A stretch of DNA of 64,000 nucleotides, taken from Clostridiales bacterium. GTDB taxonomy: Bacteria > Bacillota > Clostridia > Oscillospirales > Oscillospiraceae. Below, one piece after another: positions 1 through 64,000 of this stretch. How positions within the stretch are numbered: the first letter of the stretch is position 1; each line of letters begins with the position of its first letter. The position numbers and the translations under genes are program-made. The notes under the pieces are model-generated. The model ran no database searches, was not told the DNA's origin, and saw only the letters and a list, made by a program, of their open reading frames with translations. Where the stretch lies: positions 186,001 through 250,000 of the forward strand of contig JALFRA010000007.1 in the NCBI GenBank assembly GCA_022785125.1, in the 5' to 3' direction.

Positions 1-2
1 AC

Positions 3-899
3 ACCATGCTGGGTGTCATCGGCGTGGTGGACAAGGGACCCGGTTCCCTGAAGAGCTACGGCATCGAGTATAGGCAAGTAGATCTGGTTGACAATGCCCC
101 CGACCCGGTGGGGTTGGCGGAGGCTGTACGCGACCCCCGGGTGAAGGCGGTGCTCATCCAGCGCTCCCGCGGCTACGCCACCCGTGCCTCGCTATCGGTG
201 GCCGAGATCGGCGCGCTGGCCAAGGTGGTCAAGGACAATAACCCGGGCGCCGCCGTGCTGGTAGACAACTGCTACGGCGAGTTCGTGGAGACCATCGAGC
301 CCACCCAGGTGGGGGCCGATCTGGTGGTGGGCTCCCTCATCAAGAACCCGGGCGGCGGTCTGGCCCCCACCGGCGGCTACATCGCCGGACGGCACGACCT
401 CATTGAGGGGGCCGCCATGCGGCTCACCACCCCCGGCATCGGCAAGGAGTGCGGCTCCACCTTTGGGGCCAACCGCAGCCTCTATCAAGGACTTTTCCTT
501 GCCCCCCACACCACCGCCCAGGCCGTCAAGACCGCCGTCTTTGCCGCCCGGATCATGGAGCTGCTGGGCTACCAGGTGGAGCCCGCCTCCGACGCGGTGC
601 GCCACGACATCATCCAGATGGTCCACTTCGGCTCTCCCGAGCCTCTGAAAAAGTTCTGCAAGGGCATCCAGTTTGGCGCTCCGGTGGACTCCTACGTCAC
701 CCCCGAGCCCTGGGATATGCCGGGCTACGACTGCCCGGTCATTATGGCCGCCGGCGCCTTCATCCAGGGCGCTTCCATTGAGCTGTCCTGCGACGCCCCC
801 ATGCGGGAGCCTTACACCGCCTACTTCCAGGGCGGACTCACCTATGAGAGCGGCAAGGCCGGCGTTATGCTGGCGGTGGAGGAGCTGCTCAAGGATTAA
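3..899 (+). CDS. Methionine gamma-lyase family protein (YnbB-like), 5' end outside window
   Basis: PLP-dependent fold-type I enzyme of the YnbB/'aluminium resistance' family (Met_gamma_lyase). The frame is open to the left edge, so about 110-120 N-terminal residues of a roughly 410-residue family protein are missing; the ATG at 6 lies inside the conserved PYDTM-like stretch and is not the start. VLVDNCYGEF followed by GSLIKNPGGGLAPTGGYIAG is the PLP-binding region, with the lysine of SLIKNP as the expected Schiff-base residue. In Firmicutes this gene usually sits near hfq/glnR; here yunB follows after 50 nt. The real substrate of this family is not settled, so methionine lyase activity is only the family name. 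Confidence 0.85.
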   Translation, partial: TMLGVIGVVDKGPGSLKSYGIEYRQVDLVDNAPDPVGLAEAVRDPRVKAVLIQRSRGYATRASLSVAEIGALAKVVKDNNPGAAVLVDNCYGEFVETIEPTQVGADLVVGSLIKNPGGGLAPTGGYIAGRHDLIEGAAMRLTTPGIGKECGSTFGANRSLYQGLFLAPHTTAQAVKTAVFAARIMELLGYQVEPASDAVRHDIIQMVHFGSPEPLKKFCKGIQFGAPVDSYVTPEPWDMPGYDCPVIMAAGAFIQGASIELSCDAPMREPYTAYFQGGLTYESGKAGVMLAVEELLKD

Positions 900-900
900 G

Positions 901-930
901 GCATAGGACGAACCGGCCCCCGCATAGCCT
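901..930 (+). promoter_or_regulatory. Candidate sigma-E-type promoter of yunB
   Basis: GCATAGG (901-907) resembles the sporulation sigma-E -35 element and CATAGCCT (923-930) its -10, with a 15-nt spacer. yunB is a sigma-E gene in Bacillus subtilis, which favours this reading; the match is only partial. Confidence 0.35.
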
Positions 931-949
931 GCCCTGTGGGGGTGAGGCC

Positions 950-1627
950 ATGAAACGGTCCTTGCGGATGTGGTCCCCCCGCCGCAGAATCCATGTCCGG
1001 CGGCGGGGAAGAGGCCTGCTGCTGGCGGCTGCGGTGGGGATCGGTCTGGCGCTGCTGGTGATCTGGCTGCTGGACGCCGCTCTGCGGCCCGCCGTCACCA
1101 CCCTGGCTACCGTTCAGGCGCAGAATAAGATCACCGGCATCGTCAACGATGCGGTGACTGCCACCCTGGCCGACCAGGGGGTGGCCTATGCCGACCTGGT
1201 GACGGTGGAGCGGGACGAGAGCGGCAAGGTGTCCCTGCTGGCGGTGGACTCTGTCAAGCTGAATACCTTGCGTACGCAGATCCTGCAAGAGGTTCTGGAG
1301 CAGGTAGAGGGACTGGACGCCCAGGAGCTGGGGGTGCCGCTGGGCAGCCTCACCGGCTTCTCCACCGCCTCCGACTGGGGGCCCATGCTGCCGGTGGGCG
1401 TACAGGCGGCGGCGGTGCCACGGGCGGAGTTCTCCAACCAGTTTACCGCCCAGGGCATCAACCAGACCCTGCACCAGATCATGCTGGACATCACGGTGGA
1501 GGTCACCCTCCTCATCCCCGGCGGACGGGCGGAGACGAAGGTCACTGCCCAGGTGTGCGTGGCCGAGACTCTGCTGGTGGGGGAGGTACCCGACACCTAT
1601 CTGGGGCTGCCCGCTGCCGGTTCGTAA
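950..1627 (+). CDS. yunB: Sporulation protein YunB
   Basis: Membrane-anchored sporulation protein made in the mother cell in B. subtilis; its molecular role is unknown. The 225-residue product has a basic N-terminus (RRRIHVRRRGR), one transmembrane helix at about residues 24-42 (LLLAAAVGIGLALLVIWLL) and an extracytoplasmic domain. Family features seen are PVGVQAAAVPRAEFSNQF, the AQGINQTLHQI block, and the C-terminal AETLLVGEVPDTYLGL. The start is the ATG after GGGGGTGAGG. It lies between a PLP enzyme and vanZ on the same strand, with its own possible sigma-E promoter. Confidence 0.88.
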   Translation: MKRSLRMWSPRRRIHVRRRGRGLLLAAAVGIGLALLVIWLLDAALRPAVTTLATVQAQNKITGIVNDAVTATLADQGVAYADLVTVERDESGKVSLLAVDSVKLNTLRTQILQEVLEQVEGLDAQELGVPLGSLTGFSTASDWGPMLPVGVQAAAVPRAEFSNQFTAQGINQTLHQIMLDITVEVTLLIPGGRAETKVTAQVCVAETLLVGEVPDTYLGLPAAGS

Positions 1628-1693
1628 GAAAAGCGTAAGACACGCCCTCTTTTTTCTGTGATATTATGTGTTCAGAAAAAAGGAGGCGGTCTT

Positions 1694-4307
<2,614 letters not shown>

Positions 4308-4324
4308 GACAAAAACCGCCGCCC

Positions 4325-4353
4325 TTGACGCTCCGGTCCAAAGCTGATACAAT
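4325..4353 (+). promoter_or_regulatory. Sigma-A promoter of coaX
   Basis: TTGACG (4325-4330), a 17-nt spacer and TACAAT (4348-4353). It lies between the ligA stop and the coaX start, so the pantothenate genes can be transcribed separately. Confidence 0.7.
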
Positions 4354-4395
4354 ACTTCAAATACTGATCATGAAAGAACGGAAGGAGCGGGCGGC

Positions 4396-5184
4396 ATGGT
4401 GCTGGCGGTAGACGTAGGCAATTCCACCACCACGGTGGGTCTGTTTGACGGGGAGGGCAAGCTGCTCTTCCGGGCCACCCTGGAGACCTCCCGGAGCAAG
4501 ACCCGGGACCAGTGCGCCATCGACCTGCTGGGGGTGTTCCGGCTTTACGACGCCGACATCAAAGCAGTGGACGGGGCCATCCTGTCCAGCGTGGTGCCTC
4601 CGCTCACCGCCATCTTTACCGATGTGCTGACCCGGCTCACCGGCAAGACGCCCATGGTAGTGGGACCCGGCATCAAGACCGGACTCAACATCCGGGCAGA
4701 GATCCACAACCAGCTGGGCAGCGATATCGTGGCCTCGGCAGTGGCGGCCATTGCCGCCTATCCCAGTCCCATCGTCATGGTGGATATGGGAACCGCCACC
4801 TCGGCCTCCCTGATCGCGGGCAGCGTGTATGAGGGGTGCGTCATCATGCCCGGCCTGACCCTGGCGCTGGAGGCCATGTGGGACCGGGCGGACGCTCTGC
4901 CGCCCATCTCCCTGGAGACCACCGCCCCGGTGGAGCTGCTGGGCCGCACCACCGAGGAGGCCATGCGCTCCGGCGCACTCTACGGCCACGCCGCCATGCT
5001 GGACGGGGTCATTGACCGCATGGAGGAGGCTGCGGGCAGCCCCGTCACCGTGGTGGCCACCGGCGGCAGCGCCCCCCGCATCCTGCGCTACTGCAAGCGC
5101 ACCGTCCACTACGACGCCGACCTGGTGATGCGGGGGCTCTACCTGCTCCACCAGAAGAACAGCCGGAAGCCCAGGAGGGCCTGA
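4396..5184 (+). CDS. coaX: Type III pantothenate kinase-like protein (CoaX)
   Basis: ASKHA-fold kinase expected to phosphorylate pantothenate in the first step of coenzyme A synthesis. The 262 residues are normal length. Seen: DVGNSTTTVG phosphate-binding loop at residues 6-15, the GPGIKTGLNIRAE block, LGSD (the usual GAD catalytic aspartate), VDMGTATSAS, PGLTLALEAM, and a C-terminal ATGGSAPRIL. Two deviations from typical enzymes are TSAS where TTFD is usual, and GRTT for GKNT, so this may be a diverged paralogue. The downstream ECF S component 83 nt away makes a salvage cassette likely. Confidence 0.82.
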   Translation: MVLAVDVGNSTTTVGLFDGEGKLLFRATLETSRSKTRDQCAIDLLGVFRLYDADIKAVDGAILSSVVPPLTAIFTDVLTRLTGKTPMVVGPGIKTGLNIRAEIHNQLGSDIVASAVAAIAAYPSPIVMVDMGTATSASLIAGSVYEGCVIMPGLTLALEAMWDRADALPPISLETTAPVELLGRTTEEAMRSGALYGHAAMLDGVIDRMEEAAGSPVTVVATGGSAPRILRYCKRTVHYDADLVMRGLYLLHQKNSRKPRRA

Positions 5185-5267
5185 CCTGGTACTCAACGGC
5201 ATACCGCCGTGGGTAAATATAAGTGCGCTGCATCCTCAAAGAGGAGCGGCAGCAGGAGGTAAGTACC

Positions 5268-5858
5268 ATGAGAACAAACGAAAAAACCAGACGCCTGACC
5301 GGACTGGCCCTGATGACGGCCATCATCATTGTCCTGCAGGTAGTCGCCAGCTTCATCAAGTTCGGTCCCTTCACCATCACACTGGCTCTGGCCCCCATCA
5401 TCATCGGCGCGGCCCTGTACGGCGCGGGCGCAGGCGCCTGGCTGGGCGGCGTGTTCGGCGTGGTGGTACTCATCGCCTGCATCGCAGGCTGGGACGGAGG
5501 CGGCAACATCCTGTTCACCGCCAACCCGCTGCTCACCGCCGCCCTGTGCATCGTCAAGGGCGCCGCCGCCGGCTTTGTGTCCGGCCTGGTGTTCCGGGGC
5601 CTGTCCCGCCGCTCCCCCATGGGGGCTTCCATCGCCGCCGGTATCGTCTGCCCGGTGGTGAATACCGGCATCTTTGTGGCGGCCCTTCTTCTGCTGTTCC
5701 CTGATACACTGACAGCCTGGGCCACTGCGGACGGAAAGGACATTGTTACCTATATCATTCTGGTGCTCACCGGCGTCAACTTCGTGCTGGAGCTGGCCAT
5801 CAACCTGGTCCTCAGCACCGTCATCGCGCGGGTGGTGGGGGCCAGAAAGCGGTCCTGA
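5268..5858 (+). CDS. ECF transporter S component, probably for pantothenate
   Basis: Substrate-binding membrane subunit of an energy-coupling-factor transporter; it would share an EcfAA'T module coded elsewhere. 196 residues with about six hydrophobic segments (ALMTAIIIVLQVVASFIKF, ITLALAPIIIGAALYG, GVFGVVVLIACIAG and others). The ATG at 5268 follows AGGAGG (5254-5259); an earlier in-frame ATG at 5223 lacks a ribosome site. Adjacency to coaX suggests pantothenate as substrate, which is inference. A strong terminator follows. Confidence 0.82.
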   Translation: MRTNEKTRRLTGLALMTAIIIVLQVVASFIKFGPFTITLALAPIIIGAALYGAGAGAWLGGVFGVVVLIACIAGWDGGGNILFTANPLLTAALCIVKGAAAGFVSGLVFRGLSRRSPMGASIAAGIVCPVVNTGIFVAALLLLFPDTLTAWATADGKDIVTYIILVLTGVNFVLELAINLVLSTVIARVVGARKRS

Positions 5859-5873
5859 CATCCCAATCTGACA

Positions 5874-5903
5874 GAGGGCGGCCTGAAGGCCGCCCTCTTT
5901 TTT
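5874..5903 (+). terminator. Rho-independent terminator after the coaX/ECF operon
   Basis: Stem GAGGGCGGCC / GGCCGCCCTC (10 bp) with a TGAA loop, followed by six T. Confidence 0.93.
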
Positions 5904-5974
5904 GCTGACCGGCAGTTCATTTTGCATTTCAATCTCTTTACTCATTCAAAAACCCGGAAGTTTTTCAAATAAGG

Positions 5975-6005
5975 ACTTGCAATTTTGCAAGTCGGCGCAT
6001 ATAAT
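5975..6005 (+). promoter_or_regulatory. Promoter with a perfect 18-bp palindrome over the -35 box
   Basis: -35 TTGCAA (5977-5982), 17-nt spacer, -10 TATAAT (6000-6005). The sequence ACTTGCAATTTTGCAAGT (5975-5992) is a perfect palindrome covering the -35 element, a likely operator for an unidentified regulator. The predicted start of transcription near 6012 would leave almost no leader for the ATG at 6017, supporting the TTG start at 6041. Confidence 0.75.
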
Positions 6006-6040
6006 ATGTCAAGAAAATGTATGATAAGGGAGAGATTCCA

Positions 6041-7234
6041 TTGAAAGAGCTGTCCAGGATCGCAGAGGCCGTCCAGGCGTCCACCACCATGGCCATTGAC
6101 GCCATGTTCAAGCAGATGAAGGCCGACGGCATCGACGTCATCGGTTTCGGCGCCGGTGAGCCCGACTTTGACACCCCCGACGCCATCAAGGAGGCGGGCA
6201 TTGCCGCCATCCAGAACAATGTGACCCGCTACACCCCCGCCGCCGGTACCGTGGAGCTGCGTCAGGCGGTGTGCGACCGCATGAAGGCCGACTACGGCCT
6301 GGACTACAAGAGCGCCCAGGTGGTGGTGAGCAGCGGCGCCAAGCACCTGGTGTACCTGGCTCTGCGGGCCATCGTCAACCCCGGCGACGAGGTCATTCTG
6401 CCCGCGCCCTACTGGGTCAGCTACATTGAGCTCATCAAGATGGTGGGCGGCGTGCCCGTGGTGGTCACCGCCACCGAGGCCGAGCACTTCAAACTCACCG
6501 CCGACAAGCTGGAGGGGGCCATCACCGACAAGACCAAGGCCATCATCCTCAACAACCCCTCCAACCCCACCGGCATGATGTACAGCAGGGAGGAGCTGGA
6601 GGCCCTGGAGGCTGTGTGCGCCAAGGCCGACCTGTACGTCATCTCCGACGAGATCTACGCCTGCCTGGTGTACGACGGCCGGGCGTTTACCAGCTTCGCC
6701 TCCCTCAGCGAGGACGCCAAGGAGCGCACCATCCTCATCAACGGCGTGTCCAAGGCCTACGCCATGACTGGCTGGCGCATCGGCTACGCCTGCGCCAATG
6801 AGAAGGTCGCCAAGATCATGGCCAACTACGTCAGCCACTCCACCGGCTCCCCGGTGGCCATCTCCCAAAAAGCCTCCGCCGCCGCCCTCAGCGGTCCCCA
6901 GGATGAGGTGCTCACCATGAAGAAGGCCTTTGAGGAGCGCCGCAATTTCATCGTCAGGGAGATGAACGCCATCCCCGGCGTCAGCTGCATCATGCCCGAG
7001 GGCGCTTTCTATGTGATGATGAACCTGAACGAGCTCATCGGCAAGACCATCCACGGCGTGGAGATCACCAACGACGATGTGTTTGCCGACGCCTTCCTGA
7101 AGTACGGCCTGGTGGCCGTGGTGCCCGGCTCCGGCTTCGGCGCACCCAACTTCGTCCGCTGGTCCTACGCCACCTCCATGGACAACATCAAGGAGGGCCT
7201 GGCCCGTCTGAAGAAGTTCCTGGCGGAGGAGTAA
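6041..7234 (+). CDS. Pyridoxal phosphate aminotransferase class I (aspartate aminotransferase type)
   Basis: Class I/II aminotransferase, 397 residues, probably using aspartate or another amino acid with 2-oxoglutarate. Seen: GAGEPDFDTP near the N-terminus, NNPSNPTGMMYS (PLP ring contact), ISDEIYACLVYDG (aspartate and tyrosine contacting PLP), the Schiff-base lysine in INGVSKAYAMTGWRIGY, and the C-terminal arginine in FVRWSYATS. The start is taken as TTG at 6041: AAGGGAGA lies 7 nt upstream, and the product then begins MKELSRIAEAV like other AspC proteins. Monocistronic, with a strong promoter and terminator. Substrate not deducible from sequence alone. Confidence 0.9.
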   Translation: MKELSRIAEAVQASTTMAIDAMFKQMKADGIDVIGFGAGEPDFDTPDAIKEAGIAAIQNNVTRYTPAAGTVELRQAVCDRMKADYGLDYKSAQVVVSSGAKHLVYLALRAIVNPGDEVILPAPYWVSYIELIKMVGGVPVVVTATEAEHFKLTADKLEGAITDKTKAIILNNPSNPTGMMYSREELEALEAVCAKADLYVISDEIYACLVYDGRAFTSFASLSEDAKERTILINGVSKAYAMTGWRIGYACANEKVAKIMANYVSHSTGSPVAISQKASAAALSGPQDEVLTMKKAFEERRNFIVREMNAIPGVSCIMPEGAFYVMMNLNELIGKTIHGVEITNDDVFADAFLKYGLVAVVPGSGFGAPNFVRWSYATSMDNIKEGLARLKKFLAEE

Positions 7235-7250
7235 GCCCCGCCATGTGAAA

Positions 7251-7278
7251 AGAGACCGCCGATGGCGGTCTCTTTTTT
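7251..7278 (+). terminator. Rho-independent terminator of the aminotransferase gene
   Basis: AGAGACCGCC / GGCGGTCTCT stem, GAT loop, then a T run to 7278. Confidence 0.92.
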
Positions 7279-7301
7279 GTGGGCGTGGAGCTCCATCCAC
7301 C

Positions 7302-7350
7302 CCCCCTCATCCGGCCCTGTGGGCCACCTTCCCCCCTGAGGGGGGAAGGT
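7302..7350 (-). repeat. 49-bp dispersed palindromic repeat, copy 1
   Basis: Inverted copy of the element also found at 9573-9621 and 17280-17328. It contains a hairpin (ACCTTCCCCCC ... GGGGGGAAGGT) followed by GGCCC-CAGGGCCGGATGAGGGGG-like sequence. Intergenic in all three places; resembles a REP-type repeat. Confidence 0.85.
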
Positions 7351-7384
7351 CATGACAAAATCCCCGCCAATCCGCCTTGGGCCG

Positions 7385-7414
7385 TTGACTTCCCGGGGGA
7401 AGGATGGATATAAT
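7385..7414 (+). promoter_or_regulatory. Sigma-A promoter of the MurT/GatD-like operon
   Basis: TTGACT (7385-7390), 18-nt spacer, TATAAT (7409-7414); start codon 35 nt further on. Confidence 0.75.
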
Positions 7415-7448
7415 ATAGGGTACGCATTCGATAAGGAGTGAACTGTCC

Positions 7449-8777
7449 ATGAGAATGGTGCTGGCCATCATTTTGTGCAAGATCCTGCGCTTCGTGGGCA
7501 AGCTGGTAGGGAAGGGCAGCAGCCTGCCCGGCCAATTTGCCTTAAAACTGTGCCCTGACGTGCTACGGCGGGTAAAGCTGCCCTCCTACGTCATCGCCGT
7601 CACCGGCTCCAACGGCAAGACCTCCACCGTGGAGATGATTGCCTCGGTGCTGCGTGCGGCGGGGAAGGACGTGGTGTACAACGCCGAGGGCTCCAACCAG
7701 ATCGAGGGCGTCACCACCCTGATCCTCACCCACTGCACCCTGGGGGGAAAGATGAAGGGGGACGTGCTGCTGCTGGAGAGCGACGAGCGCTACGCCCGCC
7801 ACAGCTTCAAGTGGTTCCATCCCACCCATTTCGTCATCACCAACCTGTACCGGGATCAGCTCACCCGCAACGGCCATCCCGAGTGGGTATATGACGCCAT
7901 CCTGCCCGCCATCCACGACGATACCACCCTGGTGCTCAACGCCGACGACCCCCTGGTGTCCTGCTTCGCTCAGGGCCACGAGAAGGTCAAATGGTTCGGC
8001 CTGGAGGCCTGGGAGGGGGCTACCAAGGAGCATCACGGGGTCTATGACGACGGCGCCCGGTGCCCGGTATGTAAAGGGAAAATGGAGTACACCCTTTACC
8101 ACTACAATCAGGTGGGCCACTACCGCTGTACCGCCTGCGGCCACCACCGCCACGATCCCGACTTTGCCGCCACCAGTCTGGACTTGAAGGAGGGCAAGCT
8201 GGTGCTGGACGGGGATACCGAGATTGCCCTCAGCTTCCGCAGCATCTACAACGTGTACAACATCCTGGCGGCCTGGTCTCTGTGCCGGCTGTGCGGGGTG
8301 GACAAGAAAACCATTGCCGACGTGCTGGGCAGCTACATCCTGAAGAATGGCCGGATGGTCACCTTCACCCTGGGCAAGCACCACGGCACCCTGCTCACCA
8401 GCAAGCACGAGAACTCGGTGGCCTATGACACCAACCTGCGCTACATCAAGGACACCGGCAAGGACTGCTCGGTGCTGGTCATTGTGGACGCCATCAGCCG
8501 CAAATACTTCACCGGCGAGACCAGCTGGCTGTGGGACATCGACTTCGATCAGCTCTCCGCTCCCCATGTCAAGCGTGTGGTGCTGTGCGGCAAGTACGTC
8601 AACGACCTGGCCCTGCGGTTTGACTGCTCGGCGGTGCCTCAGGACAAGATCACCTGCCTGGACACCGTGACCCAGGCGGCGGAGCTGCTGGAACAGGACG
8701 GGGAAGAGGACCTGTATGTGGTCACCTGCTTCTCCGACCGGGACAAGCTGCTCAGCCGGGTCCAGCGGACGGAGTAA
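7449..8777 (+). CDS. MurT-like Mur ligase family protein
   Basis: Mur-ligase-fold ATPase with a C-terminal DUF1727 domain, 442 residues, related to MurT, which with GatD amidates the D-glutamate of lipid II. Seen: P-loop GSNGKTS (residues 53-59), TNLYRDQLTRNG, a zinc ribbon with C205/C208 and C227/C230, and SWLWDIDF near the C-terminus. The MurT segment normally reading like NxxxADGxDxSW here reads DAISRKYFTGETSW, and the usual KNPVG-type motif is SKHEN, so residues that complete the amidotransferase triad appear altered. SD AAGGAG at 7433-7438. Co-transcribed with the GatD-like gene 12 nt downstream. Confidence 0.8.
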   Translation: MRMVLAIILCKILRFVGKLVGKGSSLPGQFALKLCPDVLRRVKLPSYVIAVTGSNGKTSTVEMIASVLRAAGKDVVYNAEGSNQIEGVTTLILTHCTLGGKMKGDVLLLESDERYARHSFKWFHPTHFVITNLYRDQLTRNGHPEWVYDAILPAIHDDTTLVLNADDPLVSCFAQGHEKVKWFGLEAWEGATKEHHGVYDDGARCPVCKGKMEYTLYHYNQVGHYRCTACGHHRHDPDFAATSLDLKEGKLVLDGDTEIALSFRSIYNVYNILAAWSLCRLCGVDKKTIADVLGSYILKNGRMVTFTLGKHHGTLLTSKHENSVAYDTNLRYIKDTGKDCSVLVIVDAISRKYFTGETSWLWDIDFDQLSAPHVKRVVLCGKYVNDLALRFDCSAVPQDKITCLDTVTQAAELLEQDGEEDLYVVTCFSDRDKLLSRVQRTE

Positions 8778-8789
8778 GGAGGGGTGGAC

Positions 8790-9527
8790 ATGAAGATCAA
8801 ACTGCTGCATCTCTACCCCGAGGCCATGAGCCTGTACGGGGAGTACGCCAATCTCACTTTGCTGTCCCGCTATCTCACCTGGCGGGGGGCTGAGGTGGAA
8901 GTCAAGGCCGTGGGCTGTGACGAGGCTCCCGACTTTACCGGGGCCGACCTCATTTACATGGGGGCGGGCACCGAGCGCACCCAGAAGGCAACCCTGGGCT
9001 GGCTGGCCCCTTATAAAGCCGCCCTGAAAGAGGCGGCGGAGGGTTCTCTGGTGCTCTTCACCGGCAATGCCATGGAGCTGCTGGGGGGTTCCATCACCGA
9101 CCAGAAGGGAACGGTGCATGAGGGACTGGGCTTTGGGGGCTTTGCCACCGTGGAGACCGACAAGCGGGTACCCCACGACGCCATCGCCAAAACCGGCCTG
9201 TTCCCCGAGCCGGTGGTGGGCTTTATGAACAAGTGCTCCCATACCAGCGGGGTAGAGACCCCGATCTTTGAGGCCATGACCATGGGCATGGGCAATGAGA
9301 AGGAGGGAGGCCCGGAGGGCTTCCGCCAGGGCAACGTGGCGGGCACTCATATCACCGGGCCGGTGCTGGTGAAGAACCCGGCCTTCCTGGCCTGGATTGC
9401 AGAGCGCATCCTGGAGAACAGGGGGGAGACCCTGCCGGTGCCGGCGGACAAGCCGGACTGGCTGATCCACGCCGAAAAGGCCTACCAGGTCACCCTGGAG
9501 GAGCTGTCCGCCCTGGCGCACAAGTGA
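8790..9527 (+). CDS. GatD-like class I amidotransferase domain protein lacking the usual nucleophilic cysteine
   Basis: CobB/GatD-type glutamine amidotransferase fold, 245 residues. In GatD the nucleophile sits in a CGG motif; the equivalent stretch here is LVLFTGNAMELLGG (T91-G92-N93), with no cysteine. The family histidine is kept at H187 (GTHITGPVLVKNP). A cysteine occurs at C149 (NKCSHTSG), near where GatD has its HGGR motif; its role is unknown. The ATG at 8790 is chosen since AAGGAGG (8776-8782) stands 7 nt before it but only 1 nt before the GTG at 8784. Partner of the MurT-like protein just upstream. Confidence 0.78.
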   Translation: MKIKLLHLYPEAMSLYGEYANLTLLSRYLTWRGAEVEVKAVGCDEAPDFTGADLIYMGAGTERTQKATLGWLAPYKAALKEAAEGSLVLFTGNAMELLGGSITDQKGTVHEGLGFGGFATVETDKRVPHDAIAKTGLFPEPVVGFMNKCSHTSGVETPIFEAMTMGMGNEKEGGPEGFRQGNVAGTHITGPVLVKNPAFLAWIAERILENRGETLPVPADKPDWLIHAEKAYQVTLEELSALAHK

Positions 9528-9534
9528 AGATAGG

Positions 9535-9565
9535 AAAAATGGCCGCCAAATGGCGGCCATTTTTT
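9535..9565 (+). terminator. Rho-independent terminator after the MurT/GatD-like operon
   Basis: ATGGCCGCC / GGCGGCCAT stem, AAAT loop, then a T run. A close relative of this hairpin ends sipL at 45079-45108. Confidence 0.92.
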
Positions 9566-9572
9566 GTTATAA

Positions 9573-9621
9573 ACCTTCCCCCCACAGGGGGGAAGGTGGC
9601 CCGCAGGGCCGGATGAGGGGG
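9573..9621 (+). repeat. 49-bp dispersed palindromic repeat, copy 2
   Basis: Near-identical to the copies at 7302-7350 (inverted) and 17280-17328; directly follows a terminator. The remaining bases to 9772 hold only the next gene's promoter. Confidence 0.85.
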
Positions 9622-9684
9622 CCTTCCGAATGTGCGTACCCGCTGTCCATCGCCCGGGCCACGGGTAGAATCGGGGTGAAATCC

Positions 9685-9713
9685 TTGACCGGGCACAGGG
9701 GATGGGTTATGAT
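9685..9713 (+). promoter_or_regulatory. Sigma-A promoter of the WG-repeat/SLH gene
   Basis: TTGACC (9685-9690), 17-nt spacer, TATGAT (9708-9713). Confidence 0.65.
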
Positions 9714-9772
9714 GGAGATAGAGGAAGAAAAGACCGTGTTATGCGATCAGACTTGGAACAGGGAGGGATACG

Positions 9773-11455
9773 ATGAAATTCACTCGAAGGTTGTGCGCGT
9801 TTGTTTTGACGGGGACGCTCTTGTCTGGTGGCCTTTTCAGTCTACCCGCCCGGGCGGCGGAGGGCGGGGATGTTCTGTGGTTGGACACCTTTGATGAGAT
9901 CTACTCCTTCAGCTGCGGCTATGCCTATGTGAGCAAGGGGAATACGAGCTACTTTGTGAACCCCTCCGGGGTCCGGCTGGCGGTGGACCCAGCCCTGGAC
10001 TGCGTGGGTCCCTTCCAGAATGGATTTGCGCCGGTTCGACCCGCTGGAACAAAGAAACCGACAGAATATCCTCAGACTTTGGGCTGGATGGGCTTGGATG
10101 GGACACTGGCGCTGCCGTTTGATTCCTTCGATACTTGCTATGCCGCCTTTCAACGCAACACCCTGTTTACTACCGGGAGAGACGGACAGCCGGTCACCCT
10201 GGGGGCGGATGGTCAGGTGATTGCCCAGGCCCCTGATAATCTGATCCTGACAGATCTCCCCTGGGCCAACTACAACGGTCTTGTTCCTGTCTATGAGGTC
10301 CAAGAGGACGGAAACCTCAAGCTGGGCTTTGCGGACCGGAACTGGGTGCTTGTGATCCCGCCCCAATACGACAACAGCTATTCCGGCTTTACCCAGGGGG
10401 GAGCGCTGGTCTCCCAGCCGGATACCGATGATTATTACTACATCAACTGCCAGGGGGAAAAGATTTGGGGACCGATTACCTGGGAGGACGATGGTTGGCT
10501 TGAGATCACCAGCGGTTTTTGGGATGGATTGCTGTCTGTCCCGGACGAAAACGGAATGTGGGGCGCGGTGGACACCCACGGCGAACTGGTGATTCCATAT
10601 GAATATGAGCAGCCCTTCTATTTCTCCTCCGGGTATGCTTTTGTGGTCAAAGAGGGAACGCTGCAGGTTATTGATACCTCCGGTGAAGCGCTGCTCACCG
10701 ATGCCGCCGTTTCTCCTGATCCCAGCGGATTCTCCTATTCCTATTCTGAGGGTCTGGCCGCCGTCTGTAACGGCGGGAAGTGGGGCTATATGGACACTTC
10801 CGGTCAGATGGTGATCCCCTGCGTGTATGCCGACGCGCTGCCTTTTTCTGAGGGCCTGGCCTGGGTCCAGCGGGAGGACGGCGTGTGGGGCATTCTGAAA
10901 AGCCCGCTGGCGAAGCAAAGCAGCTGGGCAGAGGAGGAGATCCGCCGGGCCTATGTGCGTGAGATCGTCACAGAACGGACTGCCTGTAATTTACAGTCCT
11001 CTCTGACCCGGCTCCAGTGCGCCGAACTGATGGTCAACCTGGCGGAACTGACCACCGGGCGGCCCATTTTGGAGGGCGAGGCCAACCGCTTCACGGACAC
11101 CAAGGACTGGATGGCCCGAAAGGGGGCGGCAGCCGGGATCATTGAAGGGGTGGAGGATGGCAGCAAATTTGCCCCCGATGCAGTTGTGACCCGGGAACAG
11201 CTGGCAGCCATGCTGTACCGGACCATCCAATACATCCGGCAGGAGACAGGGAAGGGGGCGCTGGAGACCGGCAGCCTGTCTGGCTATACCGACGCCGCCC
11301 AGGTCTCTCCCTGGGCGCAGGAGGCCATGGCCGCGCTCCATGCCGCCGCTATTTTGAAGGGCACCTCCGGCACCACCTTGTCGCCCAAGGACACCACCAC
11401 CGTGGAGCAGGGGATTCTGCTGGCCCTGCGGGCCTATGAAATAACGACTTCATAA
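9773..11455 (+). CDS. Secreted WG-repeat protein with C-terminal SLH domains
   Basis: 560-residue exported protein. A signal peptide spans residues 1-29 (MKFTRRL, hydrophobic core, cleavage near ARA-AEG). Residues about 35-385 hold WG (beta-leucine-rich-like) repeats, for example NGGKWGYMDTSGQMVIP and ENGMWGAVDTHGELVIP. Residues about 400-560 form two to three S-layer homology motifs (FTDTKDWMARKGAAAGII, FAPDAVVTREQLAAMLYR, YTDAAQVSPWAQEAM) that would anchor it to secondary cell-wall polymer. The start ATG has GGGAGG at 9761-9766. Codon use is less GC-rich than its neighbours. No partner gene suggests a function. Confidence 0.85.
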   Translation: MKFTRRLCAFVLTGTLLSGGLFSLPARAAEGGDVLWLDTFDEIYSFSCGYAYVSKGNTSYFVNPSGVRLAVDPALDCVGPFQNGFAPVRPAGTKKPTEYPQTLGWMGLDGTLALPFDSFDTCYAAFQRNTLFTTGRDGQPVTLGADGQVIAQAPDNLILTDLPWANYNGLVPVYEVQEDGNLKLGFADRNWVLVIPPQYDNSYSGFTQGGALVSQPDTDDYYYINCQGEKIWGPITWEDDGWLEITSGFWDGLLSVPDENGMWGAVDTHGELVIPYEYEQPFYFSSGYAFVVKEGTLQVIDTSGEALLTDAAVSPDPSGFSYSYSEGLAAVCNGGKWGYMDTSGQMVIPCVYADALPFSEGLAWVQREDGVWGILKSPLAKQSSWAEEEIRRAYVREIVTERTACNLQSSLTRLQCAELMVNLAELTTGRPILEGEANRFTDTKDWMARKGAAAGIIEGVEDGSKFAPDAVVTREQLAAMLYRTIQYIRQETGKGALETGSLSGYTDAAQVSPWAQEAMAALHAAAILKGTSGTTLSPKDTTTVEQGILLALRAYEITTS

Positions 11456-11484
11456 AGTAATTTTTTGCAGAGAGAAGGGAAAAT

Positions 11485-11835
11485 ATGCTAAATGATGCAG
11501 CTTGTGACCGCTCTTTTAGGAGCGTTCGCTCCTTTGCGGAAGCGTGCGGCGGTTCGCCTGATAGTTTCTATCAGAAAGTAGATGCCCTGGTTCATTGTAA
11601 TGATAATGACAGGGAATATTTGTACCGGGGGATTGACATAAACATCAGCTACCACTTTGGTTATATGGATTATCAGGTGGAGTTGATATGGGAGGATGAC
11701 AGCAGCCAGCCGGATTATAAGAGCATTGGGTTACACGGAAAATATTCGACGAACTGGCAGGAGTTCTCGGTCTGTGAAGATAAATTATCTTTTATGGACG
11801 GCAGCAATAGAATAAGCATATTTGTCAGAAAATAA
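11485..11835 (+). CDS. Hypothetical protein
   Basis: 116 residues, no family recognised. It lies 29 nt after the WG-repeat gene with its own AGAGAAGGG site 6 nt before the ATG. Acidic and aromatic-rich (SYHFGYMDYQVELIWEDDSS), no signal peptide or membrane segment. Base composition is clearly lower in GC than the surroundings, as often seen for recently acquired genes. The stop codon abuts a long hairpin. Confidence 0.6.
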   Translation: MLNDAACDRSFRSVRSFAEACGGSPDSFYQKVDALVHCNDNDREYLYRGIDINISYHFGYMDYQVELIWEDDSSQPDYKSIGLHGKYSTNWQEFSVCEDKLSFMDGSNRISIFVRK

Positions 11836-11865
11836 GGATAGGGGCGTAAATGCGCCCCTATCCTT
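11834..11865. terminator. Convergent hairpin between the small gene and the recombinase
   Basis: 13-bp perfect stem AAGGATAGGGGCG / CGCCCCTATCCTT with a 6-nt loop. The recombinase stop codon lies inside it. Only weak T stretches flank it (TTATTTT on the - strand), so efficiency is uncertain. Confidence 0.6.
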
Positions 11866-12889
11866 CGTTATTCTCGTCCTTTTTGTTCTTTTTCCGGGCC
11901 TTGCCCAGGGGATTGGCACGGGCGGCGGCACGGAGGTTCTCGTTGTCCACATGGGTATAGATCTGGGTGGTGTTCAGGTTCTCGTGGCCCAGCACCTCCT
12001 GCAAGGTCCGCACGTCCACGCCGTTTTGCAGCATCAGGGTGGCGGCGGTGTGGCGCAGCTTATGGCTGGAGTAGAGAGACGGGTCCAGACCCGCTTTCAG
12101 CAGCCGCTGTTTTACCATATAATGGACCGCCGCCGTGGTCATGCGGGTGTGGGAGCGGGTGAGGAAGAGGGCGTTTTTGTCCGCCGCCGCCTGGTTGTTC
12201 CGCTCCTCCAGCCAGTCGTCCAGCGCCTCCCGGCAGGCTTCATTGAGGAAAATCATCCGTTCTTTGTTGCCTTTGCCCAGCACACGGAGCTGTTCCTGCC
12301 GGACATCGGTCAGGTTAAGACCAACTAACTCTGAAATTCGCAGCCCGCAGTTGAGAAACAGGATCAAAATGCAGTAATCTCTGGCCCGGTTGGGCTCGTC
12401 CACGGCCTCCAGCAGCATGATGGACTCGTCCAGAGACAGATACCGGGGCAGGGATTTCTTCAGCCGGGGGGAATCCAGGTCCTGCATGGGGTTTTCACCG
12501 ATCAGCTTGGCCTTGCTGGAGAGATACTTATAAAAGGAGCGGATGGCGGCGATCTTGCGGGCCCGGGCGGAGGGTTCCAGGCCGTAGCCGGAGGTGGGAC
12601 TGTTGGCGTGCTTGACCCGGTCACGGCTGAGGTAGCTCATGTAGCTGTACACGTCACTGAGATTCACCGAACGGGCCAGATCCAGATCCAGGTCGTCGAT
12701 ATCGATCTGATCCAGCGGCGTGTCCCGAGGCACCCGGCCTTTTTCAAGTTTGATGTAGCGGAAGAAGTTGCGCAGATCCAGATAGTATTCGTCCACGGTT
12801 TTCTTGGAGTGGCCCTGAATGGTCTCGTGGTAGACCAGGAAGTTGCGGAGCAGCTCAGGAGCGGTCAATTTGTAGTCATTATGGTCCAT
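11858..12889 (-). CDS. Tyrosine recombinase (XerC/XerD/XerS-like)
   Basis: 343-residue tyrosine-type site-specific recombinase. The N-terminal SAM-like core-binding domain (about 10-145) is followed by the catalytic domain (about 150-325) with the full set: R in LNCGLRISELVGL, K in GKGNKERMIF, HKLRH, LGHENL, and the nucleophilic tyrosine in NTTQIYTHV. The SD GAGGAGG lies before the ATG. The length exceeds a usual XerC/D (about 300) and approaches XerS-type single recombinases. An 11-6-11 palindrome begins about 20 nt upstream of the start. It could serve chromosome dimer resolution or belong to the neighbouring decayed element. Confidence 0.88.
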   Translation of the reverse strand: MDHNDYKLTAPELLRNFLVYHETIQGHSKKTVDEYYLDLRNFFRYIKLEKGRVPRDTPLDQIDIDDLDLDLARSVNLSDVYSYMSYLSRDRVKHANSPTSGYGLEPSARARKIAAIRSFYKYLSSKAKLIGENPMQDLDSPRLKKSLPRYLSLDESIMLLEAVDEPNRARDYCILILFLNCGLRISELVGLNLTDVRQEQLRVLGKGNKERMIFLNEACREALDDWLEERNNQAAADKNALFLTRSHTRMTTAAVHYMVKQRLLKAGLDPSLYSSHKLRHTAATLMLQNGVDVRTLQEVLGHENLNTTQIYTHVDNENLRAAARANPLGKARKKNKKDENNEG

Positions 12890-12910
12890 GGGGGCTTTCC
12901 CCCTCCTCTC

Positions 12911-12940
12911 AACTCAACAAAATTTTTATTTTGTTGAGTT
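12911..12940. repeat. dif-like perfect palindrome next to the recombinase gene
   Basis: Arms AACTCAACAAAA (12911-12922) and TTTTGTTGAGTT (12929-12940) around the 6-nt centre TTTTTA. Trimmed by one base each side it has the 11-6-11 layout of Xer recombination sites, and TTTTGTTGAGT matches 8 of 11 positions of the classical XerD arm TTATGTTAAAT. A weaker relative (CAACAAAATA...TGTTG) lies at about 13018-13040. It may instead be an operator of the recombinase gene. Confidence 0.5.
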
Positions 12941-13086
12941 CGTAGTTGAGGTCCAGAGGGGTCCCTCCAGCCGGCCCCGGCCAGGCCTCAGACGGCCCGG
13001 CTCCGCCGGCGGCTGCTGCAACAAAATAAAAAATGCTGTTGTATGTGTTTGTTTGTCCGTTCCGAACAGACACGCCCGGTTCAGGC

Positions 13087-13108
13087 GGGCCGATGTGGGC
13101 ATCGGCCC
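13087..13108. repeat. Small intergenic hairpin between the recombinase and the DnaC-like remnant
   Basis: GGGCCGATG / CATCGGCCC with loop TGGG. The 279-nt interval 12890-13168 otherwise shows the palindrome at 12911 and no coding sequence I can support. Confidence 0.5.
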
Positions 13109-13168
13109 CTACGGCAATTCCGAAACGATGCCGTCACAACTCAACGATACCATCCCGGCGGACCTTTG

Positions 13169-13665
13169 TCAATCCGCCGGACTGCCGCCGGTCAGCAGCG
13201 TCTGCATCCGTTTGACACGCCCCGCTGTTTTTTCCCGCCGCAGACTGGTTCCGTCAAAGCAAACCGGCACACACCGCTCCAGCACCCGGTCATGGATGCG
13301 GCTGTCGTCCCGGTCGGCGTTTTTCAGCTCCTTCAGAGTCAGATTGGTGGTCACCACCATGGGCCGCCCGGACAGATACCGGCGGTTGATGATCTCGTAC
13401 ACCTGTTCCCGGGCGTAGGGCGTAAGGTTTTGCCCGCGCCCGCCGGGCCCCAGAACAGCAGGCCCATGTTCTCCCGACGCATCTCCGGCCAGTGCTCCAC
13501 ATACTGCCTGGCCCAGGCCAGCTGAGGCACCGCCCCGTTGTCCTTGTCGAAGGTACAGGCCATCAGCCCCTGGGCCGAGCCGAACACCCGCTTGCGCTTT
13601 TGCTGGATGCGGTTGGCTTTTTCCCGTTCCATAGCCTCCCGCAGCCGTTCCTCCCGATCCATCAT
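13169..13665 (-). pseudogene. Broken DnaC/IstB-like ATP-binding protein
   Basis: N-terminal part (13665 downwards, frame 1) reads MMDREERLREAMEREKANR and continues to LLFWGPAGAGKT, a Walker A motif. Immediately afterwards the frame breaks into junk. The C-terminal part resumes in another frame around 13402 as VYEIINRRYLSGRP-VVTTNLTLKEL and continues to the stop at 13169 (SRIHDRVLERCVPVCF). About 60-70 residues expected between the P-loop and the sensor region are missing, so there is an internal deletion plus frameshift. Such helicase loaders normally follow a replication initiator gene, as here: its start overlaps the RepA-like stop by ATGA. Confidence 0.8.
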
Positions 13666-14144
13666 AAACTCTCCCCCTCTCTATATTGATAAGAATAGTT
13701 GTTCTCTTTTTGTAGTTCCCTCAGGTTGTTAGGGGACGCTTTTCCGACCTGGTCATGGTCCGGTTTCCGACCGGGTCCCGGTCGGTTTTTCGGCCCGCTC
13801 CCGGTCAAAAAAGCGTCCTCGGGCAGGGACAAAAAAATTTGGCTGGCCTCCCCCCTCCTTGGCGTCACCCGCCGGATCAGGCCCGCCTGTTCCAGTTCCT
13901 TCAGCCGCTTCTTGACCACTGTGGTTCCCCGCCCCAGCGCCGACGCCAGCCTGGCGATGGGATAGCGCACATACACCCACCCCTCCTCTGACCACCAGCC
14001 GTTCTTCTGGGACAGGGTGGCCCGATCCAGCAGCAGAGCGTAGAGCAGCAGGGCCGTCCCCGACAGATCCAGCTCCAGCAGCGGCCTGGGCAGGGGCAGA
14101 TAGTTGGTCAGCGCCCCCTCCCTGCCGTAGCGCACCAGCTTCAT
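13662..14144 (-). CDS. Replication initiator protein A N-terminal domain protein
   Basis: 160 residues resembling the RepA_N winged-helix domain found in plasmid, phage and ICE initiators of Firmicutes. Matching features: NYLPLPRPLLELDLSGTA, LLYALLLDRATLSQKNGW, EEGWVYVRYPIARLASAL, TTVVKKRLKELEQAGLIRR. ATG at 14144 is used because GGGGGGAGG lies 6 nt before it; the longer frame to 14297 has no site. The tail after residue 110 is low-complexity and basic. It overlaps the broken DnaC-like gene by 4 nt. Probably a relic of an integrated element; whether it is still expressed is unknown. Confidence 0.72.
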   Translation of the reverse strand: MKLVRYGREGALTNYLPLPRPLLELDLSGTALLLYALLLDRATLSQKNGWWSEEGWVYVRYPIARLASALGRGTTVVKKRLKELEQAGLIRRVTPRRGEASQIFLSLPEDAFLTGSGPKNRPGPGRKPDHDQVGKASPNNLRELQKENNYSYQYREGESL

Positions 14145-14212
14145 GGGCCTCCCCCCTTTCACCTGTAGGGTGTTTGGGGGGATTTGTTGTATGTTTGGGT
14201 ACATCCAGCGGC

Positions 14213-14244
14213 AAAAAAAGACCTTCCCCACAGGGAAGGTCTTT
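14213..14244 (-). terminator. Rho-independent terminator of the dehydratase operon
   Basis: Stem AAAGACCTTCCC / GGGAAGGTCTTT (12 bp) with a 4-nt loop; on the - strand a T run follows (A run 14213-14219). Confidence 0.92.
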
Positions 14245-14259
14245 GAAATAGCTATGAGA

Positions 14260-15906
14260 TTACCCCTCCAGAGCGAAGAGGGCGGCGCCCAGAGCACCGT
14301 TGAGCTGGGCCCGGTCGGAGACGATGAGATCCACCCCCAGCTCCCGCTGGATGGCCTCCACCACGCCCCGGTTCTTGGACACGCCGCCGGTCATCATATA
14401 GTTGCTCTCGCCCCCCAGGCGGCGGCACAGGGCGGCGGTGCGGGAGGCCACCGACTGGTTCAGGCCGTGGATGATGTCCCCCCGGTCCTTGTTCTGGGCG
14501 ATGAGGGACACCACCTCCGACTCGGCAAAGACGGTGCACATGGAGGAAATGGCGATGTCCTCCTTCCACTCCAGCCCGGCCCAGCTCATCTCCTCCATGG
14601 ACAGCTCCAGGGTGCGGGCCATCAGCTCCAGAAAGCGGCCGGTACCGGCGGCACACTTGTCGTTCATCAGGAAGTTGACCACGTTGCCCTGGTCGTCCAG
14701 CCGGATCACCTTGCTGTCCTGACCGCCGATGTCGATGATGGTGCGCACAGTGGAATCCAGGAAGTAGGCTCCCTTGGCGTGGCAGGTGATCTCGGTGATG
14801 GACTTGTCCCCCATCTGGATGGCGGAGCGCCCGTAGCCGGTGGTGACGGTGGCGGCGATGTCCGCCTCGGTCAGCCCCGCCTGTTTGAGGGCCTGCTCCA
14901 GGGCACGCTCCGCTCCCGCCAAGGCCCCCGCCCCGGTGGGCAGAATCACCCCCGCCACCAGCTGGCGGTTGCGGTCCAGAATGGCCACATCCGTGCTGGT
15001 GGACCCGCTGTCGATGCCCACATAATACCGTCCGCCGCTCATGGCGCTCCCTCCTTTTTTCGCTGTGGTTTGTGCCGGGACCATGGTCTCGGCAAAGGCC
15101 TCCAGCCGGGTACGCAGCTGTCCGCTGCTCCCCGCCGTATAGTCCGACTCCAGCTTGAGCATGGGCACGGTGAGCTCATGGCGCAGGCCGGAGTATTCAA
15201 AGCCGTAGTAGTCACAGAATTTCACCGTATGGTACACCACACCCTTGAGATGGGGGTCGTTGACCAGCTGCCGCCGCCCGGCGGCGTCGGTCATCCGCAT
15301 ACAGGGGATCTGCTCCAGCAGAGCCCCGGCGTACCAGCCCATCAGGGCGTCAAAGTCCCCACCCTCCGGCGGCGGGGCCACGCTGCGGTTGTAGACGCAG
15401 GTGTCGTTGCGTACCGGCAGGGGGAGCGCCTCCTCCATGGCCGCAAAGAGCTTGTCCCCTACCCTGCCTCCCAGCACGCTGAGGTAGGGCTCTGTAGGCC
15501 GGTCCAGGGGCGTGAAGGCCGCCCGGAAAGCTGTTTCGTCAAACTTGGTGCCCTTGTAGGCCCCGTAGGCCTCCGCCAGAGCCAGCAGCTCCCCCTTCAT
15601 CCGGGTTTTGGCGCAGTCGCCTCCGCAGTGGAGCAGGTCCATCAGGTAGAGGAAGTCCAGCTTGCCGTGCCGGAGCAGGATGTCGTACACGCTGCGGATC
15701 ACGTCGCAGCAGTTGACCAGCACCAGCTCTCGTACCTGCCCGGACAGGCAGGCCTCCAGCACCGCCTTGCCGAAGCCGCACAGGTTGGGGTGGCCCAGCT
15801 GGTCGCTGAGGGGGAAGGAGTCGGGCATCTGGTCCAGCACCACGCACTCTCCCCCCAGGGCGCGCAAAAGTTCCACCGGGGTGTATTTACAGATATAGTG
15901 GGTCAT
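14260..15906 (-). CDS. 2-hydroxyacyl-CoA dehydratase subunit fused to its BadF/BcrA-type ATPase activator
   Basis: 548 residues in two parts. Residues 1 to about 275 are a dehydratase subunit of the HgdB/FldB/BcrB-BcrC type (YTPVELLRALG, CCDVIRSVYDIL, C-terminal SSGQLRTRLEAFAE), which carries an iron-sulfur cluster. Residues 289-548 are a complete 260-residue activator: GIDSGSTSTDVAIL phosphate loop, IDIGGQDSK, and the two cluster cysteines in NDKCAAGTG and SSMCTVFAES. The ATP-driven activator injects one electron into the dehydratase. The joining region TTAKKGGSA is encoded by an A6 tract and a strong Shine-Dalgarno just before an internal ATG (15042). Removing one A would give a stop overlapping that ATG. 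The product may thus be a true fusion, two products by slippage, or a sequencing artefact. Confidence 0.85.
   Translation of the reverse strand: MTHYICKYTPVELLRALGGECVVLDQMPDSFPLSDQLGHPNLCGFGKAVLEACLSGQVRELVLVNCCDVIRSVYDILLRHGKLDFLYLMDLLHCGGDCAKTRMKGELLALAEAYGAYKGTKFDETAFRAAFTPLDRPTEPYLSVLGGRVGDKLFAAMEEALPLPVRNDTCVYNRSVAPPPEGGDFDALMGWYAGALLEQIPCMRMTDAAGRRQLVNDPHLKGVVYHTVKFCDYYGFEYSGLRHELTVPMLKLESDYTAGSSGQLRTRLEAFAETMVPAQTTAKKGGSAMSGGRYYVGIDSGSTSTDVAILDRNRQLVAGVILPTGAGALAGAERALEQALKQAGLTEADIAATVTTGYGRSAIQMGDKSITEITCHAKGAYFLDSTVRTIIDIGGQDSKVIRLDDQGNVVNFLMNDKCAAGTGRFLELMARTLELSMEEMSWAGLEWKEDIAISSMCTVFAESEVVSLIAQNKDRGDIIHGLNQSVASRTAALCRRLGGESNYMMTGGVSKNRGVVEAIQRELGVDLIVSDRAQLNGALGAALFALEG
15040..15060 (-). 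promoter_or_regulatory. Internal ribosome-binding site and start for a stand-alone activator
   Basis: AAAGGAGG (15050-15057) stands 7 nt before an in-frame ATG (15042-15040) inside the fused gene. It is preceded by and overlaps an A6 homopolymer (15055-15060). Translation from here gives a 260-residue activator, the normal size of HgdC/BcrA/FldI proteins. Confidence 0.7.
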
Positions 15907-17183
15907 GCCTGTCCCCCCTTTCCCTGTTTCAGCAGCTCCACAAAGGCCTCCATGCGGGTGGCCAGCTGGCCCTCGCCGCCGTGGCTGCGGTCGCAGCCGT
16001 CGCCGTCCAGCACCAGGGTGGGGATGCCGGCGGCCTCAAAGGTCTCCTTGGCCAGCTGTGCCCCGCCCAGGGTGTGCTTGCAGCCCCAGTGGCAGAACCA
16101 CACCGCTCCGTCTGCCTTGAGCTGGCGGGCGGCCTCCAGCCCCTTCTCAATGCGCCGGGACACCGGGCCGTTAAAGGCGGAGTACACCACCCGCTGGGCC
16201 ATGGCCTCATAGGGGTCGGCGGAAAAGGCGGGCTGGATGCCCTCAAAGCACATATCGCACCCCACGATCTGCACGTCCCGGTTGAAGTCGGTGACCTGCC
16301 GCAGGGGGGCCACCCAAAAGGGGGTGGTGTGGTGCCACAGCAGCCGCACCCCCTCCGCCGGGGCCGCCGATTCCGTGTCCTTCAGGCACTGGAGGGTGAA
16401 GGCCTCGGTTTCCGGGGTGCCCAGAAGAATATGGAGGGCGAAGGCGGCGAACATCTCCCCCGTCATCTCACAGGGGATGCACTTGTCCGCCTTCAGGGTC
16501 AGATAGCGGTGGTAGTTGGCCAGGCTCCGGTTGCTGCGCTCCACCGTCTCCTCCAGGGCGGACTGGCTCAGCTTCTGGCCGGTCTGTTTCTCCAGAAAGG
16601 CCACCATGTCCCGCAGCTGGTCGGCCACATAGTCCACGGCGCTCTGGTCGGTGCGGTAGGGCACGTCCACCATGAAGTGGGGCACGTCAAAATACTCCGC
16701 CAGCCGCCGGAAGGTGAGCAGATTGGCGTCGCAGGCCAGGGTGGTGGACAGAATGAACCGGGGCTTGGGCATCAGGCCCTTCTCCGCCGCCCCGATGAAG
16801 ATTTTATGATAGGAGCAGAAGGTCTCGGGCAGGCCCTCGCTCTCGGCGTGGCGGAGGAAGGCCCCCTCCGCCTGGGTGCCGGACAGGAAGCAGCCGAAGC
16901 CCTCGCAGGAGTAAGGGGACAGCCCCAGCACCTGGAGGGGCTCGCAGGGCAGAAACAGGCTGACCATAGCCGCCCTGTCCGGGTGGGCCAGGGGCGCGAT
17001 CATGGAGTTCATGGTCTGGACCGCCACCATCTGGGCGGACTTGGTGGTCAGCTTGCCGGGGGCCAGCTTTAATTGCAGGTTTTTGGCCCGGTAGCCGGTG
17101 GTGAGCCATTTCCGGGCCTTGTCCGGGTCTTTGTCGCACAGGGCCTGGATCCAGGCCCCGAAGGATGTGACGATGTCTTTCAT
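15903..17183 (-). CDS. 2-hydroxyacyl-CoA dehydratase subunit (HgdB/FldC family)
   Basis: 426 residues, the normal size for a dehydratase subunit. Seen: SPYSCEGFGCFLSG, FILSTTLACDANLLTF, HFMVDVPYRTD, VGCDMCFEG, and the C-terminal WFCHWGCKHTLGGAQ with DGDGCDRS and GQLATRMEAFVELL, whose cysteines would ligate the iron-sulfur cluster. It removes water from an (R)-2-hydroxyacyl-CoA by a ketyl-radical route. First gene of the operon; its stop overlaps the fused gene by ATGA. The substrate (for example hydroxyglutaryl-, phenyllactyl- or hydroxyisocaproyl-CoA) cannot be told, since no CoA-transferase or hydroxyacid dehydrogenase is adjacent. Confidence 0.88.
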   Translation of the reverse strand: MKDIVTSFGAWIQALCDKDPDKARKWLTTGYRAKNLQLKLAPGKLTTKSAQMVAVQTMNSMIAPLAHPDRAAMVSLFLPCEPLQVLGLSPYSCEGFGCFLSGTQAEGAFLRHAESEGLPETFCSYHKIFIGAAEKGLMPKPRFILSTTLACDANLLTFRRLAEYFDVPHFMVDVPYRTDQSAVDYVADQLRDMVAFLEKQTGQKLSQSALEETVERSNRSLANYHRYLTLKADKCIPCEMTGEMFAAFALHILLGTPETEAFTLQCLKDTESAAPAEGVRLLWHHTTPFWVAPLRQVTDFNRDVQIVGCDMCFEGIQPAFSADPYEAMAQRVVYSAFNGPVSRRIEKGLEAARQLKADGAVWFCHWGCKHTLGGAQLAKETFEAAGIPTLVLDGDGCDRSHGGEGQLATRMEAFVELLKQGKGGQA

Positions 17184-17229
17184 GGGGTACCTCGTTTGGG
17201 AAGAAATAAATGAGGGCGGGCGGGGTTAT

Positions 17230-17256
17230 GCGGGCAGCCATAAAGGCCGCCCCTAC
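17230..17256 (+). repeat. 27-bp dispersed repeat B, copy 1
   Basis: GCGGGCAGCCATAAAGGCCG followed by CCCCTAC. Related copies lie at 17352-17378 and, inverted, at 44982-45008. Interval 17184-17427 contains only repeats. Confidence 0.65.
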
Positions 17257-17279
17257 GCTAAATTCCAGGCCCGCCCATT

Positions 17280-17328
17280 ACCTTCCCCCCACAGGGGGGA
17301 AGGTGGCCCGCAGGGCCGGATGAGGGGG
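17280..17328 (+). repeat. 49-bp dispersed palindromic repeat, copy 3
   Basis: Identical to the copy at 9573-9621 as far as I can read; inverted copy at 7302-7350. It is sandwiched between two copies of repeat B. Confidence 0.85.
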
Positions 17329-17351
17329 ACTTTCAGGCCATATCAGGGTAC

Positions 17352-17378
17352 GCGGGCGACCATAAATGCCGCCCCTAC
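17352..17378 (+). repeat. 27-bp dispersed repeat B, copy 2
   Basis: GCGGGCGACCATAAATGCCG followed by CCCCTAC; see copy at 17230-17256. Confidence 0.65.
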
Positions 17379-17427
17379 AAAGGCACCAAAACCGGCCCGC
17401 TGCCCGCCGCCCAGCGCCCGCTCTCCT

Positions 17428-18321
17428 TCAGGGCTTGCAGATGCCGCAGGGCGCATACCCCTGGTCGATCAATTCCTGCCGGGAGCCGGTGTAGTCCCGG
17501 CGGTTGGCATCGCTCATGGAGGCTGCTCCGGAACAGTCGGGGAAATGGAACTTCATGGAGCTGGTGTTGAGCACATAGGTGCCCTGCTCCTCCTCCGAGC
17601 CGCTGGTAGTCTGAGCGGGGGCGGAGGGCTGGGGGACCTCCTCCCCGCTGAGGGCGCTGAGGCCGGTGGCGTAGTCGATGGTGACGCCGGGCTGCACGTT
17701 ATAGGCGTACACGCAGAAGGTGACCCCTTCCCCGCTGTCCTCCACGCTGTAGCCCTCCATCAGCACCCCGGAGGCCACCAGATTGTCCCCCTCAAAGACG
17801 GGGGTCACCCGGTAGAGCACATGGTTGTCGGTCTCCTTCACATAGTCGGCCACCATGTTCTCAAAGGGCAGCATCCCGTCCACGTTTAAGTACCGGGTGC
17901 CGGTGATGAGGTTCTTGTTGTTGGCGTTCTCGCCGGTGAGCTGGAAGCCGATCAGGTGGCAGCGGTTGTACAGGTACTTGCCGTCCACGCAGTCGTACTT
18001 CACCGTCTGCCAGCCGGTGGGCTTCACCTGGCCGATGCTGCCCCGGTCCTCGGTGGGCATCAGGTCGGTGCCCACGCAGGCGTAGGCCACCCCGCACCGG
18101 CCCAACTCGTCCAGGTCGCTGTAGGACTCAAAGGAGTTGGTGGTGTAGTCCTCCTCTGTAAAGTAAGGAACGTTGTCATTGACCGCCACATAGGGATCGC
18201 CGCTATAGGCGGGCAGATCGGACAGGCCATGGACCTCACCCGTCTGGTCGGCCTGCCGGCACCCTGTCAGCAGGCTGCACAGCATGATCAGGGACAGAAG
18301 AGCGGCAGAAATTCGTTTCAT
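17428..18321 (-). CDS. Lipoprotein DNA/RNA non-specific endonuclease with an Ada-like metal-binding tail
   Basis: 297 residues. Lipobox LLTGC puts the lipidated cysteine at C21, so the enzyme sits outside on the membrane. The nuclease domain (about 60-235) matches the Endonuclea_NS_2/EndA group: YLYNRCHLIGFQLTGE with catalytic H122, then NNKNLITGTRYLNVDGM. Streptococcal EndA relatives degrade DNA during uptake or from neutrophil traps. A linker rich in Ser/Pro/Glu leads to a C-terminal module (FHFPDC ... GYAPCGICKP) like the zinc-binding Ada/SET-associated fold. It starts inside the stop of the preceding gene (ATGA). Confidence 0.85.
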   Translation of the reverse strand: MKRISAALLSLIMLCSLLTGCRQADQTGEVHGLSDLPAYSGDPYVAVNDNVPYFTEEDYTTNSFESYSDLDELGRCGVAYACVGTDLMPTEDRGSIGQVKPTGWQTVKYDCVDGKYLYNRCHLIGFQLTGENANNKNLITGTRYLNVDGMLPFENMVADYVKETDNHVLYRVTPVFEGDNLVASGVLMEGYSVEDSGEGVTFCVYAYNVQPGVTIDYATGLSALSGEEVPQPSAPAQTTSGSEEEQGTYVLNTSSMKFHFPDCSGAASMSDANRRDYTGSRQELIDQGYAPCGICKP

Positions 18322-18728
18322 CTGGTATAGACCTCCTTGGTCAGGGTTTTGTGGGAGGAGCCGGAAAAATCGGCGGCGGAGACCAGCCGGAACCCTGCCG
18401 CCGCCGGGTCAAAATCCAGATGCTGATCGGCGGGATAGGTCCGGTTCCATCTGTAAAGGAGAATCCCCTCCACCCTGTCCAGCACCTGGGCCAGAGGGGG
18501 AAACTCGGCAAAGCAGACCTCCCCCGCTCCCGCCCGGAGCAGAAAGTCCTCCGCCGGGCGCAGGTTTGCAGGGGCGGGGGCGAACTGTTTGGCGGTGTAG
18601 GGGCTGACCCACAGGGGCCCCTCCCCCGCCGCCGTCAGTAAATCGGCCCGCAGCAGCCGGTCCATGCTCTGTCGGCGGCCGTTGAAGGCCATGCCGTTTT
18701 TGTCGTCCACGCACAGCGCCAGGATCAT
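18318..18728 (-). CDS. Uncharacterised protein coupled to the nuclease
   Basis: 136 residues, no signal or membrane segment. The N-terminus ILALCVDDKNGMAFNGRRQS recalls short proteins that databases label 'ribonuclease Z', but no metallo-beta-lactamase motif is visible, so I do not assign that function. Conserved-looking central part is LLRADLLTAAGEGPLWVSPYTAKQF. It overlaps the nuclease gene by ATGA and is thus probably co-translated with it. Confidence 0.7.
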   Translation of the reverse strand: MILALCVDDKNGMAFNGRRQSMDRLLRADLLTAAGEGPLWVSPYTAKQFAPAPANLRPAEDFLLRAGAGEVCFAEFPPLAQVLDRVEGILLYRWNRTYPADQHLDFDPAAAGFRLVSAADFSGSSHKTLTKEVYTR

Positions 18729-18743
18729 GGCGGTCCCCCCTTC

Positions 18744-18780
18744 TAAAAAGGCGGAGAGCGGAGCCGGGCTCCGCTCTCCG
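18744..18780 (-). terminator. Rho-independent terminator of purB-pfkA
   Basis: CGGAGAGCGGAGC / GCTCCGCTCTCCG stem (13 bp) followed on the - strand by CCTTTTTA. Confidence 0.9.
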
Positions 18781-18795
18781 TTTGTGTGGCTTGGC

Positions 18796-19779
18796 TTACT
18801 GCACGCCGGTGAGGGCGCGCATGACGGTGTAGGTCTGCTGATCCAGACCCTTCTTCATCTGCAGGGCCTCGTGGATGTCGTAGTCCACATAGGACTCGCC
18901 GTCCATGGCCACCACCCGGCAGCTCTTGCCCTCGGCCAGCAGCCGCACGGCCTCATAACCCATGTAGGTGGCCGCCACCCGGTCCCGGAGGGAGGGCGCG
19001 CCGCCCCGCTGGACGTGGCCCAGGATGGTCACCCGGGTGTCCAGGGCGGTGGCCTCGTGGATGTGCTGGGCGATGTCGTAGGCGCCGCCCTTCACGCCCT
19101 CGGCCACGATGATCATGAAGTGGGTGCGGCCAGCCAGCCGGGCCCGGCGGATGGGCTCGATCAGGTCCTCCTCGTAGTTGACCACCTGCTCGGGCACCAC
19201 CACGGCGGTGGCGCCGCAGGCCACGCCCACGTTGAGGGCCACATGGCCGGCGTGACGGCCCATGACCTCCACCACGGAGCAGCGCTCGTGGGACTGCATG
19301 GTGTCCCGCAGCTTGTCGATGGACTCCAGGGCGGTGTTGCAGGCGGTGTCAAAACCGATGGTGTAAGTAGAGCAGGCGATGTCGTTGTCGATGGTGCCGG
19401 GGATGCCGATGACGCTCAGGCCCTTGTCGGCCAGGGTGAGCAGGCCCCGGAAGGTGCCGTCGCCGCCGATGCCCACCAGGGCGTCCAGCCCCAGCAGCTT
19501 GCAGGTGGCGGCGGCCCGCTCCCGGCCCACCTCGGACTTAAAGTCCTCGCTGCGGGCGGAGTAGAGCATGGTGCCGCCCCGGCGGGACAGACCGCTGACG
19601 CTGTCGAAGTCCAGGGGGATAAAATCGCCGTTGATCAGGCCGTGATAGCCACGGCGGATGCCGATACACTCAATACCCATATGGACGGCGGTACGAACCA
19701 CCGAACGGATGGCCGCGTTCATGCCGGGGGCGTCACCGCCGCTGGTAAATACGCCAATGCGCCGAACTGCCTTTTCCAT
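18796..19779 (-). CDS. pfkA: ATP-dependent 6-phosphofructokinase
   Basis: Glycolytic enzyme making fructose 1,6-bisphosphate; 327 residues. Seen: TSGGDAPGMNAAIR, GIGGDGTFRG (glycine after GGD means ATP type), PGTIDND with the catalytic aspartate, EVMGRHAGHVAL, and GHVQRGGAPS. The ATG at 19779 is preferred to the GTG directly before it, as AAGGAGG is 8 nt away. It lies 37 nt after purB, probably in one transcript. A second phosphofructokinase of PPi type is coded at 27661-28902. Confidence 0.96.
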   Translation of the reverse strand: MEKAVRRIGVFTSGGDAPGMNAAIRSVVRTAVHMGIECIGIRRGYHGLINGDFIPLDFDSVSGLSRRGGTMLYSARSEDFKSEVGRERAAATCKLLGLDALVGIGGDGTFRGLLTLADKGLSVIGIPGTIDNDIACSTYTIGFDTACNTALESIDKLRDTMQSHERCSVVEVMGRHAGHVALNVGVACGATAVVVPEQVVNYEEDLIEPIRRARLAGRTHFMIIVAEGVKGGAYDIAQHIHEATALDTRVTILGHVQRGGAPSLRDRVAATYMGYEAVRLLAEGKSCRVVAMDGESYVDYDIHEALQMKKGLDQQTYTVMRALTGVQ

Positions 19780-19816
19780 CACAATTTCCTCCTTGTTTTT
19801 CCCGTGATCCCTTGGT

Positions 19817-21256
19817 TTATACCTTCAGCTCCGCGGTCTTGCCCTCCAGAGCGTGGGGATAGCGCTGAAAGACCGGCTCCACCGCCTCCGTCAGGAACTC
19901 CTCCACCTGCTCCGGGCAGCGGCCGATGTAGCGGCCCGGCTCCAGATGGGCGGTGAGCTCCTCCCGGCTGAGCAGGTCGAAGGCCGGGTCCGCGGCGATG
20001 AGGTCGATCAGGTTGTTGGGCAGGCCCAGGTCCTTCACGTTGGCCCCCGCCTGCTGGCTGAGCACGCGGATGCGCTCGTGGAGGTCCTGCCGGTTGCCCC
20101 CCTTCTTGACGGCGTCCATCAGGATGTTCTCGCTGGCCATGAAGGGCAGCTCCTCCAGAACGTGCTTCTCAATGACCTTCTCATGGACCACCAGGCCGTC
20201 GGCCACGTTGGCCCAGATGTTGAGGATGGCGTCCACCGCCAGGAAGGCCTCGGGCACGGAAAGGCGCTTGTTGGCCGAGTCGTCCAGGGTGCGCTCAAAC
20301 CACTGGCCGGCGGCGGTGATGGCGGGGTTGACCGCGTCGGCCATCACATAGCGGGCCAGGGCGCAGATGCGCTCACAGCGCATGGGATTGCGCTTGTAGG
20401 GCATGGCGGAGGAGCCGATCTGGCTCTTCTCAAAGGGCTCCTCCACCTCCTTCAGGTGGCACAGCAGCCGCAGGTCGGTGGCGAATTTGCTGGCACTCTG
20501 GGCGATGGAGGACAGGGTGGAGAGCACCTGATAATCCGTCTTGCGGGAGTAGGTCTGCCCCGATACCGGCACAGTGGCCTCAAAGCCCATCTCGGCGGCG
20601 ATCCTGCGGTCCAGCTGACGGCATTTCTCATGGTCGCCGTCGAAGAGCTCCAGGAAGGAGGCCTGGGTGCCGGTGGTGCCCTTGCACCCCAGCAGCTTCA
20701 GAGAGGCGATGCGGTACTCCACGTCACTGAGGTCCAGCAGCAGCTCGTTCATCCACAGGGTGGCCCGCTTGCCCACGGTGACCAGTTGGGCGGGCTGGAA
20801 GTGGGTAAAGCCCAGGGTGGGCAGGGCCTTGTACCGCCGGGCAAAGGCGGCCAGCTTGTCCAGCACCCGCACGATCTCGTCCCGGACGAGGCACAGGCCC
20901 TCCCGCATGAGGATCACGTCGGTGTTGTCCCCCACATAGCAGCTGGTGGCCCCCAGGTGGATGATGGGCATGGCCTTGGGGCAGGCGTCGCCGTAGGTGT
21001 GGACGTGGGCCATCACGTCGTGGCGCAGCTTCTTTTCGTACTGGGCGGCCTTGTCGTAGTCGATGTCGGTGATATGAGCCTCCAGCTCCTCTACCTGCTG
21101 GGCGGTCACCGGCAGGCCCAACTCCATCTCGGCCCGGGCCAGGGCCACCCACAGCCGCCGCCAGGTGGTAAACTTCTTGTCCGGGGAGAAGATATACTGC
21201 ATCCGGTCACTGGCGTAGCGGGAGGAGAGGGGACTTTCATAGCGAGCGTGATCCAT
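19817..21256 (-). CDS. purB: Adenylosuccinate lyase
   Basis: Cleaves adenylosuccinate and SAICAR in purine synthesis; 479 residues, homotetramer in the family. Seen: HLGATSCYVGDNTD, TLGFTHFQPAQLVTVGKR (catalytic histidine region) and the fumarase-superfamily signature GSSAMPYKRNPMRCE. The start ATG has AGAGG 8 nt upstream. The clade with TLDDSANKRLSVPEAFLAVD near the middle is common in Clostridia. First gene before pfkA. Confidence 0.96.
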   Translation of the reverse strand: MDHARYESPLSSRYASDRMQYIFSPDKKFTTWRRLWVALARAEMELGLPVTAQQVEELEAHITDIDYDKAAQYEKKLRHDVMAHVHTYGDACPKAMPIIHLGATSCYVGDNTDVILMREGLCLVRDEIVRVLDKLAAFARRYKALPTLGFTHFQPAQLVTVGKRATLWMNELLLDLSDVEYRIASLKLLGCKGTTGTQASFLELFDGDHEKCRQLDRRIAAEMGFEATVPVSGQTYSRKTDYQVLSTLSSIAQSASKFATDLRLLCHLKEVEEPFEKSQIGSSAMPYKRNPMRCERICALARYVMADAVNPAITAAGQWFERTLDDSANKRLSVPEAFLAVDAILNIWANVADGLVVHEKVIEKHVLEELPFMASENILMDAVKKGGNRQDLHERIRVLSQQAGANVKDLGLPNNLIDLIAADPAFDLLSREELTAHLEPGRYIGRCPEQVEEFLTEAVEPVFQRYPHALEGKTAELKV

Positions 21257-21292
21257 GCCAAAAACCTCTTTTTTGTAAAATCAACTTTATAT

Positions 21293-21321
21293 AGTATACA
21301 ATAAAAAGCCTGCCGCCACAA
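21293..21321 (-). promoter_or_regulatory. Sigma-A promoter of purB-pfkA
   Basis: On the - strand TTGTGG, 17-nt spacer, TATACT. No purine operator could be recognised by eye. Confidence 0.55.
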
Positions 21322-21388
21322 GAAAAACTTCCTGGTGCGGTAAGGCGCTCCATTTCCGGTTTTTGAAAGGGATCGGCGGACAAAACGC

Positions 21389-21425
21389 AAAGCGGAGCCG
21401 CCGCATACCGCGGCAGCTCCGCTTT
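21389..21425 (-). terminator. Terminator hairpin after the anti-sigma-like gene
   Basis: Imperfect stem AAAGCGGAGC-GCCGC / GCGGC-GCTCCGCTTT, followed on the - strand by TGCGTTTTG. Confidence 0.7.
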
Positions 21426-21430
21426 TGCCG

Positions 21431-22492
21431 TCAGCGGACGGGCAGCTGGATCTGATAGCCGCCCCACCGGACACAGGCCACCTGTTCCAGATCCAGGGGG
21501 GCGTCAAAGACCTGCACCGCGCAGCCGTTCCCGTCGGGCGCGCTCCCTTTCAGAGCGGTGACGGCCCTCCCGTCCTTGAGCACCACTTCCAGAGGTCCCG
21601 CACCCGGCTCCACCCTGGGGTCGTTGGGCTGGGTGGCGGTATAGCGGGCGGTAAGGCTCAGGGGGGTGAGGGTCATTTCCTCCAGGGTAATGGTAAAGCC
21701 GTAGGTTTCGTCGGTCCAGGTCAGCCCGGCTACGTCCAGCTCCAGGCTGGGCCCCTGATCCGGCGTCCCCAGGTTCAGAGGGAAGTCGCCCTCAAAGATG
21801 GAGGTATAGTCCTTGTCCGGCGTCTGGAGCCACAGCCCGTGGAGGGTAAGCATCAGGGGCTGGCCGCCGCTGAAGACGGTGCCGTCCGGGTGGGAGGCCA
21901 GCCACAGCACCAGGTCCTTTTCGTTGTCGGTGGGGTCGTCGTCAGGCAGCACGTCCAGGGAGGAGGTGTAGTCCAGCCTGGCGCCGTCAGCCGCCGTCAG
22001 GGAGAGGAAGTGCTCCTGTTCTGGGCTAAACAGCTGATAGCAGCCCTCCTCCTCGGTGTAGTCGGGCAGAACCACCCCCTCCGGGGCCTGGATATGCAGG
22101 CGCAGATAGCAGAATTGCCGGTCCGCCAGGATGGCCACCGGGGTGATGGTGGCTCCGTTGCTGGTGACCCCCGTCCCCAGGGCGGTCCCCATCTGGTCCG
22201 CCGCCTCCAGCTGGGCGGAGGTGAGGGGCTGGGCGTCGTCGGCAAAGTAGTCCCGGAACATCTCCCCCGCCCCCAGGACGCGGCTTACCGCCAGGGCGGA
22301 CACGGTGAGGGCCGCCGCCACGGCGGCCGCCGTCAGCAGCCGCACCGGCAGCCGGTGCGGTTTGGTCTTTTTGTTTGTCATGCGTTTCATGGTCATCTCC
22401 CTGATCCGGGACGAGGAATAGGGGGTTTCTTCGTCCAGGTCCAGGGGCTGGGGCCGGTAGTCCTCCAGCAGGTCGAACCAGTCACCCTTCAT
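21431..22492 (-). CDS. DUF4179-type membrane protein, probable anti-sigma factor
   Basis: 353 residues: about 45 cytoplasmic residues with a basic stretch (KRMTNKKTKPHRLP), one transmembrane helix (LLTAAAVAAALTVSALAVS) and a large extracellular domain. In Clostridia such proteins are coded just after an ECF sigma factor and are thought to hold it at the membrane. The start ATG at 22492 has GGAGGG 8 nt upstream; the earlier ATG at 22498 is only 2 nt from it. It overlaps the sigma gene by 11 nt. Confidence 0.78.
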   Translation of the reverse strand: MKGDWFDLLEDYRPQPLDLDEETPYSSSRIREMTMKRMTNKKTKPHRLPVRLLTAAAVAAALTVSALAVSRVLGAGEMFRDYFADDAQPLTSAQLEAADQMGTALGTGVTSNGATITPVAILADRQFCYLRLHIQAPEGVVLPDYTEEEGCYQLFSPEQEHFLSLTAADGARLDYTSSLDVLPDDDPTDNEKDLVLWLASHPDGTVFSGGQPLMLTLHGLWLQTPDKDYTSIFEGDFPLNLGTPDQGPSLELDVAGLTWTDETYGFTITLEEMTLTPLSLTARYTATQPNDPRVEPGAGPLEVVLKDGRAVTALKGSAPDGNGCAVQVFDAPLDLEQVACVRWGGYQIQLPVR

Positions 22493-23033
22493 GTACATAT
22501 CCCTCCCTCGTCAACTGTTCCTTCAGCTTCATTCGTCCCCGCCGCAGCTTGGTCTTGACGGTGGACAGGTTCAGATCCATCCGGCGGGCGATCTCCGGCA
22601 TGGTCTGGGCGTAGTAGTAATAGCGGAGAAAGATCTCCCGCTCCTGATCGGGCAGGGCGTCCACCGCCGCCCGCACCAGCCGCCCCTCCTCCGCCCGGGC
22701 CAGCTGATCCGCCGGGTCGGCCTGACCGGGAATCTCCAGGGCCTCCCCCTCCAGGGGCAGGGTCCGCCCCACCTGACGCAGCCTGTTGCGGGCCTTGTGC
22801 CGGGCCACGGCGGCCAGCCATACCTTGATCTGACCGGGCCGCAGGTCCTCCGCCTGGTCCCAGGCGGCCAGAAACACGTCGGACACCACTTCTTCCCCGT
22901 CCTCCGGCGGCATGGCGCGGCCCAGAATATGCCACACCACCGCGGAGACATAGGGCAGATAGGCGTCCATCAGCTTCTCCAGCCCCGCCGGGTCTCCCGC
23001 CCGCAGCTGTCTGATGATGGTCGTCTCTCTCAT
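22482..23033 (-). CDS. ECF-type RNA polymerase sigma factor
   Basis: 183 residues. Region 2 spans about residues 18-85 (LEKLMDAYLPYVSAVVWHIL, DGEEVVSDVFLAAWDQ, WLAAVARHKARNRLR) and region 4 about 120-175 (ALPDQEREIFLRYYYYAQTM, ARRMDLNLSTVKTKLRRGR). It recognises promoters of a small regulon, usually including its own operon. Followed directly by its presumed anti-sigma partner; divergent from the BlaI gene. Confidence 0.92.
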   Translation of the reverse strand: MRETTIIRQLRAGDPAGLEKLMDAYLPYVSAVVWHILGRAMPPEDGEEVVSDVFLAAWDQAEDLRPGQIKVWLAAVARHKARNRLRQVGRTLPLEGEALEIPGQADPADQLARAEEGRLVRAAVDALPDQEREIFLRYYYYAQTMPEIARRMDLNLSTVKTKLRRGRMKLKEQLTREGYVHEG

Positions 23034-23113
23034 AGGGTCACTCCTTCGGGAAGTGGAAAGCGCTTTCGTCTATCATATCACAGCAGAGGCCGGAAAAGTT
23101 TCAGTGGTTTTGG

Positions 23114-23166
23114 TTGACAACTGTCTACCATTGTGCTATGCTCCAATCAGAAGAGGTAGACAACTG
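23114..23166 (+). promoter_or_regulatory. blaI promoter with duplicated operator
   Basis: TTGACA (23114-23119), 17-nt spacer, TATGCT (23137-23142). GACAACTGT occurs at 23116-23124, over the -35/spacer, and again at 23158-23166, 42 bp (four helical turns) downstream. GACA/TGTC half-sites resemble BlaI/MecI operators, so autoregulation by the encoded BlaI-like repressor is likely. Confidence 0.78.
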
Positions 23167-23188
23167 TACACCAATGGAGGGATGCCCT

Positions 23189-23566
23189 ATGAAGATCCAC
23201 CTGTCCGACGGCGAATGGAAGCTGATGGACCGCCTGTGGGAGGACGGTCCGGCCACCATCACCCAGCTGACCCACGCGCTGGAGGGGGAGACCGGCTGGT
23301 CCAAGCATACCATCATCACCATGCTCTCCCGGCTGGAGGCCAAGGGAGCGGTGACCCACCATGAGGAGGGCCGGGCCAAGGAGTACACCCCCCTGCTCCC
23401 CCGCCAGCAGGCGGAGGAGACCGCCACCCGCCACTTTCTGGACAAGGTATACGGCGGCAGCCTGGGGCTGATGATGAGCGCCCTGGTGGACAGCCGGGCT
23501 TTGACCCAGGAGGACATTGACCAGCTCTCCGCCATTCTGGAGCAGGCAAAGGAGGAGTCGTCATGA
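23189..23566 (+). CDS. BlaI/MecI/CopY family transcriptional repressor
   Basis: 125 residues: winged-helix DNA-binding domain (LSDGEWKLMDRLWEDGPATI, WSKHTIITMLSRLEAKGAV) and a C-terminal dimerisation helix ending in LSAILEQAKEESS. Relatives are released from DNA when cleaved after a signal from a BlaR1/MecR1 membrane protease. The ATG at 23189 has GGAGGG (23176-23181) and begins MKIHLSDGE as in the family. It overlaps the BlaR1-like gene by ATGA. Confidence 0.93.
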   Translation: MKIHLSDGEWKLMDRLWEDGPATITQLTHALEGETGWSKHTIITMLSRLEAKGAVTHHEEGRAKEYTPLLPRQQAEETATRHFLDKVYGGSLGLMMSALVDSRALTQEDIDQLSAILEQAKEESS

Positions 23567-25896
23567 AAGAAGTGGTCCTCACCGCGTCGGTGCTGATTTT
23601 AGCCCTGATCCTGTTCCGGTTTCTCTTCCGCACCGCCATCCCCCGCCGGGTGCAGTACGCCCTGTGGGCGCTGGTGCTGGTGCGGCTGCTGGTGCCGGTG
23701 CAGCTGCCCGCCCTGCCCGTTGTTTCGGTGCTGGATGTGAGCCGGCAGGCCGGGCAGCAGCTCACCGCCGTACTGGAGCGGCCGGTGGAGGTCCCCACCC
23801 AACCAGCCGCCGAACCGATTCCGGACAACACCCAGACCCAGGTGATCCAGAACATCCCCACCGCCGGAGAGAGCAGCGCCGCCCTCCCCGCCCCCACCGT
23901 CTCCCTGGCCCAGGTGCTGGACGTGGTGTGGAAGGTGGGTATGGCCGCTATGGCCGCCTTCTTCCTCCTTGCCAACCTGCGGTTCCGGCGGAGGCTGCGA
24001 AAGAGCCGGGTCCCCTTCCGGGCGGAGGGCTGTCCCCTGCCGGTGTATCTCAGCGACCGGCTCTCCTCCCCCTGTCTGGTGGGACTGGTGCGGCCCGCCA
24101 TTTACCTGACCCCCGCCGCCGTCCAGTCGGACCGTCTGGACTATGTGCTCCTCCATGAGCGCACCCACGCCAAGCATCTGGACTCCCTGTGGGCCCTGCT
24201 GCGGTGCGTGTGTCTCACCGTCTACTGGTTCCACCCCCTGGTGTGGGCGGCGGCGATCCTGTCCCGCGCCGACTGCGAGCTGGCCTGTGACGAGGGGGCC
24301 ATGGCGGCGCTGGACCACAGCGGGCGGCTGGCCTATGGCCGCACGTTGCTGGCCCTGGTGCCGGTGCGGGGCAAACCGACCAATCCTCTGCTGGCCGCCA
24401 CCACCATGACCTCCGGCAAGCGGCAGATGAAGGACCGCATCACCCGCATCGCCCACCAGAAGCGTCCCATCCTGGCCGCCGTGCTGGCGGCGGTGGTGCT
24501 GGCAGGTCTGGCGGCGGCCTGTACCTTCTCCGGACCCCGGACCGCCGTATATGAGGACGGGATCTTCACCCTGTCCCTTTCCGACCTGTCCCCCTACTCC
24601 GCCCCTGCCGTGCCCCAAAATCCCACCATCGAGCAGCACTTCGACCTGGACTCCTATGTTGAGCGCGGCGAAACCCCACCCTGGACCATGCGGGAGGGTC
24701 CCAGAAGCGAGAACGCCGGCGCCATGCTCTTCCTACAGCGCAAGCAGTCCGGCAGCATGGATGGGCTGCAGGAGACCTACCAGCTGTTTTACTACCTGGA
24801 CCTGATGGGCACCGACGGTTTCATCACCTCCTATCCCGGCGTGCCGTCGGAGCGGCAGGATGAATGGTTCTACGACCTGTTTGCCGTGGACGAGGAAGGA
24901 AACCGTTCCCTGCTGGCGGAGACCTACGGCAGCGCCGGCGGTCAGCTGCTGACCCAGGACCTGAACGGGGACGGGAAGGAGGAGCTGATCACCGACCGGC
25001 AGCTCCTGCTCCAGTGGGAGGATACCCTCTACGCCGTGAACTACGCCGACCTGCTGACCCAGCGCTGGCCCGCCTTCCGCACTCTGGAGGGGGCCAGACT
25101 GTCCGCCAGAGGCAGCTGTATCCTGCTTTCCGGCACGACGGAGGATGAAACCGGCACGATCACCTCCTTCCTGCGTACCCTCACCTTCAGCGGGGACACC
25201 CTCACGGTGGACCAGCCTGCCGCCGGGACCGGGGAACCTGTCGCCGTTCCACTGGAGGAGCTGACGGTGTATGAAGAGCTCAGCGACCCCCAGCCCGAGC
25301 CTTGGAGGGAGTCCATTCGGTTCGGCGCCAAGTTCGACGACCCGTTCTACTTCGGCCTCTACACCCTGAAGGACGGCACCTGTGTTCCCCGGATCACCCT
25401 GGAGAACGATGACGTGGTGCCCTCCTTTGACCGTCTCCCCCTGGGGGTCGTGTCCGGCAACCGGTGGCTGGACGACTTCCCCGCCCTGCTGGGCTACCAG
25501 GGCCTGCTGGCGGGCTGGAGCAATGACTCCAAGGAGGTCAACTGGACCATCGACCTGTACCGCTGGAACCAGGAGGAGGGTCTGGTCCGCTTCCTGCGGG
25601 CAGAGAGCACTCTCCGGGGAAATGTCAGCATGGTGGACCTGAACGGGGACGGGGACTGCGAGCTGATCACCGACAAGCAGCTCTTCTTCCGCCGGGACGG
25701 GACCATCTACACCGTCACCTATGCGGACTTTTTAAAGGAGCACTGGCCCGCCTTCCGCAGTCTGGACACCGCCGCCGCCGATCCCCTGGAGGGCTGCGTG
25801 GTGCTGGCGGGCACCTGCGCCGACGAAAACGGCCAGACCGTCTCCTTCTTCCGGCGGCTCTATCTGGAGGACTCCGGTCTGATCCTGGGGGATTGA
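23563..25896 (+). CDS. BlaR1-like M56 metallopeptidase with an unusual sensor half
   Basis: 777 residues. The N-terminal half is the M56 membrane protease: helices near residues 4-20, 30-45, 121-141 and a zinc site LHERTHAKHLDSL (HExxH) with the third ligand in ELACDEGAMAALD. After a last helix (PILAAVLAAVVLAGLAAACTF) the extracellular half is not a penicillin-binding domain. It carries two similar modules with acidic loops DLNGDGKEELITDRQLL and DLNGDGDCELITDKQLF, each followed by a YADLL/YADFL-WPAFR segment, like VCBS/FG-GAP calcium loops. It should sense a signal other than beta-lactam and trigger cleavage of the upstream repressor. Target genes are unknown. Confidence 0.85.
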   Translation: MKEVVLTASVLILALILFRFLFRTAIPRRVQYALWALVLVRLLVPVQLPALPVVSVLDVSRQAGQQLTAVLERPVEVPTQPAAEPIPDNTQTQVIQNIPTAGESSAALPAPTVSLAQVLDVVWKVGMAAMAAFFLLANLRFRRRLRKSRVPFRAEGCPLPVYLSDRLSSPCLVGLVRPAIYLTPAAVQSDRLDYVLLHERTHAKHLDSLWALLRCVCLTVYWFHPLVWAAAILSRADCELACDEGAMAALDHSGRLAYGRTLLALVPVRGKPTNPLLAATTMTSGKRQMKDRITRIAHQKRPILAAVLAAVVLAGLAAACTFSGPRTAVYEDGIFTLSLSDLSPYSAPAVPQNPTIEQHFDLDSYVERGETPPWTMREGPRSENAGAMLFLQRKQSGSMDGLQETYQLFYYLDLMGTDGFITSYPGVPSERQDEWFYDLFAVDEEGNRSLLAETYGSAGGQLLTQDLNGDGKEELITDRQLLLQWEDTLYAVNYADLLTQRWPAFRTLEGARLSARGSCILLSGTTEDETGTITSFLRTLTFSGDTLTVDQPAAGTGEPVAVPLEELTVYEELSDPQPEPWRESIRFGAKFDDPFYFGLYTLKDGTCVPRITLENDDVVPSFDRLPLGVVSGNRWLDDFPALLGYQGLLAGWSNDSKEVNWTIDLYRWNQEEGLVRFLRAESTLRGNVSMVDLNGDGDCELITDKQLFFRRDGTIYTVTYADFLKEHWPAFRSLDTAAADPLEGCVVLAGTCADENGQTVSFFRRLYLEDSGLILGD

Positions 25897-25909
25897 CCCC
25901 AATGAGAAA

Positions 25910-25940
25910 AGGCGGACGGCCATATGGCCGTCCGCCTCTT
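25910..25940. terminator. Bidirectional terminator
   Basis: 14-bp perfect stem AGGCGGACGGCCAT / ATGGCCGTCCGCCT with CTCTTTG on the + side and a T4 run on the - side; serves the BlaR1-like gene and the converging amidase gene. Confidence 0.85.
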
Positions 25941-25959
25941 TGCGTCTCGATGAAACGCC

Positions 25960-26466
25960 CTATGTCTCCCGCCAGCCCCCCAGCACATGGAGGTACCGGA
26001 TATCCCGGAAGGCATAATTGCTCAAAGGCTTCCGGTCCACGTCGTAGGAGTGGGCGGCCACCAGGGTATTGCGCAGGGTGGGCCGTGCCCCTACCTGGAC
26101 CACCACGGCGGTATGGGTAAACACGTCCCCCTGGGGGCTGAACTGGACCAGATCCCCCGGCAGCAGCAGGTCCAGACCGGTTTCCACGGCATAGGGGCCG
26201 GGGCGGACCTGGATCTGGGTCAGGTAGCGGTAGAGAAACTCCACTCCGGTCCAGGCCGGGGCCTTGTTGTTGGCGTCCAGGTAGTACCAGCCATAGTCCG
26301 GGGTGTAGTCCATCACCCCAATGCCGGCATACAGGCACTGGGAAGCGAAGCTGGTGCAGTCGCCCCCCACCTCCTCATAGTCGTAATAGGCCGGGTTGCG
26401 GCCAAAGGCCCAGCGGTGGGCGTAGCGCACGGCGGCACGGCGGTCGTATGGAACAGGCTCCCACAT
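25960..26466 (-). CDS. Amidase-domain (Amidase_6) protein
   Basis: 168 residues of the CHAP/NlpC-like amidase_6 family common in Clostridia. Catalytic cysteine in GGDCTSFASQCLYAG, histidine in FTHTAVVVQV, and the conserved HSYDVDRKPLSNY near the end. No signal peptide with the ATG at 26466 (AGGGAGA 8 nt upstream); a longer start would add a basic stretch but still no signal. Such proteins often act on peptidoglycan during sporulation, which is inference here. Confidence 0.82.
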   Translation of the reverse strand: MWEPVPYDRRAAVRYAHRWAFGRNPAYYDYEEVGGDCTSFASQCLYAGIGVMDYTPDYGWYYLDANNKAPAWTGVEFLYRYLTQIQVRPGPYAVETGLDLLLPGDLVQFSPQGDVFTHTAVVVQVGARPTLRNTLVAAHSYDVDRKPLSNYAFRDIRYLHVLGGWRET

Positions 26467-26515
26467 AACAGTTCTCTCCCTTCCCGCCATTCTATGCGGC
26501 AGCGGGTCAGGGCGC

Positions 26516-26548
26516 AAAAAAAGGAGAGGGTCTCCCCTCTCCTTTTTG
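26516..26548 (-). terminator. Rho-independent terminator of fba
   Basis: GGAGAGGG / CCCTCTCC stem extended by A5/T5, with the A run 26516-26522 giving the T tail on the - strand. Confidence 0.92.
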
Positions 26549-26562
26549 GATGCGTGATTGGA

Positions 26563-27528
26563 TCAGGCCTTGCCGTCGCAGCCCAGGACGTTGATGAGCT
26601 TGTGCTTCACCAGCTCCTTGATGGCGGCACGGGCGGGCTTCAGGTACTCACGAGGATCGAACTTGTCAGGATGCTCGTGGAAGAACTGACGGATGGTGCC
26701 GGTCATGGCCAGGCGCAGGTCGGAGTCGATGTTGATCTTACACACAGCGCCCCGGGCGGCCTGACGCAGCTGCTCCTCGGGGATACCCACAGCGTCGGGC
26801 ATCTTACCGCCATTCTCGTTGACCATCTTCACGAACTCCTGAGGCACGGAAGAGGAGCCATGGAGTACGATGGGGAAGCCGGGCAGACGGCGTACGACCT
26901 CGTCCAGGATGTCGAAGCGCAGGGGCGGGGGAACCAGTTCGCCCTTCTCATTGCGGGTGCACTGAGCGGCGGTGAACTTGTAAGCGCCGTGGCTGGTGCC
27001 GATGGCGATGGCCAGGGAGTCACAGCCGGTCTTGGCCACGAACTCCTCCACCTCCTCGGGGCGGGTGTAGTGGGAGTCCTCGGCGGAAACCTGGACCTCG
27101 TCCTCCACGCCGGCCAGCGCGCCCAGCTCGGCCTCGACGACGACGCCGTGATCGTGGGCGTACTCCACCACCTTCTTGGTGATCTCAATATTCTCGGCGA
27201 AAGGCTTGGAAGAGGCGTCGATCATGACGGAGGTAAAGCCGCCGTCGATGCAGCTCTTGCAGGTCTCGAAGCTGTCGCCGTGGTCCAGGTGCAGGCAGAT
27301 GGGCAGACCGGTCTCGATGATGGCGGCCTCCACCAGCTTGACCAGGTAGGTGTGGTTGGCGTAGGCGCGGGCGCCCTTGGACACCTGAAGGATCAGGGGA
27401 GCGTTGACTTCCTTGGCAGCTTCGGTGATGCCCTGGACAATCTCCATGTTATTGACATTGAAGGCGCCGATGGCGTAGCCGCCGTTGTAGGCCTTCTGGA
27501 ACATTTCCTTGGTAGTTACGAGAGGCAT
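26563..27528 (-). CDS. fba: Class II fructose-1,6-bisphosphate aldolase
   Basis: Zinc-dependent aldolase of glycolysis, 321 residues. Seen: AFNVNNMEIVQGI, the zinc/catalytic segment CLHLDHGDSFETC, EAELGALAGVEDEV, IAIGTSHGAYKF, and LHGSSSVPQEF. The start is the ATG at 27528, 9 nt after AAAAGGAG, giving MPLVTTKEMF as in relatives; the frame stays open far upstream only because it is antisense to the phosphofructokinase. Divergent from that gene with interlocked promoters. Confidence 0.95.
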   Translation of the reverse strand: MPLVTTKEMFQKAYNGGYAIGAFNVNNMEIVQGITEAAKEVNAPLILQVSKGARAYANHTYLVKLVEAAIIETGLPICLHLDHGDSFETCKSCIDGGFTSVMIDASSKPFAENIEITKKVVEYAHDHGVVVEAELGALAGVEDEVQVSAEDSHYTRPEEVEEFVAKTGCDSLAIAIGTSHGAYKFTAAQCTRNEKGELVPPPLRFDILDEVVRRLPGFPIVLHGSSSVPQEFVKMVNENGGKMPDAVGIPEEQLRQAARGAVCKINIDSDLRLAMTGTIRQFFHEHPDKFDPREYLKPARAAIKELVKHKLINVLGCDGKA

Positions 27529-27559
27529 AGTTGTCATCTCCTTTTCTTGATGCACCATG

Positions 27560-27588
27560 ATTTTAACAGGTCTCCTTGATAATTTCAA
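27560..27588 (-). promoter_or_regulatory. Sigma-A promoter of fba
   Basis: On the - strand TTGAAA (27588-27583), 17-nt spacer, TAAAAT (27565-27560). Confidence 0.8.
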
Positions 27589-27604
27589 GAGGACGTGGTA
27601 TGAT
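27576..27604 (+). promoter_or_regulatory. Sigma-A promoter of the PPi-type phosphofructokinase gene
   Basis: TTGATA (27576-27581), 17-nt spacer, TATGAT (27599-27604). The -35 box lies 1 nt from the -35 box of fba; both are inside the dyad CTTGATAATTTCAAG (27575-27589). Confidence 0.8.
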
Positions 27605-27660
27605 ATTCCCGCAAAATCTAAATTTGTAAAAAATTTTTCATTCAACAGGAGGCAACTTTC

Positions 27661-28902
27661 ATGAGTGAACTGAGAGGCGCTTGCATCATCGGCCAGTCCG
27701 GCGGCCCCACCGCCGTCATCAACGCCAGCGCTCTGGGCGTGATCCGCACCGCCCTGGACACCGACTGCATCACCCGAGTGCTGGGCGCCGCCCACGGCAT
27801 CAAGGGCGTGCTGGACGACAAGCTGTACGATATGGGCCAGGAGGACGCCGCCGAGCTGGATCTGCTCAAGTACACCCCCTCCTCCGCTCTGGGCTCCTGC
27901 CGCTATAAGCTGGCCGACCCCGACAAGGACGATACTGATTACAAGCGTATCCTTCAGATCTTCCAGAAGTACGACGTGCGCTACTTCTTCTATAACGGCG
28001 GCAACGACTCCATGGATACCTGCAACAAGATCTCCAAGTATATGCAGAAGGTGGGCTATGAATGCCGCATCATGGGCGTGCCCAAGACCATCGACAACGA
28101 CCTGAACGGCACCGACCACTGCCCCGGCTTCGCTTCCGCCGCCAAGTATATCGCCACCTCCTGCGCCGAGGTGTGGCAGGACGCCCATGTCTATGACACC
28201 GGCATGGTCACCGTCATTGAGATCATGGGCCGTCACGCCGGCTGGCTGGCCGGCTCCGCCGCCCTGGCTTCCGTGGCCGGCTGCGGCCCCGACCTGGTCT
28301 ACCTGCCCGAGACCGACTTCGACATGGACCAGTTCGTCAAGGACGTGACCGACATCTACAACAAGACCGGCAAGTGCATGGTTGCCGTGTCCGAGGGCAT
28401 CCACTACGCCGACGGCCGCTTCGTCTCCGAGGCCGAGACCTCCGCCACCGATGGCTTCGGCCACGCGCAGCTGGGCGGCCTGGCCGTTAAGCTGGCCGAC
28501 ATCATCAAGAACAAGACCGGCGCCAAGGTGCGCGGCATCGAGCTGTCCCTGCTGCAGCGCTGCGGCTCTCACGTGGGCTCCAAGACCGACATCGACGAGG
28601 CCTTCCTGGCGGGTAAGACCGCCGTGGAGGCCGCTGTGGCCGGCACCACCGACAAGATGGTGGCCTTCCAGTGTACCCGCGACGGCGGCTACAAGTGCGA
28701 GACCGTACTGCAGCCCCTGGACATCGTGGCCAACTTCGAGAAGAAGGTGCCCCGCGAGTGGATTAACGAGGCCGGCAACGGCGTCAATCAGGCGTTCATC
28801 GACTACGTCCTGCCTCTCATCCAGGGCGAGGCCAACGGCCCCAAGGAGCACTCCCTGCCCCGCTTTGCCCGCCTGAAGAAGGTCCTTACCACCGAGATGT
28901 AA
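27661..28902 (+). CDS. PPi-dependent-type 6-phosphofructokinase
   Basis: 413 residues. QSGGPTAVINASALG starts the sugar/phosphoryl donor site; YNGGNDSMDT replaces the GGDGT of ATP enzymes; VPKTIDNDLNGTDH has lysine where ATP enzymes have glycine, the usual sign of pyrophosphate use; IEIMGRHAGWLAG is conserved. Such enzymes are reversible and save ATP in anaerobes. The first residue of the GGDD motif being Asn is a clade feature rather than a defect, I believe. SD AGGAGG at 27647-27652. Confidence 0.9.
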   Translation: MSELRGACIIGQSGGPTAVINASALGVIRTALDTDCITRVLGAAHGIKGVLDDKLYDMGQEDAAELDLLKYTPSSALGSCRYKLADPDKDDTDYKRILQIFQKYDVRYFFYNGGNDSMDTCNKISKYMQKVGYECRIMGVPKTIDNDLNGTDHCPGFASAAKYIATSCAEVWQDAHVYDTGMVTVIEIMGRHAGWLAGSAALASVAGCGPDLVYLPETDFDMDQFVKDVTDIYNKTGKCMVAVSEGIHYADGRFVSEAETSATDGFGHAQLGGLAVKLADIIKNKTGAKVRGIELSLLQRCGSHVGSKTDIDEAFLAGKTAVEAAVAGTTDKMVAFQCTRDGGYKCETVLQPLDIVANFEKKVPREWINEAGNGVNQAFIDYVLPLIQGEANGPKEHSLPRFARLKKVLTTEM

Positions 28903-28912
28903 GTAAAACACT

Positions 28913-28951
28913 AAAAAGGAGCCGTTCCCACCACGGGTACGGCTCCTTTTT
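28913..28951 (+). terminator. Rho-independent terminator
   Basis: AAAAAGGAGCCGT / ACGGCTCCTTTTT stem with a 13-nt loop, ending in five T. Confidence 0.9.
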
Positions 28952-28961
28952 GTATGCCGGG

Positions 28962-28991
28962 AAAAAGAAGAGGCGGCACTGCCGCCTCTTC
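28962..28991 (-). terminator. Rho-independent terminator of leuCDB
   Basis: GAAGAGGCGG / CCGCCTCTTC stem, CACTG loop, with a T5 tail on the - strand. Confidence 0.92.
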
Positions 28992-29001
28992 CCTGTTTTC
29001 G

Positions 29002-30078
29002 TCAGATTTTGGCGCAGATGAGATCGCCCATCTGCCTGGTGCCGATGGGGGTGACACCCGGCTCGGCGATGTCGGCGGTGCGCCAGCCCTCGGCCAGCAC
29101 CGCGTCCACGGCGGCTTCCACCGCGTCGGCCTCGGCGGCCAGGCGGAAGGAGTAGCGGAACATCATGGCCACCGACAGGATGGTGGCGATGGGATTGGCC
29201 TTGTCCTGGCCGGCGATGTCGGGGGCGGAGCCGTGGATGGGCTCGTAGAGGCCGGGGGCGGTGTCGCCGATGGAGGCGGAGGGCAGCAGGCCGATGGAGC
29301 CGGTGACCATGGAGGCCTCGTCGGACAGGATGTCGCCGAACATATTCTCGGTGACCACCACGTCGAACTGGCCGGGGTCCCGGACCAGCTGCATGGCGCA
29401 GTTGTCCACCAGCACGTCCTCGTACTGCACGTCGGAATACTCCTCCGCCAGCCGGTGCATGACGCTCCGCCACAGCCGGGAGGTCTCCAGCACGTTGGCC
29501 TTGTCCACGCTGGACACCTTCTTCCGGCGGAGCCGGGCCAGCTCGAAGGCCCGGCGGCCGATGCGCTCGATTTCCTGCTCGGAGTAAGCCATCCGGTCGG
29601 CGGCTTCCATGCCACGATCCTCGGTCTGGTACTTCTCCCGCTGGCCGAAGTAGATGCCGCCGGTGAGTTCCCGGACCATCATCAGGTCAATGCCCTTCTC
29701 GGTGGTCTCCTTCTTCAGGGGGCAGGCGTCGGCCATAGCGGGCCGCAGGGCGGCGGGGCGCAGGTTGGCGTACAGGCCCAGGTCCTTGCGGATGGCCAGC
29801 AGAGCGGTCTCGGGCCGCTGCTCGGCGGGCTTGTCGGAGCCCCACTTGGGGCCGCCCACAGCGCCCAGCAGCACGGCGTCGCAGGCTTTGCACTTCTCGG
29901 CGGTGCCGTCGGGGTAGCTCTTCCCCACCGCGTCGGTGGCGCAGCCGCCCAGCAGCACGTCCTCATAGGTAAAGCTGTGGCCGAAACGTTTGCCCACGGC
30001 CTCCAGCACCTTGACGGCCTCGCCCACTACCTCGGGGCCGATGCCGTCGCCCCGGATCAAAGCAATTTTGTAATTCAT
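29002..30078 (-). CDS. leuB: 3-isopropylmalate dehydrogenase
   Basis: Third enzyme of leucine synthesis, NAD-dependent oxidative decarboxylase; 358 residues. Seen: [55 protein letters not shown] (metal and substrate contacts) and [20 protein letters not shown]. The ATG at 30078 lies within the leuD stop (ATGA). Last gene of leuCDB; leuA is not in the window. Confidence 0.96.
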
Positions 30079-30560
30079 TTCGCCACACCTCGCGCTTTCA
30101 GGGAGTTGAGCAGTCCGCCGGCCTGGATGATGTTGTCCACGAAGGCCGGGAAGGGGGCGGCCTGCCAGGTCTTGCCCTGAGTCTCGTCGGTGATGGTGCC
30201 GGTGGCGAAGTCCACGCTGACGGTGTCCCCCGCCTGGATGGCGGCGGCGGCCTCGGGGCTCTCCATGATGGGCAGGCCGATGTTGATGGCGTTGCGGTAG
30301 AAGATGCGGGCAAAGGAGGGGGCGATGACGCACTTCACGCCGCAGGCCTTGATGGACAGGGGCGCGTGCTCCCGGGAGGAGCCGCAGCCAAAGTTGGCCC
30401 CGGCCACAATGATGTCGCCCTGCTCCACAGTGGAGGCGAAGCTGGCGTCGATGTCCTCCATGCAGTGGGAGGCCAGGGATTTTTCGTCGGGGGCGTTGAG
30501 GTACCGGGCGGGAATGATCACGTCGGTATCCACGTTGTCGCCGTACTTATATACTTTCAT
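30075..30560 (-). CDS. leuD: 3-isopropylmalate dehydratase small subunit
   Basis: 161 residues of the swivel-domain subunit that pairs with LeuC. Seen: [30 protein letters not shown] and [15 protein letters not shown]. Good ribosome site (AAGGAGG). The short form is the archaeal/clostridial HacB-LeuD2 type, matching the LeuC type upstream. Confidence 0.95.
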
Positions 30561-30574
30561 GCCTGAAAACCTCC

Positions 30575-31834
30575 TTACAGCTTCCGGGGATCGGCTACGC
30601 AGCCCGCCACCGCGGAAGCGGCGGCCACGGCAGGGTTGGCCAGAATGATCTCGGAGGACACGGGGCCCATGCGGCCCACGAAGTTGCGGTTGGTGGTGGA
30701 GATGGCCCGCTCGTTGTCGGAGAGCACGCCCATGTGGCCGCCCAGGCAGGGGCCGCAGGTGGGGGTGGACACGGCGCAGCCCGCCTCGATGAAGGTCTGG
30801 ATCAGGCCCTCGGCCATGGCGTCCAGGGTGATCTGCTGGGTGGCGGGGATGACGATGCAGCGCACCCCGTCGGCCACCTTGCGGCCCTTGAGCACCGCCG
30901 CGGCCTGCCGCAGGTCGTCCAGACGGCCGTTGGTGCAGGAGCCGATGACCACCTGGTCGATGTGGGTGCCCTCCACCTGGTCGATGGTGCGGGTGTTGGA
31001 GGGCAGATGGGGCAGGGCCACCGTGGGCTGGAGGGTGTTCAGGTCAATGACGATCTCCTGCTCGTACTCGGCGTCGGGGTCGGCCTCCACCGCTTCCCAC
31101 TCACGGGTGACCCGGCCCTTCAGGTAGGCACGGGTCTTGTCGTCCACTGGGAAGATGCCGTTCTTGGCGCCCGCCTCGATGGCCATGTTGGCGATGGTGA
31201 AGCGGTCGTCCATGGACAGCTCCCCTACCCCTTCCCCGGCAAACTCCAGGGACTTGTACAGGGCGCCGTCCACGCCGATCATGCCGATCAGGTGGAGGAT
31301 CACGTCCTTACCGGACACATAGGGCTGGAACTTACCGGTGAGGGTGACCTTGATGGCGGCGGGCACCTTGAACCAGGCAAGGCCGGTGGCCATGCCGGCG
31401 GCCATATCGGTGGAGCCCACGCCGGTGGAAAACATACCCACCGCGCCGTAGGTACAGGTGTGGGAGTCGGCGCCGATCATGCACTCACCGGGGGCGGTGA
31501 GGCCCTTTTCGGGCAGCAGGGCGTGCTCCACACCCATGCAGCCCACGTCATAGAAGTGGGTGATGTTGAATTCCCTGGCAAATTCCCGGGCCTGGGCGCA
31601 CAGCTGGGCGGACTTGATGTCCTTGCAGGGGGTGGAGTGGTCCAGCACCAGGGCGATTTTATCCTTATCAAATACCTGAGTCAGTCCCGCCTTGCGGAAC
31701 TCGGTGATGGCGACGGGCGCGGTGATGTCGTTGCCCAGCACCAGGTCCAGCTTGGCCTCCACCAGCTGGCCGGGTACCACCTGGTCCAGTCCGGCGTGGC
31801 GGGCCAGGATCTTTTGGGTCATGGTCATTCCCAT
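30575..31834 (-). CDS. leuC: 3-isopropylmalate dehydratase large subunit
   Basis: 419 residues, aconitase superfamily; isomerises 2- to 3-isopropylmalate. Cluster cysteines are in IGSCTNGR and in TCGPCLGG. Other signatures: [22 protein letters not shown] and [12 protein letters not shown]. The length and sequence fit the LeuC2/homoaconitase-like type, so a role on homocitrate is possible in principle, but the leuB neighbour favours leucine synthesis. Start ATG 9 nt after AAGGAGG. Confidence 0.94.
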
Positions 31835-31871
31835 ACGAGGGCGCCTCCTTATTTCTTGTTGGTATCAGCAT

Positions 31872-31900
31872 ACCATACCCCCTTGCCAGAAGAATGTAAA
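31872..31900 (-). promoter_or_regulatory. Sigma-A promoter of leuCDB
   Basis: On the - strand TTTACA, 17-nt spacer, TATGGT. The leader before leuC is only about 30 nt, too short for a T-box or leader-peptide attenuator. Confidence 0.65.
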
Positions 31901-31912
31901 CCATGCTACAAT
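31883..31912 (+). promoter_or_regulatory. Sigma-A promoter of the Crp/Fnr-type regulator gene
   Basis: TTGCCA (31883-31888), 18-nt spacer, TACAAT (31907-31912). It physically overlaps the divergent leuC promoter, so the two may exclude each other. Confidence 0.55.
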
Positions 31913-31964
31913 CTTACTGTAAGGGCAGGGCTTGTCCCCGTCCGCCCGAAAGGAGGAAACCGCC

Positions 31965-32582
31965 ATGCTGCGCAACATCTGGACGCCCCTGGCCGACGGC
32001 CAGCCCATCCTGCACAAGGAGCCGGGAGAGCTGGTCTATCTCCAGGACACCCGGGCGGAATGCTTTTATTATATTGTATCGGGCACCGCCAAGTGCTTCA
32101 TCAGCTCCCCCGAGGGGGAGGAACGTATCCTCACCCTCCCCCACGCCGGCGAGCTGATGGGCGAGGCCGCCTTCTTTGACGGCCAGCCCCGGGTGTCCTC
32201 CGCCATGGCGGTGACCCGCTGCCAGCTGGTGGCGGTGAACCGGCGGCGGCTGGAGCAGGTCTTTGCCGCCCACCCCGACCTGGCCATCGCCATGCTGGAG
32301 GACCTGGCCCGCCGTGTGCGGATGCTGTCCGGCCATGTGGACGGGGACTTTCTCCAGGCGGACAAGCGCATTGCCCGCCACCTGCTTTCCATCCTGCCCT
32401 GGCCGGAAGATACGGTGCGCTGCACCCATGAGGAGATCGGCTCCTCCGTGGGGGTGAGCCGGGTGACGGTAAGCCGGGTGCTGGGCGAGTTCGACAAAAA
32501 GGGCTGGATCAAGACGGGCTACAAGAGCCTGAAGCTGACAGACCGCCGGGGGCTGGAGGGCTTTTTGCGGGATGGAATGTGA
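31965..32582 (+). CDS. Crp/Fnr family transcriptional regulator
   Basis: 205 residues: cyclic-nucleotide-binding-like beta barrel (about 10-120; YIVSGTAKCFISSPEGEERI, GELMGEAAFFDGQPR) and a C-terminal winged helix (EEIGSSVGVSRVTVSRVLGEF). No cluster-binding cysteine set of FNR is visible. ATG at 31965 has AGGAGG at 31951-31956. It lies directly before the molybdenum hydroxylase genes, which it may control; I could not see an operator. Confidence 0.9.
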   Translation: MLRNIWTPLADGQPILHKEPGELVYLQDTRAECFYYIVSGTAKCFISSPEGEERILTLPHAGELMGEAAFFDGQPRVSSAMAVTRCQLVAVNRRRLEQVFAAHPDLAIAMLEDLARRVRMLSGHVDGDFLQADKRIARHLLSILPWPEDTVRCTHEEIGSSVGVSRVTVSRVLGEFDKKGWIKTGYKSLKLTDRRGLEGFLRDGM

Positions 32583-32607
32583 ACCCTGAATTTTTCATGA
32601 TTTCCCC

Positions 32608-32636
32608 TGTACATTTCTGGCAGAAGCCGGTATAAT
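32608..32636 (+). promoter_or_regulatory. Promoter of the molybdenum hydroxylase operon
   Basis: TGTACA (32608-32613), 17-nt spacer, TATAAT (32631-32636). The -35 is poor, which would suit an activator-dependent promoter. Confidence 0.6.
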
Positions 32637-32686
32637 AGACTGTCTATGAAACACGAAAAAACCCGATTTATGGGGAGGAATTGGAT

Positions 32687-33484
32687 TTGTTCACCATCAA
32701 GAGCTACGTGTTCCCCGAGACTTTGGAGGAAGCCGACGAGCTGCTCCAGCGGGACACCCGGACCAGCGTTATCCTGGGTGGCTGCTGCTGGCTGAAAATG
32801 GGCCGCCGCCGCATTGGCCGCGCCATTGACCTGACCCGGCTGGGCCTGGACCAGATCGAGGTGAAGGACGGCTGGCTGGAGCTGGGGGCCTCGGTCACCC
32901 TCCATCAGTTGGAGACCCACCCCGCCGTCACCTCCCGCTTTGACGGCATCCTGGGAGACTGTGTATCCCACATCGTGGGCGTGCCCTTCCGCAACTGCGC
33001 CACTGTGGGAGGCTCCGTGTTCTCCCGGTTCGGCTTCTCCGACCTGACCTGCGCCCTGCTGGCGCTGGACGCCACTGTGGTGCTCCATCGTGGCGGCGAG
33101 CTCCCCCTGGCGGAGTTCATGGCCTCCCCCATCGCCTTCGACGATATCCTGCTGAAGGTACGCATTAAGGATGACGGCCGCCGGGCCGCCTACCAGAGCG
33201 TCCGCCGCTCCACCACCGACTTCCCCACCCTGGCCGCGGCGGTAAGCTGCCTCAACGGCCAGTGGACCGTGTCGGTGGGCGCCCGTCCCGCCCGGGCGGT
33301 GCGGTGCGAAAGCGCCGCCGCCTGCCTCAACGAGGGCAAGGGGGCCGCAGCCGCCGGACAGGCCGCCGCTGAGGAGCTGACCTACGGCGCCGACCTGCGG
33401 GCCGGGGCGGACTACCGGAAGAAGCTGGCCGCCGTGCTGGTGCGCCGGGCGGCAGAGCAGTGCATGGAGGAGAACAAGGGATGA
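32687..33484 (+). CDS. Molybdenum hydroxylase FAD-binding subunit (xanthine dehydrogenase type)
   Basis: 265 residues of the FAD (medium) subunit. Seen: TSVILGGCCWLKMG (FAD loop), LELGASVTLHQLE, and VPFRNCATVGGSVFSRFGFSD, the usual flavin-binding NxATxGG. Start taken as TTG at 32687, 8 nt after GGAGG, giving MFTIKSYV as in relatives; the TTG at 32681 is too close to the site. The stop overlaps the next gene by ATGA. Confidence 0.9.
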   Translation: MFTIKSYVFPETLEEADELLQRDTRTSVILGGCCWLKMGRRRIGRAIDLTRLGLDQIEVKDGWLELGASVTLHQLETHPAVTSRFDGILGDCVSHIVGVPFRNCATVGGSVFSRFGFSDLTCALLALDATVVLHRGGELPLAEFMASPIAFDDILLKVRIKDDGRRAAYQSVRRSTTDFPTLAAAVSCLNGQWTVSVGARPARAVRCESAAACLNEGKGAAAAGQAAAEELTYGADLRAGADYRKKLAAVLVRRAAEQCMEENKG

Positions 33485-33954
33485 AAGTCAAGATCACCGT
33501 CAACGGGATGCTGTACAACAAGCACATCCCCAACGATATGATGCTGCTGGAGTTTCTGCGCAAGTACGGCTACGTCAGCGTGAAGCGCGGCTGCGACACC
33601 AGCAACTGCGGCCTGTGTACCGTGTGGGTGGAGGGCAAGCCGGTGCTGTCCTGCTCCTACCCCGCCGCCCGGGCCGATGGCCTCCATGTCACCACTCTGG
33701 AGGGCGTGAAGGAGGAGGCCGCCTCCTTCGGCCGTTATATGACCGCCCAGGGCGCCGAGCAGTGCGGCTATTGCAGCCCCGGCTTCATCATGGCGGTACT
33801 GGCCATGCGCCGTGAGCTCACCGATCCCACCGAGGAGGAGATCGCGGGCTATCTGGCGGGCAACCTGTGCCGCTGCTCCGGCTACGCCGGACAGACCCGT
33901 GCCCTGCGGGCCTGGCTCCGTGACAAGCCCTGGGAGAAGGAGGGTCAGGCATGA
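33481..33954 (+). CDS. Molybdenum hydroxylase [2Fe-2S] subunit
   Basis: 157 residues carrying two [2Fe-2S] clusters: plant-ferredoxin type (GCDTSNCGLCTVW, later SCSY) and the helical domain (QCGYCSPGFI, LCRCSGYAG). It passes electrons from the molybdenum centre to FAD. Both junctions in the operon are ATGA overlaps, which suggests equal synthesis of subunits. Confidence 0.94.
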   Translation: MKVKITVNGMLYNKHIPNDMMLLEFLRKYGYVSVKRGCDTSNCGLCTVWVEGKPVLSCSYPAARADGLHVTTLEGVKEEAASFGRYMTAQGAEQCGYCSPGFIMAVLAMRRELTDPTEEEIAGYLAGNLCRCSGYAGQTRALRAWLRDKPWEKEGQA

Positions 33955-36236
33955 ATCTGAAATTCGTCAATCAGGCCATCCCCAAGCTGGACGGCGCCGC
34001 CCTCACCGGCGGCAAGGGCGTGTACACCGAGGACATGGTGCCCCGTGACTGCCTGGTGGTGCAGGTGCTCCGCAGCCCCCACGCCCACGCCCGCATCAAG
34101 TCCATCCGCAAGGATGCCGCCAGCCGGGTGCCTGGCATTTCCTGCATCCTGACCTGGGAGGACGTGCCCCAGATCCGCTACACCCTGGCCGGCCAGTCCT
34201 ACCCGGAGCCCTCCCCCTACGACCGCTACATCCTGGAGCGCACCGTCCGCTATGTGGGCGACCCGGTGGCCATCGTGGCCGGCCGGGACAAGGATTGCGT
34301 GGCCAAGGCCATGGGCATGATCCAGGTGAAGTATGACATTCTGGAGCCGGTGCTGGACTTTGAGACCGCTCTGGACAACCCCATTATCGTCCATTCGGAG
34401 GAGGACTACTTCCATCACTTCGACATCGGCGGCGACCAGAAGCGCAACCTGGTGTCCAGCGGCTGCGATTCTGACGGCGACGTGGATGCCGCCATGGCCG
34501 CCTGCGACGTGGTGGTGGAGGGTACCTACTACACCAAGGCCAACGCCCAGGCCATGATGGAGACCTTCCGCACCTACACCTATCTGGACCACAACCGGCG
34601 GCTCAACGTGGTGTCCTCCACCCAGGTGCCCTTCCACTGCCGCCGCACCATCGCCCATGCTCTGGGCCTGCCCAAGAACATGGTGCGGGTGGTGAAGCCC
34701 CGCATCGGCGGCGGCTTCGGGGCCAAGCAGACCCTGGTCAGCGAGCTCTTCCCCGCCCTGGTCACCCTGCGTACCGGCAAGCCCGCCAAGATCGTGTACA
34801 CCCGGAAGGAGTCCTTCCAGGCCTCCAACAGCCGCCACCAGATGCGGGTCCACGTCAAAGTGGGCGCCATGAAGGACGGCACCATCAAGGCGGTGGATAT
34901 GCACGCCCTGTCCAACGCCGGCGCCTACGGCGAGCACGCCTCCACCACCATCGGACTGGTGGGCCACAAGAGCATCCCCCTCTACGCCCGGCAGGCCGCC
35001 TTCCGCTTCTCCTGGGACGTGGTGTACACCAACACCATGGCCGCCGGCGCCTTCCGCGGTTACGGCGCCACCCAGGGCTGCTTTGCCATGGAGTCCGCCA
35101 TGAACGAGCTGGCGGAGAAGCTGAACATGGACCCCGCCCGGCTGCGGCTTATGAACCTGCCCCATATGGGGGAAACCATGGCCGCCTACTACAACGAGCC
35201 CCTCACCAGCTGCAAGCTGCCCCAGTGCATGGAGCGGGGCATGGAGATGATCGGCTGGAAGGAGAAATACCCCTGCGTCAAGGTGGACGACCACCGTGTC
35301 CGGGGCGTGGGCATGGCGGTGACCATGCAGGGCTCCGGCATCTCTGCCATCGACACCGCGTCGGTGACCATCAAGCTCAACGACGACGGCTACTACACCC
35401 TGATGATCGGCGCCACCGACATGGGTACCGGCTGCGACACCATCCTGGCACAGATGGCCGCTGAGATTCTCAACTGCCCCATGGATCGCATCACCGTGGA
35501 CGGGGTGGATACCGACCACTCCCCCTTCGATACCGGCTCCTACGCCTCCAGCACCACCTACGTCACCGGCATGGCTGTGGTGAAGGCCTGCACCGAGCTC
35601 AACGAGAAGATCGCCGCCGAGGGGGCCCGCCGCCTGAACATCCACCCCGAGCGGGCGGAGTTTGACGGGAACAAGGTGTACGACCGCACCAATCCCGAGA
35701 CCTCCATCACCCTGGACAAGCTGGCCCAGGACCTGGTGGTGGGCGAGGGCACCCAGTGGCTCACCGCCAGCGCCAGCCACTGCAGCCCCACCTCTCCCCC
35801 GCCCTTCATGGCGGGCTTTGCCGAGGTGGAGGTGGATCTGGAGACCGGCGAGACCAAGGTTGTGGACTATGTAGGCGTGGTGGACTGCGGCACCGTCATC
35901 AACAAGAACCTGGCCCGGGTCCAGGCCGAGGGTGGCATCGCCCAGGGCATCGGCATGGCCCTGCTGGAGGACATCAACTACGACCCCAAGGGCCAGATGG
36001 TCAACTCCACCTTCATGACCTACAAGATCCCCAGCCGCACCGACCTGCCGGAGATCCGGGTGGAGTTTGAGGAGAGCTACGAGCCCAACGGCCCCTTCGG
36101 CGCCAAATCCATCGGCGAGGTGGTCATCAACACCCCCTCCCCCGCTATCGCCCAGGCGGTATACAACGCCACCGGCGTGCGGGTGCGCTCCCTGCCTATC
36201 ACCGCAGAGAAGATCCTCATGGGTATGGAACACTGA
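33951..36236 (+). CDS. Molybdenum hydroxylase large subunit (xanthine dehydrogenase family)
   Basis: 761 residues binding molybdopterin cytosine dinucleotide. Seen: GGGFGAKQ, GAFRGYGATQ, ATDMGTGCDTILAQ, AEGGIAQGIGMALLED and FGAKSIGEVVINTP, where the glutamate after GAKSIG is the catalytic base. Together with the two preceding subunits this is a three-subunit purine (xanthine-type) or related N-heterocycle hydroxylase; the exact substrate is open. Molybdenum cofactor and any selenium-insertion genes are not in the window. Confidence 0.92.
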   Translation: MNLKFVNQAIPKLDGAALTGGKGVYTEDMVPRDCLVVQVLRSPHAHARIKSIRKDAASRVPGISCILTWEDVPQIRYTLAGQSYPEPSPYDRYILERTVRYVGDPVAIVAGRDKDCVAKAMGMIQVKYDILEPVLDFETALDNPIIVHSEEDYFHHFDIGGDQKRNLVSSGCDSDGDVDAAMAACDVVVEGTYYTKANAQAMMETFRTYTYLDHNRRLNVVSSTQVPFHCRRTIAHALGLPKNMVRVVKPRIGGGFGAKQTLVSELFPALVTLRTGKPAKIVYTRKESFQASNSRHQMRVHVKVGAMKDGTIKAVDMHALSNAGAYGEHASTTIGLVGHKSIPLYARQAAFRFSWDVVYTNTMAAGAFRGYGATQGCFAMESAMNELAEKLNMDPARLRLMNLPHMGETMAAYYNEPLTSCKLPQCMERGMEMIGWKEKYPCVKVDDHRVRGVGMAVTMQGSGISAIDTASVTIKLNDDGYYTLMIGATDMGTGCDTILAQMAAEILNCPMDRITVDGVDTDHSPFDTGSYASSTTYVTGMAVVKACTELNEKIAAEGARRLNIHPERAEFDGNKVYDRTNPETSITLDKLAQDLVVGEGTQWLTASASHCSPTSPPPFMAGFAEVEVDLETGETKVVDYVGVVDCGTVINKNLARVQAEGGIAQGIGMALLEDINYDPKGQMVNSTFMTYKIPSRTDLPEIRVEFEESYEPNGPFGAKSIGEVVINTPSPAIAQAVYNATGVRVRSLPITAEKILMGMEH

Positions 36237-36247
36237 ACCAAAGACGC

Positions 36248-36287
36248 AAAAAACCGCTGCAATCCTTATGGGATTGCAGCGGTTTTT
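36248..36287. terminator. Strong bidirectional terminator
   Basis: AAAAAACCGCTGCAATCC / GGATTGCAGCGGTTTTT with a TTATG loop; between the hydroxylase operon and a converging lipoprotein gene. Confidence 0.93.
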
Positions 36288-36296
36288 CTGTTGTAC

Positions 36297-36800
36297 TCAA
36301 TGCACGGCGATGGACTGGGCAATGTCTTCAAAGTCGTTGTCATAGTCGCCGGAGACGCTGGTAAAGGTGATCACATCCGTAAAGTTTTTGCCGAACAGAT
36401 AATACTGGGTACCCACCATCTCCACTCCGTTCAGATCGACGTCATAGGAGCAGATGATGGCGTCAACACCGTCCACCTTGGTTTTCTCAAAGGACCGCAT
36501 CCCATTGTAACCGTTGAAGGAGGTGCTGTAATAGTTGTCGATCCTGTCGGCATCGTAGTTACCAATGCTATCCGCTCCGCTTTTTAGGATGTTGATATTG
36601 TCGGTCCGCTCCGGGTAGTCAGGGCAGTAGATGATGGGGAAGGAACCGCTCTCGTCCACCTCATAGCCCTCCGGCAGCTCTATGGACACATGGTCATAGG
36701 TGTAGATATTTCCCACAAGGCCGTCACCGCCGGAGCAGCCCGCCAGCGCCACCAGGCACACCAGCATGGCAGCTACCACACACATGGTACGTCGTTTCAT
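36297..36800 (-). CDS. Small lipoprotein of unknown function
   Basis: 167 residues with a lipoprotein signal peptide (LVCLVALAGC, lipid on C22). The mature part (YTYDHVSIELPEGYEVDESG ... DVITFTSVSGDYDNDFEDIA) resembles PsbP/DUF4367-like folds often exported by Clostridia. Lower GC than neighbours. Monocistronic, with its own promoter. Confidence 0.8.
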   Translation of the reverse strand: MKRRTMCVVAAMLVCLVALAGCSGGDGLVGNIYTYDHVSIELPEGYEVDESGSFPIIYCPDYPERTDNINILKSGADSIGNYDADRIDNYYSTSFNGYNGMRSFEKTKVDGVDAIICSYDVDLNGVEMVGTQYYLFGKNFTDVITFTSVSGDYDNDFEDIAQSIAVH

Positions 36801-36843
36801 TGGTATCTCCCCTTTTTCTCTTTCTGGGTCCTCTCTGGCTGTT

Positions 36844-36872
36844 ATGATACAACATTTTCCAATTCAAAGCAA
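36844..36872 (-). promoter_or_regulatory. Sigma-A promoter of the lipoprotein gene
   Basis: On the - strand TTGCTT, 17-nt spacer, TATCAT. Confidence 0.6.
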
Positions 36873-36900
36873 GACATACCGCCCATCCTCCTGCTTTTTC

Positions 36901-38379
36901 TTACAGAATGATACAGATCAGCCCGCCGGAGCCCTCGTTGATGATGCGCTGGAGGGTCTCCTGTAATTTCGAGCGGGCGTCCTCCGGCATCCGCTTGAGC
37001 TTGCCGTTGAGGTCCTCGCTGACCAGCTCGTGGAAGGACTTGCCGAAGATGTTGGACTGCCAGATGGCCTTGGTGTCCCCCTCGAATTCCTGAAGCAGGA
37101 AGTTGACCATCTCCTCGCTCTGCTTCTCGTTGCCCACGATGGGAGAGACTTCGGTCTCGATGTCGGCCCGGATCATATGGATGGAGGGGGCCGAGGCCTT
37201 GAGGCGTACCCCGTACCGGCCTCCCTGCCGGACGATCTCCGGCTCCTCCAGCACCAGCTCGTCGGTGCCGGGCACCACAATGCCGTAGCCGGTGGTCCGT
37301 ACCTCCTCCAAAGCGCCCGCCACCTTGTCATACTCGGCCTTGATCCGGGACAGGCGGCTCAAAAGTTCCAGCAGGTCCCCGTCGTCGTGGATGGTGAAGC
37401 CGGACTGCTGGGACAGGGTATCGTAGAACAGGCTCCGGGGCAGTTCCAGGTCGGCAGCGGCCAGACCGGTGCCCAGATTCATGGTGGTGACCTGGGCACG
37501 GCTCACCGTGTCGCACTCCCCCATGGCGGCTACCGTGCTCTCCACGTCCCGGATGCGGCGCATCCCCTTGGCGCTCTCCCGGATAGCGGCGTACAGGCCG
37601 TGTTTGATAGGGTGGTCCCAGGGCAGGGCATCCACCCAGGGGGGCAGGAACAGGTCCAGCTCCTTCACCGGGAACTCGTACAGCACCCCCTTGATGATGC
37701 CGGTCACCGCCTCCTCCTCCAGCTCCAGGCAGTTGACGCACACGCAGGTCACGTCGTACCGGGAGGCGATGTCCGCCCGGATGGCCTGGGCCCGCTCCGA
37801 CCGGGGCTGGGCGGAGTTGAGCACCACCAGGAAGGGCTTGCCCAGCTCCTTCAGCTCGGTGATGACCCGCTCCTCCGCCTCCAGGTAGTCCTCCCGTGGA
37901 ATGTCGGTGACGGTGCCGTCGGTGGTGAGCACAATGCCGATGGTGGAATGCTCGGCAATGACCTTCCGGGTGCCGATCTCGGCGGCCTCCGTCATGGGGA
38001 TGGGCTCGGGGAACCAGGGTGTGGTCACCATCCGGGGCACATCGTCCTCCAGGGAGCCCACCGCCCCGGGCACCAGATAGCCCACGCAGTCGATGAGCCG
38101 TACCTTGAAGGTGGCCCCGCTGTCCATGGTGACCTCCACCGCCTCCTCGGGGACGAATTTTGGTTCGGCGGTCATGATGGTGCGGCCCGAGCCGCTCTGG
38201 GGCAGCTCATCCTTGGCCCGCTCCCGGCGGTAGACGTTCTCGATGCCCGGGATGACCATGGTCTCCATGAACCGCTTGATGAACGTGGATTTTCCAGTCC
38301 GCACCGGCCCCACCACGCCGATATAGATATCCCCCTCGGTCCGCAGGGCGATATCCTCATAGAGCTTGCGTTGTTCCAC
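36901..38379 (-). CDS. spoIVA: Stage IV sporulation protein A
   Basis: ATPase that polymerises around the forespore as the basement of the spore coat. 492 residues; Walker A GPVRTGKST at residues 24-32, VRLIDCVGYLVPGA as switch region, TDGTVTDIPREDY, and the conserved C-terminal end EGSGGLICIIL. GTG at 38379 is chosen because AAGGAGG is 8 nt upstream and the product then begins MEQRKLYEDIALRT, like MEKVDIFKDIAERT of B. subtilis; the TTG at 38385 is only 2 nt away. Works with SpoVM and SipL, both represented in this window. Confidence 0.97.
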   Translation of the reverse strand: MEQRKLYEDIALRTEGDIYIGVVGPVRTGKSTFIKRFMETMVIPGIENVYRRERAKDELPQSGSGRTIMTAEPKFVPEEAVEVTMDSGATFKVRLIDCVGYLVPGAVGSLEDDVPRMVTTPWFPEPIPMTEAAEIGTRKVIAEHSTIGIVLTTDGTVTDIPREDYLEAEERVITELKELGKPFLVVLNSAQPRSERAQAIRADIASRYDVTCVCVNCLELEEEAVTGIIKGVLYEFPVKELDLFLPPWVDALPWDHPIKHGLYAAIRESAKGMRRIRDVESTVAAMGECDTVSRAQVTTMNLGTGLAAADLELPRSLFYDTLSQQSGFTIHDDGDLLELLSRLSRIKAEYDKVAGALEEVRTTGYGIVVPGTDELVLEEPEIVRQGGRYGVRLKASAPSIHMIRADIETEVSPIVGNEKQSEEMVNFLLQEFEGDTKAIWQSNIFGKSFHELVSEDLNGKLKRMPEDARSKLQETLQRIINEGSGGLICIIL

Positions 38380-38424
38380 TGGCAATTCCTCCTTCGGCCA
38401 TGTTAAGCCGGCGTTTTCTCTACA

Positions 38425-38453
38425 TAGGTATGGGGATAAGCCGTGGAATATGC
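38425..38453 (-). promoter_or_regulatory. Sigma-E promoter of spoIVA
   Basis: On the - strand GCATATT, 14-nt spacer, CATACCTA: a very good -35 and good -10 for mother-cell sigma-E, as expected for spoIVA. Confidence 0.8.
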
Positions 38454-38480
38454 CTGGAGGCGGGTCCGCCGTGCAGACAG

Positions 38481-38510
38481 CAAAAGAGCGCGCCGAAGCG
38501 CGCTCTTTTG
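38481..38510 (-). terminator. Rho-independent terminator of the dipeptidase gene
   Basis: CAAAAGAGCGCG / CGCGCTCTTTTG, 12-bp stem, 6-nt loop. Confidence 0.9.
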
Positions 38511-38523
38511 GCAGAAACCTGGA

Positions 38524-40233
38524 TTACAGCTGGTTGGCGAAATCCATGGGGACGTAGGTCAGGCCGTCCTTGGCATAGCAGTAGTGGGTCAGCTCGATGT
38601 CGTCGCCGCCCGCCACCTTGCAGGTGTAGCTCTCCAGGGTGAGAGTGTAGGTGGTGGTGCCCTTGGTGAGGGTGACGGTGCTGTCGGCGCCGTTCCAGGT
38701 GACGGTATAGCCCTTGGCCTCGGCCACCTCACGCACCGGCACGTCGGCCAGGAAGGTTGTGGGAGTCTTGCCGGAGGCCAGGCCGGTGTTGTGCATCATG
38801 GTGGTGAGCAGCTTGGCGTACAGGTTATCGGACAGCTTCATCTCATGCTCGGCCATGTCAATGCCCAGCTGGGTGACGTAGGCGTCGCCGGCGGCCCGGC
38901 TCTCCTGGTACTTGGCCATGACGATGGGGGTCTGCTCCAGCATGGTCTGGTACATCAGGCCCTCCTGCAGCTTCCAGAAGTCCTTCACGCCCTGGCCGTA
39001 CAGGGTACGGTCCTGCTCGGCGATGGTGCAGATGCGCTTGAACATCCAGAAAGCACCGGCGGGATCATAGGTGTCCCCGTCCACCTTGTAGGCATCGGCG
39101 GTGTCGGTGATGCCGGAGAAGAAGGGAATGAACACGGAGTGCTCGGCGTTGCCCAGGGCCAGCCAGTCGATGGAGGAGCAGTGGGCGGGCCACTCGGGGA
39201 AGGTCTGGAGGATATGGATCTGGGAGGAGCGCTCGGTGCCGATGACACGATTCTCCTCCTGGCCGGGCAGGGTCACATCCAGGGGGGTGTCCTCATAGCG
39301 GCTGCGGTAGATGTCCATGACGGTGAGGACATTCACCTTCTCATCGGGGCTGTAGAACAGCGGATAGAAGGTGTTGGTGTCGTACTCGCCCACCTGGGAG
39401 GGGGCCAGGATCTTCATGCCCATCCAGTTACGCATATTGTTGTAGTCCTCGCGGGTATTGTTGGTGACGCTCTTGGCCAGATGGTAGAGCTCCCCCTCCT
39501 TCACCGCCAGACCCAGCTGGTCAATGAGGGCAAACAGGCCGTCGGAGTAGATGTAGCCATCCTCGGGGGTGGCCTTGGGGTCCACCAGGCCGATCATGTT
39601 CTGGTTGCCGAAGACCGCCACCTTGTCGTCGGGCATCTTCATGGCGCAGTACTGATGGCCGCCGTAGATCTCCACGATCCAGGCTTCCTTCTGGTCGGTG
39701 ATCATGACGGTGTTGCCCTCTTCGGAGCCGTACTGGTCCACATAGCCCAGCAGCACGTCCACGGCCTCACGGGCGTTGGTGGACACGGCGGCCACGGAAG
39801 CGGCCAGAATGGCCTCACGCAGGCCGGGCTCCACGAAGGGGTCGGCCTTCTCCCAGGCCTCGCAGGTGGAGGTGGACACGGTGGCGGAAATGCTCACGCC
39901 GTACTCATTGGTGCAGGAGCCGGGGTACATACCGTCGTCGCCCCGGGTGTAGTCAGGCACATAGGTGTACTTGTAGGTGGTATCCGGCAGAGGGATCTTG
40001 AAGCCGGTGGCGGTGTCCTCGATGCAGCGGCCGGGCACGTTCTCCACCCGGGGCTGCACCCGGAACATCTTGTTGTAGTCGCCCTGGCCCTGATCCTCGC
40101 TGCGGGCGATGAGATAGGTCCCCTGATCGCTGACGTCCTTGCCCACATAGACGCCGGTGCAGGCCAGCGCGCTGGTGCTCAGCAGCACAGTGCCCGCCAG
40201 CGCCGCGGACAGGATGCGAAAGGACTTTTTCAT
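38524..40233 (-). CDS. Secreted C69 family dipeptidase with a stalk-like C-terminal domain
   Basis: 569 residues. Signal peptide at residues 1-24 (ILSAALAGTVLLSTSALA), after which the mature protein begins with cysteine in CTGVYVGKDVSDQGTYLIAR. Peptidase family C69 enzymes are Ntn-hydrolases whose N-terminal cysteine is the nucleophile, so signal cleavage itself may activate the enzyme. EYGVSISATVS and MITDQKEAWIVEIYGGH are family features. The last about 75 residues (VPVREVAEAKGYTVTWNG onwards) are a copper-amine-oxidase-N-type domain common in exported clostridial proteins. ATG at 40233 lies about 12 nt from AAGGAG; an ATG at 40245 abuts the site and is less likely. Confidence 0.87.
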   Translation of the reverse strand: MKKSFRILSAALAGTVLLSTSALACTGVYVGKDVSDQGTYLIARSEDQGQGDYNKMFRVQPRVENVPGRCIEDTATGFKIPLPDTTYKYTYVPDYTRGDDGMYPGSCTNEYGVSISATVSTSTCEAWEKADPFVEPGLREAILAASVAAVSTNAREAVDVLLGYVDQYGSEEGNTVMITDQKEAWIVEIYGGHQYCAMKMPDDKVAVFGNQNMIGLVDPKATPEDGYIYSDGLFALIDQLGLAVKEGELYHLAKSVTNNTREDYNNMRNWMGMKILAPSQVGEYDTNTFYPLFYSPDEKVNVLTVMDIYRSRYEDTPLDVTLPGQEENRVIGTERSSQIHILQTFPEWPAHCSSIDWLALGNAEHSVFIPFFSGITDTADAYKVDGDTYDPAGAFWMFKRICTIAEQDRTLYGQGVKDFWKLQEGLMYQTMLEQTPIVMAKYQESRAAGDAYVTQLGIDMAEHEMKLSDNLYAKLLTTMMHNTGLASGKTPTTFLADVPVREVAEAKGYTVTWNGADSTVTLTKGTTTYTLTLESYTCKVAGGDDIELTHYCYAKDGLTYVPMDFANQL

Positions 40234-40394
40234 GGTCGTACACATCTCCTTATTTTGTGATTGTGGTACGGGGTCGCGGAAAAATGGCCTCCCTTCTCTC
40301 CAACGGATTCCGGATGTTTCCGGTCCTAAACAAATAGTTGCACAAAAGAAACGCTTTGTCAACGCAGTTAATTGTAAACTCCTCCAGTTCGTGA

Positions 40395-40437
40395 CAAAAA
40401 AGCGGGCGCTCCCACAAATTTTGTGAGAGCGCCCGCT
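40395..40437 (-). terminator. Rho-independent terminator of the fusion/fprA operon
   Basis: AGCGGGCGCTC...ACAAA / TTTGT...GAGCGCCCGCT long stem with an A run 40395-40400 as T tail on the - strand. Confidence 0.92.
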
Positions 40438-40442
40438 AGGGC

Positions 40443-41654
40443 TTACTGCATGGACTCCACAATGGCGTCGGCCAGGGCTTCCAGTTCAGCGGCCTTGTCG
40501 GCCAGGAGGGCGGAGGCGATGGACAGCCGGTCATTGAGAACGGTCATGTTCTTCAGCTCCTCATCCACGAACTTCTGCATCAGGTCGCCGGATTTGGGGG
40601 CCCAGGAACCGTTTTCCACGATGGCGAAGGTGCGGTTCTGGAGGTTGAGCCCCTTCAGGTGCATGAGATAGTCGTGCATCACGGGGTAGATGCCCAGGTT
40701 ATAGGTGACGCTGGCCAGCACGATGTGGCTCAGCCGGAAGGACTCGCTGACCAGGTAGGACACATGGGTGTTGGACACGTCGTACACCCACACGTTGGTG
40801 ACGCCCTTCTCGCACAGCCTGGCGGCCAGGGCCTGGGCGGCGGCCTCGGTGTTGCCGTACATGGAGGCGTAGGCGATCATGACGCCCTTCTCCTCCGGCT
40901 CGTAGCGGCTCCACTTGTCGTACTTGTCGATGAAGTAGCCCAGGTCCTTCCGCCATACGGGACCATGGAGGGGGCAGATGTACTTGATCTGGTCCAGAAT
41001 GCCGCCGGCCTTCTTCAGCAGCAGCTGGATGTGGGGGCCGTACTTGCCCACGATGTTGGTGAGGTAACGGCGGGCGTCGTCGATCCAGTCCCGGTCAAAG
41101 TTGACCTCGTCGGCGAACAGCTTGCCATCCAGGGCGCCGAAGGAACCGAAGGCGTCGGCGGAAAAGAGCACGCCGTTGGTGGTGTCGAAGGTGACCATGG
41201 CCTCGGGCCAGTGGACCATGGGGGCGGCCACGAAGGTGACGGTGTGCTTGCCGAAGGTCTGGGTGTCCCCCTCCTTCACCTCGATGAGCTCATGGCCGTC
41301 GATCTGGAAGCCGAACTGGCGCATGAAGAGGAAGGACTTCTCGGTGGAGATCACCTTCACATCGGGCCAGCGCAGCAGGATCTCCTCGATGGAGGCTCCG
41401 TGGTCAGGCTCCATGTGGTTGATGACCAGGTAGTCCAGGGGCCGCTCCCCCAGCAGATGCTCCACGTTCTCCAGCAGCTGGCGGCAGGCGGACCAGTCCA
41501 CGGTGTCGAAGAGGACGGTCTTTTCGTCCAGCAGCAGATAGGCGTTGTAGCTGACGCCCCGGGGAATGGGATGGATGTTTTCAAACAGGTGGAGCCGGTG
41601 GTCGTTGGCCCCCACCCAGTACAGATCTTCCGTCACATTGCGGACACAATACAT
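40443..41654 (-). CDS. fprA: Flavodiiron protein FprA
   Basis: 403 residues. The N-terminal metallo-beta-lactamase-like domain holds the diiron ligands HMEPDH (HxExDH), H in MVHWPEAM, D in FSADAFGSF and H in CPLHGPVW. The C-terminal flavodoxin domain (MIAYASMYGNTEAAAQAL onwards) binds FMN. Such proteins reduce O2 to water, or NO to N2O, with electrons from rubredoxin. It lies 19 nt after a gene whose product ends in a rubredoxin domain. No rubredoxin of its own is fused. Confidence 0.94.
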   Translation of the reverse strand: MYCVRNVTEDLYWVGANDHRLHLFENIHPIPRGVSYNAYLLLDEKTVLFDTVDWSACRQLLENVEHLLGERPLDYLVINHMEPDHGASIEEILLRWPDVKVISTEKSFLFMRQFGFQIDGHELIEVKEGDTQTFGKHTVTFVAAPMVHWPEAMVTFDTTNGVLFSADAFGSFGALDGKLFADEVNFDRDWIDDARRYLTNIVGKYGPHIQLLLKKAGGILDQIKYICPLHGPVWRKDLGYFIDKYDKWSRYEPEEKGVMIAYASMYGNTEAAAQALAARLCEKGVTNVWVYDVSNTHVSYLVSESFRLSHIVLASVTYNLGIYPVMHDYLMHLKGLNLQNRTFAIVENGSWAPKSGDLMQKFVDEELKNMTVLNDRLSIASALLADKAAELEALADAIVESMQ

Positions 41655-41673
41655 GGTATTCCCTCCTTCTTAC

Positions 41674-43584
41674 TCAGGCTTCAATGAACATGTCTTTCTT
41701 TTCCGCGCACTCGGGGCACACCCACTCCTCGGGCAGGTTTTCAAACAGGGTGCCGGGAGCCACCTCGGCGTCGGGGTCGCCCAGCTCGGGCACGTACTCG
41801 TAGCCGCAGCCGCCGCAGACGTACCGCTTGCCGATGGGCTCGGGCTTGGGAGGCGCAGGGCGCTTCATCTTCACCATGGGAGGCGCGGGCTGCTTCTCCC
41901 CGGTGTCCAGGGCGGCGGCCAGCAGGGGCAGGATCTCGTTGACATCGCCCACAATGCCGTAGTCGCAGTTCTTGAAGATGGGGGCGTTGCCGTTCTTGTT
42001 GATGGCCACGATGGTGGAGGCGTCCTTGATGCCCTTCAGGTGCTGGATGGCGCCGGAGATGCCGCAGGCGATGTACAGGTTGCCCTTGAACTTCTGGCCG
42101 GACATACCCACATACCGGTCCAGGGGCACATACTTCAGGGTCTCGGCCACCGGGCGGGAGGAGCCAATGGCGGCGCCGGCGGCGCGGGCCAGGTTCTCAA
42201 TGAGCTTCATGTTCTTCTTGTCCCCGATGCCCTGACCGGCGGATACCACACGCTCGGCCTGGCTGATGGGAGTATCCATGGGGATGCCCACGGTAAAGTC
42301 ATGGCCGTCCTTCTTCAGGTGCTCCACCAGAGCATTGACCTGGTCGGCGGCACTCCCCTCCTTCAGCAGGATGCGCTTGCGCACGCCGGTGACGGGCGCG
42401 GGCTTCTTGGGCCGGCTGGAGGAGCCACCCTCGCTCTTGGGGGGCTTGCCCATGATGGCGGCGGAGATGACCACCCGCTGGATCTCGTTGGTGCCCTCGT
42501 AGATGGTGGTGATCTTGGCGTCCCGGTACATCCGCTCCACGTCCATACCCTTGAGGAAACCGGTGCCGCCGAAGATCTGGACGGCGTCGTTGGTGACCTC
42601 CAGGGCAATGTCGGAGGCATACATCTTGGCCATGGCGGACTCGGTGCCGTAGGGCTCATGATGTTCCTTCAGGTCGGCGGCAGAGTAGACCAGCAGCCGG
42701 GCGCAGCGGAGTTTGGTGGCCATGTCGGCCAGCTTGAAGCCGATGGACTGGTTGAAGCCGATGGGCTTGCCGAACTGGACCCGCTCCTTGGCGTACTCCA
42801 CGGCGGCCTCATAGGCCCCCTGGGCGATGCCCAGGGCCTGAGCCGCGATGCCGATGCGCCCGCCGTCCAGGGTGGACATGGCGATCTTGAAGCCCTGGCC
42901 CTCCTTGCCCAGCAGGTTCTCCTTGGGCACCTTCACATCGTTGAAGATCAGCTCGGCGGTGGAGGAGGAACGAATGCCCATCTTGTCGTAGTGATCGCCG
43001 AAGGTGAAGCCCTCCCAGCCCTTCTCCACGATGAAGGCGGAAATGCCCCGGGTGCCGATGTCGGGGGTGGTCACCGCAAAGACTACATAGGTGTCCGCTT
43101 TAGGAGCGTTGGTGATGAAGATCTTTCCGCCGTTGAGGAGCCAGTGGTCCCCCTTGTCCACAGCGGTGGTCTCGGTGCCGCCGGCGTCGGAACCGGCATT
43201 GGGCTCGGTGAGGCCGAAAGCGCCGATCTTCTCACCCTTGGCCAGAGGCACCAGATACTTCTGCTTCTGCTCCTCGGTGCCGTAGGCGAAGATGGGCCAG
43301 GAGCCCAGGGACACATGGGCCGACAGGATAACGCCGGTGCCGCCGTCCACCCGGGACAGCTCCTCTACCGCAATGGCGTAACTCAGGGCGTCCAATCCTG
43401 CGCCGCCGTACTCCTTGGGATAAGGGATGCCCATCAGCCCCAGCTTCCCCAGCTTTTTGATGGCCTCATCGGGGAACAGATTCTCCTTGTCCATCAGGAA
43501 TGCCTGGGGTTTCACCTCCGCCTCGGCGAAGGCCCGGATCTGGGCCCGCAGGGCCTCGTGTTGCTCCGTGGTCTTGAACAGCAT
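41674..43584 (-). CDS. Acyl-CoA dehydrogenase - ETF-alpha FAD domain - rubredoxin fusion
   Basis: 636 residues in three parts. Residues 1 to about 380 are an acyl-CoA dehydrogenase (GLTEPNAGSDAGG, DGGRIGIAAQALGIAQGA, and the base in IYEGTNEIQR). After a Ser/Lys/Pro linker, about 400-555 match the C-terminal FAD domain of ETF-alpha (ERVVSAGQGIGDKKN, AAIGSSRPVAE, LYIACGISGAIQHLKGIKD, AINKNGNAPIF). After a Pro-rich hinge the last about 50 residues are a rubredoxin (VCGGCGYEY and CPECAEKKDMF). The ETF-beta partner and ETF-alpha domain I are absent. Electrons from acyl-CoA could pass FAD to FAD to Fe(Cys)4 and then to FprA, coded next. The substrate chain length is unknown. Confidence 0.92.
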   Translation of the reverse strand: MLFKTTEQHEALRAQIRAFAEAEVKPQAFLMDKENLFPDEAIKKLGKLGLMGIPYPKEYGGAGLDALSYAIAVEELSRVDGGTGVILSAHVSLGSWPIFAYGTEEQKQKYLVPLAKGEKIGAFGLTEPNAGSDAGGTETTAVDKGDHWLLNGGKIFITNAPKADTYVVFAVTTPDIGTRGISAFIVEKGWEGFTFGDHYDKMGIRSSSTAELIFNDVKVPKENLLGKEGQGFKIAMSTLDGGRIGIAAQALGIAQGAYEAAVEYAKERVQFGKPIGFNQSIGFKLADMATKLRCARLLVYSAADLKEHHEPYGTESAMAKMYASDIALEVTNDAVQIFGGTGFLKGMDVERMYRDAKITTIYEGTNEIQRVVISAAIMGKPPKSEGGSSSRPKKPAPVTGVRKRILLKEGSAADQVNALVEHLKKDGHDFTVGIPMDTPISQAERVVSAGQGIGDKKNMKLIENLARAAGAAIGSSRPVAETLKYVPLDRYVGMSGQKFKGNLYIACGISGAIQHLKGIKDASTIVAINKNGNAPIFKNCDYGIVGDVNEILPLLAAALDTGEKQPAPPMVKMKRPAPPKPEPIGKRYVCGGCGYEYVPELGDPDAEVAPGTLFENLPEEWVCPECAEKKDMFIEA

Positions 43585-43616
43585 GGTGTCGTCCTCCTTG
43601 TCTTTATTTTAAATCA

Positions 43617-43633
43617 ATAATAAGAATCATTAT
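43617..43633. promoter_or_regulatory. PerR/Fur-like box between promoter and start of the fusion gene
   Basis: ATAATAAGAATCATTAT matches 15 of 17 positions of the classical Fur core ATAATGATAATCATTAT and shares the AT-rich dyad of PerR boxes. It lies about 10-25 nt downstream of the -10, where a bound repressor would block transcription. Confidence 0.6.
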
Positions 43634-43643
43634 TTGTGAGGCA

Positions 43644-43672
43644 ATCCTAACACAGTAAACACTGTATGTCAA
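43644..43672 (-). promoter_or_regulatory. Sigma-A promoter of the fusion/fprA operon with an internal dyad
   Basis: On the - strand TTGACA, 17-nt spacer, TAGGAT. The spacer is filled by ACAGTAAACACTGT (43652-43665), arms ACAGT/ACTGT, a second operator candidate. Confidence 0.78.
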
Positions 43673-43727
43673 TAGGAATTATGGTATTTTGACAAAATTT
43701 TTCCCATATGAGAACCAGGAATTAGGA

Positions 43728-43772
43728 GAACAGACAGCGCGTCCCACACTAAATGGGACGCGCTGTCTGTTC
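43728..43772 (-). terminator. Long hairpin after the ArsR gene
   Basis: 19-bp perfect stem GAACAGACAGCGCGTCCCA and its complement with a 7-nt loop; only a short T stretch follows, so it may act as terminator or RNA stabiliser. Confidence 0.7.
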
Positions 43773-44067
43773 ATTGGGCGCAATATTGTTCTTTCAGCAC
43801 TGCCATCAGGGCCTGAAGGCGGCTGTCTTTGATGGAATAGGTGACGAACTGTCCGTGCTTCTCCCCCTGGACCAGTCCCCCATCCTTCAGCTTGTGCAGG
43901 TGCTGGGACAGGGCGGGGCCGGTGATGTTGGGCACGCTCTCCCCCAGCTCCCCTACGGTTTTAGGTCCGTCCAGCAGAGCGCACAGGATGAGCAGCCGAT
44001 TCTCGTTGGCCATCTGGGCCATCAGCGAAGCGATGGTTTGGGCCTTTTCCCGCAGTTGTTCGTCCAT
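43771..44067 (-). CDS. ArsR family transcriptional regulator
   Basis: 98-residue winged-helix regulator (ANENRLLILCALLDGPKTV, LGESVPNITGPALSQHLHKL, GGLVQGEKHGQFVTYSI). No clear metal-binding CxC in the recognition helix, so the signal may not be arsenic; single cysteines are at ILCALL and YCAQ. ATG at 44067 with GGAGG 7 nt upstream. Last gene of the ferredoxin/NapH-like operon, which it probably represses. Confidence 0.88.
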   Translation of the reverse strand: MDEQLREKAQTIASLMAQMANENRLLILCALLDGPKTVGELGESVPNITGPALSQHLHKLKDGGLVQGEKHGQFVTYSIKDSRLQALMAVLKEQYCAQ

Positions 44068-44071
44068 ATGC

Positions 44072-44692
44072 TCACCTCCGGCAGCCGGAGCAGGAGGCGC
44101 AGCCTTCCGCCGGAGCCTTGCCCGCACGCAGGGTGCAGATCAGCTGGGTCATGGTGCCCATGGGGCAGAATACGCACCAGGTCCGGGGCTTAAACAATAC
44201 CATGACAATGAGGCCGATGAGGGTAGAGGTGAGCATGATGGAGTAGAACCCGAAAGCGAACTGGGCCACCCAGGGGGCAAAAAGGGTACCGTGATAGGCC
44301 CAGTGCCAAGGCACCTGGAAGGTCCAGAACAGCTTGACGAACGCTCCAATGTCTTTGGCGCCCACCCCTACCAGGTAGGTGGTAAAGAGCATCTGGAAGA
44401 ACATGAGGAAGAAAAAGATGAGAAAGCCGTACCGGAATGCTTTGGTCCGCATCCACCGGGGAGTGGGCTTGTTCCGGGACAGCTTTAGCCGCCCACCCAG
44501 CAGGGACAGGAACTGGCCCCTGTCGCAGTAGCGGTTGCAGTACAGCTTGCTGCCGCCGAAGATGGCGATGAGCAGGGGCAGACAGAAGAAGATCATGCCC
44601 AGCCAGGCAAAGAGGATATTGAAGAACCCCAGTCCCAGATAGATGGGGGTGACGATCCACAGATAGTCGTACCAGTGCTTTTTCTGGTTCAT
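44072..44692 (-). CDS. NapH/YccM-like 4Fe-4S membrane protein
   Basis: 206 residues with four to five membrane segments (IYLGLGFFNILFAWLGMIFF, FLIFFFLMFFQMLFTTYLVG, SIMLTSTLIGLIVMVLF). Cysteine motifs CNRYCDRGQFLSLLG and WCVFCPMGTMTQLIC face the same side, as in NapH, where they take part in electron transfer, but the two C-terminal ferredoxin motifs of NapH are missing; the tail CASCSGC adds three cysteines. Its start overlaps the separate 67-residue ferredoxin, which may supply the missing clusters. Confidence 0.82.
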   Translation of the reverse strand: MNQKKHWYDYLWIVTPIYLGLGFFNILFAWLGMIFFCLPLLIAIFGGSKLYCNRYCDRGQFLSLLGGRLKLSRNKPTPRWMRTKAFRYGFLIFFFLMFFQMLFTTYLVGVGAKDIGAFVKLFWTFQVPWHWAYHGTLFAPWVAQFAFGFYSIMLTSTLIGLIVMVLFKPRTWCVFCPMGTMTQLICTLRAGKAPAEGCASCSGCRR

Positions 44693-44892
44693 GCGCCCAC
44701 CTCCCGGTCCCGCAGTTCAATGGTGCCCGCCGGGCACTCTTTGGCACACTTGCCGCAGCCCACGCACTTTTCCCAGTCCACCCGGGCAGTCACGCCCCGC
44801 CAGATGGAAATGGCCGACAAGGGACACACCTTCACACAGCAGCCGCAGGATACACAGTGCTTCCCCACAGCGGCATAACGCTTTGACGCCAT
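44689..44892 (-). CDS. Two-cluster 4Fe-4S ferredoxin
   Basis: 67 residues with two CxxCxxCxxxCP motifs (CVSCGCCVKVCPLSA and CVGCGKCAKECPAGT), soluble. First gene of the operon, followed by the NapH-like gene with an ATGA overlap; the pair probably forms one redox unit at the membrane. Confidence 0.92.
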   Translation of the reverse strand: MASKRYAAVGKHCVSCGCCVKVCPLSAISIWRGVTARVDWEKCVGCGKCAKECPAGTIELRDREVGA

Positions 44893-44907
44893 AGATCGTC
44901 CTCCTGA

Positions 44908-44960
44908 TAATTAAGTAATTAAGCAATTACTAATATAACAAAACCAAGCGCAAAATGCAA
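44908..44960 (-). promoter_or_regulatory. Promoter and AT-rich operator of the ferredoxin/NapH/ArsR operon
   Basis: On the - strand TTGCAT (44960-44955), 17-nt spacer, TATATT (44937-44932). Directly downstream lies TAATTAAGTAATTAAGCAAT (44908-44927), a repeated TAATTAAG motif where the ArsR-type product would be expected to bind. Confidence 0.7.
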
Positions 44961-44981
44961 GAGGAAATCAACGTCAACTCC

Positions 44982-45008
44982 GTAGGGGCGACCTTTATAG
45001 TCGCCCGC
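44982..45008 (-). repeat. 27-bp dispersed repeat B, copy 3
   Basis: Inverted relative of the copies at 17230-17256 and 17352-17378. The interval 44893-45113 holds only the promoter, this repeat and a terminator. Confidence 0.6.
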
Positions 45009-45078
45009 GTGACCCGGGCGGCAGACGGCGGGCGGGGATGAACCCCGCCCCTACGCCTGCTTCCGGCCGCCTCCCCAT

Positions 45079-45108
45079 GAAAATGGCCGCCAAATGGCGG
45101 CCATTTTC
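45079..45108 (-). terminator. Rho-independent terminator of sipL
   Basis: GAAAATGGCCGCC / GGCGGCCATTTTC stem with AAAT loop; same core as the terminator at 9535-9565. Confidence 0.88.
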
Positions 45109-45113
45109 CCGGC

Positions 45114-46640
45114 TTATCGTTTTCTGGGGATGAGCAGCAGCTGTCCGTCGGGCAGCTCCTCCTCTTCCAGGGCATTGGCCTGCATCACGTCCCGGGCGGT
45201 GGTGCCGTAGGCCTTGGCGATGTCCCACAGCCGCTCTCCCCCGCTCACCATCCGCAGCACGATGGAGGGCTGACCGGCGTGGTCAATGGGGGCATTCTCA
45301 TCGAAGGACACGGCGCTGACGGCGGCAGCCTTGCTGCCGGTGAGAGCCAGCCAGGCAAATCGCACCGGGAACCGGACCTCCGCGCCCCCGGAGGCGGGCG
45401 CCCCATATACCGGAGCGGTACAGGCGCACCGGCAGGAGCACCGGGCCCCCTCGGGCAGCTCCACCGGGCAGGATACCGGGATGGTGCGGGTGACAGCCGC
45501 CGTCTCCCCCGACTCGGTGCGGCAGAGCAGATGTACATTGGCCTGAACGGTGAGGGATACCCGCTCCCCCTCCCGGCTCTGGGTCACGTCTCCCATGGTC
45601 ACATAGGCGTCCAGCACATCCTGAGGAGCCACGCCGGTCTCCAGCAGCTCCCGGACAGCCACCTCCCGCTCTCCACGGTCGGCCACCCGGCTCAGGTCCA
45701 TGGTGCGGGTCTCGTTGTCCAGCTGATAGAGGGTGGAGTACACGTCGGTGAGCAGGGTGAGGCTCCGCTCCTCCCGGATCACCGCCTGGGCCAGCAGGCC
45801 CATGGATACGCTGATGGTGCGCCCGTCCCCGTCGTCCAGCTCACAGCTCAGATCAGTGAGGATCAGCCCCACCTGACACATGGCCTCCTCCCCAGCGCCG
45901 CTCACCTCCATCAGCTGGGAGATGGGCAGCTCAAACTCCCCGGTGCTCAGCCCGCCGTCGGCACAGCGGTAGAGCACCTGGAGCCGGGCGGAGCCCTTGA
46001 AAATCAGCTTGCTGCCGATGACCTTGGCCTCCCCGCACTCCAGGGACACCCGCCACTTCAGCAGGGCCTCCGCCTCCGGGCGGCTGCCAGGCAGGGTCAG
46101 CTCATCGCTAAATGGGAAGGGTTTTTCCTGTACACATACTGTTACACAAGTGTTACAGTTCTGACTGAGCTGCTCCACCCCCGCCTGCTCCGGGTCGAGC
46201 ACCGAGGCAGGGGCCCAGTCGGTCACCGGGGAGAATACCTGAACGTCCACCACCAAATCAGCCCGTACCAGCACCTTCCGGGGGTTGACCAGCCGGGCGT
46301 CCGCCCCCCGCAGCCGGGGCTGGGCCACCACCTTGCAGCCGGGGGTGATGTCGGGGGAATCAGCAGTGCAGGTGAAGGGCAGATCCACCTCCAGCCTCCG
46401 CAGACCCACCTCCCCGTCGGGCTGGCACAGCAGCAGGGCGTGGATGGTGCCGGACAGCTCCACCCGGCCCTCCATGGCCTCCTTCCTATGGAGGCACACC
46501 ACTCCCTCGGTATCGCAGACCTCCAGCAGGTCCGGGCAGGCGTCGGGTACGATGCTCTCTACCGTCTCCTCCTGCGCCACGGCGGCGTCCAGCACCCCGC
46601 GAAATCCGTCCAGCGCCGTCCGTTCCAGTTCCAGTTCCAT
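45114..46640 (-). CDS. sipL: SipL-like spore coat protein (DUF3794/SPOCS repeats and LysM)
   Basis: 508 residues. Three SPOCS (DUF3794) modules (about 30-150, 175-290, 310-430) are followed by a C-terminal LysM (GERLWDIAKAYGTTARDVMQ, LPDGQLLLIPRKR). This layout is that of SipL of Clostridioides difficile, which binds SpoIVA through its LysM domain and is needed for coat attachment. It lies 74 nt after the SpoVM-like mini-gene. The presence of spoIVA about 7 kb away fits. Confidence 0.88.
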   Translation of the reverse strand: MELELERTALDGFRGVLDAAVAQEETVESIVPDACPDLLEVCDTEGVVCLHRKEAMEGRVELSGTIHALLLCQPDGEVGLRRLEVDLPFTCTADSPDITPGCKVVAQPRLRGADARLVNPRKVLVRADLVVDVQVFSPVTDWAPASVLDPEQAGVEQLSQNCNTCVTVCVQEKPFPFSDELTLPGSRPEAEALLKWRVSLECGEAKVIGSKLIFKGSARLQVLYRCADGGLSTGEFELPISQLMEVSGAGEEAMCQVGLILTDLSCELDDGDGRTISVSMGLLAQAVIREERSLTLLTDVYSTLYQLDNETRTMDLSRVADRGEREVAVRELLETGVAPQDVLDAYVTMGDVTQSREGERVSLTVQANVHLLCRTESGETAAVTRTIPVSCPVELPEGARCSCRCACTAPVYGAPASGGAEVRFPVRFAWLALTGSKAAAVSAVSFDENAPIDHAGQPSIVLRMVSGGERLWDIAKAYGTTARDVMQANALEEEELPDGQLLLIPRKR

Positions 46641-46691
46641 AGCGTTCCACTCCTTGTACGGGCCATTGCCCAGACTGATTGCTGCTAGGGC

Positions 46692-46721
46692 AATATATGT
46701 ACAAGGGGGTCCGGCTATGAC
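46692..46721 (-). promoter_or_regulatory. Candidate sigma-E promoter of sipL
   Basis: On the - strand GTCATAG, 15-nt spacer, CATATATT; the -35 overlaps the stop of the SpoVM-like gene. Partial match to the sigma-E consensus. Confidence 0.45.
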
Positions 46722-46816
46722 CGGCTTTCCGGCGCCAGGTCGGATTTTTTGATGCCGAATACCAGCCTCAGCAGGCTGCTGAGGGCTTTGGGGGACTTCA
46801 CTACCACGATCTTCAT
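46715..46816 (-). CDS. spoVM: SpoVM-like mini-protein
   Basis: 33 residues beginning MKIVVVKSPKALSSLL and ending in a short polar tail. It has the amphipathic, basic layout of SpoVM (MKFYTIKLPKFLGGIV in B. subtilis), the curvature-sensing peptide that anchors SpoIVA to the forespore membrane; Clostridia homologues typically start MKIVVVKSPK. GGGAGG stands 8 nt before the ATG. Position directly downstream of thiN is the same as in B. subtilis (thiN-spoVM), strong support from synteny. Too short for routine gene finding. Confidence 0.85.
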   Translation of the reverse strand: MKIVVVKSPKALSSLLRLVFGIKKSDLAPESRS

Positions 46817-46819
46817 ACC

Positions 46820-46984
46820 TTATGCCTCCCTGTCAAGCCAATATCGTTTGAGCCAGCCAAAGCCCCGGCGGCCCAGCCAGGCCCCGGCCACAAAGACCGC
46901 CAGAGTGCCCGGACGAAACAGCAGCACCGCGCCCGCGCCGCACAGCGCCGCCGCGGCAAGGGCCTTCTTGCCCTCCAACGTCAA
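46820..46984 (-). CDS. Possible small membrane protein upstream of spoVM
   Basis: 54 codons from a TTG start (46984), 8 nt after GGGAGG. The product has one hydrophobic helix (ALAAAALCGAGAVLLF and TLAVFVAGAWLG) and a basic/aromatic tail (FGWLKRYWLDREA). Its stop lies between the spoVM Shine-Dalgarno and ATG, the spacing of coupled genes. I recognise no family; coding status rests on the ribosome site and the tidy junction. Confidence 0.45.
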   Translation of the reverse strand: MTLEGKKALAAAALCGAGAVLLFRPGTLAVFVAGAWLGRRGFGWLKRYWLDREA

Positions 46985-47072
46985 AACAGCCGCCTCCCTT
47001 CACTGGTTCTGTCCCAGTATACGCACAGGAAAGCGGTTGTGTTCATGCCCCAGAGGCGGACAACAAAATAGA

Positions 47073-47090
47073 GGGCGGCTTTTGCCGCCC
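47073..47090 (-). terminator. Weak hairpin after thiN
   Basis: GGGCGGC / GCCGCCC with TTTT loop, followed on the - strand by CTCTATTTTG. It may only attenuate before spoVM. Confidence 0.55.
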
Positions 47091-47113
47091 CCTGTGGGGT
47101 ATTCGGTATGCTT

Positions 47114-47764
47114 TTACGGTTCCCGCTGGCTGCGGATCACCAGCACCGCCCCCTCCTCCACCCCGATCTCCATCACCGGTGCGGCGGGCTCGTTGCTGAC
47201 GGTCAGGGTGTCCCCACGGGTGAGTTCCGCTCCTTCCAGAGGATACTTGACTCCCCGCAAGGTAACACCCTTTACAATCTTGTCCAGGGAAATGATGGAC
47301 AGATAGTGGTAGTGGGGCGTATCTTCCAGCGTAAGGGCGCCGTTCTCCAGAAAACGCACCTCGTTGTCCCCGTCGGCCATGACGACTTTGCCGCCCCGGT
47401 GGGCGATCCACTCCAGCAGCACCAGATTGGAAGCGGTGTGGTCCAGCCGCCCGCCGGTGCAGCCGCACAGCAGCAGCTCCTTGCAGCCCTGCTCCAGAGC
47501 CCAGTGGGCCGCCGCCTGGAGGTCGGTGAAGTCCTTCTCCACCGGCAGGGTGGCATAGGGCACGTTCCCGGCCGGGCCGCCGCCGGAGTCCCAGTCCCCA
47601 ATCAGGTAGTCCGGTTTCAGCCCGGCGGCCAGGGCGGTTTGCAGCCCGCCGTCGGCGCAGATCACCGTCCAGTCCTCCCCCTCCAGATAATCCTCCAGAA
47701 AAGCCAGGTCGGCGCAGGGGGCTGCGCCGACGATGAGGGCCTGTTTGGTTATTTTCTCTGCCAT
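47114..47764 (-). CDS. thiN: Thiamine pyrophosphokinase
   Basis: 216 residues; transfers pyrophosphate from ATP to thiamine. Seen: VICADGGLQTALAAGLKPDY, GDWDSGG, EKDFTDLQAAAHWAL, GCTGGRLDHTASN, and a C-terminal beta domain (ISLDKIVKGVTLRGVKYPLEG, RGDTLTVSNEP). ATG at 47764 follows AAAGGAAG by 7 nt and lies inside the end of rsgA. The usual rpe between rsgA and thiN is missing. Confidence 0.92.
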   Translation of the reverse strand: MAEKITKQALIVGAAPCADLAFLEDYLEGEDWTVICADGGLQTALAAGLKPDYLIGDWDSGGGPAGNVPYATLPVEKDFTDLQAAAHWALEQGCKELLLCGCTGGRLDHTASNLVLLEWIAHRGGKVVMADGDNEVRFLENGALTLEDTPHYHYLSIISLDKIVKGVTLRGVKYPLEGAELTRGDTLTVSNEPAAPVMEIGVEEGAVLVIRSQREP

Positions 47765-48630
47765 TCCGGCACTTCCTTTGCCTGCTGGTACAGCCGCACA
47801 TAGCTCTGGTGACGGCTGGCCGGGATCTCCCCCGCTTTCACCGCCGCAAGCACTGCACAGCCTTTTTCCTTTACATGGGCGCAGCCGGTGAACCGGCACT
47901 GGTCCAGATAGGGGGCGAACTCCCGGAAGGTGTATTGCAGTTCCTCCGGCCGCCGCAGCTCCATCTCCTCGGTATCGAAGGAGGAGAAGCCGGGGGTGTC
48001 GGCCACGATGGCCCCGTTGTCCAGCCGGAACAGCTCCACATGGCGGGTGGTATGGCGGCCACGGCCCAGCTTATCGGACACCTCCCCCACCCGAATACGG
48101 AAGTCGGGCTGGAGGGCGTTGAGAATGGAGGACTTGCCCACGCCGGAGTTTCCTGTAAAGGCAGAAACCTTTCCTGCGATTGCAGCAGCAAGGGTGTCAA
48201 TGCCTTCCCCCGTCTCGGCGCTCACCCGCAGGGTGGTAAAGCCCGCCCTGGTGTAGGTGTTGTACAGGCTGTCCGCCCCGTCCAGGTCGCACTTGTTGAG
48301 GATGATGATGCTTTCGCAGTCCCGCCCCTCGGCGATGGACACCACCCGGTCAATGAGGAAGGGGTCGGTGACCGGAATGGCCCCGGAGGCCACCACCACC
48401 AGCTGGTCGATGTTGGCCACCGCCGGGCGCTGGAACTCATTTTTCCGGGGCAGAATGGCGTCCAGAATGCCGCTCTCCCCCTCCAGGGGGGTAAACTCCA
48501 CCCGGTCCCCCACCAGGGGGCTCACCTTCTGGTGGCGGAATTTGCCGCGACCCCGGCAGGCGGTGAGCCTGCCGGAGCCGTCGTCCACATAGTAGAAGCC
48601 GCTGAGGGCTTTTAAGATGATCCCTTCCAT
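47749..48630 (-). CDS. rsgA: Ribosome small subunit-dependent GTPase RsgA
   Basis: 30S maturation GTPase with circularly permuted motifs: OB fold (1-70), G4 NKCD at 112-115, G1 GNSGVGKSS at 160-168, G3 DTPG at 211-214, and a C-terminal zinc site (C245, C250, H252, C258). 293 residues, typical length. It follows prkC after 1 nt and overlaps thiN by 16 nt. Confidence 0.96.
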   Translation of the reverse strand: MEGIILKALSGFYYVDDGSGRLTACRGRGKFRHQKVSPLVGDRVEFTPLEGESGILDAILPRKNEFQRPAVANIDQLVVVASGAIPVTDPFLIDRVVSIAEGRDCESIIILNKCDLDGADSLYNTYTRAGFTTLRVSAETGEGIDTLAAAIAGKVSAFTGNSGVGKSSILNALQPDFRIRVGEVSDKLGRGRHTTRHVELFRLDNGAIVADTPGFSSFDTEEMELRRPEELQYTFREFAPYLDQCRFTGCAHVKEKGCAVLAAVKAGEIPASRHQSYVRLYQQAKEVPEWQRK

Positions 48631-48631
48631 A

Positions 48632-50755
48632 TCAGCCGAAATTATAGGACTTGGTGGAGCTCAGCTCCCCATCGAAGTAGATGCTCACGGTCTGTTCCCC
48701 GCTGCCCTTCAGGGTGACCACCACCAGCTGCTGGACGGTGGGCAGGGTGTCCCGGTACTGCTCCTGACCATTCACGGTCACCACCACCGTCACCGTCTCC
48801 CGATCCTGGGGCAGGTTCACGTTGATGGGCAGGGACTTGAGCTCACCGCTGGGGGACTGGGTGGGCTGATCGGTGGGCGGAGTGGATTCATTGGGGGACG
48901 GGGTGGGCTCGGTGGTAGGCTCACCGGCGGAGGGATCAGGCCCCTTGCTCACCCGCAGACGGATGGCCTGGCCCTTCTCCACCTCGGTCTTGGGGTCAAT
49001 GCTCTGCCAGCATACCCGGCCGGCCTCCACAGAGTCGTCATATACCTCTTCCACGGAAACCACCAGACCCAGCTTGTCGGCGGCCTCCCGGGCATCCTGC
49101 TCCGTCATGGTCACAAAGTTGATGACGGTGACCGGTTCCTCCTTCGGGCCGGTGCTCACCACCAGAGTGACCTTGTCCACGCCCTCCAGACTGGCGTCAG
49201 CCTTGGGGTCGGTGGAAATGACGTAATCCTTGGTCACGTCCTCGCTGGCCTCTTCCTGGATCACCAGGCTGCCCTTTTCCTCGCTGTAGCCCAGGGCATT
49301 GAGCTCACTGATGGCAATCCGCTTGTCCCGGTCCACCAGGTTGGGCATAACGCCCTTCTTCAGCTCGTCGGAGTCGCTGCCATTGCTCAGGTCCACGGTG
49401 ATGGTAGCCCCCGCCTGGGCGTTGCGGCCACCCTCCGGGTCCTGAGATACGATTTGGCCTGCGGGCAGACTGCTGTTCACCGTATTACCGACTACGATAT
49501 GGAAGCCAGCCTCCACCACGCCGGAGTGCTGCTCGGCCTCCTCCACTGTCATGCCGGTGAGCTTGGGCACATTATACTGGGTGGAACCGCCGCCGCCCAA
49601 ACCGTTAAAGAAGGAGAACCACAGGAACACGCCCATGCCCACCAGGAACAGAGCCACCGCACCGATGGCCAGGAAGATGGGCAGGCGGCTGCCGCCGCCC
49701 CGGACCTCCTCATAGTCATCCTCGTACCGCTTGTTTTTGGTACGGGCGCGGGGGTCCTCCTCCCGCCGGGGACCTCTGGACCGGGTCCAGGTATCCTCCT
49801 CATAGCGGTCAGCGTGGGCGGGCTGAGCCCGCACATTGCTGGGGGTGTTGGCACCCAGCACCTGGGTGGGTTCATCCCCCTCGGTGACCAGCAGGTCCGC
49901 CGGAGTGTAGTCAAAGTTGATGGAGGGATTCTTGCGGAACTCCTCCAGATCGGCCAGCATGGCGTCGGCGGAGATATACCGCTGGTTCACGTCGGAGGCC
50001 ATGGCCTTCATGGTGATGGCTTCCAGTGCCTCGGGGATCTCCGGATCGATCTCCCGGGGAGACAGCGGGATGGAATTGATGTGCTGGATGGCCACCGCCA
50101 CCGGAGAATCCCCCTCATAGGGCAGGCGGCCGGTCACCATCTCATAGAGTACCACGCCGGCGGAGTAAATATCGCTGCGGGCGTCGATGTGGCTGCCCCG
50201 AGCCTGCTCGGGCGAGATATAGTGGACCGAGCCCAGGGCCTCCTGGGTCAGGGTGGCCTGAGCCGAGGAGGTGAGCCGGGCGATGCCAAAGTCGGCCACC
50301 TTCAGGGAGCCGTCCCGCAGCACCATCACATTGTGGGGCTTGATGTCCCGGTGGATGATGCCCCGGCCGTGGGCGTGGGACAGGGCCTTCATGATCTGGG
50401 TGATGAAGTGCAGGGCCTCCCGCCAGGCCAGCTTGCCCCCCTTCTTCTGCATATACTGCTTGAGGGTGATGCCGTCCAGCAGCTCCATGACGATATAGTC
50501 CAGTTCGGGCGTGTGGGACACGTCATACACCGCCATGATATTGGGATGGGACAGCATGGCAACGGCCTGGGACTCATCGTGGAAGCGGCGGCGGAACTCG
50601 GCGTCGGAGGCCAGCTCCTCCTTCAGGATCTTGATGGCCACCAGCCGGTTGAGCCGGTGATCCCGGCCCTTGTACACCACGGCCATGCCGCCGATGCCGA
50701 TGCGCTCCAGGATTTCATATCGGTTGTCGAGTAATTTCCCTATGTACTGATCCAT
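48632..50755 (-). CDS. prkC: Ser/Thr protein kinase PrkC with PASTA domains
   Basis: 707 residues. Hanks-type kinase domain (about 12-275) with GIGGMAVVYKG loop, lysine K42, HRDIKPHN (135-142) and DFG (155-157). A juxtamembrane basic/acidic stretch precedes one helix (IFLAIGAVALFLVGMGVFLW). Outside are three PASTA repeats that bind muropeptides or lipid II, then a Pro/Thr/Ser-rich hinge and a small C-terminal beta domain. In Firmicutes it controls germination and cell-wall growth. Phosphatase partner prpC lies just upstream. Confidence 0.96.
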   Translation of the reverse strand: MDQYIGKLLDNRYEILERIGIGGMAVVYKGRDHRLNRLVAIKILKEELASDAEFRRRFHDESQAVAMLSHPNIMAVYDVSHTPELDYIVMELLDGITLKQYMQKKGGKLAWREALHFITQIMKALSHAHGRGIIHRDIKPHNVMVLRDGSLKVADFGIARLTSSAQATLTQEALGSVHYISPEQARGSHIDARSDIYSAGVVLYEMVTGRLPYEGDSPVAVAIQHINSIPLSPREIDPEIPEALEAITMKAMASDVNQRYISADAMLADLEEFRKNPSINFDYTPADLLVTEGDEPTQVLGANTPSNVRAQPAHADRYEEDTWTRSRGPRREEDPRARTKNKRYEDDYEEVRGGGSRLPIFLAIGAVALFLVGMGVFLWFSFFNGLGGGGSTQYNVPKLTGMTVEEAEQHSGVVEAGFHIVVGNTVNSSLPAGQIVSQDPEGGRNAQAGATITVDLSNGSDSDELKKGVMPNLVDRDKRIAISELNALGYSEEKGSLVIQEEASEDVTKDYVISTDPKADASLEGVDKVTLVVSTGPKEEPVTVINFVTMTEQDAREAADKLGLVVSVEEVYDDSVEAGRVCWQSIDPKTEVEKGQAIRLRVSKGPDPSAGEPTTEPTPSPNESTPPTDQPTQSPSGELKSLPINVNLPQDRETVTVVVTVNGQEQYRDTLPTVQQLVVVTLKGSGEQTVSIYFDGELSSTKSYNFG

Positions 50756-50772
50756 AGTTCATTACCCCCTTC

Positions 50773-51504
50773 TCAAAGGATCTGGAGGAGGACCGCCGTC
50801 ACGTTGTCCGGCGCTCCTCTTGAGATGGTGATGTCCCGCAGCCGCTGACAGCAGTCATCGGGATCGCCTCCGTGGATGACCTCGTAGAGCAGCTCCTGGT
50901 CAGAAAGAATGTTGCTCAGGCCATCGGAGCACAGCAGCAGGTAGTCCCCGCTGACCAGCTCCCGCTCATACAGGTCGGCCCGGATGCGCTCCTCCGCGCC
51001 CAGAGCCCGGGTGATCAGGTTCTTTCGGGGATGGGTGCGTGCCTGCTCCGGGGTGATGTCTCCCCGAGCCACCATGTCCTCCACCACCGAGTGGTCCCGG
51101 GTGAGCCGGGTGATGCCCTCCTCGTTGATGTGGTAGGCCCGGCTGTCTCCGATGTTCAGCAGGTAGGCGGTGTTCTCCACCACCATCACCGCCACCATGG
51201 TGGTGCCCATGCCGAAGCAGTCAGGGTCGGAGGTGGCCCGGCGGTATACCGCACCGTTGGCCTCCTCCGCCGCACGGGAGAGCACCGCGGGCGGCGGGGT
51301 GTCCGGCTCGCCCTGGGCGTGCTGGAGGGTATCCACGAAGGTCTCCACGGCGATGAGGCTGGCGATATTGCCTGCCTTGGCGCCGCCCATACCGTCGCAC
51401 ACCACGCCTACAGCCAGGTGTTCCGACGGCACATCTAAGTAATACCCGTCCTGATTCTGGGTACGCACCACACCTTTATCAGTGATGCCCCACGCTTTGA
51501 TCAT
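50773..51504 (-). CDS. prpC: PP2C-type Ser/Thr phosphatase PrpC
   Basis: 243 residues; dephosphorylates PrkC and its substrates. Metal-binding motifs: VVCDGMGGAKAGNIAS, NIGDSRAYHI, DHSVVEDMV, LLLCSDGLSNIL and GAPDNVTAVLL. The gene precedes prkC by 17 nt, the conserved pairing. Confidence 0.95.
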   Translation of the reverse strand: MIKAWGITDKGVVRTQNQDGYYLDVPSEHLAVGVVCDGMGGAKAGNIASLIAVETFVDTLQHAQGEPDTPPPAVLSRAAEEANGAVYRRATSDPDCFGMGTTMVAVMVVENTAYLLNIGDSRAYHINEEGITRLTRDHSVVEDMVARGDITPEQARTHPRKNLITRALGAEERIRADLYERELVSGDYLLLCSDGLSNILSDQELLYEVIHGGDPDDCCQRLRDITISRGAPDNVTAVLLQIL

Positions 51505-51591
51505 AGTGAATCAGCCTCTTTTCCAGCCGGCCGGCCCTGCTGCCCGGGCCTGCGGCAAAAACAATGACCTGGCTTTGGGAGCCAGTGCAGC

Positions 51592-52620
51592 TCAATCATC
51601 GGTATGCAGCATGGCCTTCCTGCGGAGCTGACCACAGGAGGCGTCGATATCCCCGCCCAGCTTGCGCCGTACCGTGGCAGTGACGCCGTGGGACTCCAGG
51701 CGCTTCTGGAACTGGGCCACCCGGCGGCTGGGCTTGAGAGGGCTCTCCGCCACATGGTTCAGGGGGATCAGGTTCACATGGCCCGGGGTGCCCTTCAGGT
51801 GACTGGCCAGCAGGTCCGCCTGCCAGTCGGAATCGTTCACCCCGTCCACCATGGCGTACTCATAAGAGATCCGCCGTCCGGTCTTTTCAAAATACCGGCG
51901 GCAGGTGTCAAAGAGCTTCTCCACGCCCACGCTTCTGTTCACCGGCATCAGCTTGCTGCGGGTCTCGTCGTCGGGCGCATGGAGAGATACCGATAGGGTT
52001 AATTGTAACTGATGCTCGGCCAGTTTGTCAATTTTTTCGACCAGGCCGCAGGTGGACAGGGAGATGTGGCGCATCCCGATGTTGAGTCCGTCGGGGCTGT
52101 TGACCAGGGAGAGAAACCGCAGCACTGTGTCAAAGTTGTCCAGGGGTTCGCCGATGCCCATGAGCACAATATTGCTGATGGTGTGGCCGGAATCGATCTG
52201 CGTAAAGAGTACCTGGTCCAGCATTTCAGCAGGGGTCAAGTCTCTCACCTTGCCACCCAGGGTGGAGGCGCAGAAGGCGCACCCCATGCGGCAGCCCACC
52301 TGAGAGGAGATACACACAGTATTCCCATGATGGTAGCGCATCAAAACGGTTTCAATGCAGTTTCCGTCGGAAAGCCGCCATAAGTATTTGATGGTGCCGT
52401 CCAGCGCAGATACCTGCTTGCGCTCCACCTCCGGCGGGCACAGGATACAGCTTGCCTTCAGTTTCTCCCGCAAAGCCTTGGACAGGTTGGTCATCTCATC
52501 GAAGGAGCGCACCCCCCGGTGGAGCCACTGAAAGACCTGCTTGGCCCGGAAGGCGGGCTCCCCCAGTTCCTTCAAATAGGCGGTCATCTCCGCCAGATCC
52601 ATGGATTTGATGTCGGTCAT
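51592..52620 (-). CDS. rlmN: 23S rRNA/tRNA adenine-C2 methyltransferase RlmN
   Basis: 342 residues, radical-SAM enzyme modifying A2503 of 23S rRNA. Cluster motif CxxxCxxC in GCRMGCAFCAS, SAM region MGIGEPLDNFD, NISLSTCG-like segment (GMRHISLSTCGLVEKI), and the methylatable/acid-base cysteine region near the C-terminus (DIDASCGQLR). The ATG overlaps the rsmB stop. The 87-nt gap to prpC has no recognised feature. Confidence 0.96.
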   Translation of the reverse strand: MTDIKSMDLAEMTAYLKELGEPAFRAKQVFQWLHRGVRSFDEMTNLSKALREKLKASCILCPPEVERKQVSALDGTIKYLWRLSDGNCIETVLMRYHHGNTVCISSQVGCRMGCAFCASTLGGKVRDLTPAEMLDQVLFTQIDSGHTISNIVLMGIGEPLDNFDTVLRFLSLVNSPDGLNIGMRHISLSTCGLVEKIDKLAEHQLQLTLSVSLHAPDDETRSKLMPVNRSVGVEKLFDTCRRYFEKTGRRISYEYAMVDGVNDSDWQADLLASHLKGTPGHVNLIPLNHVAESPLKPSRRVAQFQKRLESHGVTATVRRKLGGDIDASCGQLRRKAMLHTDD

Positions 52621-53927
52621 GCCTTCCTCCTCAGCTTGGCAAAGAAAAAGCCGTCGGTGCCGTGGCGGTGGGGCCAGCAGGTCACCATGCCCTCCCCGGC
52701 CCCCTCAAAGTCGCCGGGCACTTCAAAGCCCTCTAATGTAAAGTCTTTATGCCTGTCTAAAAATGCCCGCACTACGTCCTCATTCTCCCGCTCCAACAGG
52801 GTGCAGGTGGCGTAGAGCAGCGCACCGCCCGGCTTGACGTAGCGGCACACGTTGTCCAGAATGGCCTTCTGCACCCGGGGCAGTCCCTCCAGAGGCTTGG
52901 GGTCCTTATAGCGGATATCCGGCTTCTTGCGGATGATGCCAAGTCCCGAGCAGGGCACATCGGCCAGCACCAGGTCAAATCCGTCAAGGAATTCTTCTTT
53001 ACACTCCCTGCCGTCCAACACCTCCGCCGCAATACAACCCAGGCCTAACCGCTTGGCTCCCGCCCGGATCAGGTCCACCTTATGTGGGTGGATGTCGCAG
53101 GAGACCACCTTTCCCTCACCCCCCATGGCCATGGCGGCGGCAAAGGACTTGCCGCCGGGGGCGGCGCAGGCGTCCAGCACATCCATCCCTTCTCTGGGCC
53201 CGGCGGCCAGTACCGCAAGCTTGGCGGCGGCATCCTGAATGTAAAAGAGCCCCTCCTGGAAGGCGGTCAACTCCTCCAGACTGCCGGTATGAGACAGCAG
53301 CAGGCAGTCGGGCAGCCAGGGGTGAGGCTGGACCTCCACCCCCTCCGCCCTGAGGGAATCGGTCACTTCTTCCACCGTGGCCTTGATGGTGTTTACCTGG
53401 GCGCAGGTGGGCGGCTCCCCATTGTCGGCGGCCATGAGGGCGGCAGCCTCCTCCCTGCCCAACCGGCGGGTAAAGAGATCGGCCAGCCACTGGGGATGGC
53501 TGTACCGCACCGCCGGGTCCTCCGGCGGCTCCAGGCTGTCCTTCTGCCGCACCAGAGACCGGAGCACACCGTTCACCAGACCGGCGGACCGGGGGTTCTT
53601 GGAGCCCTTCTGGGCCAGATCCACCGCCTCGCTGACAGCGGCATGGTCGGGCACTCTGTCAAGGAAAAGCAATTGATAAGCCCCAAGCCGCAAACTGTTG
53701 CGGACAGCGGGCTCCATCTTCTCCAGGCGTACCGTGGACAACTTGCCCAGGTAGTGGTCCAGCAGCAGCCTGTTCTGGAGCACGCCGAAGCACAGCCGGG
53801 TAGTCAGCGCTGCGTCCCGGCTGTCCAGTCCGGCGGTACGCAGGATTTTCTTCAAAAAGCCGTCCGACCAGGCGCCCTGCTGTTCGCAGGCCACCAGGGC
53901 CCGGAGGGCCGCTTCTCTGGCTGTCAT
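52617..53927 (-). CDS. rsmB: 16S rRNA cytosine-C5 methyltransferase RsmB
   Basis: 436 residues: N-terminal NusB-like RNA-binding domain (1-135) and SAM methyltransferase domain with DVLDACAAPGGKS, LADVPCSGLGIIRKKPDIRY (catalytic cysteine of PCSG) and the second cysteine in YATCTLLERENED. Modifies C967 in E. coli. Overlaps rlmN by ATGA. Confidence 0.95.
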   Translation of the reverse strand: MTAREAALRALVACEQQGAWSDGFLKKILRTAGLDSRDAALTTRLCFGVLQNRLLLDHYLGKLSTVRLEKMEPAVRNSLRLGAYQLLFLDRVPDHAAVSEAVDLAQKGSKNPRSAGLVNGVLRSLVRQKDSLEPPEDPAVRYSHPQWLADLFTRRLGREEAAALMAADNGEPPTCAQVNTIKATVEEVTDSLRAEGVEVQPHPWLPDCLLLSHTGSLEELTAFQEGLFYIQDAAAKLAVLAAGPREGMDVLDACAAPGGKSFAAAMAMGGEGKVVSCDIHPHKVDLIRAGAKRLGLGCIAAEVLDGRECKEEFLDGFDLVLADVPCSGLGIIRKKPDIRYKDPKPLEGLPRVQKAILDNVCRYVKPGGALLYATCTLLERENEDVVRAFLDRHKDFTLEGFEVPGDFEGAGEGMVTCWPHRHGTDGFFFAKLRRKA

Positions 53928-53930
53928 ATA

Positions 53931-54629
53931 TCAATCCCTCCGGCGGCTGTTGAAAGCCAGGATATAGCGCAGCAGCTGGGCAATGGACACCAGCAGAGCG
54001 GCCACATAGGTCATGGCGGCGGCGCCCAGCACCTTCTTGGCCCCCCGCAGCTCCTGGTCGTCCAGCATATGGGTATCCTGCAAGGATTGGATGGCCCGGC
54101 GGGAGGCGTTGAACTCCACGGGCAGAGTGACCACCTGGAAGAAGGTTGCCACAGAGAAAAGCACCACACCCACGGCAAACAGGGGCCGGGAATACATGGC
54201 AAAGCCCAGAATGATGAGCAGGATGGATATCTGGGAACTAAAATTGCACACCGGGATGATGGCCCCTCTCAGTTTGATGGGACCGTACTCCTGGGCGTAC
54301 TGAACGGCGTGGCCCGCCTCATGGGCGGCAACCCCCACCGAGGCGATGCTGGTGGAGCCGTACACCGCGTCGGACAGCCGGATGGTATTGGTCCGGGGGT
54401 CGTAGTGGTCAGTGAGCTTACCGGACACCTGGGTGATACGCACCCCGTACACCCCGTGGGCCTTCAGCACCTCCTCCGCAGCCTGAGCGCCGGTGAGGCC
54501 CCGGCGGCTGGCAATGCGGGAATAGCGGTTGAAGGTCGAGGACACGTTGATCTGGGCCAGCAGGGCGATGAGCATGGCGGGCACCAAAATGATCCAGTAA
54601 TAGGTGTCGAAATAGTAGAAAAAGGGCAT
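53931..54629 (-). CDS. YugP-type zinc metallopeptidase
   Basis: 232-residue membrane protease (Zn_peptidase_2). Helix at the N-terminus (YYWIILVPAMLIALLAQI), active site AAHEAGHAVQYAQ (HExxH-type HEAGH), and three more hydrophobic segments (FSSQISILLIILGFAM, LFAVGVVLFSVATFFQVVTL, MTYVAALLVSIAQLLRYIL). Function unknown. GGAGG 5 nt before the ATG. In many Clostridia it sits between fmt and rsmB, as here. Confidence 0.9.
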   Translation of the reverse strand: MPFFYYFDTYYWIILVPAMLIALLAQINVSSTFNRYSRIASRRGLTGAQAAEEVLKAHGVYGVRITQVSGKLTDHYDPRTNTIRLSDAVYGSTSIASVGVAAHEAGHAVQYAQEYGPIKLRGAIIPVCNFSSQISILLIILGFAMYSRPLFAVGVVLFSVATFFQVVTLPVEFNASRRAIQSLQDTHMLDDQELRGAKKVLGAAAMTYVAALLVSIAQLLRYILAFNSRRRD

Positions 54630-54641
54630 AATGACCTCCAG

Positions 54642-55889
54642 TCACATGACCTGGCCCCCGGTGAGGAACCAGAACAGATTGAGCAGGAATCCCGCCCCCA
54701 TGGCGGCGGTGATCGCCGCCGTCAGTTTGGGCCTCCCTTCCGTGAGGGCGGCGGCAAACAGGAAAAAGGGCAGGGCGCAGGACAGATAGCGTCCGGCGCT
54801 GAGCAGCCAGGACAGAGAATAGTTGAGCACCAGGTAGACAAAGCCGTACAGGGTGTACATACCCCGGAACTTGTTCCGTGCCCATACCAGCAGGGCAAAG
54901 AACACCGGGAAGAGCACAATGGTGGGGATCCAAATCTGGTACCGCACCAGCTCCGCAGGGTAACTCAGGGCGTTTTGCAGCACATACCACAGGGTATCGG
55001 CAATGGGACAGAAGCCCTGACTCCAGTGCTGCTGCATGACTGTAAAGGCAAACGGGTTGCCAGTCACAGACCAGTTGAGCGTCAGATAGATCAGGGTACC
55101 CACGGCAGGCAGCAGCAGGGCGGGCAGCCTGCGGGCAATGGTTTTCCAATCAAAGCGGCCCATATCTTCCACCAGCTCGGCAGCCGCGGCCCCAATGAGC
55201 AGGACGCCGTGCATCCGGGTCATAGCGGCCAACAGCCCCCATACCCCCGCCAGCCACCAGCGGTGGCGGCGGATGTACCACAGCCCCGCGGCGGTGGTGA
55301 GCAGGAACAAGCTCTCCGTCATGATGCCGCCGAAGAAGAAGGCGTAGGGATAGACCGACAGAAAGAGCACCGTCCGTTTTGCCGCTCCCCTGCCCAGCTC
55401 AAAGGCGGCCAGCTTATAGAGTAAGACGCAGCCCGCCCCGTAGCAGACAAAGGAGATCAGCAGTCCCGCCGCCATAGTATTGCCCGTGATGAGGGAAATC
55501 ACCCGCATCAGCCAGGGATACAGGGGGAAAAACACCAGAAACAGATGTTTCCCGTCCTCCACATAGCCGGAATAGCCCAGCTCCGCCAAATTGACGTAGT
55601 GCAGGCCGTCCCAGCGCTTCCAGATCCACAGGAAGGCGTCTGGCCCGGAGCCGGGATAAAGCGCGAGACAGGCCGCCAACCCCACCAGCAGAAAGATCAA
55701 AACACGGAATCCAAATGTAACGGCAAAAACCTTTACACATTCTCTGCTGTCAGGCATATAGCCCTTGGCTGCAAGTCCTTTGGCGGCCAGGGGCACCGGC
55801 AGACCGGCAACCCCCAGCCACCGCAGCACCAGGTACAAACCCAGGGCGGCCACCGCGCCGGTGACCACCAGGGTCCAGATCAGATTCAT
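54642..55889 (-). CDS. PIG-V-type mannosyltransferase family membrane protein
   Basis: 415 residues, about 10-11 transmembrane helices. WKRWDGLHYVNLAELGY carries the acidic WDxxHY motif after the first helix and FFPLYPWLMRVI is the second family signature, as in GT-C glycosyltransferases of the PIG-V/GPI mannosyltransferase II clade. It probably transfers a sugar from a polyprenyl-phosphate donor outside the cell. Inserted between fmt and yugP, overlapping fmt by ATGA. Acceptor unknown. Confidence 0.8.
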   Translation of the reverse strand: MNLIWTLVVTGAVAALGLYLVLRWLGVAGLPVPLAAKGLAAKGYMPDSRECVKVFAVTFGFRVLIFLLVGLAACLALYPGSGPDAFLWIWKRWDGLHYVNLAELGYSGYVEDGKHLFLVFFPLYPWLMRVISLITGNTMAAGLLISFVCYGAGCVLLYKLAAFELGRGAAKRTVLFLSVYPYAFFFGGIMTESLFLLTTAAGLWYIRRHRWWLAGVWGLLAAMTRMHGVLLIGAAAAELVEDMGRFDWKTIARRLPALLLPAVGTLIYLTLNWSVTGNPFAFTVMQQHWSQGFCPIADTLWYVLQNALSYPAELVRYQIWIPTIVLFPVFFALLVWARNKFRGMYTLYGFVYLVLNYSLSWLLSAGRYLSCALPFFLFAAALTEGRPKLTAAITAAMGAGFLLNLFWFLTGGQVM

Positions 55890-56836
55890 TTCCCCTGCTC
55901 CGGCAGGGACAGCACGGTTCCCACCTCAATGGGATGGCCCCGCAGGTAGTCAGCAGCCTTCATGCGCTTGCCGCCGTCAGGCTGGATCTCCTCCAGCCGC
56001 AGCACGGTGCCCTCCCCGCAGGCCACTGCCAGGCCCTCCTTCCCGGCGGCCAGAACAGTGCCGGGAGCGGCGTTGGTGTGCTCCTCAGAAACGACAGTTT
56101 TAAATACTTTACACCGCTTGTCTCCCAAGGTAGCTACGGCGGCGGGCCAGGGGATCAGGCCCCGGACCTGATCGTGGAGCTGACGGGCGGTGCGGCCAAA
56201 GTCCATGGGGGACAGCTCCCGGCCCAGCATGGGGGCCAGGGTGGCCTTGTCATGGTCCTGAGGGGTGCGCTTGGCGGTACCGGCGTCGATCTGGGCCACC
56301 GTCTCCACCAGCAGCTGGGCCCCCAGCACGGCCAGCCGGTCGTGGAGGGTCACCACCGTCTCATCGGGGTCGATGGGGGTGGATGCCTGGGAGATGATAT
56401 CTCCGGCGTCCAGGTCGTGGGCCATGTGCATGATGGTCACGCCGGTCTCCTTATCCCCGTTGAGCACCGCCCAGTTGATGGGGGCGGCGCCCCGGTAGTC
56501 GGGCAGCAGGGACGAGTGGACGTTGATGCAGCCCTTGGGGGGCGCGGCCAGAATGTCGTCGGGCAGGATACGGCCGTAGGCGGCCACCACGATAAGCTCG
56601 GGGGCCAGTTCCTGGATCAGGGCCAGGGCGGTACCATCCCGCAGCTTGGTGGGCTGATGCACCGGGATATTGTGGGCCAGAGCGCACTCCTTCACCGGCG
56701 GAGGCTGGAGCTTCATGCCCCGGTTCTTGGGCTTATCGGGCTGGGTGAACACCCCGCAGATCTGGTGGCCCGCCTGAATCAGGGCCTCCAGGGAGGGCAC
56801 CGCGAAATCGGGGGTACCCATAAAGAGGATTCTCAT
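55886..56836 (-). CDS. fmt: Methionyl-tRNA formyltransferase
   Basis: 316 residues; formylates initiator tRNA. Seen: LFMGTPDFAVPSLEAL, the catalytic Asn-His-Asp set within GCINVHSSLLPDYRGAAPI and AHDLDAGDII, and a C-terminal OB-like domain. Overlaps both def and the mannosyltransferase gene by 4 nt. Confidence 0.96.
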   Translation of the reverse strand: MRILFMGTPDFAVPSLEALIQAGHQICGVFTQPDKPKNRGMKLQPPPVKECALAHNIPVHQPTKLRDGTALALIQELAPELIVVAAYGRILPDDILAAPPKGCINVHSSLLPDYRGAAPINWAVLNGDKETGVTIMHMAHDLDAGDIISQASTPIDPDETVVTLHDRLAVLGAQLLVETVAQIDAGTAKRTPQDHDKATLAPMLGRELSPMDFGRTARQLHDQVRGLIPWPAAVATLGDKRCKVFKTVVSEEHTNAAPGTVLAAGKEGLAVACGEGTVLRLEEIQPDGGKRMKAADYLRGHPIEVGTVLSLPEQGK

Positions 56837-57327
56837 GCCTCGTCCTCCTCCGCCATCAGCTCTTCCAGCTCCTCGCTGGTGTACAGGCGGCCAGCCAGCT
56901 CGGTAAACAGGTGGCCGTCCAGGTGGTCCAGTTCGTGGCAGAAGCAGCGGGCCACGATCTCCTCGCCCTCCACCTCAAAGAAGTTGCCGTTGCGGTCCTG
57001 AGCCCGCACCTTGGCCTTCATGGGGCGCTTGACCACGCCCCAGCGGCCGGGGACGGACAGGCAGCCCTCAAAGCCCTCCTGCTCCCCTTCCCGGGCAATG
57101 ATCTCCGGGTTGACCAGCTCCAGCATCTGGTCGTTGGCGTCCACCACGATGACCGCCCGGCGGAGGATGCCCACCTGGGGAGCGGCCAGTCCGGCGCCGT
57201 TGGCCTGGGCCAGAGTCTCCTTCATATCGTCCAGCAGGTCGTGGAGTTTTTCATCAAACTGGGTCACGGGACGGCAGGCCTTGTGCAGGGCGGGATCGCC
57301 GTCGGTGAGAATGGTACGCAGTGCCAT
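56833..57327 (-). CDS. def: Peptide deformylase
   Basis: 164 residues; removes formyl groups from new proteins. Motifs: GAGLAAPQVGI, EGCLSVPG (metal cysteine) and CHELDHLDGHLF (HExxH). AGGAGG upstream of the ATG. Confidence 0.97.
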   Translation of the reverse strand: MALRTILTDGDPALHKACRPVTQFDEKLHDLLDDMKETLAQANGAGLAAPQVGILRRAVIVVDANDQMLELVNPEIIAREGEQEGFEGCLSVPGRWGVVKRPMKAKVRAQDRNGNFFEVEGEEIVARCFCHELDHLDGHLFTELAGRLYTSEELEELMAEEDEA

Positions 57328-57340
57328 AATGTTCTTCCTC

Positions 57341-59806
57341 CTAATCCAGTGGGTTCACGTCGGCGGTCACCGACACCCCTTTGTTTTCTTTATCGGTCTG
57401 GGCCGCCCGCAGCAGGGCGGCGATCAGTTCACGCACCGGCTTGGTGTTGGCGCAGGCCATGGTGAGCCGGTAGCGGTAGCGCTCGTTGATTTTGGCGATA
57501 GAGGCCGGGGCGGGGCCCAACAGCTGGACCTCCAAACCCTGATAGGCGGGCAGCCTCATCCATCCCTCCAGGGTACGCCGCAGCCGCATACAGGTCCGCA
57601 GCACTGCCGCCTCCAGCTTGCCGGAGGCGGTGAGCACAAACAGATCCCGAAAGGGCGGGCACCCCCGCAGCCGCCGCAGGGCGATCTCCTGCTGATAGAA
57701 GCCGTCGTAGTCCTGGCGGGCTGCGCAGCGGATCACGTCGTTGTCGGGAGTATAGGTCTGGATGATAGCCCGTCCCCCCTTCTCGCCCCGGCCCGCTCTT
57801 CCCACCACCTGGGTGAGCAGAGAGAAGGTGCGCTCCCCCGCCCGGTAGTCGTCCACATACAGGGACTGGTCGGCATTGATGACCCCCACCAAGGTCACAT
57901 TGGGAAAGTCCAGGCCCTTGGCTACCATCTGGGTACCCAGCAGCACCGGGATGTTCTCCCGTTCAAACCGGGCGAACAGCTTCTCGTGGCTGTGGGTGGC
58001 CGAAATAGAGTCGGCGTCCATCCGCAGCACCTCCCGGTCGGGCAGGGCCTCGGTCAGCTCCTCCTCCACCTTCTGGGTGCCCGCCCCGATGAAGTTCAGG
58101 GTACCGCCGCAGGACGGACAGGCGGGGGGCAAAGGCTGGGAGTGGCCGCAGTAGTGGCACATAAGCCGTCCGTTGGCCGAGTGGTAAGTGAGATGGACGG
58201 AGCATCGGGGGCAGGTGGGCACCTCGCCGCACTCCCCGCAGCTCACCATCCGACTGGCTCCCCGGCGGTTGAGCAGCAGAATGGCCTGCTCCCCCCGCCC
58301 AGCGGTATCGGCCAGGGCCTTGGTAAGCACGCCGCTCAGGTCTGTGCCGTTTCCGGAGCGCAGCTCCCCCTTCATATCCACGATCTCCACCGGGGGCAAA
58401 GGCCGCTGATTATACCGCTGCTTCAGGGTAAACAGCTGATAGGCGCCCTGCCGGGCCTGGTACATGGTCTCGATGGACGGGGTGGCCGAGGCCAGCAGCA
58501 GCAGAGCCTTGTGCTGGACACAGCGGAACTTGGCCACGTCCCGGGCGTGGTACTTGGGCACGTTTTCCGACTGATAGGTTCCCTCCTGCTCCTCATCCAG
58601 CACGATGAGGCCCAGGTCCTTCAGGGGTGCAAAAACAGCGGAGCGGGTACCGATGACCACCCGGGCCTCCCCCGCCCTGATGCGCTTCCACTCGTCGTAC
58701 CGCTCCCCCGCTCTCAGAGAGGAGTGCAGCACGGCGATCTGCTCCCCGAAGTGGGAGGAGAACAGACGCATCAGCTGGGGGGTCAGGGAGATCTCGGGCA
58801 CCAGCACCAGAGCGGTGCGGCCCCGCCGCAGGGTCTCATAGATCAATTTCAGATACACCTGAGTCTTGCCGCTGCCGGTGACGCCGTAGAGCAGAGCGGC
58901 GGCAGGCTTATTTCCAGCAGTCAAAGCGTTGAGGCCGTCAAAGGCGGCCTGCTGCTCGCCGTTGAGTACCGGCTCAGCCAGCTGCTCCACGCCCTCCACC
59001 TGCACCCGGCGGTAGACCTCCCGCTTTTCCAGGGTAATGACCCCGCTTTTGGTCAGGGCGCGGAGGGTGGACGAGCTGGCCCCGGTAAAGTAGCACAGCT
59101 CCTTGGTGGAAGCTTCGCCAATGGCACACAGCAGCTCCACCACCGCGTATTGCAGCGGGGCGGTCCGCCGCCGTGCGGCAGCCTGATCCAGGGCCTCCTG
59201 GGCGGGCATGGCCAGGGACGCCACCTGTTCCGTCTTGTCCCCCACACCCCGGGCGGCGCTGGTCTCCAGGGTAATGATCCCCTTGTCCCTCAGCAGTTTG
59301 AGGGCCGGATTGGGGTCTTTGGTGCCGAAGGCCTCCCGGATGGCGGTCACGTCGGCGCAGCCGCCGTTTGCAAAGAGCAGCTCCACCACCTGCCGGGCGT
59401 GGTCCGACTTGCCGGCCGCCTCAAAGGCCGCCTCCCGGTCCACCCCCTCGGCCACCTTCCACTGGTCCTGGAGGGCATAGTACAGCCCCGCCGGCAGCAT
59501 GGCCCGGGCGGCGTCGTACACCGTACAGAACCACCGCTCCCGCATCCACAGGGCCAGCTTGATGGCCTCCCCGTCCAGCACCGGGCCCTCGTCCAGCACG
59601 GTGAGCACCGGCTTTAGGGACACGCCTGCCGGTCCCTGGGCCTCCAGGGTCAGCACGATGCCCTCGGTGCGGCGGTTGCCGGCGCCAAAGGGCACGATGA
59701 CCCTCATGCCGGGAGCCAGCCGGGATGCCAGCTCGGCGGGCACGGCGTAGTCGTAGGGCTTGTCGATGGCGTAGGTGGCGGCCTTGAGGGCGATTTTCGC
59801 TACCAT
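57341..59806 (-). CDS. priA: Primosomal protein N' (replication restart helicase PriA)
   Basis: 821 residues. N-terminal 3'-end-binding domain (about 1-105), helicase core with Walker A YGVTGSGKTQVYL and Walker B LIVLDEEQEG, eight zinc cysteines between CGECGEVPTCPRC and CHYCG-CPSCGG, and TQMVAKGLDFPNVTLVGVI with QVVGRAGRGEKGGRAIIQTY. The ATG at 59806 is preferred (GGAGG 8 nt upstream); an ATG two codons earlier abuts the site. coaBC, usual between rpoZ and priA, is absent. Confidence 0.95.
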   Translation of the reverse strand: MVAKIALKAATYAIDKPYDYAVPAELASRLAPGMRVIVPFGAGNRRTEGIVLTLEAQGPAGVSLKPVLTVLDEGPVLDGEAIKLALWMRERWFCTVYDAARAMLPAGLYYALQDQWKVAEGVDREAAFEAAGKSDHARQVVELLFANGGCADVTAIREAFGTKDPNPALKLLRDKGIITLETSAARGVGDKTEQVASLAMPAQEALDQAAARRRTAPLQYAVVELLCAIGEASTKELCYFTGASSSTLRALTKSGVITLEKREVYRRVQVEGVEQLAEPVLNGEQQAAFDGLNALTAGNKPAAALLYGVTGSGKTQVYLKLIYETLRRGRTALVLVPEISLTPQLMRLFSSHFGEQIAVLHSSLRAGERYDEWKRIRAGEARVVIGTRSAVFAPLKDLGLIVLDEEQEGTYQSENVPKYHARDVAKFRCVQHKALLLLASATPSIETMYQARQGAYQLFTLKQRYNQRPLPPVEIVDMKGELRSGNGTDLSGVLTKALADTAGRGEQAILLLNRRGASRMVSCGECGEVPTCPRCSVHLTYHSANGRLMCHYCGHSQPLPPACPSCGGTLNFIGAGTQKVEEELTEALPDREVLRMDADSISATHSHEKLFARFERENIPVLLGTQMVAKGLDFPNVTLVGVINADQSLYVDDYRAGERTFSLLTQVVGRAGRGEKGGRAIIQTYTPDNDVIRCAARQDYDGFYQQEIALRRLRGCPPFRDLFVLTASGKLEAAVLRTCMRLRRTLEGWMRLPAYQGLEVQLLGPAPASIAKINERYRYRLTMACANTKPVRELIAALLRAAQTDKENKGVSVTADVNPLD

Positions 59807-59844
59807 GTCCATCTCCTCCCCACCATTTGCCCTAATGACAGCCC

Positions 59845-59882
59845 GAGGCAAGCGACAGGCCGGAAAGTCTGTCGCTTGCCTC
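59845..59882. other. Hairpin between rpoZ and priA
   Basis: 14-bp perfect stem GAGGCAAGCGACAG / CTGTCGCTTGCCTC with a 10-nt loop and no T run on either strand; perhaps an RNA processing or stability element where coaBC would normally lie. Confidence 0.6.
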
Positions 59883-59896
59883 TCATTCCTCTCATA

Positions 59897-60097
59897 TCAG
59901 GCCTCTTCCTGGTCCAGCTCCACCTTACCCTCGGCCACCTCACGGATGGCGATGGTGACGGGCTTATCATCCAGAGAGATGCCGGCGTCCTCCGCCTCGG
60001 TGGCCACCTGACGGGCCCGCTGGGCCACCACGTTCACCAGCATATAGCGGCTGGGCACCTGCTTGAGCAGTTGATTCATAGGGGGTTCGAGCATCAT
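59897..60097 (-). CDS. rpoZ: DNA-directed RNA polymerase omega subunit
   Basis: 66 residues (MNQLLKQVPSRYMLVNVVAQRARQ cut at both ends here; KPVTIAIREVAEGKVEL). Short clostridial omega that helps assemble RNA polymerase. Position after gmk is conserved. Confidence 0.93.
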   Translation of the reverse strand: MMLEPPMNQLLKQVPSRYMLVNVVAQRARQVATEAEDAGISLDDKPVTIAIREVAEGKVELDQEEA

Positions 60098-60103
60098 ATT
60101 ATA

Positions 60104-60712
60104 TCAGACTCCTTCTACCAGATTCATGCGGTTTTTGGTGCGGCATCCCTCGGCGGTGAGGATGGAAATGATCTCCCCCGCCGCGTCGGACACCTTGTCG
60201 TTGACCACCAGATAGTCATAATTGGGGATCTCCCGGTACTCCTCCCGGGCCTTCTGGAGCCGGCCCTGGATGACCTCCTCGCTGTCGGTTGCCCGGCGGT
60301 GCAGCCGGCGGGACAGCTCCTCAAAGGAGGGAGGTACGATGAAGATACACACCGCGTCGGGGCACTTGGAGCGCACCTTGGCGGCACCCTGTACCTCGAT
60401 GTCCAGCAGCACGTCGATACCGGCGTCCAGCTTCTCCCGGATCACCCGCAGGGAGGTGCCGTAGTAATTATGGACATATTCGGCGTATTCCAACAGTTCG
60501 TCGTTGGCGATCATCCGCTCAAATTCCTCGCGGGCGACGAAGTTGTAGTTGACTCCGTCCTCCTCGCCCACCCGGGGCTGCCGGGTGGTGAAGGACACGG
60601 AAAAATGGATGTCTTTGCGTTCGCTGAGCAGCTCGGCGATCACGGTGCTCTTTCCCACCCCCGAGGGGCCGGAGAGCACGATGAGCGTGCCCCGTTCCTT
60701 TTTCTTTCCCAT
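60104..60712 (-). CDS. gmk: Guanylate kinase
   Basis: 202 residues; converts GMP to GDP. P-loop GPSGVGKST, SVSFTTRQPRVGEEDGVNY (GMP site), EYAEYVHNYYGTS, LLDIEVQGAAKV. The ATG at 60712 overlaps the remA stop by one base (TGATG); a TTG one codon earlier is the alternative. Confidence 0.96.
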   Translation of the reverse strand: MGKKKERGTLIVLSGPSGVGKSTVIAELLSERKDIHFSVSFTTRQPRVGEEDGVNYNFVAREEFERMIANDELLEYAEYVHNYYGTSLRVIREKLDAGIDVLLDIEVQGAAKVRSKCPDAVCIFIVPPSFEELSRRLHRRATDSEEVIQGRLQKAREEYREIPNYDYLVVNDKVSDAAGEIISILTAEGCRTKNRMNLVEGV

Positions 60713-60981
60713 CAAGGCGCTTCTTCCTCCTCTGCGGCTTCTGTCTCTTTTCCGCCCAGTCGGCCTGCCACCGTCTCCGGCTGGAGGGCCGAGAGCACGA
60801 TGTGGTCGCTGTCCATGATGAGCACCGCCCGGGTACGCCGTCCATAAGTGGCGTCGATCAGGTTGCCCTTATCCCGGGCCTCCTGTACCATACGCTTGAT
60901 GGGGGCGGATTCCGGACTGACGATGGCGATGAGCCGCCCCGCCGATACCATGTTGCCAAAGCCGATGTTGATCAGTTTCAT
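60712..60981 (-). CDS. remA: RemA-like regulator (DUF370)
   Basis: 89 residues ([36 protein letters not shown]) with an acidic tail. In B. subtilis RemA is a ring-forming DNA-binding protein that activates biofilm matrix genes; in Clostridia without those genes the role is not known. Conserved place between yicC and gmk. Confidence 0.92.
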
Positions 60982-60992
60982 GGGGCCGCTCC

Positions 60993-61871
60993 TTACTCGA
61001 TGTTCTGGATCTGTTCCCGGATCTTCTCGATCTCTGCCTTGATATCCACCACATAGCCGGCGGTCTCAATATCGCTGCATTTGGAACCGATGGTGTTGGC
61101 CTCCCGGTTGAACTCCTGGATCAAAAAGTCCAGCTTACGGCCGATGGCGCCGCCCTGGCCCAGCATATGGTCCAGCTGGGACAGATGGCTGCGCAGGCGG
61201 ACGGTCTCCTCGTCCACCGCCACCTTGTCGGCATAGATGGCCGCCTCGGTGAGGATGCGGCTCTCGTCGATCTGGGTGTTCTGGAGCACCTCGTTCATCC
61301 GGGCCGCCAGCTTGGCCCGGTAGTCGGCCACGATGCCGGGAGAACGCTTCTCCACCTTGGATACCAGGCCCTCGATGGTGGCCGCCCGGGACCGGACGTC
61401 CTGGCACAGCTTCTCCCCTTCCCGGGTACGCATGGCGTCAAAGTCGTCCAGAGCCAGGTCCAGCACCGCGCAGATATCGGCAGACAGGGCCTCCAGGTCC
61501 TCCTGGGTCTTTTCCACCAGGAACACGTCCTGGAACCGGGAGAGCAGCGATACAGAGATATCGTCCCGCAGACCGTAGGTATCCCGCAGATCCTTCAGGG
61601 CGGCGTAATAGCCGTCGGCCACCGGCTTGTTCACCGAAATGGCCACGTCGCCATTGGCGGAGGGGCCGATGGTGATGTACACGTCCACCTTGCCCCGGGA
61701 GATCCGGCTCTGCACCCGGCTCTTCACCGCGTCCTCGGCAAACACATAGATGCGGGGCAGCTTGACGGTGCAGTCCAGATAGCGGTTGTTCACCGAGCGC
61801 AGCTCCACCGTGATGGGACGGCCGCTGAGGTTGGCCTCTCCCCGGCCGTAGCCGGTCATACTCTTGACCAA
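60993..61871 (-). CDS. YicC/YloC family endoribonuclease
   Basis: 292 residues: N-terminal YicC domain ([32 protein letters not shown]) and C-terminal DUF1732 ([39 protein letters not shown]). Relatives are endoribonucleases affecting small RNA stability. Starts at TTG 61871 with AGGGGGA upstream; [10 protein letters not shown] follows as in the family. First gene of the conserved yicC-thiN-spoVM stretch. Confidence 0.93.
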
Positions 61872-61914
61872 ATGGGGTTCCCCCTGTTCGTATGAAAGTA
61901 TTTAATCTTATTTA

Positions 61915-62072
61915 TTATAATGCGTATTTCCATTGGTGCGTTGAGACGCACCAATGGAAGGCGCAAGGTTTTTTGGACAACTTCGACCAAAAACCTTGCA
62001 CCTGAACAAAGCCATTTGGTCCTGAAAGCTTTGGCTTTCAAGACTTCCAGTTTTGTTCATTACGCATAATTA
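61915..62072. other. AT-rich multi-stem element upstream of yicC
   Basis: Five inverted repeats in about 158 nt. Outer: ATGCGTA (61920-61926) with TACGCAT (62061-62067). Then TCCATTGGTGCGT / ACGCACCAATGGA (61929-61958, 13 bp, TGAG loop); GCAAGGTTTTTTGG / CCAAAAACCTTGC (61963-61999, one bulge); TGAACAAA / TTTGTTCA (62003-62059) enclosing TGAAAGC / GCTTTCA (62023-62040). Much lower GC than the rest of the window. The left end on the - strand supplies a TATAAT (61919-61914), a possible -10 for yicC. It could be a structured RNA or a miniature inverted-repeat element. Confidence 0.65.
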
Positions 62073-62079
62073 TATCAGA

Positions 62080-62619
62080 CTACCGATTCTTCCGCAAGCC
62101 CCTGTCCACCCGGGCCACATAGAAGGCAATGAGCTTGGAAAAGCCCATGTCATAAATGACAAAGCCGATGTTGCCGGCGGCAAAGATCATCCAGCTCTGG
62201 CTGAGGGCGGCAGGCAGAAAGGGCAGAAAGAGAGCCTTCAGCCCGAACCACAGCACCGCCAGGGCGATGTTGCAGCAGGCCAGCTTGCCCACCCACTCCA
62301 GCACCCGGCTGGGCAGCCGCTCCAGCAGGCTTTTCACCATGGGCCACAGTCCGAAAAAGATCAGATAGAGCAGTCCCACGCTCTTGCTGGGGATGAGGAG
62401 CAGCCCCAGGATGCCGGTGGCGCCGTAGCAGAAGAACCCGGCGGCCAGGCTGGCGGACACCACCGCCCCCGCCGGAAACAGCCCCGCCACCGCTACCAGC
62501 GCCAGCTTGCCGCTGGGCGCCAGGAAGGCCAGGTAGAGTGAGATGAGGGACAGGCCAGTGAGCAGACCCACCAGTGCCGTCCGGCCCGCGCCGCCGCGGT
62601 AAGAACCACGCCCTGCCAT
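62080..62619 (-). CDS. Membrane protein of unknown function
   Basis: 179 residues, about five hydrophobic segments (TALVGLLTGLSLISLYLAFL, LALVAVAGLFPAGAVVSASL, GLLYLIFFGLWPMVKSLL, IALAVLWFGLKALFLPFLP, MIFAAGNIGFVIYDMGF). Basic N-terminus and C-terminus. Conserved in gene context with DnaJ-like/DUF5685 genes in related organisms as far as I recall; no function assigned. Confidence 0.8.
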   Translation of the reverse strand: MAGRGSYRGGAGRTALVGLLTGLSLISLYLAFLAPSGKLALVAVAGLFPAGAVVSASLAAGFFCYGATGILGLLLIPSKSVGLLYLIFFGLWPMVKSLLERLPSRVLEWVGKLACCNIALAVLWFGLKALFLPFLPAALSQSWMIFAAGNIGFVIYDMGFSKLIAFYVARVDRGLRKNR

Positions 62620-62622
62620 GGT

Positions 62623-63216
62623 TTAGTTCCCGCAGCCGCCGCACAGGCAGTTGAGACACATACAGGCGGTACACATATCGCAGGCGTCGGGACCGTCGCC
62701 GTAGCCGTAGGGCCGGTAGGCCTGACCGCCCTGACGCATCATCATCAGGGCCTGACGGTACTCCGCGTTGGACGGGGCCATGTTGCAGGCCATCTGGATG
62801 TGCTGGGTGGCCTCGTCCAGCCAGCCCTTCCGGTAGGCCAGAGAGCCGGTGAGGAAGTGCCACTCGGCGTCCTGGTTGGGGGCGGAGCGGAGCAGCTGCT
62901 CGGCCCGGCTCAGATCCCCCATGTTGATGGCCTGGCGGACCTGATTGTACAGGCTGGACCCCTGGGAGGAGGAGCCGTAGGACTGCTGATAACCCCCCTG
63001 GTAGCTTCCGCCCTGGTGGCCGCCGCCGGAGCGCATCCTGGTGATGGCGTCGTAGGCCTCGTTGATCTCCTTCATCTTCTCCTCCGCCAGATCGGCCAGA
63101 GGATTGTTCTGATAGTTGTCGGGATGGTACTTTCGGGCCAGTTCCCGGTACGCCCGCTTGATCTCGTCGTCGCTGGCGTCGGGCTTTACACCCAATACGC
63201 TGTAAGGATCGCTCAT
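62623..63216 (-). CDS. J-domain protein with cysteine-rich tail
   Basis: 197 residues. J domain at residues 1-65 ([23 protein letters not shown] in [10 protein letters not shown]). A Gly/Ser/Gln-rich linker follows, then TPR-like helices ([40 protein letters not shown]) and a tail [19 protein letters not shown] with seven cysteines. ATG at 63216 with AGGAG 9 nt upstream; it overlaps the DUF5685 stop by ATGA. Probably a co-chaperone recruiting DnaK to a specific client. Confidence 0.88.
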
Positions 63217-64000
63217 GTATGTTTTCTCCTGTCTGTATGATTGGCGGCCTTCCATCGGCCGGTAAAAACCAGTTCTTCCACGGCGGGCAGGCCCAGATAG
63301 AGAATGTTCTCCACCGTCTCCTGCCAGTGGCCCAGCTCCAGCAGGGCCATGGCCGACCGGGCCAGATTGAGGGAGTGGCGCAGGGTGGTGCGCATGGTCT
63401 CCCGTCCCTCCTCCGGCCTGCCGTCAAAGCGAATGAGGATGGGATTGTAGGCGCCGGTGCGCTTGTCCTCCTCCAGATCGTCCCAGGCGTCCACCAGATA
63501 GATCCACCGCCCGATGTGGTAGAGCAGCTGTTCCATGGCCCGGTCCCGCGCCCGGTCCCCCGAGGGGGGCGCGGCGGCGGTGAGCAGCCGGGCAAAGGTA
63601 TCCGCCGTCCGGTCGATGGAGGGGCACTTCTCTCCCTCCAGTTCCTGCAGCTCCCCCAGACATCGACGCACCGTACCGTCAAAGTCGGGCCGGGCGGCGG
63701 CAGCCTTCCGGTAGCCCCGGCGGAGCAGCCGGGAGAGCAGCCGGGCGGGCAGCCCCTTCCAGAATCCGCTGTCATCCACCGTGTCCCGCAGCTTCCAGTA
63801 GCTGAGGATGGTACCGGCGTCAGCAGCCGCGTCCACTCCAGTGGAGAGGACGCAGTTTTTCTTCCTGCACCACAGCCGGGCGGGGCACCGTTTGGAGGCA
63901 GGCTCCGGCTTTGCGCCGTCCAGCAGCATGGCAAGGAAGGTAAAGTCGTAGTTGAGAAACATCCGGGCCATGAAGCCGTGGCGTTTGCCCAAAGCGTGGC
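63213..64000 (-). CDS. DUF5685 family protein, 5' end outside window
   Basis: At least 262 residues visible; the frame stays open to the window edge and the first visible residues ([19 protein letters not shown]) correspond to an internal family segment, so about 30 N-terminal residues are missing and TTG 63992 is not the start. Family features: [51 protein letters not shown]. Conserved cysteines (CRKKNC) and the D-x2-D-x2-E-D segment suggest metal or cofactor binding, function unknown. It is translationally coupled to the J-domain gene. Confidence 0.85.

Follow-up and report, generated by a model that had tools for sequence, protein, structure and literature searches.

In the window, by which we mean the whole stretch of 64,000 nucleotides of Clostridiales DNA analysed here, two ORFs lie side by side on the minus strand. 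The upstream one (41674..43584) encodes a 636-aa fusion of an acyl-CoA dehydrogenase, the FAD domain of ETF-alpha and a rubredoxin, and the downstream one (40443..41654) encodes FprA, a two-domain flavodiiron protein of 403 aa, both being assigned from the ORFs and Pfam. They are separated by a gap of 19 nt (41655-41673), and a consensus scan places a terminator-like hairpin of 17 pairs with a T-run 3' of fprA on the same strand (40401..40437). The original prediction, made from the DNA letters, had put both ORFs exactly where they are found, 19 nt apart and ahead of a shared terminator. The same scan detects a promoter-like site upstream of the fusion (TTGACA-17-TAGGAT, 10/12; 43644..43672, minus strand). 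In shuffled versions of the region such scans return on average 2.9 terminator-like and 0.8 promoter-like sites, against the four and two found. The next gene upstream (43771-44127; Pfam) belongs to the ArsR family; since it is set off from the fusion by a weaker terminator-like site (43751-43735; consensus scan), we infer that the fusion and fprA form a transcription unit of their own. The ArsR-family ORF overlaps the end of a further ORF with a weak match to a 4Fe-4S domain (Fer4_5), the two together spanning 43771-44692.

A Pfam search of the fusion recovers the Acyl-CoA_dh_N (residues 6-118), Acyl-CoA_dh_M (122-217) and Acyl-CoA_dh_1 (229-377) domains, which make up a dehydrogenase part encoded at 42454..43569 (minus strand), followed by the FAD-binding ETF_alpha domain (440-520; 42025..42267, minus strand) and a C-terminal Rubredoxin domain (587-633; 41686..41826, minus strand). 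The other ETF domain, PF01012, is absent among the seven Pfam families listed for the protein at an E-value of 0.001. Hence, the fusion carries only the FAD domain of ETF-alpha, as had been claimed: where a bifurcating Bcd-ETF has a complete ETF with PF01012 domains and a beta-flavin site, the fusion has PF00766 alone. The ETF part that has no counterpart in the fusion is the one that holds the beta-flavin. The nearest solved chain of the dehydrogenase part is 5ol2_C (500.7 bits), which we take to be the Bcd of C. difficile, and 31 acyl-CoA dehydrogenase or ETF models of NCBIfam match the protein, none of the 25 listed scoring over its cut-off. An AlphaFold2 model of the fusion built from 17 aligned sequences has a mean pLDDT of 49.1 and a pTM of 0.44 and was set aside.

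A scan of genome contigs with the window fusion gave 347 relatives, and the analysis covered the best 80 of them. All 80 match it over the full length with 83-99% identity, which argues that the fusion is not a chance product. The closest of these 80 are records of Pseudoflavonifractor and Flavonifractor (96-99% identity), and the set also includes Intestinimonas, Agathobaculum, Butyricicoccus, Oscillibacter, Faecalibacterium, Anaerostipes and Sinanaerobacter. The fusion is directly followed by fprA on the same strand at 77 of these loci, and the remaining three (L037, L064 and L074) lie on contigs that break off no more than 90 nt beyond it. The spacing between the two genes ranges from 12 to 568 nt, with a median of 23 nt, and is at most 87 nt in 64 of the 77 loci. 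When the C-terminal part of the fusion was used as a query, it was found in 27 of 394 genomes of the window's order (its own included), aligned along almost its entire length with 73-99% identity; the match ranking next in this survey has 52% identity and is confined to the ETF part. In a draw across the phylum with a stricter cut-off it was found in 5 of 398 genomes, again including its own. The distribution of the fusion is thus patchy, while the protein is strongly conserved where it is found.

The window fusion was aligned with those of the 80 loci. Glu363 in the IYEGTNE segment, presumably the catalytic residue of the dehydrogenase part, and the four rubredoxin cysteines (Cys590, Cys593, Cys623 and Cys626) are identical in all 81 sequences. 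In FprA, Pfam identifies an ODP domain (residues 35-231) and a Flavodoxin_1 domain (260-369) and finds no rubredoxin domain. The flavodiiron residues H80, E82, D84, H85, H148, D167 and H230, which we take to be the diiron ligands, are all present in the window protein and identical in 73 of 73 FprA sequences (the window and 72 loci). The other eight loci fall outside this alignment: three have no fprA sequence, four are cut by the contig end and one (L015) was dropped. At L015 (7935-9121) the fprA frame stops after 97 aa and similarity runs on to the contig end, possibly through a fault of the metagenome assembly. These alignments bear out the original reading of the glutamate segment, the rubredoxin cysteines and the diiron residues as intact, and the outcome that it had itself named as refuting, homologues of the fusion without fprA nearby, did not arise in the pairing counts given above (77 of 80, the other three being cut by contig ends).

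Of the positions checked in the ETF-alpha domain by alignment with solved chains, eight of nine are identical in all 81 fusions. Only position 451 varies. It is Gln in the window, and across the 81 sequences K occurs 45 times, Q 34 times and V twice; in the four solved ETF-alpha chains listed, the equivalent position is the Arg of a GRG segment. This Arg probably tunes the ETF flavin. The QTG segment of the solved chains listed is MSG in 81 of 81 fusions. Residues 449-453 and 493-496 thus lack the GRG Arg and have MSG for QTG throughout the set, and this combination is possibly a sequence signature of the type of system to which the pair belongs.

The observation behind the original prediction is real, and the system is of a known kind, already described as BOOR (butyryl-CoA oxygen oxidoreductase). 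We had entertained the pair as a new electron line to O2, and dropped this because BOOR was described in 2024 (Bystrom and Wolthers, Biochemistry 63:2352, as cited in PMC12288474). By the account in the portions of PMC12288474 available to us, BOOR of F. nucleatum consists of a Bcd domain, the C-terminal part of EtfA and a rubredoxin fused in one protein, and of a flavodiiron protein (FN1423) encoded beside it as the other gene of the pair; the two form an alpha4beta4 complex with butyryl-CoA-dependent O2 reduction, which reduces O2 to water and has no NO reductase activity. The same 2025 review states that butyrate-forming gut Firmicutes encode BOOR, and the available part of PMC12630350 names FN1423-FN1424 as BOOR beside lactate-driven butyryl-CoA formation. 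The window pair displays the corresponding sequence features: the fusion of a Bcd-type dehydrogenase, the ETF-alpha FAD domain and a rubredoxin (Pfam), an adjoining gene for a two-domain flavodiiron protein (Pfam and ORFs), and the intact Glu, rubredoxin Cys and diiron residues (alignment). We therefore assign the pair with high confidence, on sequence grounds, to BOOR, with the fusion as its BCR subunit.

In the proposed mechanism, the dehydrogenase part would form crotonyl-CoA by oxidising a short acyl-CoA, which is most likely butyryl-CoA. Electrons would leave the dehydrogenase FAD for the ETF-alpha FAD in the same polypeptide, move on to the fused rubredoxin and finally enter the separately encoded FprA, whose FMN and diiron centre would receive them and where O2 would be reduced to water. 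Because the rest of the ETF is missing, the fusion would perform no bifurcation and would require neither NADH nor free ETF; the independence from both that was originally envisaged fits this absence of the ETF part with the beta-flavin in the Pfam results. By analogy, we infer that the window copy would share substrate, direction and product with the F. nucleatum enzyme, and it is very likely, judging from the genes, that the pair uses butyryl-CoA to turn O2 into water in what is probably a gut anaerobe.

The butyryl-CoA assignment derives from similarity, with none of the 25 listed NCBIfam models over its cut-off, and one might accordingly consider a variant in which the dehydrogenase part acts on a different acyl-CoA, still coupled to O2. 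We consider this unlikely: the best solved match is 5ol2_C, the architecture is the same as that of the butyryl-CoA enzyme for which assays are reported in PMC12288474 as available to us, and the identity of at least 83% over the best 80 of 347 loci suggests one common substrate.

The electron acceptor calls for similar scrutiny, as the pair had originally been proposed to couple acyl-CoA oxidation to the removal of either O2 or NO. The solved proteins nearest to FprA in sequence were deposited as a nitric oxide reductase (1ycf) and an anaerobic nitric oxide reductase flavorubredoxin, names that would suit a system in which acyl-CoA drives mainly the reduction of NO. However, a rubredoxin:oxygen oxidoreductase (1e5d) is also among these solved relatives. 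Moreover, a second flavodiiron protein of the genome (contig C4), which has its own C-terminal rubredoxin unlike the window FprA, could fill an NO role. Since the F. nucleatum complex reduces O2 and lacks NO reductase activity, according to the portions of PMC12288474 at hand, homology supports the O2 branch of the proposal but not the NO branch; a main role in NO reduction appears scarcely probable.

A further alternative reverses the flow, with a rubredoxin reductase feeding the rubredoxin domain and the fusion reducing crotonyl-CoA to butyryl-CoA. Rubredoxin potentials lie close to -10 mV. The potential of the butyryl-CoA/crotonyl-CoA couple, given as -10 mV in the available text of PMC12288474, is near these, and because of this closeness the step between crotonyl-CoA and rubredoxin would be reversible in principle. 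Against this, the tight pairing with fprA (77 of 80 loci, from the best 80 of 347) argues for O2 as the final acceptor, and the genome has further dehydrogenase-ETF loci available for crotonyl-CoA reduction; we hold the reverse direction to be very unlikely and retain the oxidation of butyryl-CoA at the expense of O2 as the preferred reading.

The genomic context of the pair beyond the window is consistent with such a role. On three other contigs of the genome (C17, C29 and C35) an acyl-CoA dehydrogenase and ETF-alpha are encoded near each other, those on C29 reading as consecutive genes for the dehydrogenase, ETF-beta and ETF-alpha, and an Rnf cluster is recognisable from matches to RnfC, an RnfD-type protein, two Rnf-Nqr membrane subunits and an iron-sulfur subunit. 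By these sequence matches, the other parts of a proposed BOOR/Bcd-ETF/Rnf cycle are present in the genome. The crotonyl-CoA produced by BOOR could be reused by Bcd-ETF with Rnf, and O2 removal would therefore cost little energy.

We also examined how the pair might be regulated. According to the available text of a 2026 preprint (PMC13404960), the BOOR pair of gut Clostridia, namely Roseburia, Eisenbergiella and Faecalibacterium, adjoins a gene for an Rrf2-family regulator. In the window, the gene upstream of the fusion is of the ArsR family, and two BOOR-linked Rrf2 proteins used as seeds find no Rrf2 gene at an E-value of 1e-5. Elsewhere in the genome, four of five Rrf2-like loci were compared and none matches these seeds at 1e-5; the same holds for both Rrf2 proteins of the genome that score above the cut-off of the family. 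What a motif scan does detect, just downstream of the promoter-like site, is a Fur/PerR-like inverted repeat, AATAATGATTCTTATTATT (43616..43634, minus strand). The repeat resembles the Fur-family box consensus. It is the one match without mismatches in the genome and the sole match with fewer than three; five further matches have three mismatches, and the reversed control gives one match.

Extending these comparisons to the best 80 of 347 loci, we observed an Rrf2 gene just upstream of the fusion at 38, counted with the same two seeds, and the box at 15 others in addition to the window. The box was counted at up to four mismatches to RATAATGATTCTYATTATY and starts 44-56 nt ahead of the start codon; its count leans upward because these very loci supplied the consensus. 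The two never occur together (0 of 80), and 27 loci have neither. Five loci have less than 350 nt of upstream DNA, too short for a whole Rrf2 gene, and for these the absence of Rrf2 is thus unsupported; one (L005) belongs to the 15 box-bearing loci and four (L016, L028, L069 and L076) belong to the 27 with neither. At up to four mismatches, the box arises in 7 of 1600 mononucleotide and 10 of 1580 dinucleotide shuffles; at up to two, it is found in 11 of 79 upstream regions (one too-short region being left out) and in none of 1580 dinucleotide shuffles. Hence, the regulation of BOOR looks, from these sequences, to be split between Rrf2 and the box.

The genome encodes two Fur-family proteins, on contigs C10 and C40. 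The one on C10 is PerR-like, its best solved match being the peroxide operon regulator 2fe3 (67.6 bits) with Fur next (66.4 bits). Its gene stands in a row with genes for desulfoferrodoxin and a rubrerythrin-like protein, the latter named by reading its sequence, and is preceded by the inverted repeat AACAGTAATAGTTACTGTT. Repeats of varying form precede the PerR-like gene in 20 of 20 genomes of the same genus, some of them being AACAGTAATGATTACTGTT, and the hexamers AGTAAT/ATTACT are common to these and to some of the BOOR boxes, though at a different spacing. The idea that the BOOR repeat is simply the ordinary PerR box of the genome was not confirmed, and this simple reading is weakened because the repeat before the PerR-like gene is related to it but not the same. 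Inspection by eye of the neighbours of box-type loci, in longest-ORF calls that are often in the wrong frame, found no regulator common to them. We tentatively suggest, as a possibility short of being the favoured outcome, that in the window's clade BOOR is under a Fur-family protein acting through a putative operator at 43616-43634 and not under Rrf2, that Rrf2 and the box replace each other across gut Clostridia, and that acyl-CoA-driven O2 removal would be switched on by peroxide or iron and not by way of an Fe-S sensor. The PerR-like protein encoded with desulfoferrodoxin is the likelier of the two candidates. Control of BOOR by PerR is offered as a hypothesis; we found no mention of it in the accessible portions of the BOOR literature, the PerR literature being only partly covered.

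Taken together, these observations bear on a system with which a fermenting anaerobe would destroy O2 using electrons from butyryl-CoA instead of NADH. As argued in the available part of PMC12288474, such O2 removal saves energy and lowers butyrate output under O2, and the oxygen tolerance of butyrate producers would thereby be linked to the butyrate they release. Tight conservation of the pair is confirmed across the best 80 of 347 relatives. What the present analysis adds is little: the other parts of the BOOR/Bcd-ETF/Rnf cycle in the genome, and the apparent split in regulation. All but the possible change of regulator was already met in the portions of the BOOR literature at our disposal.

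Finally, the pair may be set against related systems. With 5ol2, presumably the bifurcating Bcd-EtfAB complex of C. difficile, the window fusion shares a related dehydrogenase and the ETF-alpha FAD domain; unlike it, the fusion lacks the PF01012 part of the ETF, has a rubredoxin added and, as in all 81 fusions, has K, Q or V in place of the GRG Arg. The flavodiiron protein and Hrb of Moorella thermoacetica offer a parallel in that the former likewise receives its electrons from a rubredoxin domain attached to a flavoprotein; by the account in the available portions of PMC12288474, however, the electron source there is NADPH, whereas acyl-CoA is predicted for the window pair, and the Moorella work cited in it has NO reductase activity in its title. 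BOOR of Roseburia, Eisenbergiella and Faecalibacterium, as described in the available text of PMC13404960, comprises the same gene pair in gut Clostridia, but with an adjoining Rrf2 gene of a kind not found in the window. FN1423-FN1424 of F. nucleatum has the same domain order and two-gene arrangement by the descriptions in the available portions of PMC12288474 and PMC13404960, although the window copy comes from another phylum and its activity is predicted.
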